From Arthrobacter sp. KBS0703 (GTDB lineage Bacteria; Actinomycetota; Actinomycetes; Actinomycetales; Micrococcaceae), in contig NZ_MVDG02000001.1 of the NCBI RefSeq assembly GCF_002008315.2, forward strand, positions 1,736,001 to 1,800,000: DNA of 64,000 nucleotides, read 5' to 3'. This document shows positions 1 to 64,000 of this stretch, piece after piece (position 1 is the first letter of the stretch; every line of letters starts with the position of its first letter). A model generated the notes under the pieces. It had not been told where the DNA came from. It did not search any database and saw nothing but the letters and a program-made list of their open reading frames with translations. The position numbers and the translations under genes were made by a program.

Positions 1-340
<340 letters not shown>

Positions 341-380
341 GTAACTAATCTACCGCCGGGCACTGACAGGAATTCCAGAT

Positions 381-1634
381 TCAGCTTTGGGCGGCACCGG
401 ATCCGGCGCCGGCGGCGCTTCCGGATCCGTAAGACGGCGGCTGCCAGCCGCTGCTCCCGGCCCACGCTTCCATTCCCGGGTAGGCGATCTCCGTGAACCA
501 GGCTTCCTTGCCGGCGGCGTACCCGGCCGTGGTCACGTCCGCCGCATGCAGGGCAGCCAGCCTGCGCTTTTCGGCAAGATAGGCGGCCCGCGCACCCGGG
601 TCCGCCGTCAGCCAGTCCCTGAAGCACAGGGCGAAGCTCCACCCCGGCGAGCCGGCAACGCGGACGTGGACGTTCACCGGCCGGCCGGGATCGGCGTTTC
701 CGTGCAGGCGCTTGGACCAGGCGGCAGGATCCGGACGTCCGGGCTGGGGGCTGTCCAGCAGGATTCCCGGCCAGACCGGGAAGCCGGCCCGGGCAAGAAG
801 CGGACCGATCCTGTCCGCGGCGTCCAGGTCCCGGACCGCAAGCTGCAGGTCAATGACATTCTTGGCGTCCAGGCCCGGCACCGCCGTCGACCCGACATGG
901 TCAACGGCCAGGACGTCGTCGGGGGCGGCCCGCTTGAGCCGGGCGGACAGCAGGTCTGCCTGGCGGCGCCACCCGGGATCGTGCTCCGCCAGGACCGGCC
1001 CGCCGGACCGCTCGGCAACGCGGGCCTCCTCGATGTTCAGCGCAAACGGCCGGAGCCGCTCCTCCCAAAGCCGGTCCACAGCGTTTCGCAGTTCCTCCGG
1101 TGTCCCCGAGTTGTCCAGCACGACGTCGGCCGCGGCGAGCCGGACGTCCCGCGGAGCCTGTGCCGCCATCCGGGAGCGGGCCTCGTCTTCGGTCATCCCC
1201 CGGCGTTCAATCATCCGCTGCACGCGCGTCCCGTCAGGCGCGTCCACCACCACCACGAGGTGGAAGCTGCTTTCCTGTCCGGTTTCGACGAGGAGGGGGA
1301 TGTCCTGAACCACGACGGCGTCTTCCGGCGCGCCCGCGATCACCGCGGCGGCCTGCTCCCGGACCAGGGGGTGGACGATGCCGTTCAGTTCCTCCCGCGC
1401 TGCCGGATCCCGGAACACCACGGCGCCGAGCCGCGGCCGGTCGAGCCGGCCGCCGGCGTCCAGGATTTCCGGCCCGAAGGCACGGACGACGGCCGCAAGG
1501 CCCGGGGTGCCCGGTTCCACCACGTCCCGGGCGATCGCGTCGGCGTCGACCAGCACGGCCCCCAGTTCCCTGAGGCGAGCGGCCACCATGGACTTCCCTG
1601 AGGCGATGCCGCCCGTCAACCCGATCTTCAGCAC
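381..1634 (-). CDS. coaE: Dephospho-CoA kinase fused to a GrpB/UPF0157 domain
   Basis: Last enzyme of coenzyme A synthesis: ATP-dependent phosphorylation of the 3'-hydroxyl of dephospho-CoA. The P-loop GGIASGKS is at residues 8-15 and the kinase domain fills about residues 1-200. Residues ~215-390 form a GrpB-type (UPF0157) nucleotidyltransferase-like domain with the motif VDHVGSTAVPGL. At 417 residues it is twice the length of E. coli CoaE. The fusion is known from actinobacteria such as Mycobacterium, where the C-terminal domain has been linked to folding or regulation. The last ~25 residues are low complexity (Gly/Ser/Ala). Confidence 0.95.
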   Translation of the reverse strand: MLKIGLTGGIASGKSMVAARLRELGAVLVDADAIARDVVEPGTPGLAAVVRAFGPEILDAGGRLDRPRLGAVVFRDPAAREELNGIVHPLVREQAAAVIAGAPEDAVVVQDIPLLVETGQESSFHLVVVVDAPDGTRVQRMIERRGMTEDEARSRMAAQAPRDVRLAAADVVLDNSGTPEELRNAVDRLWEERLRPFALNIEEARVAERSGGPVLAEHDPGWRRQADLLSARLKRAAPDDVLAVDHVGSTAVPGLDAKNVIDLQLAVRDLDAADRIGPLLARAGFPVWPGILLDSPQPGRPDPAAWSKRLHGNADPGRPVNVHVRVAGSPGWSFALCFRDWLTADPGARAAYLAEKRRLAALHAADVTTAGYAAGKEAWFTEIAYPGMEAWAGSSGWQPPSYGSGSAAGAGSGAAQS

Positions 1635-1656
1635 TCCCCAAGACTAAACTGAACCG

Positions 1657-2364
1657 GTGGCAGACGCGTCAGATCCCCCGGAGAGCAGGACGGCGGCCTA
1701 CACCTCCCTGGCCGCGGGGCCCGATTTCCGCCATGAGATAGACATCAAGCGGTCCAGGTTCATCACGGTGCTGCGCCGCGCGGACAACGAGGACGACGCG
1801 CGGGCCTTGGCGGCAGGGCTGCGGAGGGAATTCCACGACGCCCGGCACCACTGCTCCGCGTTCGTCCTGGGCCCGGACCGGGACGTGCAGCGTTCCAGCG
1901 ACGACGGCGAACCGTCCGGAACGGCGGGGATCCCCATGCTGGAAGCCCTGCTCCGGCGCGAAACCGCGTCGCCCGGGGTGACGGACCTCAGTGACGTGAG
2001 TGCCGTCGTCGTGCGCTATTTTGGCGGCATCCTGCTGGGGGCCGGCGGGCTGGTCCGCGCCTACTCCGAGTCGGTCTCCACTGCCCTGGAGCTCGCTCCC
2101 CTGGTCCAGCGACGGCGGCTGCGCATGTGCGCCGTCCGGGTGCCGCACGCCGCGGCCGGGCGCCTAGAGAACGATCTCCGCGGCGCGGGCTACGTCATGG
2201 CCGAGACCGGCTACGAGGCCCGCTCAACCGTGCTGCGGGTCGCCCTGCCCGACTCGCCGGACGCCCTGGCCGAGGCCGCAGAACGCCTGGCCGCCATGTC
2301 GGCCGGAAGCGCGGTATTTCAGCCCGAGGGAACAGCGTGGATTGACGTTCCCCTGAACCGCTGA
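1657..2364 (+). CDS. YigZ/IMPACT family protein
   Basis: 235-residue member of the YigZ (IMPACT, UPF0029) family, homologous to the N-terminal domain of the eukaryotic translational regulator Impact. The signature DDGEPSGTAGIPMLEAL (about residues 87-103) and VVVRYFGGILLGAGGLVRAY (about residues 109-128) are typical. The GTG start is chosen because the encoded N-terminus is the first in frame. No good ribosome site precedes it and only 22 bp separate it from the divergent coaE start, so a leaderless transcript is possible. The biochemical role is not established. Confidence 0.9.
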   Translation: MADASDPPESRTAAYTSLAAGPDFRHEIDIKRSRFITVLRRADNEDDARALAAGLRREFHDARHHCSAFVLGPDRDVQRSSDDGEPSGTAGIPMLEALLRRETASPGVTDLSDVSAVVVRYFGGILLGAGGLVRAYSESVSTALELAPLVQRRRLRMCAVRVPHAAAGRLENDLRGAGYVMAETGYEARSTVLRVALPDSPDALAEAAERLAAMSAGSAVFQPEGTAWIDVPLNR

Positions 2365-2461
2365 CGGCCGGGCCCGGGACGCAATCATCAGCTTGCTTAT
2401 CACTCCCCCGGTTTCTAGGGTTGTTGGTGCAAGGAATCACACCGGGAAAGAAGGAGGACGG

Positions 2462-3028
2462 ATGTCAGAACACCACATCGCAGGCAAGAGGGTCGCCTTT
2501 GTGCTGACCGACGGCGTGGAGCAGGTCGAACTGACCAGCCCGTGGAATGCCGTGAAGGAAGCCGGCGGCGAACCTGTCCTCGTGGCCCCCAAGAGCGGGA
2601 AGCTCCAGGGATTCAAGGGCCTGGACAAGGGCGATACGTTCGACGTCGACCTGACCCTGTCAGAGGCCAACGCCGCCGACTTCCACGCCCTGGTGATCCC
2701 CGGCGGCGTCGTCAACGCCGACCACCTCAGGGTGGACAAGGACGCCCAGGCCTTTGCCCGGAGCTTCTTTGAGCAGCACAAGCCGGTGGCCGCCATCTGC
2801 CACGGCCCGTGGCTCCTCATCGATGCGGGCGTCGTGAAGGGGCGGAACCTCACGTCCTACCACACGCTCGCCACGGACCTCCGGAATGCCGGCGCGAACT
2901 GGACGGACGAACAGGTGGTGGTGGACCAGGGCTTCGTGACCAGCCGGAAGCCGGGCGACCTGGAAGCATTCAACGACAAACTGCTGGAGGAAATCGCCGA
3001 GGGCGAGCACGCGGGCCAGACCGCCTGA
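2462..3028 (+). CDS. DJ-1/PfpI family type 1 glutamine amidotransferase-like protein
   Basis: 188-residue PfpI/YhbO-type protein, a family of glyoxalase III/deglycase-like or stress-related proteins with a nucleophilic cysteine. The elbow AAICHGPWLL (around residue 105) carries Cys followed by His, as in the family, and the acid/oxyanion part is seen in VIPGGVVNADHLR. The start at 2462 is set by the ribosome site GAAGGAGGA seven bases upstream. A longer in-frame reading from 2393 would ignore that site. It is followed by a strong hairpin terminator. Confidence 0.9.
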   Translation: MSEHHIAGKRVAFVLTDGVEQVELTSPWNAVKEAGGEPVLVAPKSGKLQGFKGLDKGDTFDVDLTLSEANAADFHALVIPGGVVNADHLRVDKDAQAFARSFFEQHKPVAAICHGPWLLIDAGVVKGRNLTSYHTLATDLRNAGANWTDEQVVVDQGFVTSRKPGDLEAFNDKLLEEIAEGEHAGQTA

Positions 3029-3059
3029 CCTCATCGGGCGACCCCCGGAACTTCAACAG

Positions 3060-3095
3060 AAAAGGTGGCCGCCCCCGAAGGGACGGCCACCTTTT
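3060..3095. terminator. Bidirectional hairpin terminator between pfpI-like gene and rpsA
   Basis: Perfect 12-bp inverted repeat AAAAGGTGGCCG (3060-3071) / CGGCCACCTTTT (3084-3095) with a 12-nt loop. It ends in a T-run on both strands, so it can terminate the rightward PfpI-like gene and the leftward rpsA gene, which converge here. Confidence 0.9.
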
Positions 3096-3160
3096 GTGTG
3101 CTATTTCAGCGTGCCGGCTGCAGGCCCGCGGGGGGACCTGCAGCCGGGCGCCTGCGGCAA

Positions 3161-4636
3161 TTAGTTGCCGGTCAGCTTCTCACGCAGTGCTGCGAGGGCC
3201 TCGTCCGAAGCAAGCGTGCCTGCACCGGTCTCGGCTGCAGCCGGCTCCGAGGAGTAGCTCGTGGTGCCGGAATCGCTGTCACCGGACGTTGCAGCTGCAG
3301 CGTCGTCGGCAGCGTGCTGGGCAACCTGCTTCTTGTGGGCTTCCCAACGGGTCTGGGCGTCAGCGTACTGCTGCTCCCAGGCTGCGCGCTGGTTCTCGTA
3401 GCCTTCAAGCCACTCGTTGGACTCCGGGTCGAAGCCCTCCGGGTACTTGTAGTTGCCCTCTTCGTCGTACTCAGCGGCCATGCCGTAGAGAGCCGGATCG
3501 AATTCGGTGCTGTCGGCGTCAACGCCCTCGTTAGCCTGCTTGAGCGAGAGGGAGATGCGGCGGCGCTCGAGGTCGATGTCGATGACCTTGACGAACAGCT
3601 CGTCACCAACGGAGACAACCTGCTCGGCCAGCTCAACGTGGCGGACAGCCAGCTCGGAGATGTGAACGAGGCCTTCGATGCCGTCTTCGACGCGAACGAA
3701 CGCACCGAACGGAACCAGCTTGGTGACCTTACCCGGAACAACCTGGCCGAGGGCGTGGGTGCGGGCGAAGGTCTGCCACGGATCTTCCTGCGTAGCCTTG
3801 AGCGACAGGGAAACACGCTCGCGGTCCAGGTCGACCTCGAGAACCTCGACGGTGACTTCCTGGCCAACTTCGACAACCTCGGACGGGTGGTCGATGTGCT
3901 TCCAGGACAGCTCGGAAACGTGAACGAGGCCGTCCACGCCGCCCAGGTCCACGAAGGCACCGAAGTTGACGATGGAGGAAACGACGCCGGGACGGACCTG
4001 GCCCTTTTCCAGCTTGTTGAGGAACGTGGAGCGCACCTCGGACTGGGTCTGCTCGAGCCATGCACGGCGGGAAAGAACAACGTTGTTGCGGTTCTTGTCC
4101 AGCTCGATGATCTTGGCTTCGATCTGCTGACCGATGTACGGAGCAAGGTCGCGCACACGGCGCATCTCGACGAGGGATGCGGGCAGGAAGCCGCGCAGAC
4201 CGATGTCGAGGATAAGACCACCCTTGACAACCTCGATGACGGTACCGGTGACGACACCGTCTTCTTCCTTGACCTTCTCGATGTCGCCCCAGGCGCGCTC
4301 GTACTGAGCACGCTTCTTGGAGAGGATCAGGCGGCCTTCTTTGTCTTCCTTGGTGAGCACCAGGGCTTCGACCTGATCGCCAACGGAGACAACGTCTCCG
4401 GGATCAACGTCGTGCTTGATGGACAGCTCGCGGGAGGGGATGACACCTTCGGTCTTGTAACCGATGTCGAGCAGAACTTCGTCGCGGTCGACCTTGACGA
4501 CGGTACCTTCGACGAGGTCTCCGTCGTTGAAGTACTTGATGGTGGCGTCGACTGCTGCGAGGAAGTCCTCAGCGGTACCGATGTCGTTAATGGCGACTAC
4601 GGGGGTACCGGGCTTCTCGGTGGAGGTGATGGTCAT
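3161..4636 (-). CDS. rpsA: 30S ribosomal protein S1
   Basis: 491-residue ribosomal protein S1, which binds mRNA on the small subunit. Four S1/OB-fold repeats can be read at about residues 36-105, 122-187, 208-276 and 293-362, the last two with the hallmark VxFGAFVxx-DGLVHxSEL pattern. The repeats are followed by an acidic, Ala/Ser-rich tail. Actinobacterial S1 has four repeats where E. coli has six. Start ATG at 4636 has GGAGC about nine bases upstream. The promoter and a palindrome lie upstream and are listed separately. Confidence 0.97.
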   Translation of the reverse strand: MTITSTEKPGTPVVAINDIGTAEDFLAAVDATIKYFNDGDLVEGTVVKVDRDEVLLDIGYKTEGVIPSRELSIKHDVDPGDVVSVGDQVEALVLTKEDKEGRLILSKKRAQYERAWGDIEKVKEEDGVVTGTVIEVVKGGLILDIGLRGFLPASLVEMRRVRDLAPYIGQQIEAKIIELDKNRNNVVLSRRAWLEQTQSEVRSTFLNKLEKGQVRPGVVSSIVNFGAFVDLGGVDGLVHVSELSWKHIDHPSEVVEVGQEVTVEVLEVDLDRERVSLSLKATQEDPWQTFARTHALGQVVPGKVTKLVPFGAFVRVEDGIEGLVHISELAVRHVELAEQVVSVGDELFVKVIDIDLERRRISLSLKQANEGVDADSTEFDPALYGMAAEYDEEGNYKYPEGFDPESNEWLEGYENQRAAWEQQYADAQTRWEAHKKQVAQHAADDAAAATSGDSDSGTTSYSSEPAAAETGAGTLASDEALAALREKLTGN

Positions 4637-4768
4637 GTAGTAGGGGCTCCGTTGTGGATAGTTAGTCGGTCAGGCAAACCATCGCGCCCGCGTTATGGAA
4701 CGCAGGCGCAAAGTACGGCATATCACGAGGATCTGCCGGGTCATCCTGATTTTGTGGATTTTAGATAC

Positions 4769-4783
4769 GTGCACCTAGTGCAC
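4769..4783. promoter_or_regulatory. Palindrome in the rpsA 5' untranslated region
   Basis: GTGCAC-cta-GTGCAC, a perfect 6-bp inverted repeat, sits about 9-23 bp downstream of the predicted -10 box, in the first bases of the rpsA transcript. It is well placed for a DNA-binding repressor or an early RNA hairpin. No binder can be named from the sequence. Confidence 0.4.
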
Positions 4784-4791
4784 GCCCGTTT

Positions 4792-4821
4792 ATTCTAGTC
4801 GCACTCGCCAACGCCGGTCAA
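4792..4821 (-). promoter_or_regulatory. Predicted rpsA promoter
   Basis: On the minus strand, TTGACC (-35, 4821-4816) and TAGAAT (-10, 4797-4792) are separated by 18 bp. This is a good match to the housekeeping sigma factor consensus. The resulting 5' untranslated region is about 150 nt. Confidence 0.6.
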
Positions 4822-4865
4822 AGCGCCGCGGCTACTCCGGAGGCCTGTGACCTGCCGGAATGCCG

Positions 4866-6155
4866 TCAGAAATGCGTCAGGCAGTGCGGCGAGCGTTCGA
4901 CGGCGAACATGAGCCGCGCTTTCAGCGCAGCCCCCGGTGCGTGCTCGGTGATCCGGCCGGCGGCTTTCAGGGTCACGGGACAGACGGCACCCAGATAGAT
5001 GGAGCCGAGGTCCGCGACGTCCAGGGACAGTTCCGGCTCCGAGCCCGCCGGAGCCTCCGTGACGTCCGCTTTCCCGCCGCTGACGCCGAGGATGAACACA
5101 CCCCCGGCATAGCCTAGGGTGTCCCGGACTTCAAACACGAGGGAACCGTCCGCGGAGTACTGCCGGGCGGCCAGGGCCGCGGCGGTGTCCAGGACCCGGA
5201 GCCAGAGCATGTCCCGGTGGTCCGAGGACTCAATGCACCGCGGATCCTCCAGCGCCCAGGCGAGGGGGTCGTCCACCGGCGCATCCTGCCAGCTGATCCG
5301 ATCCACGAGGTCGATGCTGCCGAGGAACTGCCACAGTTCCAGGTAGGCGGCGTCGGTCGCGGCCGCGAGGTCCACGATCTCCATGGTGTAGGGCTTGGCG
5401 TCCCAGCCTGCGAACTTGTATGAGACGTATCCGTCCACCGTTCCGGCGGCGTCATAGTGCAGCGCGCATCGGATTGCTTCGTCCTCGCTGCCGTCGCGGC
5501 CAACGGTTCCGGACACACTTTGCCGGTAGGCGTCCTGCCGGACGATCGAGCCCGGCGTGTGCCGGTGCACGCGTTCGAACACTTCAGGCGCCAGCTCCAG
5601 CAGGACTTTCCGGTCGGCGATTTCCACGGACCCCGAAGCCACGTGGCGAAGCCGGAACCGCGGCCCGGTGTCCACCTTCACGCTGCGCTCGAACGTTGCC
5701 ACCCCGTAGCCGAAGCGGCCGTAGATGGAGCCTTCCGACGCGGTCAGCGCCGCCATCGCCAGCCCGTCCGCCTTCGCCGCGGTGAGGTCTTCAGTCATCA
5801 TGCGGCGCAGCAGGCCCTGGCGGCGGTGCGTTCCGCGCACTGTCACCGCAGTCACCATGTGGGTCCGGAGCTGCCGGCCGTAGCCGACGTTCATGTTCTT
5901 GCGCAGCGTGCCGAACGTGGCCACGGGAATGTCGGCACCCAGGGAGCGCGCTGCAACCTCGCCCGTCTGGTAGACGCCCGTCAGCTCACGGTCGTCGGAC
6001 CGGTACATGGCCATGATTTTCCCGACGAATTCGTCATTGCGGCGGGTGTCGTGGAAGCCGAAGCCCACGGCCTGGATCCAGTCCGTTCCCTGGGCGTAGC
6101 CGGGCTCGCCCTTGTCCGCTGCCCTGAACCGCCGGATCTCATAGTTGTCTGCCAC
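4866..6155 (-). CDS. Eis-like GNAT family N-acetyltransferase
   Basis: 429-residue protein of the enhanced-intracellular-survival (Eis) type: tandem GNAT domains plus a C-terminal SCP2-like domain. The acetyl-CoA loop is visible in VTAVTVRGTHRRQGLLRRMM (V-x-x-x-x-R-x-x-G pattern) in the first domain. The family transfers acetyl groups to amines, including aminoglycosides in some members, but the substrate here is unknown. The GTG start at 6155 is preferred because AAGGGGGAG lies just upstream. An ATG 13 codons earlier (6194) lacks such a site. Confidence 0.85.
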   Translation of the reverse strand: MADNYEIRRFRAADKGEPGYAQGTDWIQAVGFGFHDTRRNDEFVGKIMAMYRSDDRELTGVYQTGEVAARSLGADIPVATFGTLRKNMNVGYGRQLRTHMVTAVTVRGTHRRQGLLRRMMTEDLTAAKADGLAMAALTASEGSIYGRFGYGVATFERSVKVDTGPRFRLRHVASGSVEIADRKVLLELAPEVFERVHRHTPGSIVRQDAYRQSVSGTVGRDGSEDEAIRCALHYDAAGTVDGYVSYKFAGWDAKPYTMEIVDLAAATDAAYLELWQFLGSIDLVDRISWQDAPVDDPLAWALEDPRCIESSDHRDMLWLRVLDTAAALAARQYSADGSLVFEVRDTLGYAGGVFILGVSGGKADVTEAPAGSEPELSLDVADLGSIYLGAVCPVTLKAAGRITEHAPGAALKARLMFAVERSPHCLTHF

Positions 6156-6262
6156 GTGCCGCTCCCCCTTGAACCGAAAATGAACTGAAGCCAAGCCAAT
6201 GGAGCCCGGCCGAATGACTTGCGCAAGGCGCCGGCGAGGGCGCCCTGCGCATCCTGAAATTA

Positions 6263-9064
6263 CTAGTGGCCGGCGTCGTACCAGCTGGGGCCGACGCCGA
6301 TCTGGACGTCCAGCGGTACGCTCAGGTCCGCGGCGGCCGCCATCTGCTCGGTGACAAGCTTCTCCACGGCCTCACGCTCCCCTGCCGCTACTTCCAAAAC
6401 CAGTTCGTCGTGGACCTGCAAGAGCATCCGCGACTTCAGGCCCTGGGCCTTCAGTTCAGCGTGCACGCCCAGCATCGCGCGCTTGATGATGTCCGCGGCG
6501 GATCCCTGGATGGGAGAGTTCAGCGCGATGCGCTCCGCGTTCTCGCGCAACTGGCGGTCTGTGCTGGTGAGGTCCGGGAGGTACCGGCGCCGCCCCTCGA
6601 TGGTGGCGGTGTAGCCGTCGACACGGGCCTGGTCCACCACGCCCCGGAGATAGTCGCGTACGGCGCCGAACCGGTCGAAGTAGTCCTTCATGAGCGTGCG
6701 CGCCTCGTCGACGGTGATCTCCAGCTGCTTGGACAGGCCGAAGGAGGTCAGGCCGTAGGCGAGGCCATAGGACATCGCCTTGACCTTGGACCGCATCGCG
6801 CTGGTCACCTGGTCGGTAGGCACATGGAAGATGTTGGAGCCCACGAACCGGTGCAGGTCCTCGCCGTCCTTGTAGGCCTGGATCAGGCCGGCGTCCCCCG
6901 AGAGATGGGCCATAATGCGCATTTCGATCTGCGAGTAGTCCGCGGACAGCAGGCACTCGTAGCCCTCGCTGACCACGAAGATGCCGCGGACGCGCCGGCC
7001 CTCCTCGCTTCGGATCGGGATGTTCTGCAGGTTGGGATTGTTGGAGGAGATCCGGCCCGTGGCTGCCACGTTCTGCGCGTAGGTGGTGTGGATCCGGCCG
7101 TCCTCCGTGACGGACTTCTTCAGCGACTCCAGCATCTGGCGCAGTTTCGACGACTCGCGGTGCGCCATCAGCTGGACCAGGAATTCGTGCCCGGTCTTTT
7201 CCAGCAGGTTCTTGAGCGACGCGGCGTCCGTGGTGTAGCCGGACTTGATCTTCTTGGTCTTCGGCAGCTGGAGTTCGTCGAAGAGGACGCTCTGGAGCTG
7301 CTTGGGAGAGCCCAGATTGACCTCGTGGCCGATCGCGGCGAAGGCCAGCTCCTGGGCGTTGTCGATTACCTTGGACAGGTCCGCCAGCTGATCCTCCATG
7401 AGCGGCATGGAGATGGCGATGCCCGCGAGCTCCATGTCGGCGAGAACCCGGCTGACCGGCAGCTCAAGGGTGGTCAGCAGCTCCTCGGCCTTCCGCTCCT
7501 TCAGTTCCGATTCGAAGTAGCGGCTCAGGGAATGAACGACGGCGGCGACCTGGACCAGCGCGCCCGCCGCCGCGGAGTCGTCGTCGTCGAACGTCAGTTC
7601 CAGCTGGCCGGCCTTCGCCGTTTCGGAGGAGAGTGCGATGTTCAGGTGGTGCTGTGCCAGTTCCGCGAGCTCGTAGGTGCGGCGGTCCGGCTGGATGAGG
7701 TAACCGGAGATCGAGGTGTCATCCACCACGCCCTCGAGTTCCAGGCCACGGGCGGTGAGGGCTTTCAGTGCGGCCTTGTACCCGTGCATCACCTTCGGTG
7801 AATTTTCGTCCCGGAGCCAGTCCGCCAGCACGTTCTCGGCGTCGGCGTCCTGGCCGGCGAGGTCGATATAAGCGGCGGCGCCGTCCCGGACGATCGCCAG
7901 CGCGGCGGCGTCCTCGCCGAGCCGTCCCGGCACCAGGTCCACGGCCACGGCAGAGCGCTGCCCGGTGCCTGCCGCCAGGAAGGCACTCAGCTCAGCCGCC
8001 GCGGCGGGGGTCACGAAGTCCGGCGTGTCGATGTTCTCGCGCTCGGCGGGTTCCACTTCGTCACTGCCATAGAGGGCAAAGAGCCGGGTGCGGATGGTCT
8101 TGAATTCAAGGTCGTCGAACAGCTGCTCCAAGGCGGCCTCGTCGGGCCGCGGCTCCGCGAGTTCGTCCAGCGTTACCGGGAGGTCCAGGTCCGTGTGGAG
8201 CCTGTTCAGCCGCCGGTTGCGCTTGACGTCCTCAACGTTTTCGCGCAGGGCGTCCCCCACCTTGCCGCCGATCGCGTCGAGGTGCTCCAGGACCCCCTCC
8301 AGCCCGCCGTACAGGTTGATCCATTTGGCGGCCGTCTTGGGGCCGACGCCGGGAACGCCGGGGAGGTTGTCCGCGGACTCCCCCACCAGCGCGGCGAGGT
8401 CCGAGTACTGCGGCGGCGTCACAAAGTACTTCTCCTGGATGGCGGCCGCGTCCAGCCGGGGAATGTCGCTGACGCCTTTCCGGGGGTAGAGCACAAACAC
8501 GTTGTCGGTGATGAGCTGGAAGGCGTCACGGTCCCCGGTCACGAGCAGCACCTCATAGCCGGCCTTGTCTCCCATGGCGGCGAGTGTGGCCAGGATGTCG
8601 TCAGCTTCATAACCGGGCATTTTGATGGTCTTGATGCCCCACGCCTGCATGACCTTGTCGATGAGGTCGATCTGGCCGGTCATCTCCCGGGGCGTTTCGT
8701 TGCGGCCGCCCTTGTAGTCGCTGTACTCGGCCTTGCGGTGGGTGGTTTCATCCGAGACATCGAAAGCCACCGCGATGTGGGTTGGCTTCTGTTCCTTGAT
8801 CAGGTTGATGAGCATGGACGTGAAGCCGTGGATCGCATTGGTGTGCTGCCCGTTGGCAGTGGAGAACTTGTCCGCCGGCAGCGCGAAGAAGGCCCGGAAC
8901 GCCATGGAGTGCCCGTCCAGCACCAGGAGGCGGGGCTGGTCCGTCAGGGGAATGACCGGGGCCTCGGTTGCCGAGACCGACCGGCTGGGCGGTGTGGGGA
9001 CCGCGACTTCCTGCAGTGTTTCGCTTGCGGACGGGAAAGGGGCCGGTTTGGTAGTTTCACTCAC
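6263..9064 (-). CDS. polA: DNA polymerase I
   Basis: Repair and Okazaki-processing polymerase of ~933 residues. The N-terminal third is the 5'-3' exonuclease (motifs LLVLDGHSMAFRAFFAL and LVGESADNLPGVPGVG). The middle is a degenerate proofreading domain. The C-terminal polymerase domain has motif A DYSQIEMRIMAHLSGD, the O-helix RSKVKAMSYGLAYG and motif C VHDELVLE. Start is uncertain: GTG at 9064 is used here; ATG at 9085 would overlap the divergent thioesterase start by two bases. Neither has a clear ribosome site. Much longer upstream readings antisense to the thioesterase are not credible. Confidence 0.95.
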   Translation of the reverse strand: MSETTKPAPFPSASETLQEVAVPTPPSRSVSATEAPVIPLTDQPRLLVLDGHSMAFRAFFALPADKFSTANGQHTNAIHGFTSMLINLIKEQKPTHIAVAFDVSDETTHRKAEYSDYKGGRNETPREMTGQIDLIDKVMQAWGIKTIKMPGYEADDILATLAAMGDKAGYEVLLVTGDRDAFQLITDNVFVLYPRKGVSDIPRLDAAAIQEKYFVTPPQYSDLAALVGESADNLPGVPGVGPKTAAKWINLYGGLEGVLEHLDAIGGKVGDALRENVEDVKRNRRLNRLHTDLDLPVTLDELAEPRPDEAALEQLFDDLEFKTIRTRLFALYGSDEVEPAERENIDTPDFVTPAAAAELSAFLAAGTGQRSAVAVDLVPGRLGEDAAALAIVRDGAAAYIDLAGQDADAENVLADWLRDENSPKVMHGYKAALKALTARGLELEGVVDDTSISGYLIQPDRRTYELAELAQHHLNIALSSETAKAGQLELTFDDDDSAAAGALVQVAAVVHSLSRYFESELKERKAEELLTTLELPVSRVLADMELAGIAISMPLMEDQLADLSKVIDNAQELAFAAIGHEVNLGSPKQLQSVLFDELQLPKTKKIKSGYTTDAASLKNLLEKTGHEFLVQLMAHRESSKLRQMLESLKKSVTEDGRIHTTYAQNVAATGRISSNNPNLQNIPIRSEEGRRVRGIFVVSEGYECLLSADYSQIEMRIMAHLSGDAGLIQAYKDGEDLHRFVGSNIFHVPTDQVTSAMRSKVKAMSYGLAYGLTSFGLSKQLEITVDEARTLMKDYFDRFGAVRDYLRGVVDQARVDGYTATIEGRRRYLPDLTSTDRQLRENAERIALNSPIQGSAADIIKRAMLGVHAELKAQGLKSRMLLQVHDELVLEVAAGEREAVEKLVTEQMAAAADLSVPLDVQIGVGPSWYDAGH

Positions 9065-9083
9065 AGGTGCCAGCCTAGTTGCC

Positions 9084-9566
9084 ATGATGGACAATTTCAC
9101 GCCCGCCCGGTCCGCCGACGAGGCGCGGTTCAAGGATGAACTGGTCGCCGCCGGGGTCCCGGACCATCTCCATGACTGGCTCGGCGAGTTCGGCATCGGC
9201 GCCCTCGTGGTGAAGATGGGGATCCGTTTCCTGGAGATGAGCCCTGAGCGGACGGTGGCCACCATGCCGGTGGAGGGGAACACCCAGGTGGCAGGAATCC
9301 TTCACGGCGGTGCCCACGTGGTGCTGGCGGAGACGCTGGGATCGTTTGCGGCCGGCATGCATGCCGGGCCCGGGCGCCAGGCACTCGGCATCGAGGTCGG
9401 CGCGACCCACCACCGGGCCATCGCGGCGGGCACCGTGACCGGGACGTGCACAGCCATTCACCTGGGGCGCACGCTCACCACGCACGAGATCGTCATGACC
9501 GACGAGCAGGGCCGCCGGTTGTCGACGGCCCGCATCACCAACCTCATCCGGGACATCAGCGCGTAG
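9084..9566 (+). CDS. PaaI-type hotdog-fold thioesterase
   Basis: 160-residue single hotdog-domain protein. The family hydrolyses acyl- or aryl-CoA thioesters. The active-site helix begins at GILHGGAHVVLAETLGS (about residues 71-87), the typical HGG-x(n)-E/D arrangement of PaaI/YdiI-like enzymes. Two adjacent ATG codons (9084, 9087) start the gene. It is divergent from polA with only ~20 bp between the starts, suggesting short or leaderless transcripts. Confidence 0.85.
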   Translation: MMDNFTPARSADEARFKDELVAAGVPDHLHDWLGEFGIGALVVKMGIRFLEMSPERTVATMPVEGNTQVAGILHGGAHVVLAETLGSFAAGMHAGPGRQALGIEVGATHHRAIAAGTVTGTCTAIHLGRTLTTHEIVMTDEQGRRLSTARITNLIRDISA

Positions 9567-9570
9567 GCGC

Positions 9571-10122
9571 CTATCCTGGCACGGCCCCGAAACGGTACCG
9601 GAGCTCCACGATCCCCCGCCCCAGGGTCTGCGATTCCACCAACTCAAGCGGCGGCGTCGGGCCCTTCACGGGAAGCAGCCGTTTCCCGTCCCCGAGCAGC
9701 ACCGGGATGACAGAGACGATCAGTTCATCCAGGAGCCCGGCACCGGCGAACTGGGCGGCAAGGTCGCCGCCGCCCACCACCCAGATGTTCTTGCCCGCGG
9801 CGTCGCGCCTGAGGTCATCGATGAATTCGCTGATGTCGCCGCGCACGAACGCGATATCGGCGCCGGGCGGCGCAGCGAACTCATGGTGCGTGAAGATCCA
9901 GCAGGGCGTGTCCGGGTACGGCCAGTGGCCCGGTTCGTGGTCCATGAGCCACTGGTAGGTGGTCCCGCCCATGGCGATGCAGCCGATGCCGGAGATGAAG
10001 GAGTCGTAGCTTTCCTTGCCGCCTTCGAAACCGTCGAACTGCAACAGCCACGCGAGATCGTCATCCCGGGTGGCGATGAACCCGTCGAGGGACGCCGCAA
10101 CGTAATACTGGACACTGGGCAT
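9571..10122 (-). CDS. RibD C-terminal/dihydrofolate reductase-like protein
   Basis: 183-residue protein with the RibD_C fold. It starts with YYVAASLDGFIA (substrate/NADPH strand), has GGTTYQWL, and ends the nucleotide site with IWVVGGGDLAAQF followed by LLDELIVSVIPVLLGDGKRLL. Such small stand-alone reductases are common in actinobacteria and their substrates are mostly unknown. It converges with the thioesterase gene at a 4-bp gap. Confidence 0.85.
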   Translation of the reverse strand: MPSVQYYVAASLDGFIATRDDDLAWLLQFDGFEGGKESYDSFISGIGCIAMGGTTYQWLMDHEPGHWPYPDTPCWIFTHHEFAAPPGADIAFVRGDISEFIDDLRRDAAGKNIWVVGGGDLAAQFAGAGLLDELIVSVIPVLLGDGKRLLPVKGPTPPLELVESQTLGRGIVELRYRFGAVPG

Positions 10123-10184
10123 GGCCCAAGCCTAGCGATTCCGGTCCGGCGTTCCCAGAGTTCACTGACAGCCCTGCCGGCTTG

Positions 10185-10406
10185 TTAGCTGCTGAAGTAC
10201 GGGATGATCAGGTAGAGCCCGAACAGCACGGCGAGCCCGCACAGGGCGAAGCACGCGTAAGCCAGCGAACGGAGCCACCCGGGCGCGGTTGTCCGCTGGT
10301 CGCCGGCAATGGCGGTAAGCCGGACGCCGAGTGCATAGAGAACCACCACCGTCACCGCGGACACCAGCGTGGCGCCGGCTACGGTGAGGAGTTCCAACCA
10401 CTTCAT
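10185..10406 (-). CDS. Small two-helix membrane protein downstream of pit
   Basis: 73 residues with two hydrophobic segments (about 5-30 and 44-70) and a short charged loop between them. Its start codon overlaps the stop of the phosphate transporter gene by four bases (ATGA), so the two are translationally coupled. This points to an accessory or stabilising partner of the transporter, but that is inference only. Confidence 0.75.
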   Translation of the reverse strand: MKWLELLTVAGATLVSAVTVVVLYALGVRLTAIAGDQRTTAPGWLRSLAYACFALCGLAVLFGLYLIIPYFSS

Positions 10407-11620
10407 CGCTGCGTATCCTTTGACTCGTTTGCCTTGGCGCGGGCCCTGGCGAGGGCCTTCTTCTTCGCGAAACGGACGGCCGATCCGGCCTCCTCGACCT
10501 CCACGGCGTTGTGGTGGCCGACCTGGGACTTGCGGGAAACCACGAACATGTAGAGCACGGCGGCGGTGCCTGCCACGGCGGCGATGACCACGCCCACAAC
10601 CCCGGTCTTGACGAGCAGCGCGGTCAGGGCGCCCACGATGCCGGCGGCGGGCAGCGTGAAGAGCCAGCCGAGGGCGATCTTTCCGACCATGCCCCAGCGG
10701 ACGGACGTGCCTTTCCGGCCCATCCCCGACCCGATGACGGACCCGGAGGCCACCTGAGTGGTGGACAGCGCGAAGCCCAGGTGCGAGGAAGCCAGGATGG
10801 CGGACGCCGTGCTGGTCTCCGCCGCGAAGCCCTGCGCGGGCTTCACCTCGGTCAGCCCCGCCCCCATCGTCCGGATGATGCGCCAGCCCCCGGCGTAGGT
10901 GCCCACAGCAATGGCCAGGGCGCAGGCGGCGATGACCCAGATCTGCGGACCCGAACCGGGACGCTGGCTGCCGGCCGAAATGAGGACCAGCGTGATGATG
11001 CCCATGGTCTTCTGGGCGTCATTGGTTCCGTGGGCGAGGGCCACGAGGCTTGACGTGAAGATCTGGCCGGTGCGGAAGCCCCCGCGCTTCTGGGTGAGCT
11101 TGCTGCCGGTCTCCGGATCATGCCGGGAGGTGAGGGCGTAGGCCAGTCGGGTACAGACGTAGGCAACGATGCCGGCGATCAGGGGCGCAAAGACGGCCGG
11201 AAGGATGACTTTCTGGAGGAGGGTCTCCAGATTCACGGAGTTGAACCCGATGCCGGCGATCGCGGCGCCGATGAGTCCGCCGAAGAGTGCGTGCGACGAG
11301 CTTGAGGGCAGCCCCTTGAGCCAAGTCACCATGTTCCACAGAATGGCGCCCATGAGACCGGCAAAGATGATGTCCGGTGTTATCTGGACGCCGTCGGAGC
11401 CTTCGCGAATGATGCCGCCGGAGACCGTCTTGGCCACTTCCGTGGACAGGAACGCTCCCACGAGGTTCAGGATCGCCGCGAGAGTAACTGCAGTCTTCGG
11501 CTTGATGGCACCGGTGGCGATAGGCGTGGCCATCGCGTTCGCGGTGTCATGAAAACCGTTCGTGAAGTCGAAAAATAATGCCAGCGCAATGACCAGCGCC
11601 ACCATGAAGGTGATATCCAC
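10403..11620 (-). CDS. pit: Low-affinity inorganic phosphate transporter, Pit family
   Basis: 405-residue PiT family protein that imports phosphate (as metal-phosphate) with protons. The two family signatures are present: DFTNGFHDTANAMATPIATGA near the N-terminus (residues ~18-38) and ALAHGTNDAQKTMGIITL in the second half. About ten membrane segments can be read. Start ATG at 11620. It forms a two-gene operon with the 73-residue membrane protein. About 215 bp upstream are free of genes and presumably hold the promoter, though I see no clear consensus there. Confidence 0.93.
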   Translation of the reverse strand: MDITFMVALVIALALFFDFTNGFHDTANAMATPIATGAIKPKTAVTLAAILNLVGAFLSTEVAKTVSGGIIREGSDGVQITPDIIFAGLMGAILWNMVTWLKGLPSSSSHALFGGLIGAAIAGIGFNSVNLETLLQKVILPAVFAPLIAGIVAYVCTRLAYALTSRHDPETGSKLTQKRGGFRTGQIFTSSLVALAHGTNDAQKTMGIITLVLISAGSQRPGSGPQIWVIAACALAIAVGTYAGGWRIIRTMGAGLTEVKPAQGFAAETSTASAILASSHLGFALSTTQVASGSVIGSGMGRKGTSVRWGMVGKIALGWLFTLPAAGIVGALTALLVKTGVVGVVIAAVAGTAAVLYMFVVSRKSQVGHHNAVEVEEAGSAVRFAKKKALARARAKANESKDTQR

Positions 11621-11835
11621 CTGTTGCCCAATCTGCAGAGTCGACGTTCAGCAGTTCCACTTCCCCTGCCTGCCCTGCACAGCATAGTTCACCGAAAGTT
11701 AATACGGCGGGAGCTGCAGAGCTGCAGAACGGGCTTGAAACCCTATAGATCGTACGCGCCTTGGCCATGAGCTCCAACCTGCGCACTCAACCGGGTTTGC
11801 GGGGGCCGGCCGGCGGGATCCGGCGCGGGGTGTTG

Positions 11836-12342
11836 TCACGGCGGACCCTGGGCGAAGATCCGGATGGTTTCGAGCTCCTGCGGAGACAGGCCGGTCCGCG
11901 GGTCCGGCGACACCAGCAGTGCCCGCGCTCCCAGGATCCTCGCCCAGGCCTGGGCGCGGCCCTCATAGGCGAGCTGGTCGTCCACCCAGATGATCCGCTC
12001 AGGGGTGCTTATGCCCACGTCGGCCTGGATTGCTTCCAGCTTCCACCACTCCGCGCCGCTTCCCGCGCCGTCCGCGGTGAGCACGGGCCACCGGCTGCCG
12101 TTGAGCCCCGTGGCCGGGCAGAGGATGGCCGGAGCCAGCTCCTCCCAGCTGGTCAGCCACACGCACCGGAGGCCCGGCACCGGCACCAGCCGGTTCAGGT
12201 CCTCCACCAGCTCCGCCGCGTACGCCACCTCGAGCATTCCGGCGTACGCGTACCGCCAGGCGGTGCCCCACGGCGTGCCGCCCGTCGCACCGAAGGGGCA
12301 CACCACGCCGTCCACGTCCAAATACAATGAGACATTTCCCAC
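11836..12342 (-). CDS. HAD-like phosphatase domain protein
   Basis: 168 residues. The N-terminal strand LYLDVDGVVCPFG carries the DxDG(V) nucleophile motif of the haloacid dehalogenase superfamily. A second motif (VWLTSW, Thr/Ser at strand 2) and the metal-binding acidic pair WVDDQ follow in the usual order. No cap domain is evident. Related short actinobacterial proteins have no assigned substrate. Confidence 0.75.
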   Translation of the reverse strand: MGNVSLYLDVDGVVCPFGATGGTPWGTAWRYAYAGMLEVAYAAELVEDLNRLVPVPGLRCVWLTSWEELAPAILCPATGLNGSRWPVLTADGAGSGAEWWKLEAIQADVGISTPERIIWVDDQLAYEGRAQAWARILGARALLVSPDPRTGLSPQELETIRIFAQGPP

Positions 12343-12421
12343 GGCGTTCCCTCCGGAAGCCGAACTTCGATTCTGCGGCCCACGCTACGGAACCGGCGTC
12401 CGGACAGGCAAGGCCCCTCAG

Positions 12422-13291
12422 CTACTCGTCGTGGTGGATTTTGTGCACCCTGGTGACCACCGTGGGGCATGGCACGCGCGTCAGGACCGCGTGCGCCGTC
12501 GAACCGAGCAGGAGCCTGCTGAACCCGCCCCGTCCCCGGCTGCCGATCACCAGCATCCGGGCATCCGCCGCCATCTCAACGAGCGCCTTGGCCGGGTCCA
12601 TGTCGCTTTCCAGCCGCTGATGCACCACGAGGTCGGGGAACCTGTCGCCCAGCCCGGCGACGCTTTCGGCGAGGACAACCTTCTCTTCTTCCTCCATCGC
12701 CTCGGCGAGCCTGCTGGCGGGCTGTCCCCGCGGTATCCATCTGGCGGGCTGCCGGAAGGCCAGGACCGCTGTCAGTTCGTCCCCTTCGCGGTCAGCCTCG
12801 GCGGCCGCAAGCGCAACAGCCTGGCTCGACTCCTCGGAGCCGTCCACGCCCACGACAACTCCCCGCCGTTCGGGTCCCGGGAGGTGCGGAATGACCGCCA
12901 CGGGGCTGTCCGATGCGGTGACAATCTGGAGCGCCCTGTCGGTCATGGGCCCGCCGTCGGCCCAGTACCTGTCGTGTGATCCGATGACCAGCAAGGAAGC
13001 GTCCCTGGACATCTCCTTAAGTGCCGACCCGGTGCCGCCGTGCCGCAGCTGGATCTGGACGTCGACGCCGGGCGCCCGCAGGGCTGCGTCCTGCTGAACT
13101 TTCCGCAGGAGCTGCAGGGCAGACTCCTTGATCATCTCGTGGTACTGGAATTCCTGCGCTATCCACCGGTCATCCACGGCATGCATGGCGATCACGGGAA
13201 GCTTGAGCCGGGCTGCGCGATCGAGGGACCACGCCATTGCGGCCTCGCTGCCCGCCGACCCGCTGACGCCGACGACAATTGGTTTGTTCAT
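12422..13291 (-). CDS. Tandem universal stress protein
   Basis: 289 residues with two UspA domains (about 1-140 and 150-285). Each domain starts with a strand of the type IVVGVSGS / VVVGVDGS and ends with the ATP-binding GSxGRGG-like loop (LVIGSHDRYW in the first, LVIGSRGRGGFSRLLLGSTAH in the second), so only the second repeat has the complete nucleotide motif. Start ATG at 13291 gives MNKPIVVGVSGS. An in-frame reading from 13378 adds 29 non-conserved residues. Divergent from phosphoketolase, so both may respond to the same energy or oxygen stress. Confidence 0.9.
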   Translation of the reverse strand: MNKPIVVGVSGSAGSEAAMAWSLDRAARLKLPVIAMHAVDDRWIAQEFQYHEMIKESALQLLRKVQQDAALRAPGVDVQIQLRHGGTGSALKEMSRDASLLVIGSHDRYWADGGPMTDRALQIVTASDSPVAVIPHLPGPERRGVVVGVDGSEESSQAVALAAAEADREGDELTAVLAFRQPARWIPRGQPASRLAEAMEEEEKVVLAESVAGLGDRFPDLVVHQRLESDMDPAKALVEMAADARMLVIGSRGRGGFSRLLLGSTAHAVLTRVPCPTVVTRVHKIHHDE

Positions 13292-13527
13292 TTCGGAAAC
13301 CTGCCCTGCTCCATCGCACTGCCTTGCTTCATCGCAAAGCCCGTGGTCAGCAGGCCGAGGGGCCGCTGATACCTTCATTTTCCTCCGCCCGCTGCTGCCC
13401 GCGTAAGGGCTTTGGGCCCCACGCGGGGGCGTCCTTCAGCCCCGGCACGGAGTCCCGGAGCGCTCGGATTCCTCGCGGGTAGACTGTGCCCGTCAGCGCT
13501 GTAGCAGGACCGACGAGAGGCACGTGC

Positions 13528-15924
13528 ATGGGCAGCACCGAAGCAGGCCAGGAAATCTCCGACGACGAACTTGAGCTGCTGAACCGGTACTGGGATGCGG
13601 CGAACTACCTGACCGTGGCCCAGATTTACCTTCAGGAGAACCCGCTGCTCCGGGAGCCGCTGGAGCCGGACCACATCAAGCCGAGGCTGCTGGGGCACTG
13701 GGGAACCGGTCCGGGCCTGTCCCTGGTGTACGTGCACTTGAACCGGCTGATCAGGCGGACGTCCGCAGAGGTTCTGTTCGTGGCCGGACCGGGGCACGGC
13801 GGCCCCTCCGTCGTGGCCAACGTCTACCTCGAGGGCACCTACTCGGAGATATACCCCGACGTCGGGCAGGACGTTGCCGGGCTGCGGCGGCTCGCGCGGC
13901 AATTCTCGACTCCGGGCGGCGTGGGCAGCCATGTGGGCCCGGCCACCCCGGGATCCATCCATGAGGGCGGCGAGCTGGGTTATTCACTCATGCACGCGAC
14001 CGGGGCGGTCATGGACAACCCGGGGCTGATCGCCGCCTGCGTGATTGGCGACGGCGAGGCCGAAACCGGGCCGCTGGCAGCATCATGGACGGCGCCGTTC
14101 TTTCTCAACCCCGCACGGGACGGCGCAGTCCTGCCGATCCTGCACCTCAACGGACACAAGATTTCGGGGCCCACGGTGCTCGGCCGCCGCTCAGACGCGG
14201 ACGTGGAAGCCCTGCTGCGAGCGCACGGCTGGGACCCGGTGACGGTTTCCGGAGACCGGCCCGGTCACGTCCACCGGGCGATGGCCTCGGCCGTCGACCG
14301 AGCGTACGCTGACATCCGGGACATCCAGGAGCAGGCCCGCGGCGGCCGCACGGCGGACGCCGCCCGCTGGCCCGCCATCATCCTGCGGACACCCAAGGGG
14401 TGGACCGGCCCTGAAACCGTGGACGGCAGCCCGGTCGAGGGAACCTTCCGCGCCCACCAGGTGCCGCTCTCCGGCGTCAAGGACAATCCGGAGCACCTCG
14501 CGCTGCTTGAACAGTGGATGCGTTCCTACAAGCCGGAAACTCTTTTCGATGACGCCGGCCGGCTCGTACCCGAACTGGCAGCGCTGGCGCCGGAGGGCCG
14601 GCTGCGGATGGGGTCCGTGCCCCCGGCCAACGGCCAGCCGGCCGTCCCGCTCGTGATCCCTGACCTCGGTCAGTATGCCGTCAACCCCGGCGAGCGCGGC
14701 TCCACCAGCAGCGAGACCACCAAACCGCTCGGCGAACTGTTCAGGGACCTCTACCTCAGCACGGCGGACAACCCCCGGTTCCGGCTGTTCTGCCCGGACG
14801 AGACCAACAGCAACCGGCTGGGTGCCGTGTTCGAAGCCACGGACCGGTGCCTGCTCCTTCCCCCGCACGGCGGTGACGCCGCGGACGACCACGTCTCGCC
14901 GGACGGCAGGGTCATGGAGGTGCTCTCCGAGCACCTGTGCCAGGGCTGGCTGGAAGGCTACCTGCTGACGGGGAGGCACGGGTTCTTCGCCAGCTACGAG
15001 GCGTTTGCGATGGTCAGCGCCTCCATGACGGTCCAGCACGCCAAGTGGCTGCAGCACGCCCGCGAGCTCGAATGGCGCTCCCCTGTTCCGAGCCTGAACA
15101 TCCTGCTGACGTCAACGTGCTGGCGAAACGACCACAACGGGTTCAGCCATCAGGGTCCTGGCCTGATCGACACCGTGCTTTCCCTCTCGGGCGAAGTGAC
15201 CAGGATCTACCTCCCGCCGGATTCCAACACCCTGCTGGCCACGGCGGAGCACGTCCTGCTCAGCACCGACTACGTCAACCTCGTGGTGGTGGACAAGCAG
15301 GCCCATCCCCAGTACCTCACCCTTGAGGAAGCACGTGCCCATGCCGAAGCCGGAGCATCGCGCTGGGCCTGGGCCGGGAATGAGGACCAGGGCGGCACCG
15401 CCGGCCCTGACATCGTCCTCGCCTGTGCTGGGGACATCCCCACCGAGGAGACGCTGGCCGCCGCGTGGCTCCTGCAGCGGCACGTCCCGGACGCCCGTGT
15501 GCGGGTGGTCAACGTCATGGACGCGATGGTCCTTCCGCCCAGGGACACCCACCCGCACGGTCTCGACGACGGGACGTTCAGTTCGCTGTTCACGGAGAGC
15601 TGCGATGTGGTTGTCGCCTGGCACGGCTACGCACGATCGTTCCACCAGTTGCTGCACGGCCGCCCGAACCCGGAACGCTTCCACGTCCGCGGGTACAGCC
15701 AGCAGGGAACCACCACAACGCCCTTCGACATGGTGGTGCTCAACCGCATGAGCCGCTACCATCTGGCCCTGGAGGCGCTCCGGCGCATGCCGCGGCAGCT
15801 TCCGGGCGCCAAAGCGCTCACGGACCATTGCAACCGGCAGCTGGACGCCCATGCCGAGTACATCCGCGAGCACTTCGAGGACCTTCCGGAGATCCGCGAG
15901 TGGGCCTGGACGCCGCCGGGCTAG
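13528..15924 (+). CDS. xfp: Xylulose-5-phosphate/fructose-6-phosphate phosphoketolase
   Basis: 798-residue thiamine diphosphate enzyme that splits xylulose 5-phosphate (or fructose 6-phosphate) with phosphate to acetyl phosphate and a shorter sugar phosphate. It has the XFP N-terminal block (NYLTVAQIYLQENPLLREPL, LGHWGTGPGLSLVYVHLNRLI), the ThDP-binding GDGEAETGPLAASW, and the C-terminal RDTHPHGL and GYSQQGTTTTPFDMVVLN blocks. ATG at 13528 follows GAGAGG. In aerobes it feeds acetate/acetyl-CoA metabolism. No acetate kinase gene is adjacent in this window. Confidence 0.95.
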   Translation: MGSTEAGQEISDDELELLNRYWDAANYLTVAQIYLQENPLLREPLEPDHIKPRLLGHWGTGPGLSLVYVHLNRLIRRTSAEVLFVAGPGHGGPSVVANVYLEGTYSEIYPDVGQDVAGLRRLARQFSTPGGVGSHVGPATPGSIHEGGELGYSLMHATGAVMDNPGLIAACVIGDGEAETGPLAASWTAPFFLNPARDGAVLPILHLNGHKISGPTVLGRRSDADVEALLRAHGWDPVTVSGDRPGHVHRAMASAVDRAYADIRDIQEQARGGRTADAARWPAIILRTPKGWTGPETVDGSPVEGTFRAHQVPLSGVKDNPEHLALLEQWMRSYKPETLFDDAGRLVPELAALAPEGRLRMGSVPPANGQPAVPLVIPDLGQYAVNPGERGSTSSETTKPLGELFRDLYLSTADNPRFRLFCPDETNSNRLGAVFEATDRCLLLPPHGGDAADDHVSPDGRVMEVLSEHLCQGWLEGYLLTGRHGFFASYEAFAMVSASMTVQHAKWLQHARELEWRSPVPSLNILLTSTCWRNDHNGFSHQGPGLIDTVLSLSGEVTRIYLPPDSNTLLATAEHVLLSTDYVNLVVVDKQAHPQYLTLEEARAHAEAGASRWAWAGNEDQGGTAGPDIVLACAGDIPTEETLAAAWLLQRHVPDARVRVVNVMDAMVLPPRDTHPHGLDDGTFSSLFTESCDVVVAWHGYARSFHQLLHGRPNPERFHVRGYSQQGTTTTPFDMVVLNRMSRYHLALEALRRMPRQLPGAKALTDHCNRQLDAHAEYIREHFEDLPEIREWAWTPPG

Positions 15925-15956
15925 GCTGGCTCTCCCAATTCAGGTGGAACCGCGGT

Positions 15957-16631
15957 TCACGTCGCGGCCGACCGCCCTGTCCCGAGCATCCGGGCGACTT
16001 TCTCCTCGAGTGCCGCACGTGTTGCATCGGGCAGGACAATCAGGCCCTCCAGCTCGTGCCGCGCGCGCTTGTACGCCGTCTGCCGTTCGGCCGGCGTGGC
16101 GGCCTCATCTTCGGCGATCCGCAGCAGCTTCCGTGCCGTCGCTAGCTTCTGGCGTTCCTCCGCTGAAAAGTTGCTGTCCCTGATGCGCCGGGCTTCGCGC
16201 TCGGCGATGTCGAACGCGAGCTCAAAACTGCGAACGGCTGCGCGGTATTCGTCCAGGCGGGTCCTGTTGCCCATGCGGGCCGGATCCGCAGGCCGCAGCC
16301 CGTCGGCTTCCCGTTTGGCCCGCAGGAACGCCACGGTGAGAGGTTCCCGGACGTCCGTCATGACGGGGAAGTCGATGAGTTTGCCCACGTCCAGCTCGTA
16401 GTCCAGCCAGCGCCGGTTGACGTCATCGTGCGCGGCCAGCAGCGCCGCGACCTCGGCTTCGCCGGCCTGCTCCGCCGAGAGCGCCTGGTTCCGGAGCCGG
16501 TAGAGCTCCACCCTGCGCTGGTGCCGCTGTTCGCTGGCCTTCGACCACGCCTTGCTCCACCCGCCAACGACTCCGCTCAACGGAAATATGAGCCACCAGA
16601 AGTGGCCGATGAAGTCAAAAAGGGGCTGCAT
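15957..16631 (-). CDS. Hypothetical membrane-anchored coiled-coil protein
   Basis: 224 residues. One N-terminal hydrophobic segment (about 5-24) is followed by a long charged, helix-rich region with heptad-like runs of Ala/Leu/Glu/Arg, for example around residues 35-75 and 125-215. I recognise no enzyme motif. The codon usage and length support a real gene. It may be a membrane-tethered coiled-coil protein. Confidence 0.65.
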   Translation of the reverse strand: MQPLFDFIGHFWWLIFPLSGVVGGWSKAWSKASEQRHQRRVELYRLRNQALSAEQAGEAEVAALLAAHDDVNRRWLDYELDVGKLIDFPVMTDVREPLTVAFLRAKREADGLRPADPARMGNRTRLDEYRAAVRSFELAFDIAEREARRIRDSNFSAEERQKLATARKLLRIAEDEAATPAERQTAYKRARHELEGLIVLPDATRAALEEKVARMLGTGRSAAT

Positions 16632-16720
16632 TCGTCAATGGTCGCACCGCCCCGCACGCACCTCAAGGGTGCAGTCGCCGTGCCGGGGCAACGCCTGCTC
16701 CGACCCGCGCGATGGCGCCG

Positions 16721-17158
16721 CTAGGAAGCCGGCGCTGCCTGTCCGCCCGGGGCGTTGACGTTGACCAGCCACGCGATGCCGAACCTGTCGGTGCACATGC
16801 CGAAGATGTCGCCCCACGGCGCGCGTTCCATCGGGACCGTGACGGTGCCGCCGTCACCGGACAGCTTGTCGTAGTAGCCGCGCAGTTCGCCTTCGTCCTC
16901 TCCGCTGAGGGATACCGAGATGCTGGTTCCGGGCGTGTAGTCCATGGACTTGGGGGTGTCGGCCCCCATGAGAACGAAGCCTTTGTCCGCAGTCAGCATC
17001 CCGTGCATGATCTTGTCCGCCTCGGCCGGGTCCTCGCTGGCGTTGAAGTCCCCGAAGGTGTTCAGCGTGAGTTGGCCGCCAAAGACGGACTGGTAGAAGT
17101 TCATGGCCTCGCGGGCGTTGTCACGGAAGCTGATGTACGGGTTGAGCAGCGTGGACAC
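16721..17158 (-). CDS. VOC family protein, PhnB/YjdN type
   Basis: 145 residues of the glyoxalase/bleomycin-resistance (VOC) superfamily, PhnB-like subgroup. Family features are the opening LLNPYISFRDNAREAMNFYQSVFGG, the central DKIMHGMLTADKGFVLMGAD and the final block PWGDIFGMCTDRFGIAWLVN. The function of PhnB-like proteins in actinobacteria is not settled. Confidence 0.88.
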   Translation of the reverse strand: MSTLLNPYISFRDNAREAMNFYQSVFGGQLTLNTFGDFNASEDPAEADKIMHGMLTADKGFVLMGADTPKSMDYTPGTSISVSLSGEDEGELRGYYDKLSGDGGTVTVPMERAPWGDIFGMCTDRFGIAWLVNVNAPGGQAAPAS

Positions 17159-17282
17159 GGTCGGTTCTCCTTATGTGGCGGAACTTGTGTGACGGAAGTG
17201 AAGCACTACAAATGTTGCCCCAAACCCGGCCGCGTTCATAGGGGTTCTCCCGGTTCCCCGCGGCGTCACGTTCCCCGCGGCG

Positions 17283-17957
17283 TCAGGGCCGGAACCGGTA
17301 GCCGATGCCCGCCTCGGTCAGGAGGTGGCGCGGATTGCCGGTGTCCGCTTCCAGTTTGCGGCGGAGCTGGGCGATGTAGACGCGCAGGTAGTTGGCTTCC
17401 TTGGCGTAGGCGGGACCCCACACGGTCGAGAGGATCTGCTGCTGGGTGACGAGCTTTCCGGGGTTGCGGACCAGGAGTTCCAGGATGCTCCATTCGGTGG
17501 GGGTCAGCCGCACCGACTCCCCGTTCCGGGTGACCACCCGCTGGCCGAGGTCCACCGTGAATTCGGCCGTGGTGACGGTGGGCGCTTCTGCGGCCTCCGG
17601 GGCCCGGCGCAGCAGCGCACGGAGCCGGGCGAGGAGTTCCTCCAGGCCGAACGGCTTGGTGATGTAGTCATCGGCCCCGGCATCCAGGGCGTCGACTTTG
17701 TCGGCTGACCCGTGCCGGGCAGAGAGCACCAGCACGGGCGCACTGCTCCAGCGGCGGAATTCTGTCAGCACGGCGGCCCCGTCCATGTCGGGGAGCCCGA
17801 GGTCCAGAACCACCAGGCCGGGCGGGTTGCGGGTGGCCGCCAGCAACGCCGAGCGGCCGTCCGGGGCAGTGTCCACGCTGTACCCGTGCGCCTGCAGGGT
17901 GATCCTCAGGGCCTTCAGCAGGTGGGGATCATCGTCCACCACGAGGATGCTGGTCAC
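17283..17957 (-). CDS. kdpE: KdpE-type response regulator
   Basis: 224-residue OmpR/PhoB-class regulator. The receiver domain (1-115) has the acidic pocket DDDPH, the phosphoacceptor Asp in LVVLDLGLPDMDG and the conserved Lys in DYITKPFG. The winged-helix DNA-binding domain fills residues ~130-224 (RLTPTEWSILELLVRNPGKLVTQ). Starts at a GTG overlapping the kinase stop (GTGA), so it is translated with the kinase. In E. coli KdpE drives the kdpFABC potassium pump. No such pump is in this window, and the divergent KimA-like gene is the obvious target. Confidence 0.88.
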   Translation of the reverse strand: MTSILVVDDDPHLLKALRITLQAHGYSVDTAPDGRSALLAATRNPPGLVVLDLGLPDMDGAAVLTEFRRWSSAPVLVLSARHGSADKVDALDAGADDYITKPFGLEELLARLRALLRRAPEAAEAPTVTTAEFTVDLGQRVVTRNGESVRLTPTEWSILELLVRNPGKLVTQQQILSTVWGPAYAKEANYLRVYIAQLRRKLEADTGNPRHLLTEAGIGYRFRP

Positions 17958-20001
17958 GGTGCGGCCTCCGCAGGACCATCCGCCGCGCCGCCGGGCGCCG
18001 CAGCGGCGGAGAGGGCCGAGGAAGCGGAACCGGCGGAGACCGGGCCGGCGCCGACGCCGGTCGACAACCGCAGGCGGATCACCATGGTGAGGCCTCCGCC
18101 TGGGGTTTCCTGCGCCGTCAGGCTTCCGCCCATCGCGGCGACGAACCCCTTGGCAACCGCCAGGCCCAGGCCCACGCCGGAGGTCCGCGCAATGTCGTCC
18201 AGGCGCTGGAAAGGCCGGAACATGGCCACGACGTTGCTGGCCGGCACGCCGCTGCCGTGATCAATGATCCTCAGCTCGCCGGAGGGATGCCCGTCCAGGG
18301 TGGCAGTGCTGAGGCCTCCGGCGGAGCCGGCGACAGTGATGTCGGACCCTGGCGCGTACTTGACGGCATTTTCAACGATGTTGGCGATGACACGTTCAAG
18401 CAGGCCCGGGTCGGCGTCGACGGCTGGCATGTTGGGCGGCAGGTCCACCCGCACGGTTCCGGCGGGCAGGCCGCGCAGGGCGGGAGGAACCACCTCAAAC
18501 CACCGGACCGGCCTGAGGAGCGGCTGGACCGAATCCGCGGTAATCCGCGACATGTCCAGGAGGTTCCCCACGAGGACGTCGAGCCGGTCCGTGCATTCAT
18601 CGATGGTTTCCAGCAGTTCCTTCTGTTCGCCCGGCGTGTACGTGACCGCCGTCTGCAGGAGGCCGCCCACGGCCAGCTTGATTCCTGCCAGCGGCGTCCG
18701 CAGGTCGTGGGACACGGCCCGTAGAATGGCCGTGCGCATCGTGTTCCCTTCGGCAAGCCGCAGAACCTCCAGCCGGCTGGCAGCCAGCTGCTGCCGCTCC
18801 AGCTGGGCCATCACATGCACCGCGAAGGCACCCAGCAGGCGGCTATCCGCGGCCGGCACTGCGCGGCCAAAGAGCACCAGCCAGGTGCCGCCGTCGATCG
18901 GCTCGACCGTATGTCCGGCGAAGTCCCGTCCCTCGCGTTCCGGTTCTGTCAGCGCCCCGGCGCTCGCGAGCAGCCGGACGTCACGGTCCGCGCCGCCGTC
19001 CGGATTCCCCCGGGCACGGTGGCTGCCGGCGACATGACCGGCTGAGGTTGAGCCGGCCGCACCTGGACCGGCCGCACTTGAGCCGGCTGCGGCGGCGAAC
19101 CCGCCGCCCCGGTGAACACCGCGGCGGCGCGCACCCCGAAGACGTCCAGCGCCTGCTCCAGCAGGCTGGCCACAGTGTCCTCTGACCGGGTCGCCCCGCG
19201 GGTGAGGTCGCCCAGCGTTGCCGCTTCGGCCCGGGCGCGGGCGGCCTCCTTGGAGCGGCGGGCGGACCGGTCCACCACGCCGGCCACTGCCACGGACACT
19301 CCGACGAACACGCCCAGTGAGAGCAGGTCCTGGGGGTCGTGGATGGCGAGGTCGCCCACGGGCGGCGTGGAGAAGTAGTTGACCAGCAGGCTGCTCCAGA
19401 GCGCACCGGCGACGGCCGGCCACAAGCCGCCGACCAGGGCGACGGCCACGGCACCGGCAAGCTGGAGCAGGGCGGCGGTGGCCACGCTGTGATCGAAGGA
19501 GGCCAGCAGCAGCTGCATCAGTACGGGAACCGCGGCTGCGAGGACAAACCCGACGCCCACACGGACCCGGCCGAGATCCCGTTGCCTTGTTCGGCCTGCA
19601 CCGCGGCCGGCCTGGGGATGGGGCACCACCTGCACATCGATGTCTCCGGCCCCGCGGACAATCCGGGACTCAGAGCCGCCGGACGCGAACGGGGCCATCC
19701 TCCGGCTGCGGGACTGGCCGATGACGATCCTGGTGGCGCCGACGTTCGCGGCGAACTCGAGGAGCGCCCGGGCAGGATCCGGTGCCGCGACGGTGTGGTA
19801 GCTGCCGCCCAGCTCCACGATGAGCCGGCGCTGGGCTTCGAGGGCCTGGGGCGATTCGCCGGAGACGCCGCCGGCGGAACGGACATGGACCGCGATCAGC
19901 TCCCCCTCCCCGGAGGCACCGAGGATCCTGGCCGCGCGGCGGATCAGGATCTCCCCCTCACCTCCACCGGACAAGCCAATGACAATCCGTTCCCGTGCCA
20001 T
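17954..20001 (-). pseudogene. kdpD: Short KdpD-like sensor histidine kinase, frame broken once as read
   Basis: Read continuously the product would be ~680 residues. It starts with a UspA-like domain ([13 protein letters not shown]..., to ~130), then four membrane helices of the DUF4118 type (~145-235), a GAF-like linker, the HisKA box SHDLRTPL and the ATPase boxes NIVENAVKYAP, DHGSGVP and GVGLGLAVAKG. The ATP-binding KdpD sensor domain (~200 residues) of the E. coli protein is absent. The N-terminal and C-terminal halves are in different frames. They meet at a run of five C at 19007-19011, so a one-base miscall or slip there explains the break. Overlaps the kdpE start. Confidence 0.82.
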
Positions 20002-20188
20002 GACGCCATTCTTTCACCAGTGCGGGTTCATGTGGCCCCGCGGGCCGGCCGGCGCGGGCCGGCAGCATGGCGTGCCTCACACCGGCGTTAAGGATCCGTC
20101 AAGATACCGAACAAACCGGCGGAGTCCCGCGGGTCCGGTGCTAGTTTCGGCTGTGCCCGCGGCGCCGTGCTGCGTGCTGAAAGGCCCC

Positions 20189-22165
20189 ATGACCACCATG
20201 ACCCGTCCGCCCGCGGACCCCTCGGCGCTCCGGCCCCACCGGCAGGCGCGGCTCAAGAGCTGGCTGCTCCTGGGCCTGCAGGACAGCAAGGGATCCCACC
20301 AGGGGCCCGGCGGACTGACCGCGGCGCACGAGCGCCGTCACCCGTGGTGGCAGGTCATGTGCCTGACCGGGGTGGACTACTTCTCCACGCTCGGTTACCA
20401 GCCGGCCATTGCGGCGCTCGCGGCCGGAGCCATTTCTCCGCTGGCCACGCTTGTCTTGGTTGCCGTCACGCTTTGCGGGGCACTGCCCGTGTACCGCCGG
20501 GTAGCCGGCGAGAGCTCCCGCGGCGAGGGATCCATTGCCATGCTCGAGCGGCTGCTGCCGCGGTGGGGCGGCAAACTCTTCGTCCTGGTGCTGCTCGGCT
20601 TCGCGGCCACGGACTTCATGATCACCATGACCCTGTCCGCCGCGGATGCGACAGCGCACCTCGTCCAGAACCCGTACTCCCCCGGCTGGCTCCACGGCCA
20701 GGAAATCCCGGTGACGCTCGTCCTGCTGGCTCTGCTCGCCGCGGTGTTCCTGCGCGGGTTCAAGGAGGCGATCGGCATCGCCGTCGTGCTCGTGGCCGTG
20801 TATCTGGGCCTGAACGTCGTCGTGGTGGCGAGGACCGCCGTCGAGACCCTGACCCATCCGGCCGCCGTCGGTGACTGGTGGCGGGCCCTGGCCACGTCCC
20901 ACGGGAATCCGGTCCTGGCCGTGGGCATTGCCCTGCTGGTGTTCCCCAAGCTGGCGCTCGGCCTGTCCGGCTTCGAAACCGGGGTCGCGGTGATGCCGCA
21001 GGTCCGCGGCCACGCGACCGATACCCTGGAGAACCCTGCCGGCCGCATCCAGGGCACACGCCGCATGCTGACCACGGCGGCGCTGATCATGAGCGCCTTC
21101 CTGATCGCGAGCAGCTTCATCACGGTGATCCTCATTCCGGGCCCCGAATTCGAACCGGGCGGGCAGGCGAACGGCCGTGCCCTGGCGTTCCTGGCCCACG
21201 AGTACCTCGGGTCGGGCTTCGGCACCGTCTACGACGTCAGCACCATCGCCATCCTGTGGTTCGCCGGCGCGTCCGCGATGGCCGGGCTGCTGAACCTCGT
21301 CCCCAAATACCTCCCCCGCTATGGGATGGCGCCCGAGTGGGCCAAGGCCGTCCGGCCCCTGGTGCTGGTGTTCGCGGTGATCGCTTTCCTGGTCACCATC
21401 CTTTTTGAGGCCGACGTCGATGCCCAGGGCGGCGCCTACGCCACCGGCGTCCTGGTGCTGATGACGTCCGCGGCTGTTGCCGTGGCGCTCTCGGCCCGCC
21501 GCCGCCAGCAGCGGAAACGGACCTTCGGATTCGGCCTGATCGCCCTCGTGTTCATCTACACCACCATCGTCAATGTGGTGGAACGGCCCGAAGGGATCCG
21601 GATCGCCGGGTTCTTCATCGTGGGCATCATTGTCATCTCGCTGCTTTCCAGGATCGGGCGGTCCTTCGAACTCCACGCCACCCATGTCCGCCTGGACAGG
21701 ACCGCCCTGGAATTCGTGGCGGCGGACGACGACGGCCCCATGGGCATCATCGCCCACGAACCCCTGAGGCTGAGCGCCGACGCGTACCGGCAGAAACTGA
21801 CGTCCGCCATAGAGGTCAGCCACCTGCCGGTCGACTACGAGGCGCTGTTCCTGGAAGTGATCGTGGACGATTCCTCCGACTTCGAAACCGAACTGCAGGT
21901 GCGCGGAGTGGTCCGGCACGGCTACCGGATCCTGGAGGTGCACGGGCCCGTGGTGCCCAACACCATCGCCTCCGTGCTGCTGCACATCCGGGACGTCACG
22001 GGGCTCATGCCGCACATCTACTTCCGCTGGACCGAGGGAAATCCCGTGGTGAACCTGCTGCGCTTCCTGTTCCTGGGCGAAGGCGAGATCGCACCGGTCA
22101 CCCGCGAAGTGCTGCGCGAAGCCGAGCCCGACGTCACAAAGCGGCCCTGGGTCCACGTGGGATGA
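20189..22165 (+). CDS. APC superfamily transporter resembling the potassium importer KimA
   Basis: 658 residues: about twelve membrane helices up to ~residue 540, then a ~120-residue cytosolic tail. Members of this family include the c-di-AMP-controlled K+/H+ symporter KimA (YdaO) of Bacillus. Residues I recall as lining the KimA potassium site have counterparts with the same spacing: Asp63 and Tyr70 in [10 protein letters not shown], and Asp142, Thr146 and Ser150 in [10 protein letters not shown] (Phe143 where KimA has Tyr). The divergent kdpDE pair supports a potassium role. It could still be an amino acid permease. ATG at 20189 follows GAAAGG; another ATG lies nine bases on. Confidence 0.8.
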
Positions 22166-22200
22166 GTGCGGGAACCGCTGCTGGGCCGTAGGCTCGTGGC

Positions 22201-22821
22201 ATGGCGAGATTCTTTGATGTTCACCCCGAGGACCCACAGCCGCGCGCGATTTCCCAAATCGTGGATCTCCTTCATTCGGGCGGCCTGATCGCCTACCCCA
22301 CGGACTCGTGCTACGCCCTCGGCGCGCAACTGGGCAACAAGGAGGCACTGGACCGGATCCGGACCATCCGCCAGCTGGACAGCAAGCACCACTTCACGCT
22401 GGTCTGCCGCGACTTCGCCCAGCTGGGGCAGTTCGTGAACATCGGCAACGATGTGTTCCGCAGCATCAAATCCGTGACGCCGGGCAGCTACACCTTCATC
22501 CTGCCGGCGACCAAGGAAGTGCCGCGGCGGCTCCTGCATCCGAAGAAGAAAACGGTGGGCGTGCGCATCCCGGACCACAACTTCGTGCAGGCCCTCCTGG
22601 CCGAGCTGGGGGAACCGCTGCTGTCCAGCACGCTGCTGCTGCCGGACGAGGAGGATCCGCTCACGCAGGGCTGGGAAATCAAGGAGCGGCTTGACCATGT
22701 GGTGGACGCCGTCGTCGATTCCGGCGACTGCGGCGCGGAGCCGACCACCGTGGTCGATTTCTCCAGCGGCGTGGCCGAGGTGGTGCGCCGGGGAACCGGC
22801 GATCCGTCGCGGTTTGAATAG
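22201..22821 (+). CDS. Sua5/YciO/YrdC family protein, YciO type
   Basis: 206 residues of the YrdC-like dsRNA-binding fold. The signature is IVDLLHSGGLIAYPTDSCYALGAQL, followed by KHHFTLVCRDFAQL, SVTPGSYTFILPATKEVPRRL and the KKKTVGVRIPDH loop. The length and the H-P-K-K-K block fit the YciO branch rather than TsaC. Members make or bind threonylcarbamoyl-AMP used for t6A in tRNA, though YciO does not replace TsaC in E. coli. Begins 36 bp after the KimA-like gene. Confidence 0.85.
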   Translation: MARFFDVHPEDPQPRAISQIVDLLHSGGLIAYPTDSCYALGAQLGNKEALDRIRTIRQLDSKHHFTLVCRDFAQLGQFVNIGNDVFRSIKSVTPGSYTFILPATKEVPRRLLHPKKKTVGVRIPDHNFVQALLAELGEPLLSSTLLLPDEEDPLTQGWEIKERLDHVVDAVVDSGDCGAEPTTVVDFSSGVAEVVRRGTGDPSRFE

Positions 22822-22829
22822 GCGCCGGA

Positions 22830-23852
22830 CTACTCCGGCTTCTTGGCCCGGCTCGGCTGCACCCGCGGCGGCTCGCCCGGCATCTTCGGATAGTCCGGCG
22901 GGAACGGCAGCTCGCCCAGACCGTCGTTGAGGTCGCGTTCCCACCACTCCAGCAGCTGGGCGACGGTGCCCGGATCCGCATTCATGCCGGCCCACGGATC
23001 CCCCACCGTTTTCAGCCGTTCCGGCACCGTGAGGATGGTGAAGTCCTTCGGATTGACGCTCTCGAGCTCGTCCCAGGTGATCGGACATGAAACCGGGGCA
23101 TGGGCCAGAGCGCGAGGACTGTAGGCGCCGGCAATGGTGCGGTCGCGGTTGGCCTGGTTGAAGTCCAGGAAAACCCGCTCCCCGCGCTCTTCCTTCCACC
23201 AGTTCGTCGTGACCTTGTCCGGCATCCGCCGTTCCAGCTCCCGGGCGGCGGCGATCACGGCGTGCCGCACGTCCAGGAACTCGTGCGTCGGTTCAATCGG
23301 GGCGTATACGTGCAGCCCGCGGTTCCCGGACGTTTTAATGAAAGCGTTCAGCCCCGCCTCGGCCAGCACTTTCCGCAGCTCCAGGGCCGCAGGGACGGCG
23401 TCGTCGAAGTCCGTGCCGGGCTGCGGGTCCAGGTCGATGCGGAGCTGGTCCGGGTTGTCGGAGTTTTCGGCGCGCGAGGGCCACGGGTGGAACACCACAG
23501 TGTTCATCTGCACTGCCCACACTGCGGCCGCCGGTTCGTCCAGGACCAGCTGGGGATGCGAGCGCGCGCTGGGATAGATCACCTTGACGGACCGGATGAA
23601 GTCCGGCGTCCCCTTGGGCGGATTCTTGGAGAAGAACTGCTCGCCGTCCACGTTGTCCGAAAACCTCTGGAGCGAGACCGGCCGGTCGCCGTTGGCGGCG
23701 ATGAAGGCCTCGCCGACATCCACGATGTAGCGGGCGAGATCCAGTTTGGTCAGGCCCAGCTCCGGCCAGAGGACGCGGCTGGGACTTGAGATCCGCATGT
23801 CCCGGGGTCCGTTGGGTCCGTCGACGGTGAGGATGGTCTGTTCGCTGGCCAT
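22830..23852 (-). CDS. Stand-alone LigD-type polymerase domain (primase-polymerase)
   Basis: 340 residues matching the archaeo-eukaryotic primase-like polymerase domain of bacterial LigD, used in non-homologous end joining. Features: start motif RVLWPELGLTKLDLARYIVDV, the catalytic RIDLDPQPGTDFDD (metal-binding Asp-x-Asp), and FIKTSGNRGLHVYAPI. No ligase or nuclease domain is attached and no ku gene is in the window. Comparable separate PolDom genes are known in actinobacteria such as Mycobacterium. Confidence 0.87.
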   Translation of the reverse strand: MASEQTILTVDGPNGPRDMRISSPSRVLWPELGLTKLDLARYIVDVGEAFIAANGDRPVSLQRFSDNVDGEQFFSKNPPKGTPDFIRSVKVIYPSARSHPQLVLDEPAAAVWAVQMNTVVFHPWPSRAENSDNPDQLRIDLDPQPGTDFDDAVPAALELRKVLAEAGLNAFIKTSGNRGLHVYAPIEPTHEFLDVRHAVIAAARELERRMPDKVTTNWWKEERGERVFLDFNQANRDRTIAGAYSPRALAHAPVSCPITWDELESVNPKDFTILTVPERLKTVGDPWAGMNADPGTVAQLLEWWERDLNDGLGELPFPPDYPKMPGEPPRVQPSRAKKPE

Positions 23853-23975
23853 GGGGACAACCTACCCTGCGCGGCCCGCGACGTCAGTACCTTGGCGCGC
23901 GCCGGTGCATCTGTAAGGATGTGAACTGACCGGGCGCCGCTGGCCGCCGAAAAATCGTCAAAGGGGACCCACTTC

Positions 23976-25919
23976 ATGGTTGAATCCGCGAGTCTGGACC
24001 AGGCATCCGGCGACCAAGCGCCCGGAGACCACTTGCCCGGCCATCAACTGCTCAGCGTCGCTGCCGAGCGGGCAGGCATCCGGCTGGGGGACCCGGACTG
24101 GACAGACTACGAGCGGCGCTTCGACCGTCACTTCCCTGACTTGTTCCGGCTCTTCCACCAGCTTTACGGCTCGCGGCCGGACTGGCAGGAGCATCTGACG
24201 TCACTCCTGGTGGAGACCGCCCGCTCATGGAAGGACCGGCCCGCCGACCTGAAGGTCCTCGACGCCGAGCGGGACGGCACCAGCGACTGGTTCCAGTCCA
24301 ACCGCATGCTCGGCGGCGTCTGCTACGTGGACCGGTACGCGGCTGACCTCGAGGGCGTCCGCGCACGGATCCCGTACTTCAAGGAACTCGGCCTGACGTA
24401 CCTGCACCTGATGCCGCTGTTCCTGGCCCCCGAACCGCTGTCCGACGGGGGTTACGCCGTCTCCAGCTACCGGGAGGTCAACCCCAAGCTCGGCACCACG
24501 GAACAGCTGCGCGAGTTGGCTGCCGAGCTGCGGGCCAACGGCATCAGCCTGGTGGTCGACTTCATTTTCAACCACACCTCCAATGAGCACGAGTGGGCAC
24601 GGAAGGCGGCGGAGGGGGACCCCCGCTACAGCGACTACTACTGGATCTTCCCCGACCGCGCCATGCCCGACGCCTATGAGCAGAACGTGCGCGAGATCTT
24701 CCCGGAGGACCACCCGGGTTCTTTTGTAGAGCTGCCGGACGGGCGGTGGGTCTGGGCAACGTTCCACACCTTCCAGTGGGACCTGAACTACTCCAACCCT
24801 GAAGTCTTCCGCGCCATGGCCGGGGAGATGCTGTTCCTGGCCAACCTGGGCGTGGACATCCTGCGGATGGACGCCGTGGCCTTCATCTGGAAGCAGCTCG
24901 GAACTTCCTGCGAGAACCTGCCGGAGGCCCATACCCTGCTGCAGGCGTTCAACGCTGTCTGCCGGCTCGCGGCTCCGTCCCTGCTCTTCAAGTCCGAGGC
25001 GATCGTGCACCCGGACGAAGTGGCGCTGTACATCGATCCGGCGGAGTGCCAGCTCTCCTACAACCCGCTGCAGATGGCGCTGATCTGGGAGGCCATGGCC
25101 ACCCGGAACGTGTCGCTGCTCGCGCAGGCCCTGGAGCGGAGGCACAACATTCCGGACGGCACCACCTGGGTGAACTACGTCCGCAGCCACGACGACATCG
25201 GCTGGACGTTTGCCGATGAAGACGCCGCCGAGCTCGGGATCAACGGCTTCGACCACCGGCGGTTCCTGAATTCCTTCTACGTCAACCGGTTCCCGGGCAG
25301 CTTCGCCCAGGGCGTCCCGTTCCAGGACAACCCGCGCACCGGAGACTGCCGCATTTCAGGGACCACCGCCTCCCTCTGCGGCCTGGAGGACGGCTCCCCC
25401 GAGGCGATCCGCCGGATCCTGCTGGCCCACTCGGTCGCCTTCAGCACCGGCGGCATCCCACTGCTGTATCTGGGCGACGAAGTGGGGCAGCTCAACGACT
25501 ACCAGTACGCCATGGAGGACGGCCACGAGGCCGACAGCCGCTGGGTGCACCGGCCGCAGTTCCCTGCCGAGCGCTACGCCAAGCGGACGGACCCGGCCAC
25601 TCCGGAGGGGGCAGTCTTTGAAGGCCTGCGGCGGATGACGGCGGTGCGCTCGGGCACTCCGGAGCTGGCCGGAACGCGCCTCCTTCCGTTCGCCACGAAC
25701 AACCGCGGCGTGCTCGGCTACCAGCGACCCGGTGAGGGTACCCGGATCCTTGCCCTGGCCAACTTCAGCGACGATCCGCAGGTGGTCTCGGCGGAGACGC
25801 TGTCCGGATTCGCCGCCGAGGCACTGGACCTCTTTTCCGGCACAACGGTCCGGATCGACGAGGGCATCGTCCTGCGCCCGCAGGATTACGCCTGGCTCCG
25901 GGTTATGCCAGCAGGCTAG
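23976..25919 (+). CDS. GH13 alpha-amylase family enzyme, amylosucrase type
   Basis: 647 residues. The N-terminal helical domain is followed by the (beta/alpha)8 barrel. GH13 region I VVDFIFNHTSNEH, region II ILRMDAVAFIWK (nucleophile Asp), region III LLFKSEAIVHP (acid/base Glu) and region IV NYVRSHDDIGW are all present. The overall architecture, with LGGVCYVDRYAADLEGVRARI before the barrel, is that of amylosucrase (sucrose to alpha-1,4-glucan plus fructose). A related sucrose hydrolase is possible. Ends 1 bp beyond the stop of a truncated dedA gene on the other strand. Confidence 0.87.
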   Translation: MVESASLDQASGDQAPGDHLPGHQLLSVAAERAGIRLGDPDWTDYERRFDRHFPDLFRLFHQLYGSRPDWQEHLTSLLVETARSWKDRPADLKVLDAERDGTSDWFQSNRMLGGVCYVDRYAADLEGVRARIPYFKELGLTYLHLMPLFLAPEPLSDGGYAVSSYREVNPKLGTTEQLRELAAELRANGISLVVDFIFNHTSNEHEWARKAAEGDPRYSDYYWIFPDRAMPDAYEQNVREIFPEDHPGSFVELPDGRWVWATFHTFQWDLNYSNPEVFRAMAGEMLFLANLGVDILRMDAVAFIWKQLGTSCENLPEAHTLLQAFNAVCRLAAPSLLFKSEAIVHPDEVALYIDPAECQLSYNPLQMALIWEAMATRNVSLLAQALERRHNIPDGTTWVNYVRSHDDIGWTFADEDAAELGINGFDHRRFLNSFYVNRFPGSFAQGVPFQDNPRTGDCRISGTTASLCGLEDGSPEAIRRILLAHSVAFSTGGIPLLYLGDEVGQLNDYQYAMEDGHEADSRWVHRPQFPAERYAKRTDPATPEGAVFEGLRRMTAVRSGTPELAGTRLLPFATNNRGVLGYQRPGEGTRILALANFSDDPQVVSAETLSGFAAEALDLFSGTTVRIDEGIVLRPQDYAWLRVMPAG

Positions 25920-26095
25920 GCGGTGAAGCCGGCCAGCGGAAGGATGGCCTCGCTCGGTATGGGAGGGAACAGGTTCTCCAGGGCCACCACGAATCCGGCC
26001 CCGGGCGCGCCGACGGCTTCCATCACGTCGACCACCCACCGGGAGATCCCGTCCAGGTTGGAACCGGTGCCGGAGGCCGCAGCCGCGGCTGTCAT
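25916..26095 (-). pseudogene. DedA family membrane protein, N-terminal stub
   Basis: 59 residues ending in VALENLFPPIPSEAILPLAGFTA, the highly conserved first block of DedA (SNARE-associated/VTT) proteins, which are normally ~200 residues. The stop codon falls immediately after this block and overlaps the stop of the convergent amylosucrase gene. The rest of the protein is not nearby. Its ATG overlaps the stop of the 48-residue ORF upstream by four bases. Either the gene was truncated by a rearrangement joining the amylosucrase gene here, or the join is an assembly fault. Confidence 0.7.
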
Positions 26096-26238
26096 GCCTG
26101 CGCCTCGGTGCCCGCCGGCGTGGCGTCGGCGCCGAAGGCAGCGGTGCCCAGAAAGACGGCGGCCGCCATGGCGGCAAGAACCGAGCGGAGCGTTCCGCTT
26201 CCAACAGTCAGCGGGGCGATGGGTCGGTACGTGATCAT
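26092..26238 (-). CDS. Small secreted or membrane peptide, 48 residues
   Basis: Starts at 26238 with GGAGGA six bases upstream and reads MITYRPIAPLTVG, followed by a hydrophobic stretch (SVLAAMAAAVFLGTAAFGA, about residues 19-37) with a signal-peptide-like end. Its TGA overlaps the ATG of the dedA stub, which indicates coupled translation. Not recognised as a known family. It may be the leader gene of the broken dedA unit. Confidence 0.55.
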   Translation of the reverse strand: MITYRPIAPLTVGSGTLRSVLAAMAAAVFLGTAAFGADATPAGTEAQA

Positions 26239-26352
26239 GATGGTTCCTCCTGGCGGTTCGGGCTTCTGCCTCCACTCTCCCGCCCGGAGCTAGCCTGCAA
26301 CTTTCGCTGGTCTGTGTGCAGGCTGTGTACGCCAATCCGGCATTATGGACTC

Positions 26353-27030
26353 ATGCCCATCGCTGAATCCCCCGTCACGATCGCCGTCGGTGACGTCCAA
26401 ATTTCCGGAGCCTATGCCCGGCCGGACGCACCGTTCGCCACCCTGGTTGTTGCCCACGGAGCGGGCGCCGGCATGGAGCATCCGTTCCTGCGCGGCTTCA
26501 CCCGCGCGCTGAACGACGACGGCGTCGCCACCTTGCGCTTCAACTTTCCGTACCGCGAAGCGGGCCGGAAGTTCCCGGACCGGCCGCCGGCCGCGATCGC
26601 CGCCTGGCGGGCCGTCATGGCCGAAGCGGCGGCCCGGTCTGCCGCCCATTCCGGAGCGGAGCCGCTGTGGGCGGCCGGGAAGTCGTTCGGCGGGCGCATG
26701 GCGTCGATGGCGGTGGCCGAGGGGATGCCCGCCGCCGGCCTGGTCTACCTCGGCTACCCCCTGCATCCGCCCGGCAAGCCGGAAAAGCTCCGCGACGAGC
26801 ACCTGTACGGACTGACGACGCCGATGCTGTTCCTCCAGGGAACCCGCGACACCTTCGCCACGCGGGAGTTGCTGGAGGGTGTGGTCTCGCGGATCGGCCC
26901 GGCAGCGACGCTGCAGTGGTGCGAGGGCGGCGACCACTCCTTCGCCGTGGCCGGCACCAAGCGCAGCGCCGAAGAGGTCGGGGCCTCGCTCGCGGCCCCG
27001 GTCGCGGCCTTCATGCGCGCCAGCAGCTGA
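26353..27030 (+). CDS. Alpha/beta hydrolase, KANL3/Tex30-like
   Basis: 225 residues with a compact alpha/beta hydrolase fold. The oxyanion region is VVAHGAGAGMEHPFL, the nucleophile elbow GKSFGG (Ser in G-x-S-x-G, around residue 117), the acid in FLQGTRDTFA and the His in EGGDHSFAV. It matches the YdeN/KANL3/TEX30 group of small bacterial hydrolases. Substrate unknown. Start ATG 26353 is chosen by homology-like N-terminus; the in-frame ATG at 26314 adds 13 unlikely residues. Confidence 0.85.
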   Translation: MPIAESPVTIAVGDVQISGAYARPDAPFATLVVAHGAGAGMEHPFLRGFTRALNDDGVATLRFNFPYREAGRKFPDRPPAAIAAWRAVMAEAAARSAAHSGAEPLWAAGKSFGGRMASMAVAEGMPAAGLVYLGYPLHPPGKPEKLRDEHLYGLTTPMLFLQGTRDTFATRELLEGVVSRIGPAATLQWCEGGDHSFAVAGTKRSAEEVGASLAAPVAAFMRASS

Positions 27031-27054
27031 ACGCGGAGACCCCAATTCGCGAAC

Positions 27055-29235
27055 TCACGCATTCGCGGCAGCCGGCGCCACGTTGCCCGGTATGGGCTCG
27101 TGCCGTAGGTACGTGCGGCGGAACCGGCCGGTACCCGAGGTGAGGCCGCGGAGCTGGACGGCGTAGCGCAACAATTCCTCGTCCGGAATCTCGGCGGTGA
27201 CTTCCGTGATTTCGCCGCCCGCCGACGTCGTTCCGGTCACCCGCCCCCGGCGGGAGGACAAGTCACTCATCACGGAACCGACGTACTCGTCCGGTGTGCT
27301 GATGGTGACCGCCGAGACGGGTTCCAGCAGCTGTATCCGGCCGGCGGCCGCGGCCTCCCGCAACGCGAGCGCACCCGCCGCCTGAAACGCGGCATCCGAA
27401 GAGTCAACGCTGTGGGCCTTGCCGCCGACCAGCGTCACGCGGATGTCCACCACCGGGAATCCCGCCGAGACGCCTTTCTGCATCTGGGCGCGGACGCCCT
27501 TCTCGACCGACCCGATGAACGTCCCGGGGATGACGCCGCCTACGGTCTTATCAACAAACTCGAAGCCGGCGCCGCGTTCGAGCGCCTCGACTTCGATGTC
27601 ACAGATCGCATACTGGCCGTGCCCGCCGGACTGTTTGACGTACCGCCCGTGCCCGGTGGCCGGCGCCGCAAACGTCTCCCGCAGCGGCGTCACCACCTGG
27701 ACGGTCTGGAGCTTCACACCCTGATCGCGCAGCCGGTCCAGCACCACCTCGCCATGGGCCTCGCCCATGCACCACAGGATGAGCTGGTGGGTTTCCGAAT
27801 TGCGCTCGACGCGGAGGGTCGGATCCCCGGCGGCAATCTTGCCCAGGCTCTTGGCGAGGGCGTCCTCGTCACTGCGCGTGGCCGCTTCGACGGCGACAGG
27901 CATGAGCGGCTCCGGCATTTCCCAGGCCACCACCAATAGCGGTGTCTCCTTGGCGGAGACGGTATCGCCGGTCTCGGCGTTGCCCAGTTTGGCGATCGCG
28001 CAGATGTCACCGGCCACGCAGTACGGCACCGGCCGCAGGCTCGCCCCCAGCGGCGAGTACAGATGCGCGAGCCGTTCGTCGCTGTCGTGGTCCTCGTGGC
28101 CACGCTCCGCCAATCCGCGCCCGCCCACGTGCACGGCCGCGTCCTCCCGCAGGGTGCCCGAGAAGATGCGCACCAGGCAGATTCGTCCGAGGAACGGATC
28201 GATCGTGGTGCGCACCACCTCTCCCACCAGGGGGCCGCCGGGATCACAACTCAGCGGGCCGGCCGGCGAGCCGGCAAGGTCCGTCACGGCCGGCAGGTCA
28301 TGCTCCAGCGGCGACGGGAACGCCCGGATGAGCATGTCCAGGAGCTCCGTCATGCCCAGTCCCGTCTCCGCAGAGGCGGCCAGCACCGGAAAGAACGATC
28401 CGCGCGCCACGGCCGTTTCCAGGTCGCCCACCAGGACGTCGACGTCGATCTGCTCGCCGCCCAGGTAGCGGTCCATCAGCGACTCGTCCTCGCTCTCGGA
28501 GATGATCCCTTCAATCAGCGTCCCGCGTGCTTCCTCCGCGGCGGCCAGCTCCTCCGGCGTGGCATCGCGGACAGCCGGCTCCGCACCGCCCTCGGCATAG
28601 TCCGAAACGGTCCCGGAGAGGAGCCCCAGCAGGCCGGTCGTCGTACCCTCCGTACGGATGGGGAGGTATGCCGGCACCACCGAGTCGCCGAAGGCACGCT
28701 GGCACGCGGCGACGGCGGCCTCATAGTTGGCCCGCGGATGGTCCAGCCGGCTGACCACTACTGCCCGGGGCGTACCAAGCTGATCGCATTCCGCCCACAG
28801 GGCAGTGGTGGCCGCGTCGATGTCGTCCAGGGCCGAGACCACGAACAGTGCTGCGTCAGCGGCGCGCAGCCCGGCGCGCAGTTCGCCGGTGAAGTCTCCG
28901 TAGCCCGGGGTATCGAGCAAATTCACCTTGATGCCGTCGACTACCAGCGGCGCGACGGAGAGCACCACGGAGCGCTGCTGGTGGACCTCGGACGGTTCGG
29001 AGTCGCTGACGGTGGTGCCGTCAACAATCGAGCCCATCCGCGTGATGGTTCCGGCGGCGGCGAGCAGCGCCTCGAGCAGCATCGTCTTGCCGGCCCCCGA
29101 GTGCCCCACGAGCGCCACGTTGCGGATCTTCTCCGGCGTGTCTGCCGGTGCGCCCGCGGACGCATCGGGCCGCCGGAGATCGGAACTGCCGCGGCCGGGG
29201 CCCTTGCCCCGGCCATTAGTGCCTTTCACAGACAT
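27055..29235 (-). CDS. Elongation factor G-like protein (EF-G2)
   Basis: 726-residue translational GTPase of the actinobacterial EF-G2/FusA-like branch. The G1 loop GHSGAGKT (~residues 43-50) and G3 DTPGYGDF are intact. The G4 site reads VSRLDHPRAN where canonical EF-G has NKMD, so the Asn is replaced. Domains II-V follow, including the domain IV block GHGRYVKQSGGHGQYAICDIEVE. The mycobacterial relative binds GTP but does not substitute for EF-G. The N-terminal ~35 residues are a disordered Gly/Arg-rich extension. Confidence 0.9.
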   Translation of the reverse strand: MSVKGTNGRGKGPGRGSSDLRRPDASAGAPADTPEKIRNVALVGHSGAGKTMLLEALLAAAGTITRMGSIVDGTTVSDSEPSEVHQQRSVVLSVAPLVVDGIKVNLLDTPGYGDFTGELRAGLRAADAALFVVSALDDIDAATTALWAECDQLGTPRAVVVSRLDHPRANYEAAVAACQRAFGDSVVPAYLPIRTEGTTTGLLGLLSGTVSDYAEGGAEPAVRDATPEELAAAEEARGTLIEGIISESEDESLMDRYLGGEQIDVDVLVGDLETAVARGSFFPVLAASAETGLGMTELLDMLIRAFPSPLEHDLPAVTDLAGSPAGPLSCDPGGPLVGEVVRTTIDPFLGRICLVRIFSGTLREDAAVHVGGRGLAERGHEDHDSDERLAHLYSPLGASLRPVPYCVAGDICAIAKLGNAETGDTVSAKETPLLVVAWEMPEPLMPVAVEAATRSDEDALAKSLGKIAAGDPTLRVERNSETHQLILWCMGEAHGEVVLDRLRDQGVKLQTVQVVTPLRETFAAPATGHGRYVKQSGGHGQYAICDIEVEALERGAGFEFVDKTVGGVIPGTFIGSVEKGVRAQMQKGVSAGFPVVDIRVTLVGGKAHSVDSSDAAFQAAGALALREAAAAGRIQLLEPVSAVTISTPDEYVGSVMSDLSSRRGRVTGTTSAGGEITEVTAEIPDEELLRYAVQLRGLTSGTGRFRRTYLRHEPIPGNVAPAAANA

Positions 29236-29326
29236 CGTCGTCTCCTGGCATCCTGGTGGTCAGCCGCCGTGCGGCCTTTGTAAAAGATTCGACACCCTCG
29301 GACGGCGTTGAGCAAGAGGGCAACGT

Positions 29327-29344
29327 TGTGTACGCTCGTACACA
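29327..29344. promoter_or_regulatory. Palindromic operator overlapping the acetyltransferase start codon
   Basis: TGTGTACG-ct-CGTACACA, an 18-bp perfect palindrome with 8-bp arms whose last base is the A of the ATG at 29344. The shape fits a TetR-family operator. A TetR gene is second in the operon that starts here. Confidence 0.6.
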
Positions 29345-29922
29345 TGGCGAATTACTTCGCGGATGATCCGCGCACAAACCGGGAGCGGATGCTCGCAGGC
29401 GACTTGTACATTTCCGATGACCCGGACAACGAGCGCGAATCCAAACGGGCCGTGAAGCTGCAGTCGGAGTACACGGCAGCCTATGCGGAGGACCCGGACG
29501 GGGCGCGGCCCATCCTGGCGGACCTTCTGGGTTCCCTGGGCGACGACGCGCACATCAAGCCGCCGCTGTACGTCGACTACGGCACGTTCATCACGGTCGG
29601 GGCCCGCACGTTCATCAATTACAACCTCACGGCCCTGGACGTGGCCCCGATCATCATCGGCGAGGACTGCCAGATCGGTCCGAACGTGCAGCTCCTGACG
29701 CCGACGCACCCGGTCGAGCCCCAGCCGCGGCGGGACCGCCTGGAAGCTGCAAAGCCGATCACCATCGGCGACAACGTGTGGCTCGGCGGCGGCGCGATCG
29801 TCCTGCCCGGCGTCACCATCGGTGACAACTCCGTAATCGGCGCGGGGGCGGTGGTCACGAGGGACGTCCCGGCGAACTCCGTGGCGGTAGGGAATCCCGC
29901 CCGCGTTGTCCGCGAAATCTGA
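29344..29922 (+). CDS. Maltose/galactoside O-acetyltransferase-like protein
   Basis: 192 residues. An N-terminal maltose acetyltransferase domain (ERMLAGDLYISDDP) precedes a left-handed beta-helix of hexapeptide repeats (IGEDCQIGPNVQLLTPTHP, ITIGDNVWLGGGAIVLPGVTIGDNSVIGAGAVVTRDVP), ending in SVAVGNPARVVREI. Catalytic His lies in LTPTHPV. Transfers acetyl from acetyl-CoA to sugars. First gene of a three-gene unit with tetR and MFS; its ATG is inside the putative operator. Confidence 0.9.
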   Translation: MANYFADDPRTNRERMLAGDLYISDDPDNERESKRAVKLQSEYTAAYAEDPDGARPILADLLGSLGDDAHIKPPLYVDYGTFITVGARTFINYNLTALDVAPIIIGEDCQIGPNVQLLTPTHPVEPQPRRDRLEAAKPITIGDNVWLGGGAIVLPGVTIGDNSVIGAGAVVTRDVPANSVAVGNPARVVREI

Positions 29923-29927
29923 CCCCG

Positions 29928-30503
29928 GTGGCGACGCGCCGGTTTGATCCGGACAGGCGGGACCGGATCATCGATTCGGCCCTCGAGGTCATCGCTGCCC
30001 GCGGAGTGGCGGGCACGTCGCACCGCAAGATCGCCGACCATGCCGGAGTGCCCCTCGGCTCCATGACGTATCACTTCACGGCCATGGACGAGCTTCTGGG
30101 GGAAGCATTCAGGCGCTTTGCGGAAACAGTCGCCGACGGCTTCGAGGTCCGGCTGGGCAACGCGGCCAATGCGGATGCGGCACGGCAGGCCGTGGTGGAC
30201 CTGATCCACGTCGACCTGCTGGACAGCCAGCGGGACCTGGTCCTCACGCTCGAGCTCTACACGCTCGCCGCCCGCGAGCCGGTGTTCCGCGAGATCACGC
30301 GGGACTGGATGAGCCGGAGCCGGCATGCCCTGGAGCGCCATTTTGACCCTGCCACCAGCAGGATGCTCGACGCGCTGATCGAAGGGCACTTCATCCACGC
30401 CGCTCTCGATACCGAACCCCATGACCGCTCCATCACGGTGGACGCCGTCAACCGCATCACGGCCGTACCCTCAAGCCCAAACGACGCTCCCGGAAAGTTC
30501 TGA
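29928..30503 (+). CDS. TetR family transcriptional regulator
   Basis: 191 residues, GTG start five bases after the acetyltransferase stop. The N-terminal helix-turn-helix is RGVAGTSHRKIADHAGVPLGSMTYHF (about residues 26-51). The C-terminal helical ligand domain has no recognisable specificity. Lies between the acetyltransferase and an MFS exporter, so it probably represses this operon through the palindrome at 29327-29344. Confidence 0.9.
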   Translation: MATRRFDPDRRDRIIDSALEVIAARGVAGTSHRKIADHAGVPLGSMTYHFTAMDELLGEAFRRFAETVADGFEVRLGNAANADAARQAVVDLIHVDLLDSQRDLVLTLELYTLAAREPVFREITRDWMSRSRHALERHFDPATSRMLDALIEGHFIHAALDTEPHDRSITVDAVNRITAVPSSPNDAPGKF

Positions 30504-30507
30504 CCGA

Positions 30508-31713
30508 ATGACCCTCACCTTGAACACCAACGTCAAGGCCGCCACGGTGGCCACCTTCCTGGTCTTCGGCATGAACGGGCTGGTGTTCGCCAGCTGGGCG
30601 GCGCGCATCCCGGCCGTAACGCAGACCCTGAACCTGACTTCCGGACAGATGGGCACGCTGCTGCTGTGCATCGCCGTCGGATCCCTGGTTGCCCTGCCGT
30701 CCGCGGGGTGGGTGGTGGGCCGGATCGGCACAGCAAACACCATCCGCGGAGCTGGCCTGCTCGCGGCTGCCGCCGCAGCGGGCATCGCCTTCGCCCTCAT
30801 GGCAGGTTCCGTGCCCACCACCGCCGTGGCCCTTTTCTTCTACGGCATGGGAATCGGGCTGTGGGACGTCGCGCAGAACATCGAAGGCGCCGACGTCGAG
30901 CACCAGCTGGGCCGCACCGTCATGCCCCAGTTCCATGCCGCCTTCAGCGGCGGAGCCTTTCTCGGCGCCGTGATCGGGGCGGCCCTGTCCGCCCTGGGCG
31001 TCGGGCTTCCGGAGCACCTGCTGGTCATTGCGGTCATCGTGGTTGTCCTGTCCCTGACCGCGCCCCGCTACTTCCTGCCTGCTGAACCGGCCGGCGTTTC
31101 CGGCCCCGCGGCGGACGCCCCCGCACGGCACGCCAAGGCCCCCACCGCCTGGAAGGACGGCCGCACCCTGCTCATCGGCGTCGTGGTGCTCGGCGCCACG
31201 CTCACCGAGGGCGCCGGAAACGACTGGATCGCCAAGGCTGCCGTGGACGGCCTGGGCGCCATGGAGTCCACCGGCGCGCTCTTGTTCGCGCTGTTCGTTG
31301 CGGCAATGACGCTCATGCGCTTCCTCGGCGGCCGGGCGATCGACAGGTTCGGGCGCGTGGCGGTGCTGCGGGCCAGCATGGCAGCCGCCGCCGTGGGGCT
31401 GGCCCTGTTCGTCTTCGCCGGGAACCTCGTCCTGGCCGGTGCGGGGGCAGCGCTCTGGGGCATGGGTGCCGCCCTGGCCTTCCCGATGGGCATGTCTGCG
31501 GCCGCCGATGACCCCCGGCACGGTGCGGCGAGGGTGTCGGTCGTCTCCACGATTGGCTACGTGGCGTTCCTGGCAGGACCGCCGCTGCTGGGCTTCCTCG
31601 GCGACCTCACCGGCATCCACCTGGCCCTGTTGGCCATCGGCGCGCCGATCCTCCTCGCCCTGTGGCTCGCCCGCGCGGCGGAGCCGCTGGCCACCGAGTC
31701 AGCCCTTAAATGA
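30508..31713 (+). CDS. MFS transporter, YbjJ-like
   Basis: 401 residues with twelve predicted membrane helices. The first helix is AATVATFLVFGMNGLVFASWAARIP and a middle charged linker is at ~residues 190-215. It resembles the YbjJ/inner-membrane fucose-permease-like branch of the major facilitator superfamily. Begins four bases after tetR, so it belongs to the tetR operon; a drug or metabolite exporter controlled by TetR is the simplest reading. Confidence 0.87.
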   Translation: MTLTLNTNVKAATVATFLVFGMNGLVFASWAARIPAVTQTLNLTSGQMGTLLLCIAVGSLVALPSAGWVVGRIGTANTIRGAGLLAAAAAAGIAFALMAGSVPTTAVALFFYGMGIGLWDVAQNIEGADVEHQLGRTVMPQFHAAFSGGAFLGAVIGAALSALGVGLPEHLLVIAVIVVVLSLTAPRYFLPAEPAGVSGPAADAPARHAKAPTAWKDGRTLLIGVVVLGATLTEGAGNDWIAKAAVDGLGAMESTGALLFALFVAAMTLMRFLGGRAIDRFGRVAVLRASMAAAAVGLALFVFAGNLVLAGAGAALWGMGAALAFPMGMSAAADDPRHGAARVSVVSTIGYVAFLAGPPLLGFLGDLTGIHLALLAIGAPILLALWLARAAEPLATESALK

Positions 31714-31762
31714 CGCCCGCCCTGACGCGGCCAGACACGGCCCCGGGTGATCCGGCCCGGCC

Positions 31763-32809
31763 CTATCCGCCGATGTACGACATCTCGATCCTGCGGGCCG
31801 CGGGGGCGTCCGCCACAGCGGGGGTGTCGGCGCTGCGCTGCTCGGAGTAGCGGTCCGCGCGGCCGCCCCAGAGGGAGGACAAGGCCACGGAGAGGTCGGC
31901 GTCGGAGGCGCCGCCGCGCAGGAGTGCCCTCAGGTCAGTGCCGGCCGTGGCAAACAGGCACGTGAAGAGCTTGCCGTCGGCGGACAGCCTCGCGCGCGTG
32001 CAGCCCCGGCAAAAGGCCTGCGTGACGCTGGAGATGACCCCGATTTCACCGCTGCCGTCCCGGTAGCGCCAACGCTCGGACGTCTCGCCGGGGTAGTTCG
32101 GCGCCACCGGGTCCAGCGGAAACACCGCGCCGATGCGGGCCAGGACCTCGGCGGAGGGCACAACCTGGTCCATCTTCCAGCCGTTGGATGCCCCAACATC
32201 CATGTACTCAATGAACCGGAGGATGAACCCGGATCCCTTGAAGTGCCGGGCGGTGTCCACGATGTCCTGGTCGTTCTTCCCGCGCTTGACCACCATGTTG
32301 ATCTTCACGGGCCCCAGCCCCGCCTCGTGGGCGGCGTCGAGGGCGTGCAGGACCTTGGCCACGGGATAGCCGGCGTCGTTCATGGCCTGGAACGTTTCCT
32401 CCCGGACCGAGTCCAGGGACACGGTAATGCGGTTCAGCCCCGCGTCCTTGAGGATCCGGGCCTTCTGCGCCAGCACCGAGCCGTTGGTGGTCATGGCCAG
32501 GTCCGGCGCCCGCCCGTCGGGGGTCCGCAGCCGGGCCAGCGTGCGGACCAGGACCTCAAGGTCCTTCCGCAGCAGGGGTTCCCCGCCGGTCAGCCGGATC
32601 TTCAGTACTCCGTGGGCCACGGCAATCGACGCCAGCCGGGTGATTTCCTCAAACGTCAGCAGCTGCTCCCGGGGCATGAAGACATAATCCCTGCCGAAGA
32701 TCTCCCGGGGCATGCAATAGACGCAGCGGAAATTGCACCGGTCCGTGACTGAAATCCGCAGGTCCCGGAGGGGCCGGTGGAAGGTGTCGGTGATGGATGT
32801 GGCGTCCAT
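31763..32809 (-). CDS. moaA: GTP 3',8-cyclase (molybdenum cofactor synthesis)
   Basis: 348-residue radical SAM enzyme converting GTP to 3',8-cyclo-7,8-dihydro-GTP. The N-terminal cluster motif is CNFRCVYC. The second [4Fe-4S] site is [18 protein letters not shown], and the obligatory C-terminal Gly-Gly is present (SYIGG). ATG at 32809 has AAAGGG seven bases upstream. No other moa genes are adjacent. Confidence 0.95.
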
Positions 32810-32926
32810 GCAGCGCCCTTTCAAAGCGGCAGCAGCGTCCACCGCTCGTATATCTCCCAGCGTATGCCCGCGGGCGGGCCCCCACAATGACGGGCGCCAA
32901 TGGCCGGCCCCTGGACCGGAGCCGGG

Positions 32927-35600
32927 TCACATCCTGCGTTTGGTCCTTGCCGTCGCCGGTGCCGTCCACGGGTCCTCCGGCCAGGGGTGCTTGGGATAGC
33001 GTCCGCGCATCTCGGCACGGACCTGCGCGTAGGGTCCGGACCAAAACGAGGCGAGGTCGTCCGTGACCGCTAGGGGCCGCCTGGCCGGCGACAGCAGGTG
33101 GAACAGCACCGGCACCCTCTCCCCCGCCAGCCGCGGCGTCGCTGCCCAGCCGAAGCATTCCTGCAGCTTGACCGCCACCACCGGCCGGCCGCCGTCGTCC
33201 GCTGCGTCCGGATAGTCGATGCGCACCCGGGAACCGCTGGGCACCTCGAGCCACTCCGGAGCCAGCTCGCCCAGGCGGGCGGCGTCTGGCCACGGCAGCA
33301 GCCTGCGGAGAGGATCTGCCAGGTCGATGCCGTTCGTGGCGGCCCCGCCGGCCAAGGCCTCCAGCTCCGGCGCCAGCCATTCGTCCAGCCGCCCCAGCAG
33401 CGCCTGGTCGGAAACGTCCGGCCAGGGTTCCCCCAGTTCCCGGTGCAGCAGGGCGAGGCGGCGGCGCAAGCCGTCTGCCGCCGTCGACCATCCGATGGTG
33501 CCGAGCCCTTCCTTCTTCAGCGCGCGGGCCACCGCCGCCCGCCCCTCCTCCATGGACGGCCTGACCGGCGTGGATGACAGCGCGATCGCTCCCAGCCGGC
33601 GTCCCCGTCGGGCGGTCACGCGGCCCTGGTTGAACCCCGCTTCCACCGTTTCCTCCATGAGGTGCCGGGCAGCGGCCTCTGCCGTGTCCGCCGTCAGCGG
33701 CGCCGCGGAGCGGATGACGGCGCCGGTCCCGGCCGCGTCGCGTCCTTCGGCGCGCGACACCTCCGCGACGGCCAGCCACTCGTGCCCGGTCAGCGGGCTG
33801 CCGGCCGGGAGCCCGGCCCTGGTGCCGGAGGACAGCAGGTAGCGCTCCGGCCCCTGCCCCGGCACGCGGCGCGCCACACGGTCCGGAAACGCGAGGGCGA
33901 CGACGAACCCGACGGCCGCTGCGCCGGTCACCGGGACAGCAGGTTGGGAAGGCGCGACGCCGGCGGCTTCCTTGCGCGCGATCGATTCCATGCGCCGGAC
34001 ATCCTCCGCCCAGCGCCGCGCCGCCGGGTCGGCCCCCGTCCGAAGGGTGCTCAGCAGCCGCGTCAGGTCGGCGCCGGGGCGCGCTGGTCCCCGGCAACCA
34101 GGGCGACCGCCTCCGCCGCCGTCCGGTGGCCCACGGCGGCGGCACCGTCCAGCAGGGCGCGGGCCAGCCGGGGTCCGCGGGAATCCTGGCCAGGGTTTTG
34201 CCGAGGCACGTGGCGTGCCCGTCCGGTTCCACCGCGCCGAGCTCGCGCAGCACTTCAACGGCCTCGTCCATCGCCGCCCGCGGCGGGGCGTCGGGCAGGG
34301 CCAGTCCCCGCCCGCCGGGTGCTCCCCAACAGGCAGGACAAGGGCCGCACCCGTCAGGTCGGCCACGGAGATCTCCGGTGTCCTGTGGGCGGCGCGGCTC
34401 GAACGTCTTCTGGTCGTAGCAGCGGACCACCTGCCCGGGGCCCTGCCGTGCGGCGCGTCCGGCGCGCTGATCGGCGGACGCGCGGGAGCAGGACACTGTC
34501 ACCAGGCCGGACATGCCGCGCGCGGAGTCCCTGCGCGGCTCGCGGGCAAGCCCTGCATCGATGACCAGCCGGACTCCCGGAACCGTGAGGGAGGATTCGG
34601 CGAGTCCCGTGGAAACGATGATCCGCGGCGGGCCGCCCGCGTCCCGCCCTGAGACGGCGCGGTCCTGCGCCTCCGGGCTGACCTGTCCGTGTAGCTCCAG
34701 CACCTCGGTGCCCGTTCCAACCCGGCCGCGCAGGCGGCCCGCGACGTGGGAGACCTCCCGGGCGCCGGGGAGGAACACCAGGGCGTCAACGTTCAGGTCG
34801 CGTGCCAGCGCTTCGGAGTGCGCGGCCGCGGCGGTGTCGGCCACATGGTCAAGGAACGCGCGGGTCACGCCCCGCGGGTCCAGTCTCGGCACCGGCGGTG
34901 GCGCCCAGCGGGTTTCCAGGGGGTACAGCGCGGAGGGGCAGTCGACGACGGGAGCCGGGCCGCCGCCGTCGTTCTCCCCCGCCGGAGCATCGCCGATCAG
35001 GGCCGCGAACCGCGGCGCGTCCAGCGTGGCGGACATGGCCACCAGCGTGAGGTCGCCGCGCAGCTGGCGGACCTCGGCGAGCATGCCGATCAGCAGGTCT
35101 GTCTCCAGCCCGCGTTCGTGAACCTCGTCGAGGATGACGGCGTCCACGGCCTCCAGGCCGGGGTCCGAGAGCAGACGCTGCAGCAGGATGCCGGGGTGAC
35201 GAACTCGACCACCGTGCTGGAGCCGGCCTGGCGTTCACCGCGGACCGTGTACCCCACGCGGTCTCCCAGCCGGCTGCCGTCCAGGGTGGCAAGCCGCCGC
35301 GCCGCGGAACGCGCGGCCACTCGGCGCGGCTGTCTCTTATACACATCTAGATGTGTATAAGAGACAGCCGTTCTTCCGTGCGGCGCTGGCGGCGATATTT
35401 GCGAGAAGGGGCGGGACCAGGGTGGTCTTGCCCGTGCCCGGGGGCGCCTGCACCACGGCCGTTCCGCCGGCGCCCTGCGCGCGCAGCGCTTCTGCAAGCA
35501 GCCCCAGCGAATCCGCGAAAACCAGCCCCGTTTCGATGGCGCCCAAATCGAAGGGCCCGTGGGGAGGAACGGGTGCAGGAGGCCTAGCCGGTGAAGTCAC
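32927..35600 (-). pseudogene. hrpB: ATP-dependent helicase HrpB, broken by an adapter join and several frameshifts
   Basis: DExH helicase of the HrpB type. Walker A APPGTGKTT, the DEVH box ILDEVHERGLETDLL, SAT motif VAMSATLD and motif VI ADQRAGRAARQGPG are all readable, then the HrpB C-terminal domain to 32927. The frame is lost at the 38-bp mosaic-end palindrome (35330-35367), which replaces roughly six codons before PRRVAARSAARRL. It changes again near 35193, 34388, 34335, 34180 and 34085, each fixable by a single base. GTG at 35600 is the likely start. The real gene is probably intact. Confidence 0.85.
35330..35367. other. Two Tn5/Nextera mosaic ends back to back (assembly artefact)
   Basis: Perfect 38-bp palindrome: CTGTCTCTTATACACATCT followed directly by its reverse complement AGATGTGTATAAGAGACAG. 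This 19-bp sequence is the hyperactive Tn5 mosaic end used in Nextera tagmentation. There is no transposase gene and no 9-bp target duplication around it. It interrupts hrpB and native codons are missing, so it marks an adapter-mediated chimeric join or unclosed gap. Confidence 0.95.
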
Positions 35601-35836
35601 CCGTCCATTGTGCCTATAATCCTTGGGCGCATTGTCCTCAGGACGGTAAGCCTTGGGCCGGGTGCCCGGCGCTCCGGCCGTTCCTGTGAGAAGCCATAGC
35701 TTGCCTGAGGTAAGCTGTCCAACCACGCCCGCTGGTCTTCGTGACACCCACTGGTCTTCATGACAAGGGAATATCGGCGCAATGGTGTAGGTTGCATATC
35801 CGTCAGAGTAGAACGCCAGAAAAGAGAAGCACCTAA

Positions 35837-36139
35837 GTGGCAACCGATTACGACGAAGTACGTTCCGACGTCAAGGAATCCCAGGACAACTCCCTGGAGG
35901 CGCTGCAGTCCGCAAACGCCCCTGATGCCCGCAGCGTGGTCCGTGAGCTGGATGAAGCAGATGCGATGGACGACTCCATCGTTCCCGGTGGTGAATTTGT
36001 GGCCGAGGAACTCGTGGTCCAGGTGGTCCCCCAGGCGGAGGACGAGTTCACCTGTTACTCATGTTTCCTGGTCCGGCACCGGTCACAGATCGCCCGCGAA
36101 AAGAACGGGCACGCTTACTGCATCGAATGTGAAGGCTAG
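35837..36139 (+). CDS. DUF4193 family zinc-ribbon protein
   Basis: 100 residues, GTG start. An acidic N-terminal region (DEADAMDDSIV...) is followed by a C-terminal two-pair cysteine site, CYSC...YCIEC (about residues 75-99), typical of the actinobacterial DUF4193 family. The function is unknown; zinc binding is inferred from the cysteines. Confidence 0.9.
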   Translation: MATDYDEVRSDVKESQDNSLEALQSANAPDARSVVRELDEADAMDDSIVPGGEFVAEELVVQVVPQAEDEFTCYSCFLVRHRSQIAREKNGHAYCIECEG

Positions 36140-36192
36140 GCTCCCGCTGGCGCGGCTGCGAATTTCCAGCCGCACCGCAGGGTAGTTTTGCG

Positions 36193-36219
36193 GGGCCGCC
36201 TCCCCTGGGAAGGCGGCCC
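36193..36219. terminator. GC-rich hairpin after the DUF4193 gene
   Basis: Perfect 9-bp arms GGGCCGCCT (36193-36201) and AGGCGGCCC (36211-36219), loop of 9, about 50 bp beyond the DUF4193 stop. No T-run follows, so it would be an atypical terminator or processing hairpin. Confidence 0.5.
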
Positions 36220-36699
36220 GGAACAAGTGCTGCGCTGGCACCTGCCTGCCGCCGCCTGGACCGCCGGCGGTAGGCCGCAGACCGCAGACCGCCGCTCCAG
36301 CAACCCCCGAATACCGTGCCCGCCCCGCCGGCCAGCAATAGTACCGGCAGGGCGCTCCCGGCCAACGAGCTACCCGCCAAATACCGGGCCGGTAGCCATA
36401 ATTTGTGGAGTCGAAGGCCTGTACGGCCTCCTCCTGAAAAGCTATAGAACTAGCACCGCGAGGCCGCGACGCTGCCATGCAGCCAGCGCGCGAGCCCGTC
36501 GCCGACCAGATGCAGTCCCTGCGGCGCCGCGCGATGGAGCCACAACTGAGCCCGCGTCGCCACGAGAGAGGCGCGGCCAACCCCGCCGCAGGATGCCCTC
36601 GCACAGGGCCAGCGATCTGCGCCCAACAACTCCCCTACGCCGTCCTACAGACGCGCCCGCCGTCCTCGACGACCCTGTGAGCCACGTCATGGAAAAACC
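36220..36699. other. Non-coding stretch without a supported gene
   Basis: About 480 bp between DUF4193 and the LacI promoter. Open frames exist on both strands but show neither ribosome sites nor recognisable protein motifs. The stretch has short direct repeats (CCGCAGA twice at about 36277-36291) and less GC bias at the right end. Nothing further can be assigned. Confidence 0.5.
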
Positions 36700-36729
36700 T
36701 TGACAAACTTGTACAACTCTTTCCATACT
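36700..36729 (+). promoter_or_regulatory. Promoter of the sugar-acid operon with an internal palindrome
   Basis: Consensus -35 TTGACA (36700-36705) and -10 CATACT (36724-36729), spacing 18 bp. The spacer contains the perfect 8-bp palindrome TTGTACAA (36709-36716), an arrangement that would let a repressor block the polymerase. The LacI-type gene begins 38 bp later with GGAGG before its ATG. Confidence 0.7.
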
Positions 36730-36767
36730 GGAGGGGCAAGGGTTTCGACGAGGCAACTGGAGGACCA

Positions 36768-37757
36768 ATGGCGGCCAAACTCACCGACGTCGCAAAGCTG
36801 GCGGGCGTCTCGCTCGCCACGGCGTCACGGGCGTTCGGAGACCCCGGCCGGCTGGCGGCAGAAACCCGCCAGAAGGTGATGGACGCTGCTGTCCAGCTCG
36901 GCTACGAAGTGCCGGGACTCACGGGCAGCCGGACTTTCGGCGTCGTCGTGCCGGACATCTCCAACGCGGTCTTCGCCGCCCTCATCAAGGCCATCCAGGA
37001 CCAGGCCTGGCACGGCCGCCACCGGATGGTGCTGGCCGACACCGCCGAATCCTCCGCCCGCGAACGGGACCACCTCGCAGCCTTCGCCACCGGGGTGGAC
37101 GGCATCATCCTGTGCTCGCCGCGTCTCCCCTCGGACCAGATCCACAACCTCGCGGGCAGCGCACCGCTCGTGGTCATCAACGGCGAGGCCGACCACGCCG
37201 CACGCGTCCTGATGGAGGCCGGCGAAGGCCTCCGCCAGGCCGTGGAACACCTCCACGCGCTCGGCCACCGCAAGCTCGCCTACATCCCCGGACCGGCATC
37301 GTCATGGGCCAACGGCCAGCGCGTTTCCGCCATCACGCGCCTCTGTGACGAGTGGGGCATTGAACTGGTCACCGTGGGCAACCAGAACGCAACGGTCGAC
37401 GGCGGCCTGGCCGCCGCCGCATCGGTCGTCGCCAGCGGCGCCACCGCCGTCATCGCCTACAACGATCTCGTGGCAATCGGCATGCTCGCCGGCGCCCGGA
37501 CGCTCGGCTACCACTGCCCGGAAGACATCAGCGTGGTGGGCATCGACGACCTCGACATTGCCGCCGCCGCCGAACCCGGGCTCACGTCCGTGCGGGTTCC
37601 CATCAGCCGCAGCGGTTCCCTCGCCCTTGAACTCCTCCTCGAACAGATCGCCGGCAAACCGACGGCCACCGAGGCTGTCCACCTCAATTCACAGCTCATC
37701 GTGCGCGGCTCCACCTTCGCGGCGCGCACCGCCGACCACACCCTCCAGGGAAAGTAA
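36768..37757 (+). CDS. LacI family transcriptional regulator
   Basis: 329 residues. The N-terminal headpiece TDVAKLAGVSLATASRAFGDPGRLAAETRQKV is a clear LacI helix-turn-helix with hinge helix, followed by a periplasmic-binding-protein-like sensor domain. First gene of the unit for sugar-acid catabolism; the next ORF starts 2 bp after its stop. It presumably controls the operon in response to a pathway intermediate, and itself through the promoter at 36700. Confidence 0.93.
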   Translation: MAAKLTDVAKLAGVSLATASRAFGDPGRLAAETRQKVMDAAVQLGYEVPGLTGSRTFGVVVPDISNAVFAALIKAIQDQAWHGRHRMVLADTAESSARERDHLAAFATGVDGIILCSPRLPSDQIHNLAGSAPLVVINGEADHAARVLMEAGEGLRQAVEHLHALGHRKLAYIPGPASSWANGQRVSAITRLCDEWGIELVTVGNQNATVDGGLAAAASVVASGATAVIAYNDLVAIGMLAGARTLGYHCPEDISVVGIDDLDIAAAAEPGLTSVRVPISRSGSLALELLLEQIAGKPTATEAVHLNSQLIVRGSTFAARTADHTLQGK

Positions 37758-37759
37758 CC

Positions 37760-38740
37760 ATGAGAATCGTCATCGCAGACCCCAACCTGATGCCCCAGCG
37801 GGCAGTGTTCGAGGAAGAGCTCCCGAACGGCACCGTCACGTCCTGGCACGACAGCTGGAACGAGCACTCGGTGCTGACCGACCTCAAGGACGCCGACGTC
37901 TACGTCGGGCCAAAGTTCACCGCCGCCATGGGCGCAGAGGCGCGGAACCTTCGCCTCGTGCACGTCGCCGGTGCGGGCTACGACGGCATCGACGCCGCCG
38001 CCCTGCCCGCCGGGGCGGTCTGCGCCAACACCTTCCACCACGAGGGCTCCATCGCCGAACACATCGCCACCGTGCTGGTGGCGCTCCGACGCAACCTCCT
38101 GGGCCAGGACGCCGCCCTCCGCACCGGACTCTGGGCCTCGTCGGTCTACTCCACGGAGATCCCCCAGCCGGAGACACTGCGCGGAGCGGTGGTGACGTTC
38201 CTCGGGTTCGGCCACATCGGCAGCGCCGCCTGGAGACTCCTTCAGGCCTTCGGCGCCGAAGGCATCGCGATCACCCGCAGCGGCTCGGTCAACCCCGGGG
38301 ACCACGCACTCCGCTGGTCCGGCACCACAGACCGTCTTCGCGAAGCCCTCAGCGAATCCGACGTGCTCGTGGTCAGCATCCCCCTTGACGCCGGCACCAC
38401 GTCCTTAATCGGCGCCGCCGAACTGGACGAACTCGGCCCCCACGGGCAGCTCGTCAACGTCGCCCGCGGACCCGTGGTCGACGAAATCGCACTCTACGAG
38501 GCTTTGAAGGACCGGCGGATTGCCGGCGCCGCCGTCGACGTCTGGTACCAGTACCCCGGCACCGACGGGCGCGGCGAACCCGCCGCCAAGCCGTTCGGCC
38601 GGCTCGACAACATCATCATGACCCCGCACTCCTCCGGCGTCACGGCCGAGACCTTCCGCGGCCGCGCCCGCGAAATCGCCGAAAACATTACCCGCCTGTC
38701 CGCGAACCAGCCCCTGAAGAATGTAGTGATCTCCCGATGA
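37760..38740 (+). CDS. D-isomer-specific 2-hydroxyacid dehydrogenase
   Basis: 326 residues. The NAD(P)-binding loop GFGHIG, the substrate Arg in [10 protein letters not shown], the acid in DVWYQYP and the catalytic His in TPHSSGVT are present. In this setting a reductase of a 2-keto sugar acid such as 2-keto-L-gulonate or 2-keto-D-gluconate is plausible. Its stop overlaps the start of the mannonate dehydratase gene (ATGA). Confidence 0.87.
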
Positions 38741-39954
38741 CCCGAAAAATCGTCGACGTCGACGTCCTCATCACCAGCCCCAGCCGCAACTTCGTCACCC
38801 TGAAAATAACGACCGACGACGGCATCGTCGGCTGGGGCGACGCCACCCTGAACGGCCGCGAGCTCTCCGTCGCCAGCTATCTCCGCGACCACCTCGCCCC
38901 GGCACTGCTGGGCAGGGACGCGGACCGGATCGAAGACACCTGGCAGTACTTCTACCGGGGCGCGTACTGGCGCCGCGGGCCGGTGACCATGGCCGCCATC
39001 GGCGCCATTGACCTGGCACTCTGGGACATCAAGGGCAAGGCCCTGGGCGTCCCCGTCTACCAGCTCCTCGGCGGCGCGGCCCGCGACAAGATCCTCACCT
39101 ACACCCACGCCACCGGCTGGGACCTTCCCGAGCTCCTCGACTCCGTGGAACAGCGCCGCGAACAGGGATTCCGGGCAGTCCGCGCCCAGTCCGGCGTTCC
39201 GGGCCTGGACAAGGTCTACGGCGTCACCAGGGGAGCCGCCAGCTACGAACCAGCCGGCCGCGGCGCCGGACCGGTCGAAGAAGACTGGGACACCTCGGCC
39301 TACCTGCGTCACGCCCCCAAGATCCTCTCCGCGGTGCGTGAGCACGTGGGCCCGGAACTGAAGCTGCTCCACGACGTCCACCACCGGCTCAACCCCACCG
39401 AAGCCGCCCGTCTGGCCAGGTCCCTCGAGGACGTGGACCTGTTCTGGCTTGAGGACGTCACGCCGGCCGAGAACCAGAGGCTGCTGCGCACCCTGCGCCA
39501 GCAGACCACCATTCCGCTGGCCATCGGCGAAGTCTTCAACACCGTCTGGGACTGCGAGCAGCTCATCACCGAACGGCTCATCGACTTCATCCGGACCGCC
39601 GTCGTCCACGCCGGGGGCATCTCCCACGTCCGCAAGATCCTCGCCCTCGCTGAGGTCTACCAGATCAAGGGCGCCCCGCACGGGCCCTCCGACGTCTCCC
39701 CGATCAACCTGTCCGCCTCGCTGCACCTCGGCCTGGCCACCAGCAACTTCGCCATCCAGGAATACATGGGCTATGACCCGCTCGTGTCCGAGGTCTTCCG
39801 CTCCAGCTTCCGCTTCGAGGACGGCTACCTCCACCCCGGTGACGAGCCCGGCCTCGGCGTCCAGGTGGACGAGCAGGCAGCCGCCCGCTTTCCGTACAAG
39901 CAGGCGTACCTGCCCATCGCCCGGGAGCTCGACGGCTCCATGAAGGATTGGTGA
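38737..39954 (+). CDS. manD: D-mannonate dehydratase, enolase superfamily ManD type
   Basis: 405 residues with the ManD/RspA architecture. Metal ligands are seen in [11 protein letters not shown] (Asp, with catalytic His nearby), [12 protein letters not shown] (Glu) and AIGEVFN (Glu). The acid/base loop has HGPSDVSPI. It dehydrates D-mannonate to 2-keto-3-deoxy-D-gluconate; some ManD proteins also use D-gluconate or have very low activity. Neighbouring KDG kinase and aldolase genes complete the route. Confidence 0.9.
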
Positions 39955-39956
39955 CC

Positions 39957-41480
39957 GTGGGTACCTCCGGCATTCCCCCGCTGTCATCGAAGACGCCCGG
40001 AATCCTGCGGCGGCCGGCCGCCCCGGCTGCCGGGATCGTGCACCTGGGCCTCGGCAACTTCCACCGCGCCCACCAGGCCGTCTACACCGACGCCGCCGTC
40101 ACCGCCCACGGCGGGGACTGGGGCATCATCGGGGTCGCCAGCCGGTCCTCGGCCATCCCGGACGCCATGCACGCCCAGGACATGCTCTACACTGTCGTCG
40201 AAATCTCGCCCGAAGGGTCAAAGTTCTCCGTCCCCCGGGTCCACACGGACGCCTTCACTGCGGCCGGCAACCCGGACCGGGTCATCAAGGCCATCGGCAA
40301 CGCCGCCACCCGCATCGTGTCCCTCACGGTCACGGAGAACGGCTACAACTACACGCCGGCCACCGGTTCGTTGAACGCCTTGGACCCGGCAATCCAGCAC
40401 GATCTGCTGCACCCCGCCGCACCGCGGACGCCGATCGGACAGATCGTCCGCGGCCTGCAGCACCGGTCCCGCACCCACGCCGAGCCGGTGACCATCCTCA
40501 GCTGCGACAACCTGGCGGACAACGGCCACCACACGCAGCGGCTGGTCCGCGAGTTTGCCTCCCGGCTGCCGTCGGCCGAAGCCGCCGAAACCCTGGCCTT
40601 CATCGACACGCGCACCAGCTTTCCGTCCTCCATGGTGGACCGGATTGTGCCCGCCACCACCGATCATTACCGCAGGCTGGTCACCGACCGGCGCGGCTAC
40701 ACGGACCGCATCCCGGTGCCGGCCGAACCGTTCACCATGTGGATCGTCGAGGACAACTTCATCGCTGGACGCCCCGCCTGGGAGTCGGGCGGCGCCGTGT
40801 TCTCCGATGAGGTAGCCGGCTACGAGCAGCTTAAGGTCCGCCTGCTCAACGGCACCCATTCCCTCATCGCCTATCTCGGTGCCCTGTCGGGCGCGGTCAC
40901 CATCCCCGAATCCGTCTCCCACACCCATATTGAACTGGCCGCACGCTCGGTTCTCAGGAACGAGTACCTGCCCAGCGTTTCGGTTCCGGCAGGAGTGGAC
41001 GTCACCGCCTACGAGGAACAGCTCTTCTCCCGCTGGCGGAACACCGCGCTGGGCCACCGCACCAGCCAGGTGGGCTCAGACGGCTCGGTGAAACTGCGCC
41101 AGCGGATCCCGCTGCCGGCACTGCAGATGCTCGACGACGGCCGGATGCCCCAGCTGCTGGCCCTCACCACCGCCGCGTACCTGTCATGCATCGCCCCGCT
41201 CGCAGGGTTCCGCCCCGGCCCGCAGGCCGAAGCAATGGAAGATCCCGCCCGGGGCCTTCTGTCCGGCCTCGCCGCAGGAGCCCGCTCCGGCCGGGAGCTG
41301 GCCGGCAAGGTCCTCGGCGACCACCACCTGCTCGGCGAGGAACTGGCCGAACGCGCCGAGTTCATCGACCGCACCGGCGAATTCATCGACATCATCCGTT
41401 CCGCGGGCCCGCTGGCCGCGATCGCAGAAGCCAGCGCCCGCTCCGCCCTGAGTACCGCCACAACCCGGAGCACACCATGA
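39957..41480 (+). CDS. uxuB: Mannitol dehydrogenase family oxidoreductase, fructuronate reductase type
   Basis: 507 residues of the polyol-specific long-chain dehydrogenase family. Features: NAD site VHLGLGNFHRAHQAVYTD, and catalytic block KVRLLNGTHSLIAYLG (Lys, Asn, His). Expected reaction: D-fructuronate to D-mannonate, supplying ManD. Three starts are possible (TTG 39948, GTG 39951, GTG 39957). AAGGA at 39943-39947 is nine bases from 39957 and too close to the others, so 39957 is used. Confidence 0.88.
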   Translation: MGTSGIPPLSSKTPGILRRPAAPAAGIVHLGLGNFHRAHQAVYTDAAVTAHGGDWGIIGVASRSSAIPDAMHAQDMLYTVVEISPEGSKFSVPRVHTDAFTAAGNPDRVIKAIGNAATRIVSLTVTENGYNYTPATGSLNALDPAIQHDLLHPAAPRTPIGQIVRGLQHRSRTHAEPVTILSCDNLADNGHHTQRLVREFASRLPSAEAAETLAFIDTRTSFPSSMVDRIVPATTDHYRRLVTDRRGYTDRIPVPAEPFTMWIVEDNFIAGRPAWESGGAVFSDEVAGYEQLKVRLLNGTHSLIAYLGALSGAVTIPESVSHTHIELAARSVLRNEYLPSVSVPAGVDVTAYEEQLFSRWRNTALGHRTSQVGSDGSVKLRQRIPLPALQMLDDGRMPQLLALTTAAYLSCIAPLAGFRPGPQAEAMEDPARGLLSGLAAGARSGRELAGKVLGDHHLLGEELAERAEFIDRTGEFIDIIRSAGPLAAIAEASARSALSTATTRSTP

Positions 41481-42529
41481 CCACCCAAACCATTCCCGCA
41501 ACGCACACTGCCGGGCTTCCCTCCGGCACCGAGGCAGCAGTGCTCCACGGCGCCGGCGATCTCCGCATCGAACACCGGCCGCTGGCGGCCCTTGGCCCGA
41601 ACGACCTCCTGGTCGAGATGCGCTCCGGCGGCATCTGCGGTTCGGACATGCACTACTACGCCGACGGGCGCAACGGCACCAACGTGCTCCGCCAGCCCAC
41701 CGTCCTGGGACACGAAGGCGCCGGCGTAGTCATCGCCGCCGGTTCGCAGGCCAGGGTCGCCGCCGGCACCGCCGTCGTCATTGAACCGGCCCTCCCCTGC
41801 GGCCACTGCACCACCTGCCTCTCGGGCCGGTACAACCTCTGCCCGGCCGGAACCTGCTTCGGCTCCCCGCCCACGGACGGCCTCTTTGCCCGGCACGTCG
41901 TGGTGCCGGAACGGGCCGTCCACGCACTCCCGGACACGATCCCGGCGGAAATCGGGGCCGCGATCGAACCGCTCGCCGTCGCCGTCTGGGCCGTCGAACG
42001 TGCACAGGTCCAGAAAGGGCAGCGCGTGCTGATCACCGGTGCCGGACCTATCGGCCTCCTGGTCTCCCGGGTCGCCGCCGCCAAAGGCGCCCGTGAGATC
42101 GTGGTGACGGACGTGAATGACGACCGGCTCGCCGTCGCCACGAAGTTCGGCGCAACGCGCACCATCAACACCGCATCCGCACCGTTGGACCTCACCGAGA
42201 TAGACCGGCTGATCGAATGCTCCGGCAACACGAAGGCCCTGGCCGACGGCATCCGGACGCTGGCCCCGGCAGCCCGCGCCACAGTCGTCGGCCAGGCCCG
42301 TCCCACCGTGGACGGCATCCCGCTCGGGTTCCTCCAGCGCTACGAAATCGACCTTGTGACCGCGTTCCGTTACGCCAACGCATTTCCAACGGCGATCGAA
42401 CTCGCCTCCTCCGGGACGGTGGACCTTCGGTCCATCATCACCGGCACTTACCCCCTCAAGAACGCCGCGGCCGCGCTCACAGCCCCCGTGACGGACCCGA
42501 CCAACCTCAAAGTACTCATCACCTACTAA
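41477..42529 (+). CDS. idnD: Zinc-dependent L-idonate/L-gulonate 5-dehydrogenase
   Basis: 350 residues of the zinc alcohol dehydrogenase family. Catalytic zinc ligands are in GICGSDMHYY and LGHEGAG. The structural zinc site is CGHCTTCLSGRYNLC and the NAD loop GAGPIGLL. The profile is that of L-idonate 5-dehydrogenase; next to fructuronate reductase and ManD, oxidation of L-gulonate to D-fructuronate is an equally good reading. Overlaps the previous stop by ATGA. Confidence 0.87.
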   Translation: MTTQTIPATHTAGLPSGTEAAVLHGAGDLRIEHRPLAALGPNDLLVEMRSGGICGSDMHYYADGRNGTNVLRQPTVLGHEGAGVVIAAGSQARVAAGTAVVIEPALPCGHCTTCLSGRYNLCPAGTCFGSPPTDGLFARHVVVPERAVHALPDTIPAEIGAAIEPLAVAVWAVERAQVQKGQRVLITGAGPIGLLVSRVAAAKGAREIVVTDVNDDRLAVATKFGATRTINTASAPLDLTEIDRLIECSGNTKALADGIRTLAPAARATVVGQARPTVDGIPLGFLQRYEIDLVTAFRYANAFPTAIELASSGTVDLRSIITGTYPLKNAAAALTAPVTDPTNLKVLITY

Positions 42530-42550
42530 TTCACCGGCACCAGACCGCTG

Positions 42551-42569
42551 GGTTGAGCCTGTCGAAACC
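42551..42569. repeat. Dispersed actinobacterial intergenic repeat unit
   Basis: GGTTGAGCCTGTCGAAACC lies between the dehydrogenase and permease genes. This element, usually written in the other direction as GGTTTCGACAGGCTCAACC, recurs in intergenic regions of Micrococcineae from my recollection. Only one copy was seen in this window. Confidence 0.5.
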
Positions 42570-42628
42570 AAGAACCGAATCCCGGCAGGCCTGATCACCA
42601 ACGGACATCCATTCAAAGGAGTATGGAA

Positions 42629-44020
42629 ATGACCTCAGCAGCGCACGTTCCCCCCGGGGCAGTGGATCAAAGCAAGGTCCGGAAGGCCGCCGTCGCGGGC
42701 CTCATCGGCACCACCCTGGAGCTCTACGACTTCGTCATCTACGGCACCGCCTCGGCCTTGGTCTTCAGCAAGCTGTTCTTCCCGAACATCTCGCCCACCG
42801 CCGCTCTCCTCGCCAGCTTCACCACGTTCGCGGTCGGGTTCCTGTTCCGCCCCCTCGGCGGCATCTTCTTCTCCCACTTCGGAGACCGCCTCGGCCGGAA
42901 GTGGATTCTGGTTGTCACGCTCCTGCTGATGGGCGGTGCAACGCTTGCCATCGGCCTGCTGCCGACCTTCGACCAGGTGGGCCTGCTCGCCCCGATCCTG
43001 CTGTGCGTGTGCCGCGCAGCCCAGGGCTTCGGTGCCGGAGCCGAACAGTCCGGCGGCGCCACGCTGCTGACCGAATCCGCCACTCCCGGAACCCGCGGCA
43101 AGCTGGCCTCGCTGATCATGGTCGGCGCCGCCGCGGGAACCGCCCTCGGCGCGCTGGTATGGATCGCCGCACAGTCACTGGCCCCCAATGACATGCTCAC
43201 GTGGGGCTGGAGGCTGGTCTTCCTCTCCAGCATCTTCGTCACCGTCGCCGCGCTCATCATCCGGCGCAAGCTGGACGAATCCCCGGTCTTCGAAGAAATC
43301 AAGCAGGCCCGCACCGAACCCCCGGCCCCGCTGCGCGAAGTCGCGAAATTCGGCAAGGCCAACGTCCTGCGCGTTGTCCTCATGAACTTCGGCGTCAGCA
43401 CCCAGTCGTACACCATCCAGGTGTTCATGGCGTCGTACCTGATCACCGTGGTGGGAACCGACCCGAAGTTCATCCCGCCGGTGCTGCTTATCGGTGCCCT
43501 CTGCGGCGGTGTTGCGGCGGTTTCCTTCGGAATCCTGTCTGACAAGATCGGGCGCCGGCGCGTCGTCTCGCTCATCACCGCAGCGCTGGTCCTTTTCCCG
43601 GCTCCGGCCTTCATGCTGCTGACCACCGGCTCTCCCGTGGCCATCGTGCTGGTCATCATCGTGGGCTTCATGCTGGCCTGCCAGGGCGTCGTGGGCGTCC
43701 ACATGAGCTACTTCCCGGAGATCTTCGGCAGCCGCTACCGCTACGCCGGCGTCACCCTGGGCCGCGAGTTCTCCTCCATCATCGGCGGCGGCATCGCCCC
43801 GATGGTCTGCGCGGGGCTGCTGGGCCTCTTCAGCAATTCCTGGGTCCCGGTTGCCATCTACATGTCCCTCACGATGCTGGTCAGCTTCATCGCTACCCGG
43901 CTTTCGCCCGAAACGCTCAACCGCGACCTGACCGACCCGAACGACGCCGACCGGAACCGCCGCCTTGTGGCGGCGCCCGAGGCGGCGGCCGCGTTAGCCA
44001 CCACCCGCACCGCCAAGTAA
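42629..44020 (+). CDS. MHS-type MFS permease for a sugar acid
   Basis: 463 residues, twelve helices, metabolite:H+ symporter subgroup (ShiA/KgtP/ProP-like). The first helix is GTTLELYDFVIYGTASALVF and the loop 2-3 motif RPLGGIFFSHFGDRLGRKW is typical. AAAGGAG places the start at the ATG at 42629 rather than six bases earlier. Location between pathway enzymes implies import of the operon's substrate. Confidence 0.87.
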   Translation: MTSAAHVPPGAVDQSKVRKAAVAGLIGTTLELYDFVIYGTASALVFSKLFFPNISPTAALLASFTTFAVGFLFRPLGGIFFSHFGDRLGRKWILVVTLLLMGGATLAIGLLPTFDQVGLLAPILLCVCRAAQGFGAGAEQSGGATLLTESATPGTRGKLASLIMVGAAAGTALGALVWIAAQSLAPNDMLTWGWRLVFLSSIFVTVAALIIRRKLDESPVFEEIKQARTEPPAPLREVAKFGKANVLRVVLMNFGVSTQSYTIQVFMASYLITVVGTDPKFIPPVLLIGALCGGVAAVSFGILSDKIGRRRVVSLITAALVLFPAPAFMLLTTGSPVAIVLVIIVGFMLACQGVVGVHMSYFPEIFGSRYRYAGVTLGREFSSIIGGGIAPMVCAGLLGLFSNSWVPVAIYMSLTMLVSFIATRLSPETLNRDLTDPNDADRNRRLVAAPEAAAALATTRTAK

Positions 44021-44029
44021 AGGAATCCC

Positions 44030-44716
44030 ATGCCCCGCCTCGCTAACCCCGGCACAATTTCACGGCCGGCCCCGTCCGCCGTCCTCCGCGAAACCCGGGC
44101 AGTGGCAGTCCTGCGGGCAAGCCACGCCTCGGACTACGCACCCGTGATCGAGGCGCTGCAGCGCGGCGGCGTGCTCAGCATCGAACTCACGCTGAGCACG
44201 CAGGGCGTCTGGGACGAACTTCCCATCCTCCGGGACCGCTTCGGGGACGCCCTGGAGATCGGCGTCGGGACCGTTACCGACGCAGCCGAGGCTGAGGCGG
44301 CCCTCGACCTCGGCGCCGCCTACATCGTCACCCCCGTCACGGATCCCGGCGTCATCACCGCCTGCGTCAGCCGCGGCGTGCCGGTCTACCCCGGCGGGCT
44401 GACGCCCACCGAGCTGCACGCCGGGTGGAAACTGGGTGCCACGGCCGTGAAGGTCTTCCCCGCCTCCACTGTCGGCGCCGGCTACGTCTCACAGCTCCGC
44501 GGCCCGTTTCCGGACATCGAGGTGATTCCCTCCGGCGGCGTCAACATCGACGACGTGCCCGGATGGATCAAGGCCGGCGCCCTGGCCGTCAGCCTCGGCG
44601 GGCCGCTGCTTGGCGACGCCTTCAAGGGCGGCGATCTGCGGGAGCTGACGTCCAGGGCGCGGCGCGTCCGCGAGCTGATCGACCGGACGGCGGACCAGAT
44701 GGGTGGCAACAAGTGA
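44030..44716 (+). CDS. eda: KDPG/KHG aldolase
   Basis: 228-residue class I aldolase splitting 2-keto-3-deoxy-6-phosphogluconate to pyruvate and glyceraldehyde 3-phosphate. Key blocks: IELTLST (Glu), GVGTVTDAAEAE, IVTPVTDPGVI and the Schiff-base lysine in ATAVKVFPAS. Nine bases downstream of the permease; its TGA overlaps the GTG start of the kinase. Confidence 0.92.
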   Translation: MPRLANPGTISRPAPSAVLRETRAVAVLRASHASDYAPVIEALQRGGVLSIELTLSTQGVWDELPILRDRFGDALEIGVGTVTDAAEAEAALDLGAAYIVTPVTDPGVITACVSRGVPVYPGGLTPTELHAGWKLGATAVKVFPASTVGAGYVSQLRGPFPDIEVIPSGGVNIDDVPGWIKAGALAVSLGGPLLGDAFKGGDLRELTSRARRVRELIDRTADQMGGNK

Positions 44717-45664
44717 GCACGGCGCCCTACGTACTGACCTTCGGTGAGACCATGGCGCTGATGCGCGCCGACCAGGTCGGCCCGCTCGCCCATGCCTCCA
44801 CCATGAGCCTCGGCATCGGCGGCTCCGAATCCAACGTCGCCATCGGGCTCCAGCGTCTCGGCGTGCAGGCGGTATGGTGCGGCCGCGTCGGGGCGGACGG
44901 CCTCGGCCAGCTGGTCGAACGCGAAATCCGCGCCGAAGGCGTAGACGTGCGCATCGCCCTCGATCCTTCCGCCCCCACCGGACTGATGATCAAGGAACGG
45001 AGGACACCGGCCACCCAGCGCGTCAGCTACTACCGCACCGGCAGCGCAGGGTCCCGGATCGCGCCCGGGGACGTCGACGAACACCTCATCACCCGGGCCG
45101 GCCTGCTGCACGTCAGCGGCATCACCCCAGCCCTGTCGCCGCAGGCGGAAGCGACCCTGAGGTACGCGATTGACGCCGCCAGTGCGGCGGGCGTGCCGGT
45201 GTCCTTCGACCTCAACTACCGCGGGAACCTGTGGTCGCGCGAAGATGCGGGAAGCGTCTACCGTGACATCATTCCGTTGGCGGACATCGTGTTCGCCGGC
45301 GACGACGAGGCCGCCATAGCGGTGGGTGCCGGCGCGCCGGAGGAGCTGGCCCGGCGGATAGCCGCGCTCGGGCCCGGCCAGGCGGTCAAGATGTGTATAA
45401 GAGACAGGGGCCCTGGCGATCATCGACGGGCAGTTGTTCCGCCGGGGCGCGGTCGCCGTCGACGTGGTGGACACCGTTGGCGCCGGCGACGCGTTCGTCG
45501 CCGGCTACCTGGCCGAATTCATCGGAGGCCGGGGTCCGGAGGACAGGCTGCAGACGGCAGCGGCAACCGGGGCCTTCGCCTGCCTGGTCCCCGGAGACTG
45601 GGAAGGCTTCCCGCGCCGCGGCGAACTCAACCTGCTCGGCGCGAAGGAACCCGTCTCCCGCTGA
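44713..45664 (+). pseudogene. kdgK: PfkB family 2-keto-3-deoxygluconate kinase, broken by an adapter sequence
   Basis: Ribokinase/PfkB-fold kinase phosphorylating KDG to KDPG. The N-terminal part has GETMALMRADQVG and the GGSESNVAIGL substrate block. The C-terminal part has the catalytic DTVGAGDAFVAGYL. The two parts are out of frame because a 19-bp mosaic end (45389-45407) sits where a few codons of the anion-hole region should be. Without it the gene would be ~315 residues and intact. GTG start overlaps the aldolase stop. Confidence 0.87.
45389..45407. other. Single Tn5/Nextera mosaic end (assembly artefact)
   Basis: Exact 19-bp AGATGTGTATAAGAGACAG inside the KDG kinase gene. Same sequence as one half of the palindrome at 35330-35367. 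Reading frames before and after it are each correct for the kinase but mutually shifted, and some native bases are missing, as expected for adapter read-through used as a join. Confidence 0.92.
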
Positions 45665-45666
45665 GA

Positions 45667-46395
45667 CTACCGCCTGACCACGACGTCGTCGATGTAGCTG
45701 TCACCCATCTGACGGGGGTGCTCGGCGCCAAACTGGACCCTGCTCAGGCTCGTTGCACCGATGCTCACCGCCTTGGAGAAGACGGATGCGCCGTCGAACC
45801 AGACTTCGATGGTGGATTTGGCACCATTCGCCCTGACCTGCATCTGGACCCTGTGCCACGTGTTCAACGGGATGCCCTTGGTCGACAGCCTGGTGAACGT
45901 GAACGTACCGTCGGGATTCGTGACCCGCAGCCACAGCTGCCCGGTGGCGTTGTCCCGGAACACGTCCGCGACCCGGGTGGCGCCGGAGAAGAACCTGACA
46001 TAGGGCACGTTGTTCCCGCGGAGCCCGGCCGTCGCGATGTTAATCCAGGCGTCTGCGCCGGCCCTCTTGGTCCGGGCGGGCAGCGCCATGCCCATGTTTG
46101 CCACGGAACCGACATCCGCCGTGGCGTGAAGCCTGGCCGAACACGTCCCGGAGTGCGCCTTCGGGCTGGCAACAGCCGCCGTTCCATTGCCCGAGGTCGT
46201 CGTGACGAACGGGGACAGCGAGTTGCCCTCGAAGTTGGTGGCGGTCAGCAGCCTGCCCGACAGCGGGCTGGAAGGGGCGGCCGTTCCGGTGCGGCAGGTC
46301 GCCGACACGGCCGCGTTGGCGGAACCGAAGATGAGGGAGCTGGAAACCAGCAGCCCGAGGGTTCCGATCGCACCCAGTTTCCTTAGATTGCTCAT
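45667..46395 (-). CDS. Secreted LamG/concanavalin-like protein
   Basis: 242 residues. A signal peptide (KLGAIGTLGLLVSSSLIFGSANA, cleavage after about residue 28) precedes a beta-rich domain like those in laminin-G or polysaccharide-lyase lectin modules. Typical are TNFEGNSLSPF at its start and DSYIDDVVVRR at its end, with WHRVQMQVRA in between. No catalytic motif seen; a carbohydrate-binding role is inferred. Converges with the KDG kinase gene at a 2-bp gap. Confidence 0.75.
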   Translation of the reverse strand: MSNLRKLGAIGTLGLLVSSSLIFGSANAAVSATCRTGTAAPSSPLSGRLLTATNFEGNSLSPFVTTTSGNGTAAVASPKAHSGTCSARLHATADVGSVANMGMALPARTKRAGADAWINIATAGLRGNNVPYVRFFSGATRVADVFRDNATGQLWLRVTNPDGTFTFTRLSTKGIPLNTWHRVQMQVRANGAKSTIEVWFDGASVFSKAVSIGATSLSRVQFGAEHPRQMGDSYIDDVVVRR

Positions 46396-46588
46396 GGCAG
46401 ATCCTCACTGTCTTGTTCCGGTCTTAGTCGCAACCGTTGCAGAGGGAAGTGTCTGAAGACCTGGGACGTCGTGTGGTTTTGGAGATGTCGGGGTAACGCT
46501 GGGCCAATGTTCGATCCGGCTAATTGGAAAAACCTTGGAGTTTCCTTGGAGTGCCCCCGCTCCGTGGCTCCCCAAATTGGGGGGGGTC

Positions 46589-46741
46589 TTAACGCCCGAC
46601 GGCGATCAGTGCCAGCGCCGCGTCGTGAGGTTTCTGGAGATCCGGGCCGGTGTAGTTCTCGAACGCCGACAACCGGTTGACAATGGTGTTCCGGTGGCAG
46701 GCCAGACGGTCCGCGGTCGCGACGAGGCAGCCCCGGGCACT
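46589..46741 (-). pseudogene. PucR/CdaR-type regulator, C-terminal helix-turn-helix remnant
   Basis: Fifty codons in frame ending at TAA 46589: the stretch LVATADRLACHRNTIVNRLSAFENYTGPDL matches the PucR C-terminal HTH (xxLxVHRNTxxYRLxxxxxLTGxDL). The frame is closed by a stop at 46742-46744 and there is no start codon, so only the tail of a regulator remains. PucR-type regulators often control purine, amide or aromatic catabolism genes, and the DUF1445/permease unit lies next to it. Confidence 0.65.
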
Positions 46742-46803
46742 ACAGATATCAGGAGCGGCTGTACACGCACTTCATGCAGGAAGGGATGGACGCTGCGGAA
46801 TAA

Positions 46804-46848
46804 GAATGCACGGCCAGGCAGTGGTTACCACTGCCCGGCCGTGCATTC
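46804..46848. terminator. Strong bidirectional hairpin
   Basis: GAATGCACGGCC-a-GGCAGTGG, loop TTA, CCACTGCC-c-GGCCGTGCATTC: a 20-bp stem with one A/C mismatch. It lies just beyond the leftward 73-codon ORF and right of the PucR remnant, so it likely terminates the DUF1445/permease operon. Confidence 0.8.
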
Positions 46849-46853
46849 GGGAA

Positions 46854-47075
46854 TCAAATTTCGTTGGGCACCAGGAGGCCGATGCGTGTCCACAGGCACG
46901 GCCGGCCCGAATCGCTCGGGACGAGCTGGCCCTCCCGTAGTGCTATCTGCACTCCCGCGGGGCCTTGCCAGATCCCCGAGAGTTCGCAGTGCGTGCCGGT
47001 GGTTTGTTGCCGTGGCCCCGACGGCCTGACGATCCTTTGGGCCATCCTCTCGGCCGCCGGAATCCGCTTTTTCAC
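46854..47075 (-). CDS. Small hypothetical protein at the end of the DUF1445 operon
   Basis: 73 residues from a GTG at 47075 that follows the DUF1445 stop by 3 bp and has GGGAGAGG about ten bases upstream. The C-terminal half (ELSGIWQGPAGVQIALREGQLVP...) looks like a small beta domain. Its stop lies six bases before a strong terminator, which supports it being the last gene of the operon. Family not recognised. Confidence 0.5.
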   Translation of the reverse strand: MKKRIPAAERMAQRIVRPSGPRQQTTGTHCELSGIWQGPAGVQIALREGQLVPSDSGRPCLWTRIGLLVPNEI

Positions 47076-47078
47076 TGC

Positions 47079-47879
47079 TTATTCCTCTCCCGCTGATTCC
47101 CGGTAGCTGCTTTCAGGAACATCAGTGATGAACATGTGCCCCGGAGCATGGCTGATGGCGAACGGTGGCCGGGATGCCATCACTGCGCTCTGCGGTGTCA
47201 CGCCGCAGGCCCAGAACACCGGCACCTCCCCCGGCCGGATTTCCACGGCATCTCCGAAGTCGGGGCGGTTGATGTCGGCAATTCCCAGTTCCTCGGGGGA
47301 TCCGACATGGACGGGTGCGCCATGGACCTTGGGCACCTGTGAAGTGACCCTGATGGCCGTTTCGACCATCTCGGCCGGCATTGGGCGCATGGAGACGACC
47401 ATCGGCCCGTGGAGGCGCCCCGCGGGAGTGCACTCCACATTTGTCCGGTACATGGGAACGTTGCGGCCGGTTTCGGTGTGGCGCAGCGGGATGCCCTCGC
47501 TGGCAAGCGCGGCCTCGAACGTGAAGCTGCAGCCAATGAGCACGGCCACCATGTCGTCGCGCCAGACCGCAGAAACGTTGGGGACTTCGTCGGCGAGGAC
47601 GCCGTCCTTCCACAGTCGGTACGCCGGAATGTCGCTGCGGATATCGGAGCCGGCCGCCAGTGCACTTTCGTGGCTGCCCGCGGGGATGATGTCGATGACA
47701 GGGCAGGCCTTCGGATTGAGCCGGCAGAACTCGATGAATTCGTCGGCGTAGTCGGCGGGCACTGCTATGAGGTTCGCCTGGGTGAAGCCGTCGCTCCATC
47801 CGGAGGTGGGCGTCACGAGGCCGTCGCGGAACTGGCGGCGCGCTTCGGCCGGCGCGACAGCGGCGTTCGACTGGTTCAT
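47079..47879 (-). CDS. DUF1445 putative hydro-lyase
   Basis: 266 residues of the DUF1445 family (annotated as putative hydro-lyase; related to D-glutamate cyclase). Family blocks: [55 protein letters not shown] and [33 protein letters not shown] (Cys and His near the C-terminus). Its ATG overlaps the permease stop (ATGA). Probably acts on the compound imported by the permease. Confidence 0.87.
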
Positions 47880-49237
47880 CGCGTGCCGCTTTCCGCCAGT
47901 TCAACTGGCGCCTGCAGGTACTCCTCGTCCTCGGCGACGTTGGAGTCCCGGCCGAGCGCCAGGCCCACAAGGGTCAGCAGGCACGCGACGCTGAGGTATA
48001 CAGCCACCGGGACCCAGCTGTGGAAAGTGCTCTGCAGCAGCGTGAACATGAAGGGCGCGATGGCGCCGCCGATGATTCCGGCAAAGGTGTAGGCCAGCGA
48101 GCTGCCGGTGGACCGGAGCCGCGGGGAGAACTGCTCAACAACGAAGGCTGCCTGCGGCCCGTACATGAAGGAGTGGCAGAGCAGGCCCAGGACCGTGCCG
48201 ACGATCAGCATGGCCGGGGAACGTCCTTCGAGGACGATGAAGAACAGGAACCCCCACACCGCGGCCGCCGCAGCGGCAATGCCGTACACGAGCCGGCGGT
48301 TGATGCGGTCAGAGATGTGGCCTGCGAGCGGCATCGTGACCAGCTGGAGTGCCGACCCGATGAGGACGGCCACGAGCACCTGGCCGCGGTCAAAGCCAAG
48401 CTCCTGGATGCCGTAGGTGAGTGTAAAGACGGTGCACAGTGCGTAGGTGACGTCCGGGCCAATCCGGCTGAGCATGGCGGCCAGCAGGGGACGGCGCTGG
48501 GTGGTGAGGACTTCCCTGATAGGGGCCTTGGGTTTGTCTCCCCTGGCCTCCATGGCTTTGAAGATGGGGGTGTCCTCGAGTTTGAGGCGGATCCAGAGGC
48601 CGAAAGCGACCAGCAGGGCGGAGATCAGGAACGCAATTCTCCAGCCGTAGTCGAGGAATTGTTCCTCCGACAGGGCCAGCGTCAGCACGGCAAGCGCGCC
48701 GTTGGCCATGAGGTTGCCGGCCGGCGGGCCGATCTGCGCCGCGGACGCCCAGAAGCCGCGGCGGTTGGGGTCACCGAATTCGCTGGAGAGCAGCACGGCG
48801 CCGCCCCATTCGCCGCCGACGCCGACGCCCTGTGCGAAACGCAGGAACACCAGGATGGCCGGTGCGATGACGCCGATGTTGTCGTACGTGGGCAGCAGAC
48901 CGATGAGGAAGGTCGCGACGCCAATCAGCATGAGGGTGAAGACCAGGATCTTCTTGCGGCCGATTTCATCCCCGAGCCGGCCGAAGATAATGCCGCCGAC
49001 CGGGCGGGAAATGTATCCCACGGCATAGGTCGAGAAGGCGAGGAGAGTGCCGGTCACCGGGTCCGAGGCCGGGAAGAAGATGAGCGGGAAAACGATCGCC
49101 GCTGCCGCAGAGTAGACGGCGAAGTCGTAGAACTCAAGGGCCGTGCCTGTCAGGCTGGCGGCGAATGCCTTGTACATGCCTTTGCGCCCTACAAAGGGTG
49201 CCTGGGTCCCGGAGGCCATTACGGGTTGATTGGCCAT
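47876..49237 (-). CDS. MHS-type MFS permease
   Basis: 453 residues, metabolite:H+ symporter subgroup. The first helix is [23 protein letters not shown], followed by [19 protein letters not shown] and [17 protein letters not shown], all typical. ATG at 49237 is preceded by GGAGG at five bases; longer in-frame readings from 49429 cross the operator. Forms an operon with the DUF1445 gene and the small ORF. Confidence 0.88.
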
Positions 49238-49402
49238 GTTTCCTCCATGAAGAGTGTGGAATTCATCGGCTGCTGCGACGGATGATGCTTGCTGCCCGTG
49301 GTGTCCAGGCCTGCGACGATGACAGGTGGGGCACAGAAGCAGTTTGTGTGAGGCTTGCCGCCAGCGTGGCCGGAAACCTAGCGTGTGTTGAATTGTCAGA
49401 TC

Positions 49403-49427
49403 GTTCAACAATTCATTCTTGTTGAAC
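49403..49427. promoter_or_regulatory. GntR-type operator upstream of the permease operon
   Basis: GTTCAACAA-(7 bp)-TTGTTGAAC, perfect 9-bp arms. The right arm also forms part of a near-palindrome TTGTTGAACAA (49419-49429), and a further half site TTGAATTGTC lies at 49389-49398. The sequence is typical for FCD-type GntR regulators. It sits ~165 bp upstream of the permease start. Confidence 0.65.
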
Positions 49428-49581
49428 AATTTACGCGACGTAGGTCACACCGTCAAGGTTCGACAAAAAATCCGTGGTTGAGGGCAGGGAGGAACCAGGG
49501 AGGGTCACGCGTGACAGGAGCCGGACTGGCGCAGGCCGGGTTTCCTGCTCGGAGGCAGTTCCGGCGCGGAGGCGGTTGCGG

Positions 49582-50316
49582 CTAGGAGGCGTGCACCGCA
49601 GTCTGGTGCTCTTCGGACCGGTCGAGATACGACAGCAGGCGTTCGGCTGCCAGCTCGGTGTCGCCGGTCTCGAGAGCTTTGCAGATTTCCTCGTTGTCCT
49701 GCAGATAATCCTGGTAGAAGCCGCTGTCGACAGACGCCTTGTGGAAAAAGAGCCTCATCTCGGCGAGCACCTGCGACATGATGGTGTTGAGGCGTTCACT
49801 GGACGCCATTGCGACGAGGGCGCCGTGAAAATGCTGGTTGGCGCTGCCGAGGCCTTCGCTGTCCCCCGCCGCGGCTGCGCGCTTGCCCTCCTCGACGGCG
49901 GCCCGCACGGATGCGATGCTTTCCGGACTGCCGCCACCGCGGACGGCACTGACCTCGATGGCCCGCCGCACGGTGTAGACGTCATGTATGTCGCTGACAC
50001 CCAGGCTGGCAACGAAGACGCCGCGGTTGGGCTGACGGACCACGAGCCGCTCGCTGGCAAGTTCGGCGAACGCTTCACGCACAGTATTGCGGGAGACGCC
50101 GAGCTCTTCGGACAGGGCCTCCTCCTTGAGCTTCGATCCCGGCAGGAGGGCGCCTTCCGCGATCTGGAGGCGCAGCTCAGTCGCGACGCGGGTCGCCACG
50201 GAGGGAACCGCAACGCGCAGCCTGGACATTCCGCCCGGCGATACCGCTCCGCCGTGAGGGGCCGCCGCAGGTTCGTGGAAGCGGGAATTCTCGGCGTTCG
50301 GGTTCACAGGGGCCAT
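49582..50316 (-). CDS. GntR family regulator, FCD type
   Basis: 244 residues. The winged helix-turn-helix is LKEEALSEELGVSRNTVREAFAELASERLV (about residues 62-91); the C-terminal all-helical FCD domain has the metal/ligand histidines in NQHFHGALV and conserved helices. Upstream of and codirectional with the permease/DUF1445 unit. Palindromes before the permease operon and before this gene share the core GTTGAAC, suggesting control of both. Confidence 0.9.
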   Translation of the reverse strand: MAPVNPNAENSRFHEPAAAPHGGAVSPGGMSRLRVAVPSVATRVATELRLQIAEGALLPGSKLKEEALSEELGVSRNTVREAFAELASERLVVRQPNRGVFVASLGVSDIHDVYTVRRAIEVSAVRGGGSPESIASVRAAVEEGKRAAAAGDSEGLGSANQHFHGALVAMASSERLNTIMSQVLAEMRLFFHKASVDSGFYQDYLQDNEEICKALETGDTELAAERLLSYLDRSEEHQTAVHAS

Positions 50317-50360
50317 ACCTCCGAATTTACACGAGCTTCACAACAATCCGATTGCTGAAT

Positions 50361-50369
50361 CGTTGAACG
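50361..50369. promoter_or_regulatory. Second GntR-like site, upstream of gntR itself
   Basis: CGTTGAACG is a 9-bp palindrome around a central G. It shares GTTGAAC with the operator at 49403-49427 and lies 45 bp upstream of the gntR start codon, a position consistent with autoregulation. Confidence 0.45.
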
Positions 50370-50389
50370 TTCTCCGAGTCGGCTGGCTC

Positions 50390-50584
50390 TTAGTCCGTGG
50401 GTTTGTGCCGTGCTTCCTGCTGATGTTTTTCAAGCTTTTCTTCAGAATCCCTGCGACGCTGACCCACCGTTCGTATCTGGCCGGTGTGCGGCGCCGACTG
50501 TTCACTCTTAGCTTGGCCTTGAGCCTGCTTTTCCGCGGCGGCAGAGGCTTGCTGCTCAGAGCCGGTACCTGCATTTTCGCTCAT
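50390..50584 (-). CDS. Small hydrophilic, probably disordered protein
   Basis: 64 residues starting MSENAGTGSEQQA, with GGGAGG eight bases before the ATG at 50584. Composition is dominated by Gln, Glu, Ala, Ser, Lys and Arg with no hydrophobic core, so it is predicted disordered. Function unknown. It lies between gntR and the divergent lipid-kinase-like gene. Confidence 0.65.
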   Translation of the reverse strand: MSENAGTGSEQQASAAAEKQAQGQAKSEQSAPHTGQIRTVGQRRRDSEEKLEKHQQEARHKPTD

Positions 50585-50698
50585 ACACAAATCCTCCCAC
50601 CACCCCGGCCTGGAAGAACTGAAGTCCGGGTTGTCCCCGATAAACTCACTCTAGAAGTTGATGTTCAATGTGGGACGGCTAGTCGAAGGAATAACTCC

Positions 50699-51598
50699 AT
50701 GGTCGCTTCATCGTCCCCGGTACCGTTTGACCGGATCATCTTGATTTTTAATCCGGTCAGCAGCCGGAACCCTGCCCAACTGGCCGAGCAGCTGCGCGCC
50801 GAAGTGAGCCGCCGCCTACCCGATATGCCCGTTCGTTTGGAGCCAAGTGAGTTCCCCGGCCACGCGCGTGAGCTCGCCCGGACGGCGGCGGCCTCCGGCC
50901 GACCCCTGATCGTGTCTGTCAGCGGTGACGGCGGGTACAACGAGGTGGTCAACGGGGTAATGGACGTCGCCGAAAGCCGCGCGGTCTGCGCGGTACTGGC
51001 CAGCGGAAACGCCAACGACCACCACCGCAGCACCCCTCGGATTCCGCTGATCGAAGCAATCGTCCGGGGCAAGGTCAGTCGAATCGATCTGCTGCGGCTG
51101 ACCCATGGGGTGGGAAAGGCTGCCTGGACGCACTACGCCCACTCGTACATTGGCCTGGGGCTGACTCCCGCGATGGCCATCGGAATTGAGCGGGGCAACA
51201 AGGGGGTTCTCAAGGAGCTCGTCTCTGTCGTACACACACTGACCCGGCTGCAGCCGTTCGAAATCATCCGTGATGACGGCGCCCGCGCTGTGTTCGACAG
51301 CCTCATCCTGGCCAATGTCCCGGCCATGGCGAAGTACGGCAGAATCAGTGAAACCGGCGACCCAGACGACGGGCTGTTCGAGGTCATCATGCTGCCTCAC
51401 GCCAGTAGATGGCGGATGGCGCTCATGACACTTCGCGCCGTGACGATTGGGCTCGGCGTCCAACCCGGCGTCAGCCGCTACAGCTTCCGGACGACGGAAT
51501 CCGTTCCCCTGCAGTTCGACGGCGAAGTGAAGACGCTGGCGGCGGGCACGCCGGTGGTGGTGGAATCCGCACACCGCGCGCTCGCTACCCTCGGATAA
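50699..51598 (+). CDS. Diacylglycerol kinase-like protein with an altered nucleotide motif
   Basis: 299 residues of the DAGK/YegS/LCB5 fold. The usual GGDGTxNEV loop reads SGDGGYNEVVNGV (about residues 78-90), with Ser for the first Gly and Gly for Thr; the second loop is LASGNANDHHRS. The C-terminal beta domain (FDSLILANVPAMAKYGRISETGDPDDGLFEVIML) is well preserved, with the family's DG-LFEV block. Substrate unknown, probably a lipid. Start ATG 50699 follows AAGGAATAA. Confidence 0.82.
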   Translation: MVASSSPVPFDRIILIFNPVSSRNPAQLAEQLRAEVSRRLPDMPVRLEPSEFPGHARELARTAAASGRPLIVSVSGDGGYNEVVNGVMDVAESRAVCAVLASGNANDHHRSTPRIPLIEAIVRGKVSRIDLLRLTHGVGKAAWTHYAHSYIGLGLTPAMAIGIERGNKGVLKELVSVVHTLTRLQPFEIIRDDGARAVFDSLILANVPAMAKYGRISETGDPDDGLFEVIMLPHASRWRMALMTLRAVTIGLGVQPGVSRYSFRTTESVPLQFDGEVKTLAAGTPVVVESAHRALATLG

Positions 51599-51712
51599 AC
51601 GACGGCAAGGAATGGAGGTAGAGCTCCCCAACGAGCCCCCCGCTCCGGGAGGATAATTGCATCGGACGTCAACGGTCAGCCAGACAAGAACCACGGGCAC
51701 GAAGGAGTCCGG

Positions 51713-52321
51713 ATGTACACGGTCCCGCGCATCACGGTCGAGGTACCGGTCCTGAGAGTCGGGTCCGGGGCTGCGGACTACGAGAGGCTGGGCAGCTACG
51801 TGCGCTCGCTGCGCCGGGAGCACGGCCTGCATATGACGCTACTGCACATCGGCGTGCTGGACGACTTCGCCCAGGACGTCTCGGAGTGGACCAAAGGCAT
51901 CACGAGTCCCGTTGCAGCCGCCAGGATGACGGCCTCGTGGGTGAAGCGGCTGCCGGTAATGAAAGGCTTCTCGGGGCGGGCCGAAAAGCTGATCGTCCTG
52001 GGCGGCGGCAATGTGTGCGGACTCGAAGTGGACGTGCCCACGAGCGTGCGGGACTTCCAGGTCTCACTCGTGCAGGCACTGCACGAGCTGCTGGCCGAGT
52101 TGCTCGTGGACAACGTCGATGACTTCATTCTCAGCTCGCGAGCTCTTGGCTTCCGGTATCCGCATTGGACGCCCCACGTTGCCGTAGGGAGTCCGATTAC
52201 CAGGCACGGCCGCACCTGGGAGATCCAACCGGTGACGATCGATTTCGGCGAATCGCGCATTCGGAACCGCCAGCTGCTGCCCGCGCTTGACGCTGAAGAC
52301 GGCGTCCCTTCCACCGAATGA
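51713..52321 (+). CDS. 2'-5' RNA ligase-like (2H phosphoesterase) protein
   Basis: 202 residues. The first 2H motif is HMTLLH (His40-x-Thr42); the second is PHVAVG near residue 165, where Ala replaces the usual Thr/Ser. Overall length and the strand pattern fit the 2H superfamily (LigT, CPDase). With one altered motif it may be weak or inactive, and the substrate is not predictable. Confidence 0.65.
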   Translation: MYTVPRITVEVPVLRVGSGAADYERLGSYVRSLRREHGLHMTLLHIGVLDDFAQDVSEWTKGITSPVAAARMTASWVKRLPVMKGFSGRAEKLIVLGGGNVCGLEVDVPTSVRDFQVSLVQALHELLAELLVDNVDDFILSSRALGFRYPHWTPHVAVGSPITRHGRTWEIQPVTIDFGESRIRNRQLLPALDAEDGVPSTE

Positions 52322-52343
52322 GGGTGCAACCTACGCTGAGGAT

Positions 52344-53162
52344 ATGTCCCGACTAAGCGTCAACGGCGTCGATCTCTACTATGAGGAACGCGGCGAGGGG
52401 ATCCCTATTTTGGGCGTGCACGAGACGCCCGGTTCAGCCGCGATGTGGGCGGATGCCGCCGAGGAACTGGCCAGGCGTGGCCGGTGCATCATCTATGACC
52501 GCCGGGGATTCCACCGCAGCGCTCCCCCGGCGCCGTTCGCCACGCTGGACCTGGTCGAGCACGTCGACGACGCGGCAGGCGTGCTGGCCGCCCTGCACGC
52601 GGGCGCGGCCGTAGTGATCGGCCGCAGGACGGGCGGCCTCATCGCCATCGAGCTCGCCCGCCGGTTCCCGGACAAAGTCAAGGCGCTGGTCCTTCTGGAG
52701 CCGGCCCTGTTCACCATCGACCCGGAGGCCGATGCTTGGGCCCGTAACCTTCGCCTCAGGGTGCTGGAGCACTCGGCCGGTCAGCACGGGCTGGTTGCGG
52801 AGGCTGTAATCCGGGAGACCCTTGGCGATGGGGCCGGGGAGTCGCTGCCGGAGCATCTCAGGAACATGCTGGCGGGCACCGCGTACGCCGTCCTCGCCGA
52901 GATCAACGGTCATGGCATGGACCTCAGCGAGGACGCCCTGGAGCTGGAGGAAGACAAACTGGCCGGGATCCGACAGCCCACGCTGATAGTTTCCGCTGAG
53001 GAATCGCCCGCGGCCTGCCGGCTGGTGAACGCCCGGCTGTCCGGGGCTCTGCCGTTCACCCGCACGGTGCTCGTGGCTGGCGGACATATCATCAACCCCG
53101 CCCATCCGGCGGTGCTGGACTTCGTGAACCGCATCGCTGCGAGACCGGACGCGTGGGCCTAG
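52344..53162 (+). CDS. Alpha/beta hydrolase fold protein lacking the nucleophile serine
   Basis: 272 residues with a clear alpha/beta hydrolase pattern: oxyanion region HETPGSAAMW, YDRRGFHRSA, and late His in VAGGHIINPAHPAVL. The nucleophile elbow reads VIGRRTGGLIA where G-x-S-x-G is expected: Arg95 (AGG, 52626-52628) takes the place of Ser. A single G-to-C change would restore AGC (Ser). Either the protein is non-catalytic or a base is miscalled. Confidence 0.8.
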   Translation: MSRLSVNGVDLYYEERGEGIPILGVHETPGSAAMWADAAEELARRGRCIIYDRRGFHRSAPPAPFATLDLVEHVDDAAGVLAALHAGAAVVIGRRTGGLIAIELARRFPDKVKALVLLEPALFTIDPEADAWARNLRLRVLEHSAGQHGLVAEAVIRETLGDGAGESLPEHLRNMLAGTAYAVLAEINGHGMDLSEDALELEEDKLAGIRQPTLIVSAEESPAACRLVNARLSGALPFTRTVLVAGGHIINPAHPAVLDFVNRIAARPDAWA

Positions 53163-53317
53163 TCCCCCAATACAGTGCCCCCAATTGCGGGGTCGCCGCG
53201 GGGCACAGCAGATTGCTCCGCTAAGTGACGTTCACCAGGACGAACCCGGCTACGGACAGGGCCGGCGCAACCAGGACAAAGTCATGCTCGGATGCCGCGC
53301 CGTGTCCCGCACGTTAC

Positions 53318-53915
53318 TCAGAAGGTCAGCTTGGCCGCTCCGAATGACACGCTGAATTGCACGCACCACAGATCGACGGACTTGTACCTTTTCAGATCAA
53401 CCCCGGCGGGGATTGCGTAGACCTGATTGCCCTGGTTTCCCTTGATGACGCCGAGGTCGTAGTGATCGGCGGCACCGGCGACAAACCAACCGCCCGTTCC
53501 CTCCACGACGTCCGCAGCACTCAGCCAGACGTGCACGTCCGGCCCGTTGGACGTGTCCAGATTCTCCAGGGTTAGTACGCGGTCGTTGTTCGGCTGCCTC
53601 AGGATCCGAACCGTCCCCGACGTCGTGTGTTCGTGGCTGATCAAGGAACCCACGGCAACTTGGACCGACCCGGCAGGCGCCTGCCGGGTGGGGGGCGGTC
53701 GCGGGCGGCGACGGAGCGCCCGATGAAGCGGAGGGCGGGGATTGCGCATTTTCGGGAGATGCAGCCACGGTAGGGATTTGTTCATCCACGCGCACGTCGA
53801 CGAAGAGAAGCCACGGCTTGAACACCGCCAGCCCAATGGCCAGCAGGAGTACGGCCGCTCCAGCCACCACCACGGGCCACAACCGCCTGCGGCCACGGGC
53901 CTTCACGGGGAACAT
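53318..53915 (-). pseudogene. Membrane-anchored DM13 domain protein, one frameshift as read
   Basis: The N-terminal part (MFPVKARGRRRLW, then one membrane helix VVVAGAAVLLLAIGLAVF) and a Pro/Ser/Ala-rich linker are in one frame. The DM13 domain (VGSLISHEHTTSGTVRILRQ ... LDTSNGPDVHVWLSA ... VDLWCVQFSVSFGAAKL) is in another. They meet at a run of six G at 53690-53695, so a one-base error or slip there splits the gene. DM13 domains carry a conserved Cys and are proposed to take part in redox reactions outside the membrane. Confidence 0.75.
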
Positions 53916-54027
53916 TCAGCACACCGCATGGCTCCCAAGACAAGACGTGTTGATATTTCCGCCCATGCAACAATCGTCCCCGCACCAACGGTCTGACGGC
54001 AATGGCCGGCCGCGATAGCCTTTACAG

Positions 54028-54526
54028 ATGCAACGTGATGACCGTCTTGCCCTCGTCCGGTCAACCTATGACGTGGTTGCGGAGAGCTATGCGGCGTTGC
54101 TGCCCGATGCCAGTTTCGAGGCGCCGGCGGATCGCGCCATGATCGAAGGGTTCGCCAGAACTCGGGAACCTTCCCTATGAAGATTTGCAGCTGGGCGGCG
54201 TCTTCGCCTGGTACTCCATAATCCATTTGGCGCCGCTCGAACTCCCACGCGTGTTTGCAGAGTTCTTCCGGGTCCTTGCGCCCGGTGGGTATGCGTTGGT
54301 CAGCTTCCAGGTGGGTGAAGGGCCCCGCCATATATCCCGCGCCTACGGTCATGACGTGTCGATGGACGCCCAGCTCTTCCACCCGGCAGCCGTCACCCAA
54401 CAGCTGGAGCACATTGGCTTCAACGTGGTCGCTCAGATGTCACGCGGCCCCGGCCCCCGCGAGAAGTCGCCCCAGGCAGTACTCCTCGCTCAGCGACCAG
54501 CCAACCCGCAGCCCTCGGGCGCGTAA
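54028..54526 (+). pseudogene. Class I SAM methyltransferase with the cofactor-binding core deleted
   Basis: The first ~45 codons (STYDVVAESYAALLPD..., MIEGFAR) are the N-terminus of a YcgJ/UbiE-like methyltransferase. From ~54160 another frame continues with LPYEDLQLGGVFAWYSIIHLAPLELPRVFAEFFRVLAPGGYALVSF, the post-motif II part. About 65 residues, including motif I (the Gly-rich SAM loop), are absent at the join. The deletion explains both the frame change and the missing motif; it is a true deletion or an assembly collapse. Confidence 0.72.
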
Positions 54527-54602
54527 AGAGTCCCAACGACGAGGTTCGCCCCCGCCACTACGACGGATCACAGGGCCAGTGGAATTGCGGGATAATGGGA
54601 CT

Positions 54603-54920
54603 ATGACCGATCAGGACCGGGACCTTTGGGATGAGTTCGACAGGCTCAAGCCCGCAGGCCCAGACCGCGTTGCGGGGTACCCCGGAGGAGAGCCTTTGGG
54701 CTTTGGCTTCCGGACTGGTGTGCGCAGTGCCAGGGTAGCCTTCGGGTTCGCCGTGTACGCGCTGGTCCTCGGAACGGTGCTTGTCCTTATCGGGGCCATT
54801 GCCTTCATTGGCGAGGGCCAATGGCTATTGCTCGGCCTGATGGTGTTGATCGAGGCCGTCTTCATCTTTGCCTTCACCCGCTTGGTGCGCCAAGCGCGCA
54901 ACCGCCGCTCCGCCCAATAA
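54603..54920 (+). CDS. Small membrane protein
   Basis: 105 residues. A charged N-terminus (MTDQDRDLWDEFDRL) precedes two membrane helices (about 46-67 and 73-93) and a basic tail (RQARNRRSAQ). Not recognised as a named family; topology suggests both ends inside. Confidence 0.65.
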   Translation: MTDQDRDLWDEFDRLKPAGPDRVAGYPGGEPLGFGFRTGVRSARVAFGFAVYALVLGTVLVLIGAIAFIGEGQWLLLGLMVLIEAVFIFAFTRLVRQARNRRSAQ

Positions 54921-55153
54921 CGGGACAGAGCCAGCGCCGGCGTCGGGCATTCACTCCGGTGAAACCCGGAGGGCTGGACTCCGCAGGAAGTGCCCCAAGG
55001 AAACGTGGAGGAAATTCCAAGGTTTATCCAAGAGTCGTGCAGTAATGGTCCACCTCCGTTCCTGCGGGGAAGACCGAGTCATAGTCTTTCCTCGGTTGGC
55101 GGGATGAAACTCAAAGTTTGAGTTCTGCGATGCCGGCCAGCAGGGAGGATCTG

Positions 55154-56176
55154 ATGAGCGCCTTGAGGTGCAAACCAAGCTTGAAATTCCGGTCGGCTGC
55201 GGCTGTCGTGGCCCTCGCAGCATCGGCAATCGGTTTCGTGGGTCTCTCGGGACCGGCGCAGGCGGCATCGTCGAAGGGCTGTGTTGGCGGGGGGTTTCAC
55301 GTTTTGGGGAAGGCCGCTGGGTTCAAAGGCGCCGTCGCTTCGCCGGGTACCCGATTCCTGGTCCAGGGCAAGTACGTCCGGTTCGAGGTGGACCCGGCGA
55401 ACTTCGCCATCTACAACTACGTGTTCACCGGCGCGGCCAATGAAATGGACCTCACCGGCGGCCGTGCCACCCCAGTGTTTGAGAGCAAGGTTCCTGACCA
55501 CCGCGGCCTCACGCTGACCAGTGCCGTGTCGCTGGAAGTCAAGGACACCGACGTCGCGTTGTCCCGTACCGGGACCGGCGGCCTGTCGATGACTATCCAG
55601 GCAAAGGACTGCGCCTCCGGGGGCCTCTTCCAGATGGAACCCGAGCGTGGCGATGCCACCGCCACACGCATCGTGCACCGGTTGGCGGCCGGTGCATTCT
55701 ACTTTGACAATGCCGATTTCCGCGCCCAGCTGGGTCAGTTCGTAGGCTCTGCGTGCACCAGCGTCCAGACCGGGCCGCCGAGCCAGTTCTGCGTCCAGGT
55801 CAGGCCCCGGGTGAACATCGGCAATGACGTGTCTGCAAAGTTCGTCGTGCGGGACAGCGCCCAGGTAGCCACCCGCGTCCGGCAGCCCGAATGCGGTCCG
55901 GACTTCGCCAACAGCCTGGGCCTTGCCGAGACCCGGGACCACTGCGGCGGGATGTCCGTCTGGGATGTGGCCAGCGGTGGACGAATGGGAATGGTCACAG
56001 GTGAAGACGCCGTGGAAGTGGCCAACTCCCCGACCGACTGCGTCAGTGACTGCCAGGCACAGAACCAGGTACGGGGACGGCTTGCGGTCCTTGGCTTCCC
56101 CTTCCCGGTCACCGGCGGCAGCCGCCTGTCCCCGCGGACGTCGACGGACGGCCTGGCTGCACCTCTCACTCCGTAG
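55154..56176 (+). CDS. Secreted protein of unknown function
   Basis: 340 residues. Start ATG 55154 follows GGAGG. Signal peptide with basic start and hydrophobic core (RSAAAVVALAASAIGFVGLSGPAQAA), cleavage near residue 37. The mature part has several Cys residues (KGCVGG, KDCASG, GSACTS, QFCVQ, PECGPD, DHCGGM, TDCVSDC), suggesting disulphides. No family recognised. The distance to the previous gene (~230 bp) leaves room for its own promoter. Confidence 0.75.
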   Translation: MSALRCKPSLKFRSAAAVVALAASAIGFVGLSGPAQAASSKGCVGGGFHVLGKAAGFKGAVASPGTRFLVQGKYVRFEVDPANFAIYNYVFTGAANEMDLTGGRATPVFESKVPDHRGLTLTSAVSLEVKDTDVALSRTGTGGLSMTIQAKDCASGGLFQMEPERGDATATRIVHRLAAGAFYFDNADFRAQLGQFVGSACTSVQTGPPSQFCVQVRPRVNIGNDVSAKFVVRDSAQVATRVRQPECGPDFANSLGLAETRDHCGGMSVWDVASGGRMGMVTGEDAVEVANSPTDCVSDCQAQNQVRGRLAVLGFPFPVTGGSRLSPRTSTDGLAAPLTP

Positions 56177-56217
56177 CGCAGGCCACGGCGTTTGGGAACG
56201 AAAACCAAGCATGATCC

Positions 56218-56340
56218 GACTGGGGCCGGGCCCACGGCACGCACTTCGTTTCGGAAGCAGACGAGGGCACGACGGGGCCGGCGAGCTTCATTGTGCTGGA
56301 TCCCGACGGCAATCCGGTTCTCGTGGATCAGCACGTCTGA
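56218..56340 (+). pseudogene. VOC family protein, C-terminal remnant
   Basis: Forty codons in frame ending HGTHFVSEADE...PASFIVLDPDGNPVLVDQHV, the recognisable last strand-turn-strand of a glyoxalase-like (VOC) protein, with strong GC bias at third positions. An in-frame stop lies just upstream (56212-56214) and no start is present. Only the 3' end of a former gene survives. Confidence 0.6.
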
Positions 56341-56370
56341 GTCCCGCTGGGCCAGCTCGGTCCTGCACCC

Positions 56371-56416
56371 AAAAGCCCTTTTCGCCCACCATTAGAGGTG
56401 GGCGAAAAGGGCTTTT
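56371..56416. terminator. Strong bidirectional terminator
   Basis: Perfect 20-bp inverted repeat AAAAGCCCTTTTCGCCCACC (56371-56390) and its complement (56397-56416), loop ATTAGA, ending in a T-run on both strands. It separates the leftward multicopper oxidase from the rightward genes before it. Confidence 0.93.
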
Positions 56417-56427
56417 GGCTTAGGTGG

Positions 56428-58617
56428 TCACGGTGTGATTGCCCAGCCGAACATCATGGCGTGGTCCTCGTGCGCAAGGTTGTGGCAGTGCGCCACATAG
56501 GGTCCCGTGAAGTCCCTGAAGCCCCGGTAGACGATGACCGACTCGCCGGGATCGAGCGCTGCCAGATCTTCCTTCGAGGCGTCATCGGGGTGCCCCGGAT
56601 CCACCGTGCGGGTCACGTCCTTGCCGTTGCGCATGACGGTCCGGTGCTCCTCCATATGCAGGTGGAACGGGTGCACCCAGCCGCCGCCGCCGTTGCGCAG
56701 CTCCCAGAGGTTGAAGCTGCCCTTCTTTTGCCGGGCCAGGGGTGTGCGGCCGGCGGGGTTTTTCAGGCTCGCCAGCACGCTCGCCGGGTCGAAGGGCTTG
56801 CCGTTGATGAGCCACTCGGTCTCGCCGCCCACGCTCCCGCGTTTCACCTCGAAGATGATGCGGTTATCCAGCAGACTCTGCCAGTTGGACGGCAGCGGCG
56901 GAAGCGGACGCAGGGCAGCGGGTATCTGGCTGTCATCCTGCGCGGTATCGCCAATCACGATCTTCAGGACCGGCACCTTGTACTTCGGGTCGGGGAAGAA
57001 CCGGGACGAATTCGACCACATCCGGCCGTTGGGCATCTTCATGACGTTGGTCAGGTAGACGACGTCGCCCTTGGTGGTGGGCGTGCCGTCCTGGTACCGC
57101 GTGAAATCAACGATCACCTCGCGGCGCTTGGCCGGCCACAGCTCAAAGGAATCCCGCTTGATGGGGATCGGCAGGAGCCCGCCGTCCGTGGCAATCTGGG
57201 TGAACTGCATGCACTGCTGGCCGTCCTCGATGCGGTACTGGCCCTCAAGCTCGTCGTCCTCGTAACCGAGCGACGCCGACGATTTGGGGCCCAGCGTCGA
57301 GCTCATCAGCTTGAACTCGTAAATCCGGGAGACGGAGGCGTCCAGGAACCGGAAGCGGTACTTGCGCCGCTTCACCGTCAGCACCGGGAACGCAGTGCCG
57401 TTGACCGTGCAGACGTCGCCGACGAATCCGTGGTTGGGGAAGTGCTTGTAGAACGTCTTGCCCCACCACTCCGGATGGGTCGCCGGGTTCTTGGCGGCCG
57501 GGAACTCGCCCTGCACATCGTGGATGTCCTTGTGCATGGTGACGCCGTCGTCGAACCGGAAGTCGGTGAAGGCCAGCGGGATATCGTACTTGACGTCGAA
57601 GGATCCGTCCGGGTTGTTCGTGCGGACCCCCGGCAGCCGCAGCCCCTGCCGCTCGTCACCCATATCCGTGCCGTTCTTCGGGTCATAGATCGGGTAGAGG
57701 CCCACCAAGCCCTTGTACACGTTGGAGCCGGTGTGGTCCATCGTGTGGTCGTGGAACCAGAAGAAGCTCTGCTTCTCGCGGTCGTCCCCCGCCGGCGGGC
57801 CGGTTCAGGTAGAGGTTGTCGACAGACATCTGCGGCCTGAAGCCCGGGTGCCTCGGCCCTGCCACCATCGAGTAATGCGGGTTACCGTCACTCTCGGGCG
57901 CGGTGTGGCCGTTGTGCAGGTGGGTCAGGAACGACAAGTCGGGAGATCCGAAGTCCTGGCGGTCCAGGTTCAGCGGGTTCTCGTCCAAGTGGTTCTCGAA
58001 CCGGACCAGGACCGGCCTGCCGTACTCGGCGTTGATCATCGGCCCGGGGAACATGCCGTTGAAACCGTAGATCGTGCTCGGAGGCAGGGCCCGCTTCGTG
58101 CCTGCGGCGAATTTTCTGCCGGAAGCATCGAACGAGACAGCCGGCTTTCCGTCCGAGTCGATCGGCAGAACTTGGGAGGTTGTGAACGAGTGGGTCCGCA
58201 GAAGCACATCGATCTTGTAGACGATCGGGTCTGGAAGGCCGACCTGGCTCGTCCAGACCTGGTGCCGTTCGTTGCGCAGCGAGTTCTGCTGGCCCGGTCC
58301 GGGTCCCGGCGGATTCCGCCAGGCGCTGAAGACGGATTTCGGCACCGGTGCCAGCGCCTTCGGGATGCGCAGCGGGTCGCTGAACGGCGAGATGATCAGC
58401 GGGCTCGTGGGGAATTTTTCAATGTAGAACAACTCGTCACTTAGCGCCGTCGACGCGGCGGCGAAGGCGCCGTCCGGTGAGAGCAGCCCCGCTGAGCCAG
58501 CAGCGGAGCGGCCCAGGCCTGCGCCGCCACGAGTGCGGCCCCTGCTCCCCCGGCCGCCCCCAGGCGCAGTATCGTGCGCCGGGCGACCCCGCTAGATTCT
58601 GCAGATTCCTCGGACAT
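56428..58617 (-). pseudogene. Tat-exported multicopper oxidase, two frameshifts as read
   Basis: About 730 residues if continuous. The twin-arginine leader is RRTILRLGAAGGAGAALVAA. All four copper motifs are present: HLHNGHTAPESDG, WFHDHTMDH, HPFHLHMEEH and HCHNLAHEDHAMM (T1 Cys with axial Met). This resembles the CotA/phenoxazinone synthase/bilirubin oxidase group, oxidising phenols, bilirubin-like compounds or metals with O2. Frame changes occur near 58490 (after the leader) and near 57790 (in the run CCCCCGCCGGCGGG, just before the second copper motif). Each needs one base, so sequencing error is likely. ATG 58617 has AAGGAGG upstream. Confidence 0.85.
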
Positions 58618-59061
58618 GGTCTGTGCCTCCTTGGCGTGGGGCACACGTCAACACAGCGGCCCCGGTCGTCACCTTCATGCGGTTCCGAGACCCGAATCTT
58701 GACCACGAGGACCTCCTTGTCCCGTGGGCTAAGTCTTTTGCGCAATTCCCCCAGGCGACAACTGTGGGTTGCGAACCCTGCAAAAAAGCTGGTGCCGATC
58801 CGCTGCAGACCCTCCAAATTGGCGGTGAACGTCCGTGGCAAGACGCACGGCCAAATCGGTGTTGATAGACCCCTGCCTTGCCGGTTACGGCTGGCCGCCG
58901 CCGAGGGGTCCGCCGACCATCCAGAGTTTGCCCTTGGCGCAGTCGCGCCCGGTCCACGTGTCCTTGAACGAGTCGGCCCCGCCCCCGCCGACTTCAAGGG
59001 ACGATCCCGAACGCGCCACAACGTTCTTGCCGGCGTCAAGAACTATGGAAGGAGAACGGTC
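58618..59061. other. Intergenic stretch with a possible 3' gene remnant
   Basis: About 440 bp between two divergent genes. On the minus strand a frame ending at TAA 58885-58887 reads ...GGGADSFKDTWTGRDCAKGKLWMVGGPLGGGQP with almost pure G/C third positions, which looks like the end of a protein. It has no start and merges into non-coding sequence near 59040. Nothing else was recognised; the promoters of both flanking genes must lie here. Confidence 0.4.
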
Positions 59062-59852
59062 ATGAACCAGCTTCGCGTCGATGACCGGTTCAGCAGCGCG
59101 CTCCGGGCACAGCTTGTCGCGCAGGTCCAGAAATCCTCAACGGCCCGGACCCGCCAGCGCACCAGGCTATGGCTTTCCGCCGGCGCCCTTGCCGCTACGG
59201 GCCTGCTAGGAGGCATCGGCGCGGCGGCCGCCGGGCTGTTCGTGATCCCCGGAACCGAACAAGGAACGGCCACGGTCGAGCTCGGTGAGCCCCCGCAGGA
59301 TGCCACCGGCATCGAAATGACGCTGACCGCCCTCACCGCCGGCTCGTTCGAGTTCCCGGACGGCGCCAGCGACACTTTCCGCGAACTCCAGGCTGACACG
59401 CGCGCGAATACGTCGGGCCACACCGTCAGCCTCGCTCCGGGGCAGCACAGCGTAACGATCAAACCGGGGCCGGAACCCGCTGGCAGCTCACCGCCAAGTA
59501 CGTGAAACAGGTGCGAACCAAGTTGGGTGTCAACGCCAAGGGCGAAACCTACGGCATTGAAAGCGAGGAGAACGGAACTCCGGATTTGATCGCCGTCGTT
59601 GCGACCAGCGGCAGTTCCGGTTACGTGTACGCCAAAGACCTCTATGGCGGGCCCATGCCCACCAGCCCGGAAGACGCCCTGAAGAACTTCAGCACGCCGC
59701 GTCCGCCGCGGGAAGTCCCGGTGTACCTCAGCGACGGAGCAACCAAAGTCGGGGTCTTCGAAGCGGCGGGCTCCGGCGGCGGCATACCGTCCTACCCGTC
59801 ACGGTCCCCCGCCCTGCCAACCTCGGACGTGCCCGCGGCACCGGCCAACTGA
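59062..59852 (+). pseudogene. Membrane-anchored hypothetical protein, one frameshift as read
   Basis: ATG 59062 has AAGGAG at eight bases. A cytosolic Arg/Gln-rich start is followed by one membrane helix (LWLSAGALAATGLLGGIGAAAAGLFVI, about 35-61) and an external domain. The frame changes near 59470 in AAACCGGGGCCGG. Beyond it the other frame continues AGTRWQLTAKYVKQVRTKLG... to a Pro/Ser-rich end at 59852. A one-base change there would give a ~263-residue protein. Family not recognised. Confidence 0.65.
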
Positions 59853-59982
59853 AGCCGGGGTTCAGTCAGCGGCCGGGCGTTCGTTGAAAGTGTTAGCCGA
59901 CGACGGCGTTTGGCTCACCGCTGCGGCTGGCGGCGTGAGGTTGGCCCCGGCCGGAGGGCTCAGGCTCCGGTCGGGCCCAGGG

Positions 59983-60030
59983 CCGCCGGCCAGGCAGTAC
60001 GGAGGGGGGAGTGCATTGCCTGGCCGGCGG
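59983..60030. terminator. Long GC-rich inverted repeat
   Basis: Perfect 14-bp arms CCGCCGGCCAGGCA (59983-59996) and TGCCTGGCCGGCGG (60017-60030) with a 20-nt loop, ~130 bp after the previous gene. No T-run. It may be a terminator of the actinobacterial hairpin-only kind. The rest of 59853-60229 shows nothing I can support. Confidence 0.5.
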
Positions 60031-60229
60031 GCTGATCGAAGCGCTGATGGGGGCAACGGTTTCGACCAGGTGTTCACAGCCTGCCAACGGCACCTTAGGA
60101 ATTCCCGTTGGACCCTATAACCGCCGTCCCACCCCTTCCCAGCACGGAATTGCCGGCCCATCACAGCAGAGTGCGGAGCGTCCGGCAGCGCGTTCTGCAG
60201 CGACACTGCAACCGGCATGGCGCGGCCTG

Positions 60230-60259
60230 TTGCGCACCGCATCGCCGGCGTGCTAGCTT
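60230..60259 (+). promoter_or_regulatory. Weak promoter candidate for the leader peptide and patatin gene
   Basis: TTGCGC (60230-60235) and TAGCTT (60254-60259), 18-bp spacing. Only a partial match to consensus, but it is the best placed one before the leader ORF, giving a ~30-nt leader before its ATG. Confidence 0.35.
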
Positions 60260-60296
60260 TCCGGTGATCGTGATCTATCGGCAGGAGGTAAGACCC

Positions 60297-60356
60297 ATGA
60301 ACGCAGTATCCACAGTGGGCGCTCCCCTGCAGTCCACGATCGCGCGGCGCAGGTAG
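60297..60356 (+). CDS. Candidate 19-residue leader peptide with attenuator-like hairpins
   Basis: ATG 60297 with a near-perfect ribosome site AGGAGG (60283-60288) at eight bases encodes MNAVSTVGAPLQSTIARRR and stops at 60356, 45 bp before the patatin-like gene. GGGCGCTCCC (60317-60326), inside the leader ORF, pairs perfectly with GGGAGCGCCC (60364-60373) after its stop. The same downstream arm can instead pair with GGCGACTCCC (60392-60401), which covers the ribosome site of the next gene. The three Arg codons at the end form a plausible stalling site. Confidence 0.55.
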   Translation: MNAVSTVGAPLQSTIARRR

Positions 60357-60401
60357 TCGCCCCGGGAGCGCCCGACAGGCAATTCGCGAAAGGCGACTCC
60401 C

Positions 60402-61397
60402 ATGAACACGACACCTTCTTCACCCCTGCACTCCACTTCGAAGACGGCGTCCGACCTGCCGGGGTCCGCCCTGGATCAGCCGCAGGTCGACGCCACAAGG
60501 CGGGTACGCGCCGCGGGCGAGCGAGCGTTGGTCCTCGGTGGCGGCGGATCGACAGGCAATGCCTGGCTGATCGGCGTCATCGCCGGCCTCTTCGATGCCG
60601 GATTGGATGTGACCGGGGCCGACTTGATCATCGGCACGTCGGCCGGATCGACGTCCGCGGCCCAGATCACTAGCGCGACCCCGGCTGAACTGCTTGCCGC
60701 CCTCCTTTCCGCCGCACCCCAGGCACGGACTGCTCCGGTGAGATCCGACGGCGGACGCGGTCGCGTTGGGCCGGCGGCGAGCCACATGGAGAGAACGGGC
60801 CGGATCATCGCCGCCGCTGAGGATGCGGCCGATATGCGCCGCAGAATGGGTGCGTCGGCGCTCGAACTGGACGCGGCGTCGGACGGCTCCGGTCAAACGC
60901 GGTGGCGCGATACTGTCGCCGCCCGGCTGCCCAGCCAGCGCTGGCCGGAACGAACGGTGCTCATCACGGCGGTCAATGCCGATACCGGTGAACCGGTGGT
61001 GTTCGACCGCCACAGCGGGGTCGACCTGGTGGACGCCGTGGCCGCCAGCTGTGCCAGTGCATTCGCCTACGGTATCGGCGGCAGCCGATACATCGACGGC
61101 GGCTACCGATCCAACGCCGAGAATGCCGATCTGGCAGCCGGATACGCACGGGTGTTGGTGCTGTCACCATTCGGTGGCAGATCACGGACTCCGGTGGACT
61201 GGGGCATGCATCTCGCAACACAGGTCGATGAACTCCGCGCAGGGGGCAGCAGAGTGGAAACAATCTTCCCGGATGGCGACTCCGAGCACATGTTCGGCGC
61301 CAATGCGATGGATCTTTCGCTGCGTCCGCCCGCTGCTCGCGCCGGTTACAACCAGGGCAGAGCCCTTGCCGAGCAGCTCACCGGGTTCTGGCACTGA
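60402..61397 (+). CDS. Patatin-like phospholipase family protein
   Basis: 331 residues. The Gly-rich oxyanion loop is LVLGGGGSTGNAWLIGVIAGL, the nucleophile elbow IIGTSAGS (G-x-S-x-G) and the dyad Asp is in YIDGGYR. This is the complete catalytic set of patatin/RssA-type lipid acyl hydrolases. The ~45-residue N-terminus is Ser/Thr-rich and not conserved. ATG 60402 has AAAGG at eight bases, inside a possible hairpin with the leader region. Confidence 0.9.
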   Translation: MNTTPSSPLHSTSKTASDLPGSALDQPQVDATRRVRAAGERALVLGGGGSTGNAWLIGVIAGLFDAGLDVTGADLIIGTSAGSTSAAQITSATPAELLAALLSAAPQARTAPVRSDGGRGRVGPAASHMERTGRIIAAAEDAADMRRRMGASALELDAASDGSGQTRWRDTVAARLPSQRWPERTVLITAVNADTGEPVVFDRHSGVDLVDAVAASCASAFAYGIGGSRYIDGGYRSNAENADLAAGYARVLVLSPFGGRSRTPVDWGMHLATQVDELRAGGSRVETIFPDGDSEHMFGANAMDLSLRPPAARAGYNQGRALAEQLTGFWH

Positions 61398-61524
61398 CGA
61401 AGCCAGCCGACTCTGATGGCGTGACGACACCTGCTCATGCCTCGGATGGCCGCTGGGCGCGGCATGCCCTACCTTCGTGCGCGCTGACCTGGGCCGCTAC
61501 CGCGAGAACTCGCGTTGCCGCCGG

Positions 61525-62799
61525 CTAGGATGGCTGGGACTCCGCGTTGGGCGTGCTGGTCGAGGCGTTGGCCTCATCGGCCTGGGCATGCTGCCCGCGA
61601 CTCGCCAGCAGGAAAGGCACTGCGATCAGCCCGATCACGCCGCCGATCGCCAGCGAGGCCGGGTAGCCGTACATATCGGCCGTCCGTCCGAGCAGCGGCT
61701 GCACCACCACGCCGCCACTTGATCCAATGAGTGAGTCGAAGCTCAGGACCGTTGCCCGCTGCTTCGAAGGGATCATGTCGTTCACGTAGGCCTGGCGCAC
61801 GGGTATGCCCACCTCGGCGACCAAAGCCCACAACGTCAACATGGCCAACGCCACCCAGAACTCCTGAACGAACCCGAGGACCACCAGAATGAGTGCGTCC
61901 ACGATGCTGCTCAGGATCAGCACCGTGGTGCGTTTGCTAACCAGGCCACGGACCCGCGGCGCCAGCCAGCCGCCGAGCACCTCGGCTCCGGCCACTATCG
62001 CCGCCGCCAGGCCCGCAATGGAGTAGGCGCGCGGGTCGCCGAAGAGCTCAAGCAGGTACGGCTGCAGGGCGTAAAACACATAGATTCCGACGCCGGCGCT
62101 GAACGGCGCGGCCAGCATCACGTATCGTACCGGCGGGTTCTTGAGACCGTTCTCGATTGAGGCAGCGAGTACGGCACGGGTGGCCTGAAGAGGACGGGCC
62201 GATCGTTCAGGGGTGAATCCGACATCATGCATCAGCCAGAACGCGACGGCGAACATGGCGACCAGGACGCCGACGCGTAACAGAAACGGCACGCCCAGAT
62301 TGGTGACCTGCGCGATCACGCCGCCGGCCACCGAGCCGACGAGCATCGCGACGCCCCCCACCATCTGTCCGCGCCCGAGCACCGTTTCCAGCCCGCCCTC
62401 GTATCCCGCGAAGCGCAGCGCGTCGACAAGCCAGGCCTCGACCGCACCCGAGAAGAATGTGAAACCCAGGCCGAGCAAAATAGACACCACTGCCCACGAC
62501 CAGAACGGCGCGGAAAGCTGCCAGAGCATGTAGTAGAGGTAGGTGGAAGCCGCCAGGGTCACGGTACCCAGCAGGAACGAGACCCGGCGCCCCCAACCGT
62601 CGGCCACGACTCCGGTGGGCACCTCGAACAGCACCATGCCGGCCGTGAAGAACGCGTTGGCGGCAAAGGCCTCGAGGTTGCTTAGTCCGGCGTCCAAGAG
62701 AAAGAGGGTGTTGATCCCCCAGATGAACGAGGCTGCAAGGGTATTGCCCAGCGTCAATGTGAGATAGATCCGCTGGGTCTTTCGGGCGGCGGCGTTCAT
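61525..62799 (-). CDS. MFS transporter
   Basis: 424 residues with twelve predicted helices. Typical are the helix 2-3 loop VPTGVVADGWGRRVSFLLG and GVVVQPLLGRTADMYGYPASLAIGG near the end. ATG 62799 gives MNAAARKTQRIYL; an in-frame reading from 62919 adds an Arg/Gly-rich segment that is unlikely. Substrate unknown; multidrug or metabolite efflux is possible. Divergent from the hydrolase at 62967. Confidence 0.87.
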   Translation of the reverse strand: MNAAARKTQRIYLTLTLGNTLAASFIWGINTLFLLDAGLSNLEAFAANAFFTAGMVLFEVPTGVVADGWGRRVSFLLGTVTLAASTYLYYMLWQLSAPFWSWAVVSILLGLGFTFFSGAVEAWLVDALRFAGYEGGLETVLGRGQMVGGVAMLVGSVAGGVIAQVTNLGVPFLLRVGVLVAMFAVAFWLMHDVGFTPERSARPLQATRAVLAASIENGLKNPPVRYVMLAAPFSAGVGIYVFYALQPYLLELFGDPRAYSIAGLAAAIVAGAEVLGGWLAPRVRGLVSKRTTVLILSSIVDALILVVLGFVQEFWVALAMLTLWALVAEVGIPVRQAYVNDMIPSKQRATVLSFDSLIGSSGGVVVQPLLGRTADMYGYPASLAIGGVIGLIAVPFLLASRGQHAQADEANASTSTPNAESQPS

Positions 62800-62966
62800 C
62801 GCGCTGCCGTCCGCCCCTCGGCGAAGATGCAGCACATACCTATTCTGGCCTCCCTCGCCTTTGCGTGCCAGACCGCGTTCCTGCCGACGGCCGGCGGGTC
62901 TGCTAGTCCCATCCGGCATCCCTGCGGCTCCGAACCAGATGCGGAGAACACGAACGGAAGGTGGCC

Positions 62967-63881
62967 ATGAGCGTCCAGCAGGAACCCGCCGCCACGGGGG
63001 CCGCCACGATTCGGCGGCAGATTATTCCCACGGAGCTGGGTCCCTGCACGGTGCGTGTCCAGCAGGGCACCGGAGGACGCTGGCCTGCCTTCAGTACACC
63101 GGACGTCTACCTTCACGGCGCCGCGGGATCCTGGACTACGTTCCGGGCGCTGCTTTCCGGAGCGCCCGGCCAAGATCGGGTGCTGATTGACCTGCCGGGC
63201 TGGGGTGAGTCCACGGCGGGCGCCCGGCTGGAACAGTTCAGCATCGAGGCGATGGCGCGTTCGGTCACCGAGGTGCTGGACTCGCTCGGCTACTCGCGGT
63301 GGAACCTCATAGGCCACTCCATGGGAGGCTTCCTGGTTTTGCACCTTGCCGCGGCCTGGCCGGAGCGGACAGCCAGCGCGGCCACCATTTCGGCCACCAC
63401 ATTCGGCGTGTCCGAGGCGGCGAGGGGGCCACTGCGCAGCCTGTTTGGGTTCCCGGCGTTCGCCGGCATGCTGCTGGCCATGCGGTCCATGGCCGCCCTT
63501 GGTCCGGCGGGCTCGGCGCTGATCCGTGCAATCGCCACCACCCCTGTGATGGGACCGCTAATGTCCCCCTTCTTCGCCGATCCCGCAGCCATATCCAACG
63601 CCGTGATCCGCAGGCTCGGCGATGACGCCCGGCCGGCCGGGTTCTCCGCGGCCGCCCGGGACGCGGCGCACTACGACTTTGCCCAGTGGCGCAGCATCCT
63701 CTGCCCGGTGCTGGCGATCCGCGGGGACCGCGACGTGTTCACGCCGGCGTCGGACCTGCTCCGGCTGGCTGAAATAGTCCCGCACGTCCAGACGGCGACG
63801 ATCCCGCGTTGCGGCCACTTCGCCAACATCGAGCGGCCGAAGCAGGTGCAACGGCTCCTCGATGACCTGCGGCGTCCGTGA
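62967..63881 (+). CDS. Alpha/beta hydrolase
   Basis: 304 residues. Complete catalytic set: oxyanion LHGAAGSWTTF, nucleophile GHSMGG (Ser around residue 118), acid in IRGDRDVFTP and His in RCGHFANIERP. Resembles the haloperoxidase/epoxide-hydrolase/MhpC-like group; substrate unknown. GGAAGG five bases before the ATG at 62967 decides the start over the GTG at 62961. Confidence 0.88.
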   Translation: MSVQQEPAATGAATIRRQIIPTELGPCTVRVQQGTGGRWPAFSTPDVYLHGAAGSWTTFRALLSGAPGQDRVLIDLPGWGESTAGARLEQFSIEAMARSVTEVLDSLGYSRWNLIGHSMGGFLVLHLAAAWPERTASAATISATTFGVSEAARGPLRSLFGFPAFAGMLLAMRSMAALGPAGSALIRAIATTPVMGPLMSPFFADPAAISNAVIRRLGDDARPAGFSAAARDAAHYDFAQWRSILCPVLAIRGDRDVFTPASDLLRLAEIVPHVQTATIPRCGHFANIERPKQVQRLLDDLRRP

Positions 63882-63910
63882 GGTGCGCGCCCGTACCGCC
63901 GCCCCGACAA

Positions 63911-63948
63911 GGCCCCGTCCAATGCGTGGTTACGCATCAGACGGGGCC
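63911..63948. terminator. Hairpin terminator after the last hydrolase gene
   Basis: GGCCCCGTC-ca-ATGCGT, loop GGTT, ACGCAT-ca-GACGGGGCC: two stacked perfect stems (9 and 6 bp) separated by a small internal loop, 30 bp after the stop codon at 63881. The remaining bases to 64000 show nothing I can assign. Confidence 0.75.
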
Positions 63949-64000
63949 GAAGAACTCGTGAATCCGAGGTCACCGCCGCGCCAGGGTCCGGAGGAGTTTC

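Follow-up and report, generated by a model that had tools for sequence, protein, structure and literature searches.

The 38-bp palindrome in an hrpB-type gene of Arthrobacter sp. KBS0703 is almost certainly a mate-pair circularisation junction left in the assembly

The mosaic end (ME) combines the outside and inside ends of Tn5 in a hyperactive hybrid, and it is a functional site for the Tn5 transposase. According to the part of the NextClip paper that describes the chemistry, the Nextera mate-pair protocol places a 19-bp biotinylated adaptor on both ends of a fragment, and circularisation joins the two junction adaptors; the program's criterion is 18 of the 19 adaptor bases, or 34 of the 38 for the pair (PMC3928519). 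That description gives no letters for the adaptor (PMC3928519). Only one paper that we found prints the exact 38-mer, and the part of it that does so presents it as the adapter ligated to ultrasound-sheared fragments of about 4 kb to close them into circles (PMC7357533). Because the 38-mer was ligated to sheared DNA in that protocol, its letters alone cannot separate Nextera tagmentation from the ligation of a ring adapter (PMC7357533). What the letters show is a mate-pair circle, for which the Nextera kit is the likeliest source.

The window analysed here is a stretch of 64,000 nucleotides with a GC content of 67.3%, C1:1736001-1800000 of an assembly of 4,860,540 bp in 37 contigs. At positions 35330..35367 it holds a perfect 38-bp palindrome, formed by two exact 19-bp MEs standing back to back, the first on the minus and the second on the plus strand; a sequence-only reading of this DNA had claimed as much, and the sequence match bore it out. 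The two ends are separated by zero bases, with neither a transposase nor a marker between them, and the 38-mer has no mismatch to the circularisation adapter printed in the paper cited above (PMC7357533). A third exact ME, not mentioned in the earlier reading, lies at 45389-45407 within a pfkB-type sugar kinase gene, and searching the window for exact 11-mers of the ME revealed no remnants beyond these three. A chance origin is excluded, because shuffled windows contain on average 0.01 ME matches even when up to three mismatches are allowed. The features are as follows.

32649..35329, minus strand: larger, C-terminal part of an hrpB-type DEAH helicase gene, left of the artefact (listed open frame 32649-35147)
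35330..35367, no strand assigned: 38-bp palindrome of two ME copies, almost certainly an artefact, a mate-pair circularisation junction (Nextera Mate Pair type)
35330..35348, minus strand: exact mosaic end (sequence match)
35349..35367, plus strand: exact mosaic end (sequence match)
35368..35616, minus strand: N-terminal part of the hrpB-type gene with the nucleotide-binding motif GTGKTT, right of the artefact (comparison with relatives)
44425..45387, plus strand: start of the open frame 44425-46386, N-terminal part of the pfkB-type sugar kinase (residues 102-314 match PfkB 3-214)
45389..45407, plus strand: single exact mosaic end, same class of artefact (sequence match)
45407..45598, plus strand: part of the pfkB-type kinase downstream of the artefact, in another frame (PfkB 231-294)

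The palindrome interrupts the hrpB-type gene, whose C-terminal part matches the NCBIfam HrpB model with an E value of 1.5e-59 and 202 bits, below the curated cut-off of 546. We compared the gene with the best-matching loci of relatives, 11 in all. In 11 of 11 both flanks are colinear and on the same strand, and native bases occupy the position of the adapter. The flanks are separated in these loci by 52, 34, 43, 41, 40, 22, 25, 31, 19, 22 and 61 bp, that is, by a native spacer of 19-61 bp with a median of 34 bp (taken by hand from the coordinates), against 38 bp of adapter here. By the translations of the relatives, the lost part begins in a variable linker that follows ...VPPLLANIA and extends into R-[V/I]-[V/I]-V-T-Q, just before PRRVAAR. 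The six near-invariant codons of R-[V/I]-[V/I]-V-T-Q are gone, together with part of the variable linker, so that the earlier estimate of about six missing codons holds for the conserved residues and is a minimum for the whole, given the 19-61 bp found in relatives. The further warning that the left and right parts might not be adjacent was not borne out at this join, as the flanks keep the same order and strand in all 11 loci. Near 35195, some 130 bp away from the adapter, hrpB changes frame as well, in a region where the loci of the 11 relatives stay in one frame; judged from the sequence, this may possibly be a further local assembly error.

The single ME breaks the kinase gene. The match to the PfkB profile ends at position 214 and resumes at position 231 across the ME at 45389-45407. 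In the one relative compared (G012), whose pfkB flanks are colinear with those of the window, 18 native bp stand where the 19-bp ME stands here, and the kinase frame therefore shifts.

These two sites belong to a genome-wide population. Exact MEs in the assembly number 339 on the forward and 342 on the reverse strand, 681 in 4.86 Mb, whereas a control pattern, the ME read backwards, has no match anywhere in the genome. Perfect 38-mers number 251 and account for 502 of the 681 MEs, leaving 179 outside them. Among the 206 genomes of the genus that were examined, this genome is the only one with the 38-mer (none of the 205 others), and in a sample of 296 genomes of the phylum it was found in two, including this one, the other with a single copy. 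We studied the sites more closely in a sample of 460 kb, made up of the window and 20 further stretches; its adapter density is biased upward, because some stretches were picked for known sites. This sample contains no N and 74 adapter-core events, 45 of them 38 bp long, 16 of 19 bp, 8 of 37 bp and 5 of other lengths; the 37-mers and the single MEs fit partial adapters at the ends of reads. The 15 bases flanking the adapter on either side are distinct in 119 of 119 events (two samples; a stretch boundary cuts through one event). Over 20 bp on each side of the adapter, the GC fraction is 0.746 in the 460-kb sample, compared with 0.671 at random sites, which fits gaps in poorly covered sequence. 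Microhomology across the joins was not found: the longest common substring of the two flanks averages 6.5 in the events and 6.5 in mismatched pairs.

Joins elsewhere in the assembly were compared with a relative, G020, in four loci of 20 kb that hold 16 joins when neighbouring adapters are merged. Twelve of the 16 could be placed, and order and strand are kept in 12 of 12; with both strands searched, no flank had a minus-strand match. Net of unaligned bases of the assembly itself, G020 has 21, -117, 92, 106, 43, 12, 14, 579, 123, 182, 54 and 74 bases at the placed joins, a net excess in 11 of the 12, part of which may sit in a short island between merged adapters. The loss of native bases is thus not uniform across joins, the net spacing ranging from -117 to 579 bp. 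The placeable joins thus connect neighbours. At the other four joins one flank had no match in G020; one of them is at the edge of its locus, and two bound a 1.69-kb stretch, L021:8340-10026. This stretch between two adapter sites has no significant match in the syntenic 18-kb region of G020. We considered it as a duplicated island, an idea left unsupported by a search of its own genome, which has no second full copy of it and only the 36-bp mate-pair copy.

We reasoned that if a junction read had been taken into the assembly, the right flank of the adapter should copy, from the adapter edge and on the same strand, the sequence one insert length upstream; in mirror image, the left flank should copy sequence downstream. 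Copies were scored as exact 16-mers no more than 3 bases from the adapter edge and within 15 kb, at 118 events, 74 in the 460-kb sample and 44 in an independent 400 kb. Same-strand upstream copies of the right flank were found at 5 of 118 events, 4 among the 74 of the first sample and 1 among the 44 of the second, every one of them at 3.1-4.0 kb. Downstream copies of the left flank number 2 of 118, one from each sample, and lie 3.6 kb and 12.4 kb away. The 12.4-kb copy extends barely beyond 16 GC-rich bases, and chance probably explains it. Each of the six control orientations gave 0 edge-anchored copies in 118, and random sites lead one to expect about 0.37 right-upstream and about 0.35 left-downstream copies per 118 (37 and 35 of 11,800).

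Beside a 38-mer at L021:13100-13135 stands a chimeric island of 36 bp with 97% identity to sequence lying 3562 bp upstream, of which it is a copy. This island is a mate-pair junction read incorporated into the assembly; because it carries a mismatch, it falls outside the five exact right-flank copies. Copies at 3.1-4.0 kb thus occur at 7 of the 118 events (five exact right, one mismatched right and one left), and in six of the seven the printed alignment starts or ends at the adapter edge. A search tolerant of mismatches in the first sample (74 events) gave one control match with a score of at least 20 in each of two orientations; both lie away from the adapter edge, and one belongs to the L021 island. 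At the window's own two sites no insert-length copy was seen. Taken by itself the second sample supports a circularised library only weakly, with a single copy among its 44 events at the distance expected (3964 bp) besides the 12.4-kb outlier. Together, the copies indicate a circularised library with an insert of roughly 3-4 kb.

Could the adapter have entered the assembly without any circle? In an ordinary Nextera paired-end library, reads from short inserts continue past the ME and into the tail of read 1 or read 2, and untrimmed MEs could then overlap. The 460-kb sample contains no exact read-1 or read-2 tail on either strand (the letters used as query being those we take to be the Nextera tails), nor any exact TruSeq, P5 or P7 sequence. 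Read-through would yield the identical 19-mer, and the authors of SKESA report, in the part of their paper dealing with a random set of trimmed read sets, that this 19-mer ranks first in frequency among the suspect k-mers in 199 of 219 (PMC6172800). The lack of exact tails speaks against ordinary read-through, and the directed copies at 3.1-4.0 kb require circularised fragments; we reject this explanation, to which we give a very small probability. The sequence-only reading had taken the 19-mer for a tagmentation adapter: an ME adapter artefact it is, but of a more specific kind, a mate-pair junction without exact Nextera tails in the 460 kb.

Smaller still, to the point of being nearly negligible, is the probability that the MEs are real DNA of the strain, either insertions of synthetic ME-ended transposons of the EZ-Tn5 type or natural Tn5/IS50 ends. 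The ME is, as stated at the outset, a functional transposase site, but the 38-mer occurs in 251 copies with nothing between its two ends, at the two window sites native bases are replaced and not merely interrupted, and none of the 205 other genomes of the genus has it. An exact 9-bp target duplication was found at 0 of the 74 events in the 460-kb sample; this agrees with the earlier claim that a target-site duplication is lacking, and on this ground a real Tn5 insertion was rejected. Least probable of all, and rejected with practically no doubt, is a native regulatory palindrome or hairpin: the inverted repeat is perfect and recurs, but in the window it lies within coding sequence where relatives have coding bases (native ones in their hrpB), it is identical at 251 places with 0 mismatches to the published circularisation adapter (PMC7357533, in the part that prints it), and it is absent from the 205 other genomes of the genus.

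We are thus left with the 38-mer as an assembly artefact, which it almost certainly is: a mate-pair circularisation junction forming an adapter-bridged join at which native bases were dropped. The adapter bridge proposed by the sequence-only reading gains support from the genome-wide census, from the native bases of relatives at the adapter and from the insert-length copies at a minority of sites. The course of events was most likely as follows. Genomic DNA would have been made into circles of about 3-4 kb to build a mate-pair library, with Illumina Nextera Mate Pair as the most likely kind, each circle being closed by an ME and a reverse ME that together form the 38-bp palindrome. Junction adapters would have stayed unclipped, or only partly clipped, in the reads. 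Where the assembly had gaps, presumably commoner at GC-rich places, reads entering from either side would terminate in adapter. Since the palindrome reads the same on either strand, it could act as a false overlap, by which the two sides would be joined and the native bases between them dropped. A minority of sites would have received an entire junction read, and with it, next to the adapter, sequence that belongs 3-4 kb away. We infer that the joins were made by a step of gap closing or contig merging; at the hrpB gene, the most likely course is that adapter-terminated reads from the two sides of a GC-rich gap were merged by way of the strand-symmetric palindrome.

The same 38-mer occurs in other public sequences. 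At least 120 stretches of genome contigs carry it, and among the 80 matches listed it is found in contigs of 17 named genomes, counted by their titles. It is present in 5 of 72,556 plasmid records, in 0 of 50,697 phage records and in 7 stretches of viral contigs. The flanks of the adapter in these other genomes (L060-L179) are often duplicated locally across the 38-mer. In the exact copy test on 120 foreign loci with 194 events, the right flank was copied upstream in 63 and the left flank downstream in 61, while the control orientations gave 25, 19 and 5 matches and, in the remaining three, 0. Many of these copies are local duplications of less than 200 bp, and in L136 and L142 runs of N were counted as false matches; because of the control matches, the local duplications and the N runs, the foreign counts are not usable as proof. 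Among the papers listed for the peptide DVYKRQ, a translation of the adapter, no title deals with assembly contamination.

The artefact is of a known kind and of low biological interest; its value lies in data quality and in a warning to users of the assembly. The breaks in the hrpB gene and in the pfkB-type kinase gene of the window should not be taken for pseudogenes, and any comparative use of the assembly should mask both its 251 junctions and those 179 MEs that are not part of a perfect 38-mer. Completeness statistics are blind to it, the genome being rated 99.99% complete with 2.58% contamination. In our judgement, unclipped mate-pair junctions quite probably form a class of errors that goes unflagged in reference genomes, in which GC-rich bases are deleted and, at some joins, insert-distant sequence is spliced in, with broken genes and short chimeric islands of no organism as the result; the directed copying of a flank at insert length would then serve as a diagnostic that needs no reads.

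In comparison with known systems, the ME resembles the ends of Tn5/IS50, but here there is no exact target-site duplication (74 events) and no cargo within the window's 38-mer. Adapter contamination of public assemblies involves the same 38-mer and is heavier here, with 251 copies against one in the other positive genome of the phylum sample. The closest likeness is to the junction adapter of Nextera Mate Pair (Nextera Long Mate Pair), described in the chemistry part of the NextClip paper as a 19-bp adaptor, of which two copies likewise stand back to back, 38 bp in all (PMC3928519). That junction adapter is a feature of reads, whereas here the 38-mer stands in the assembly itself.
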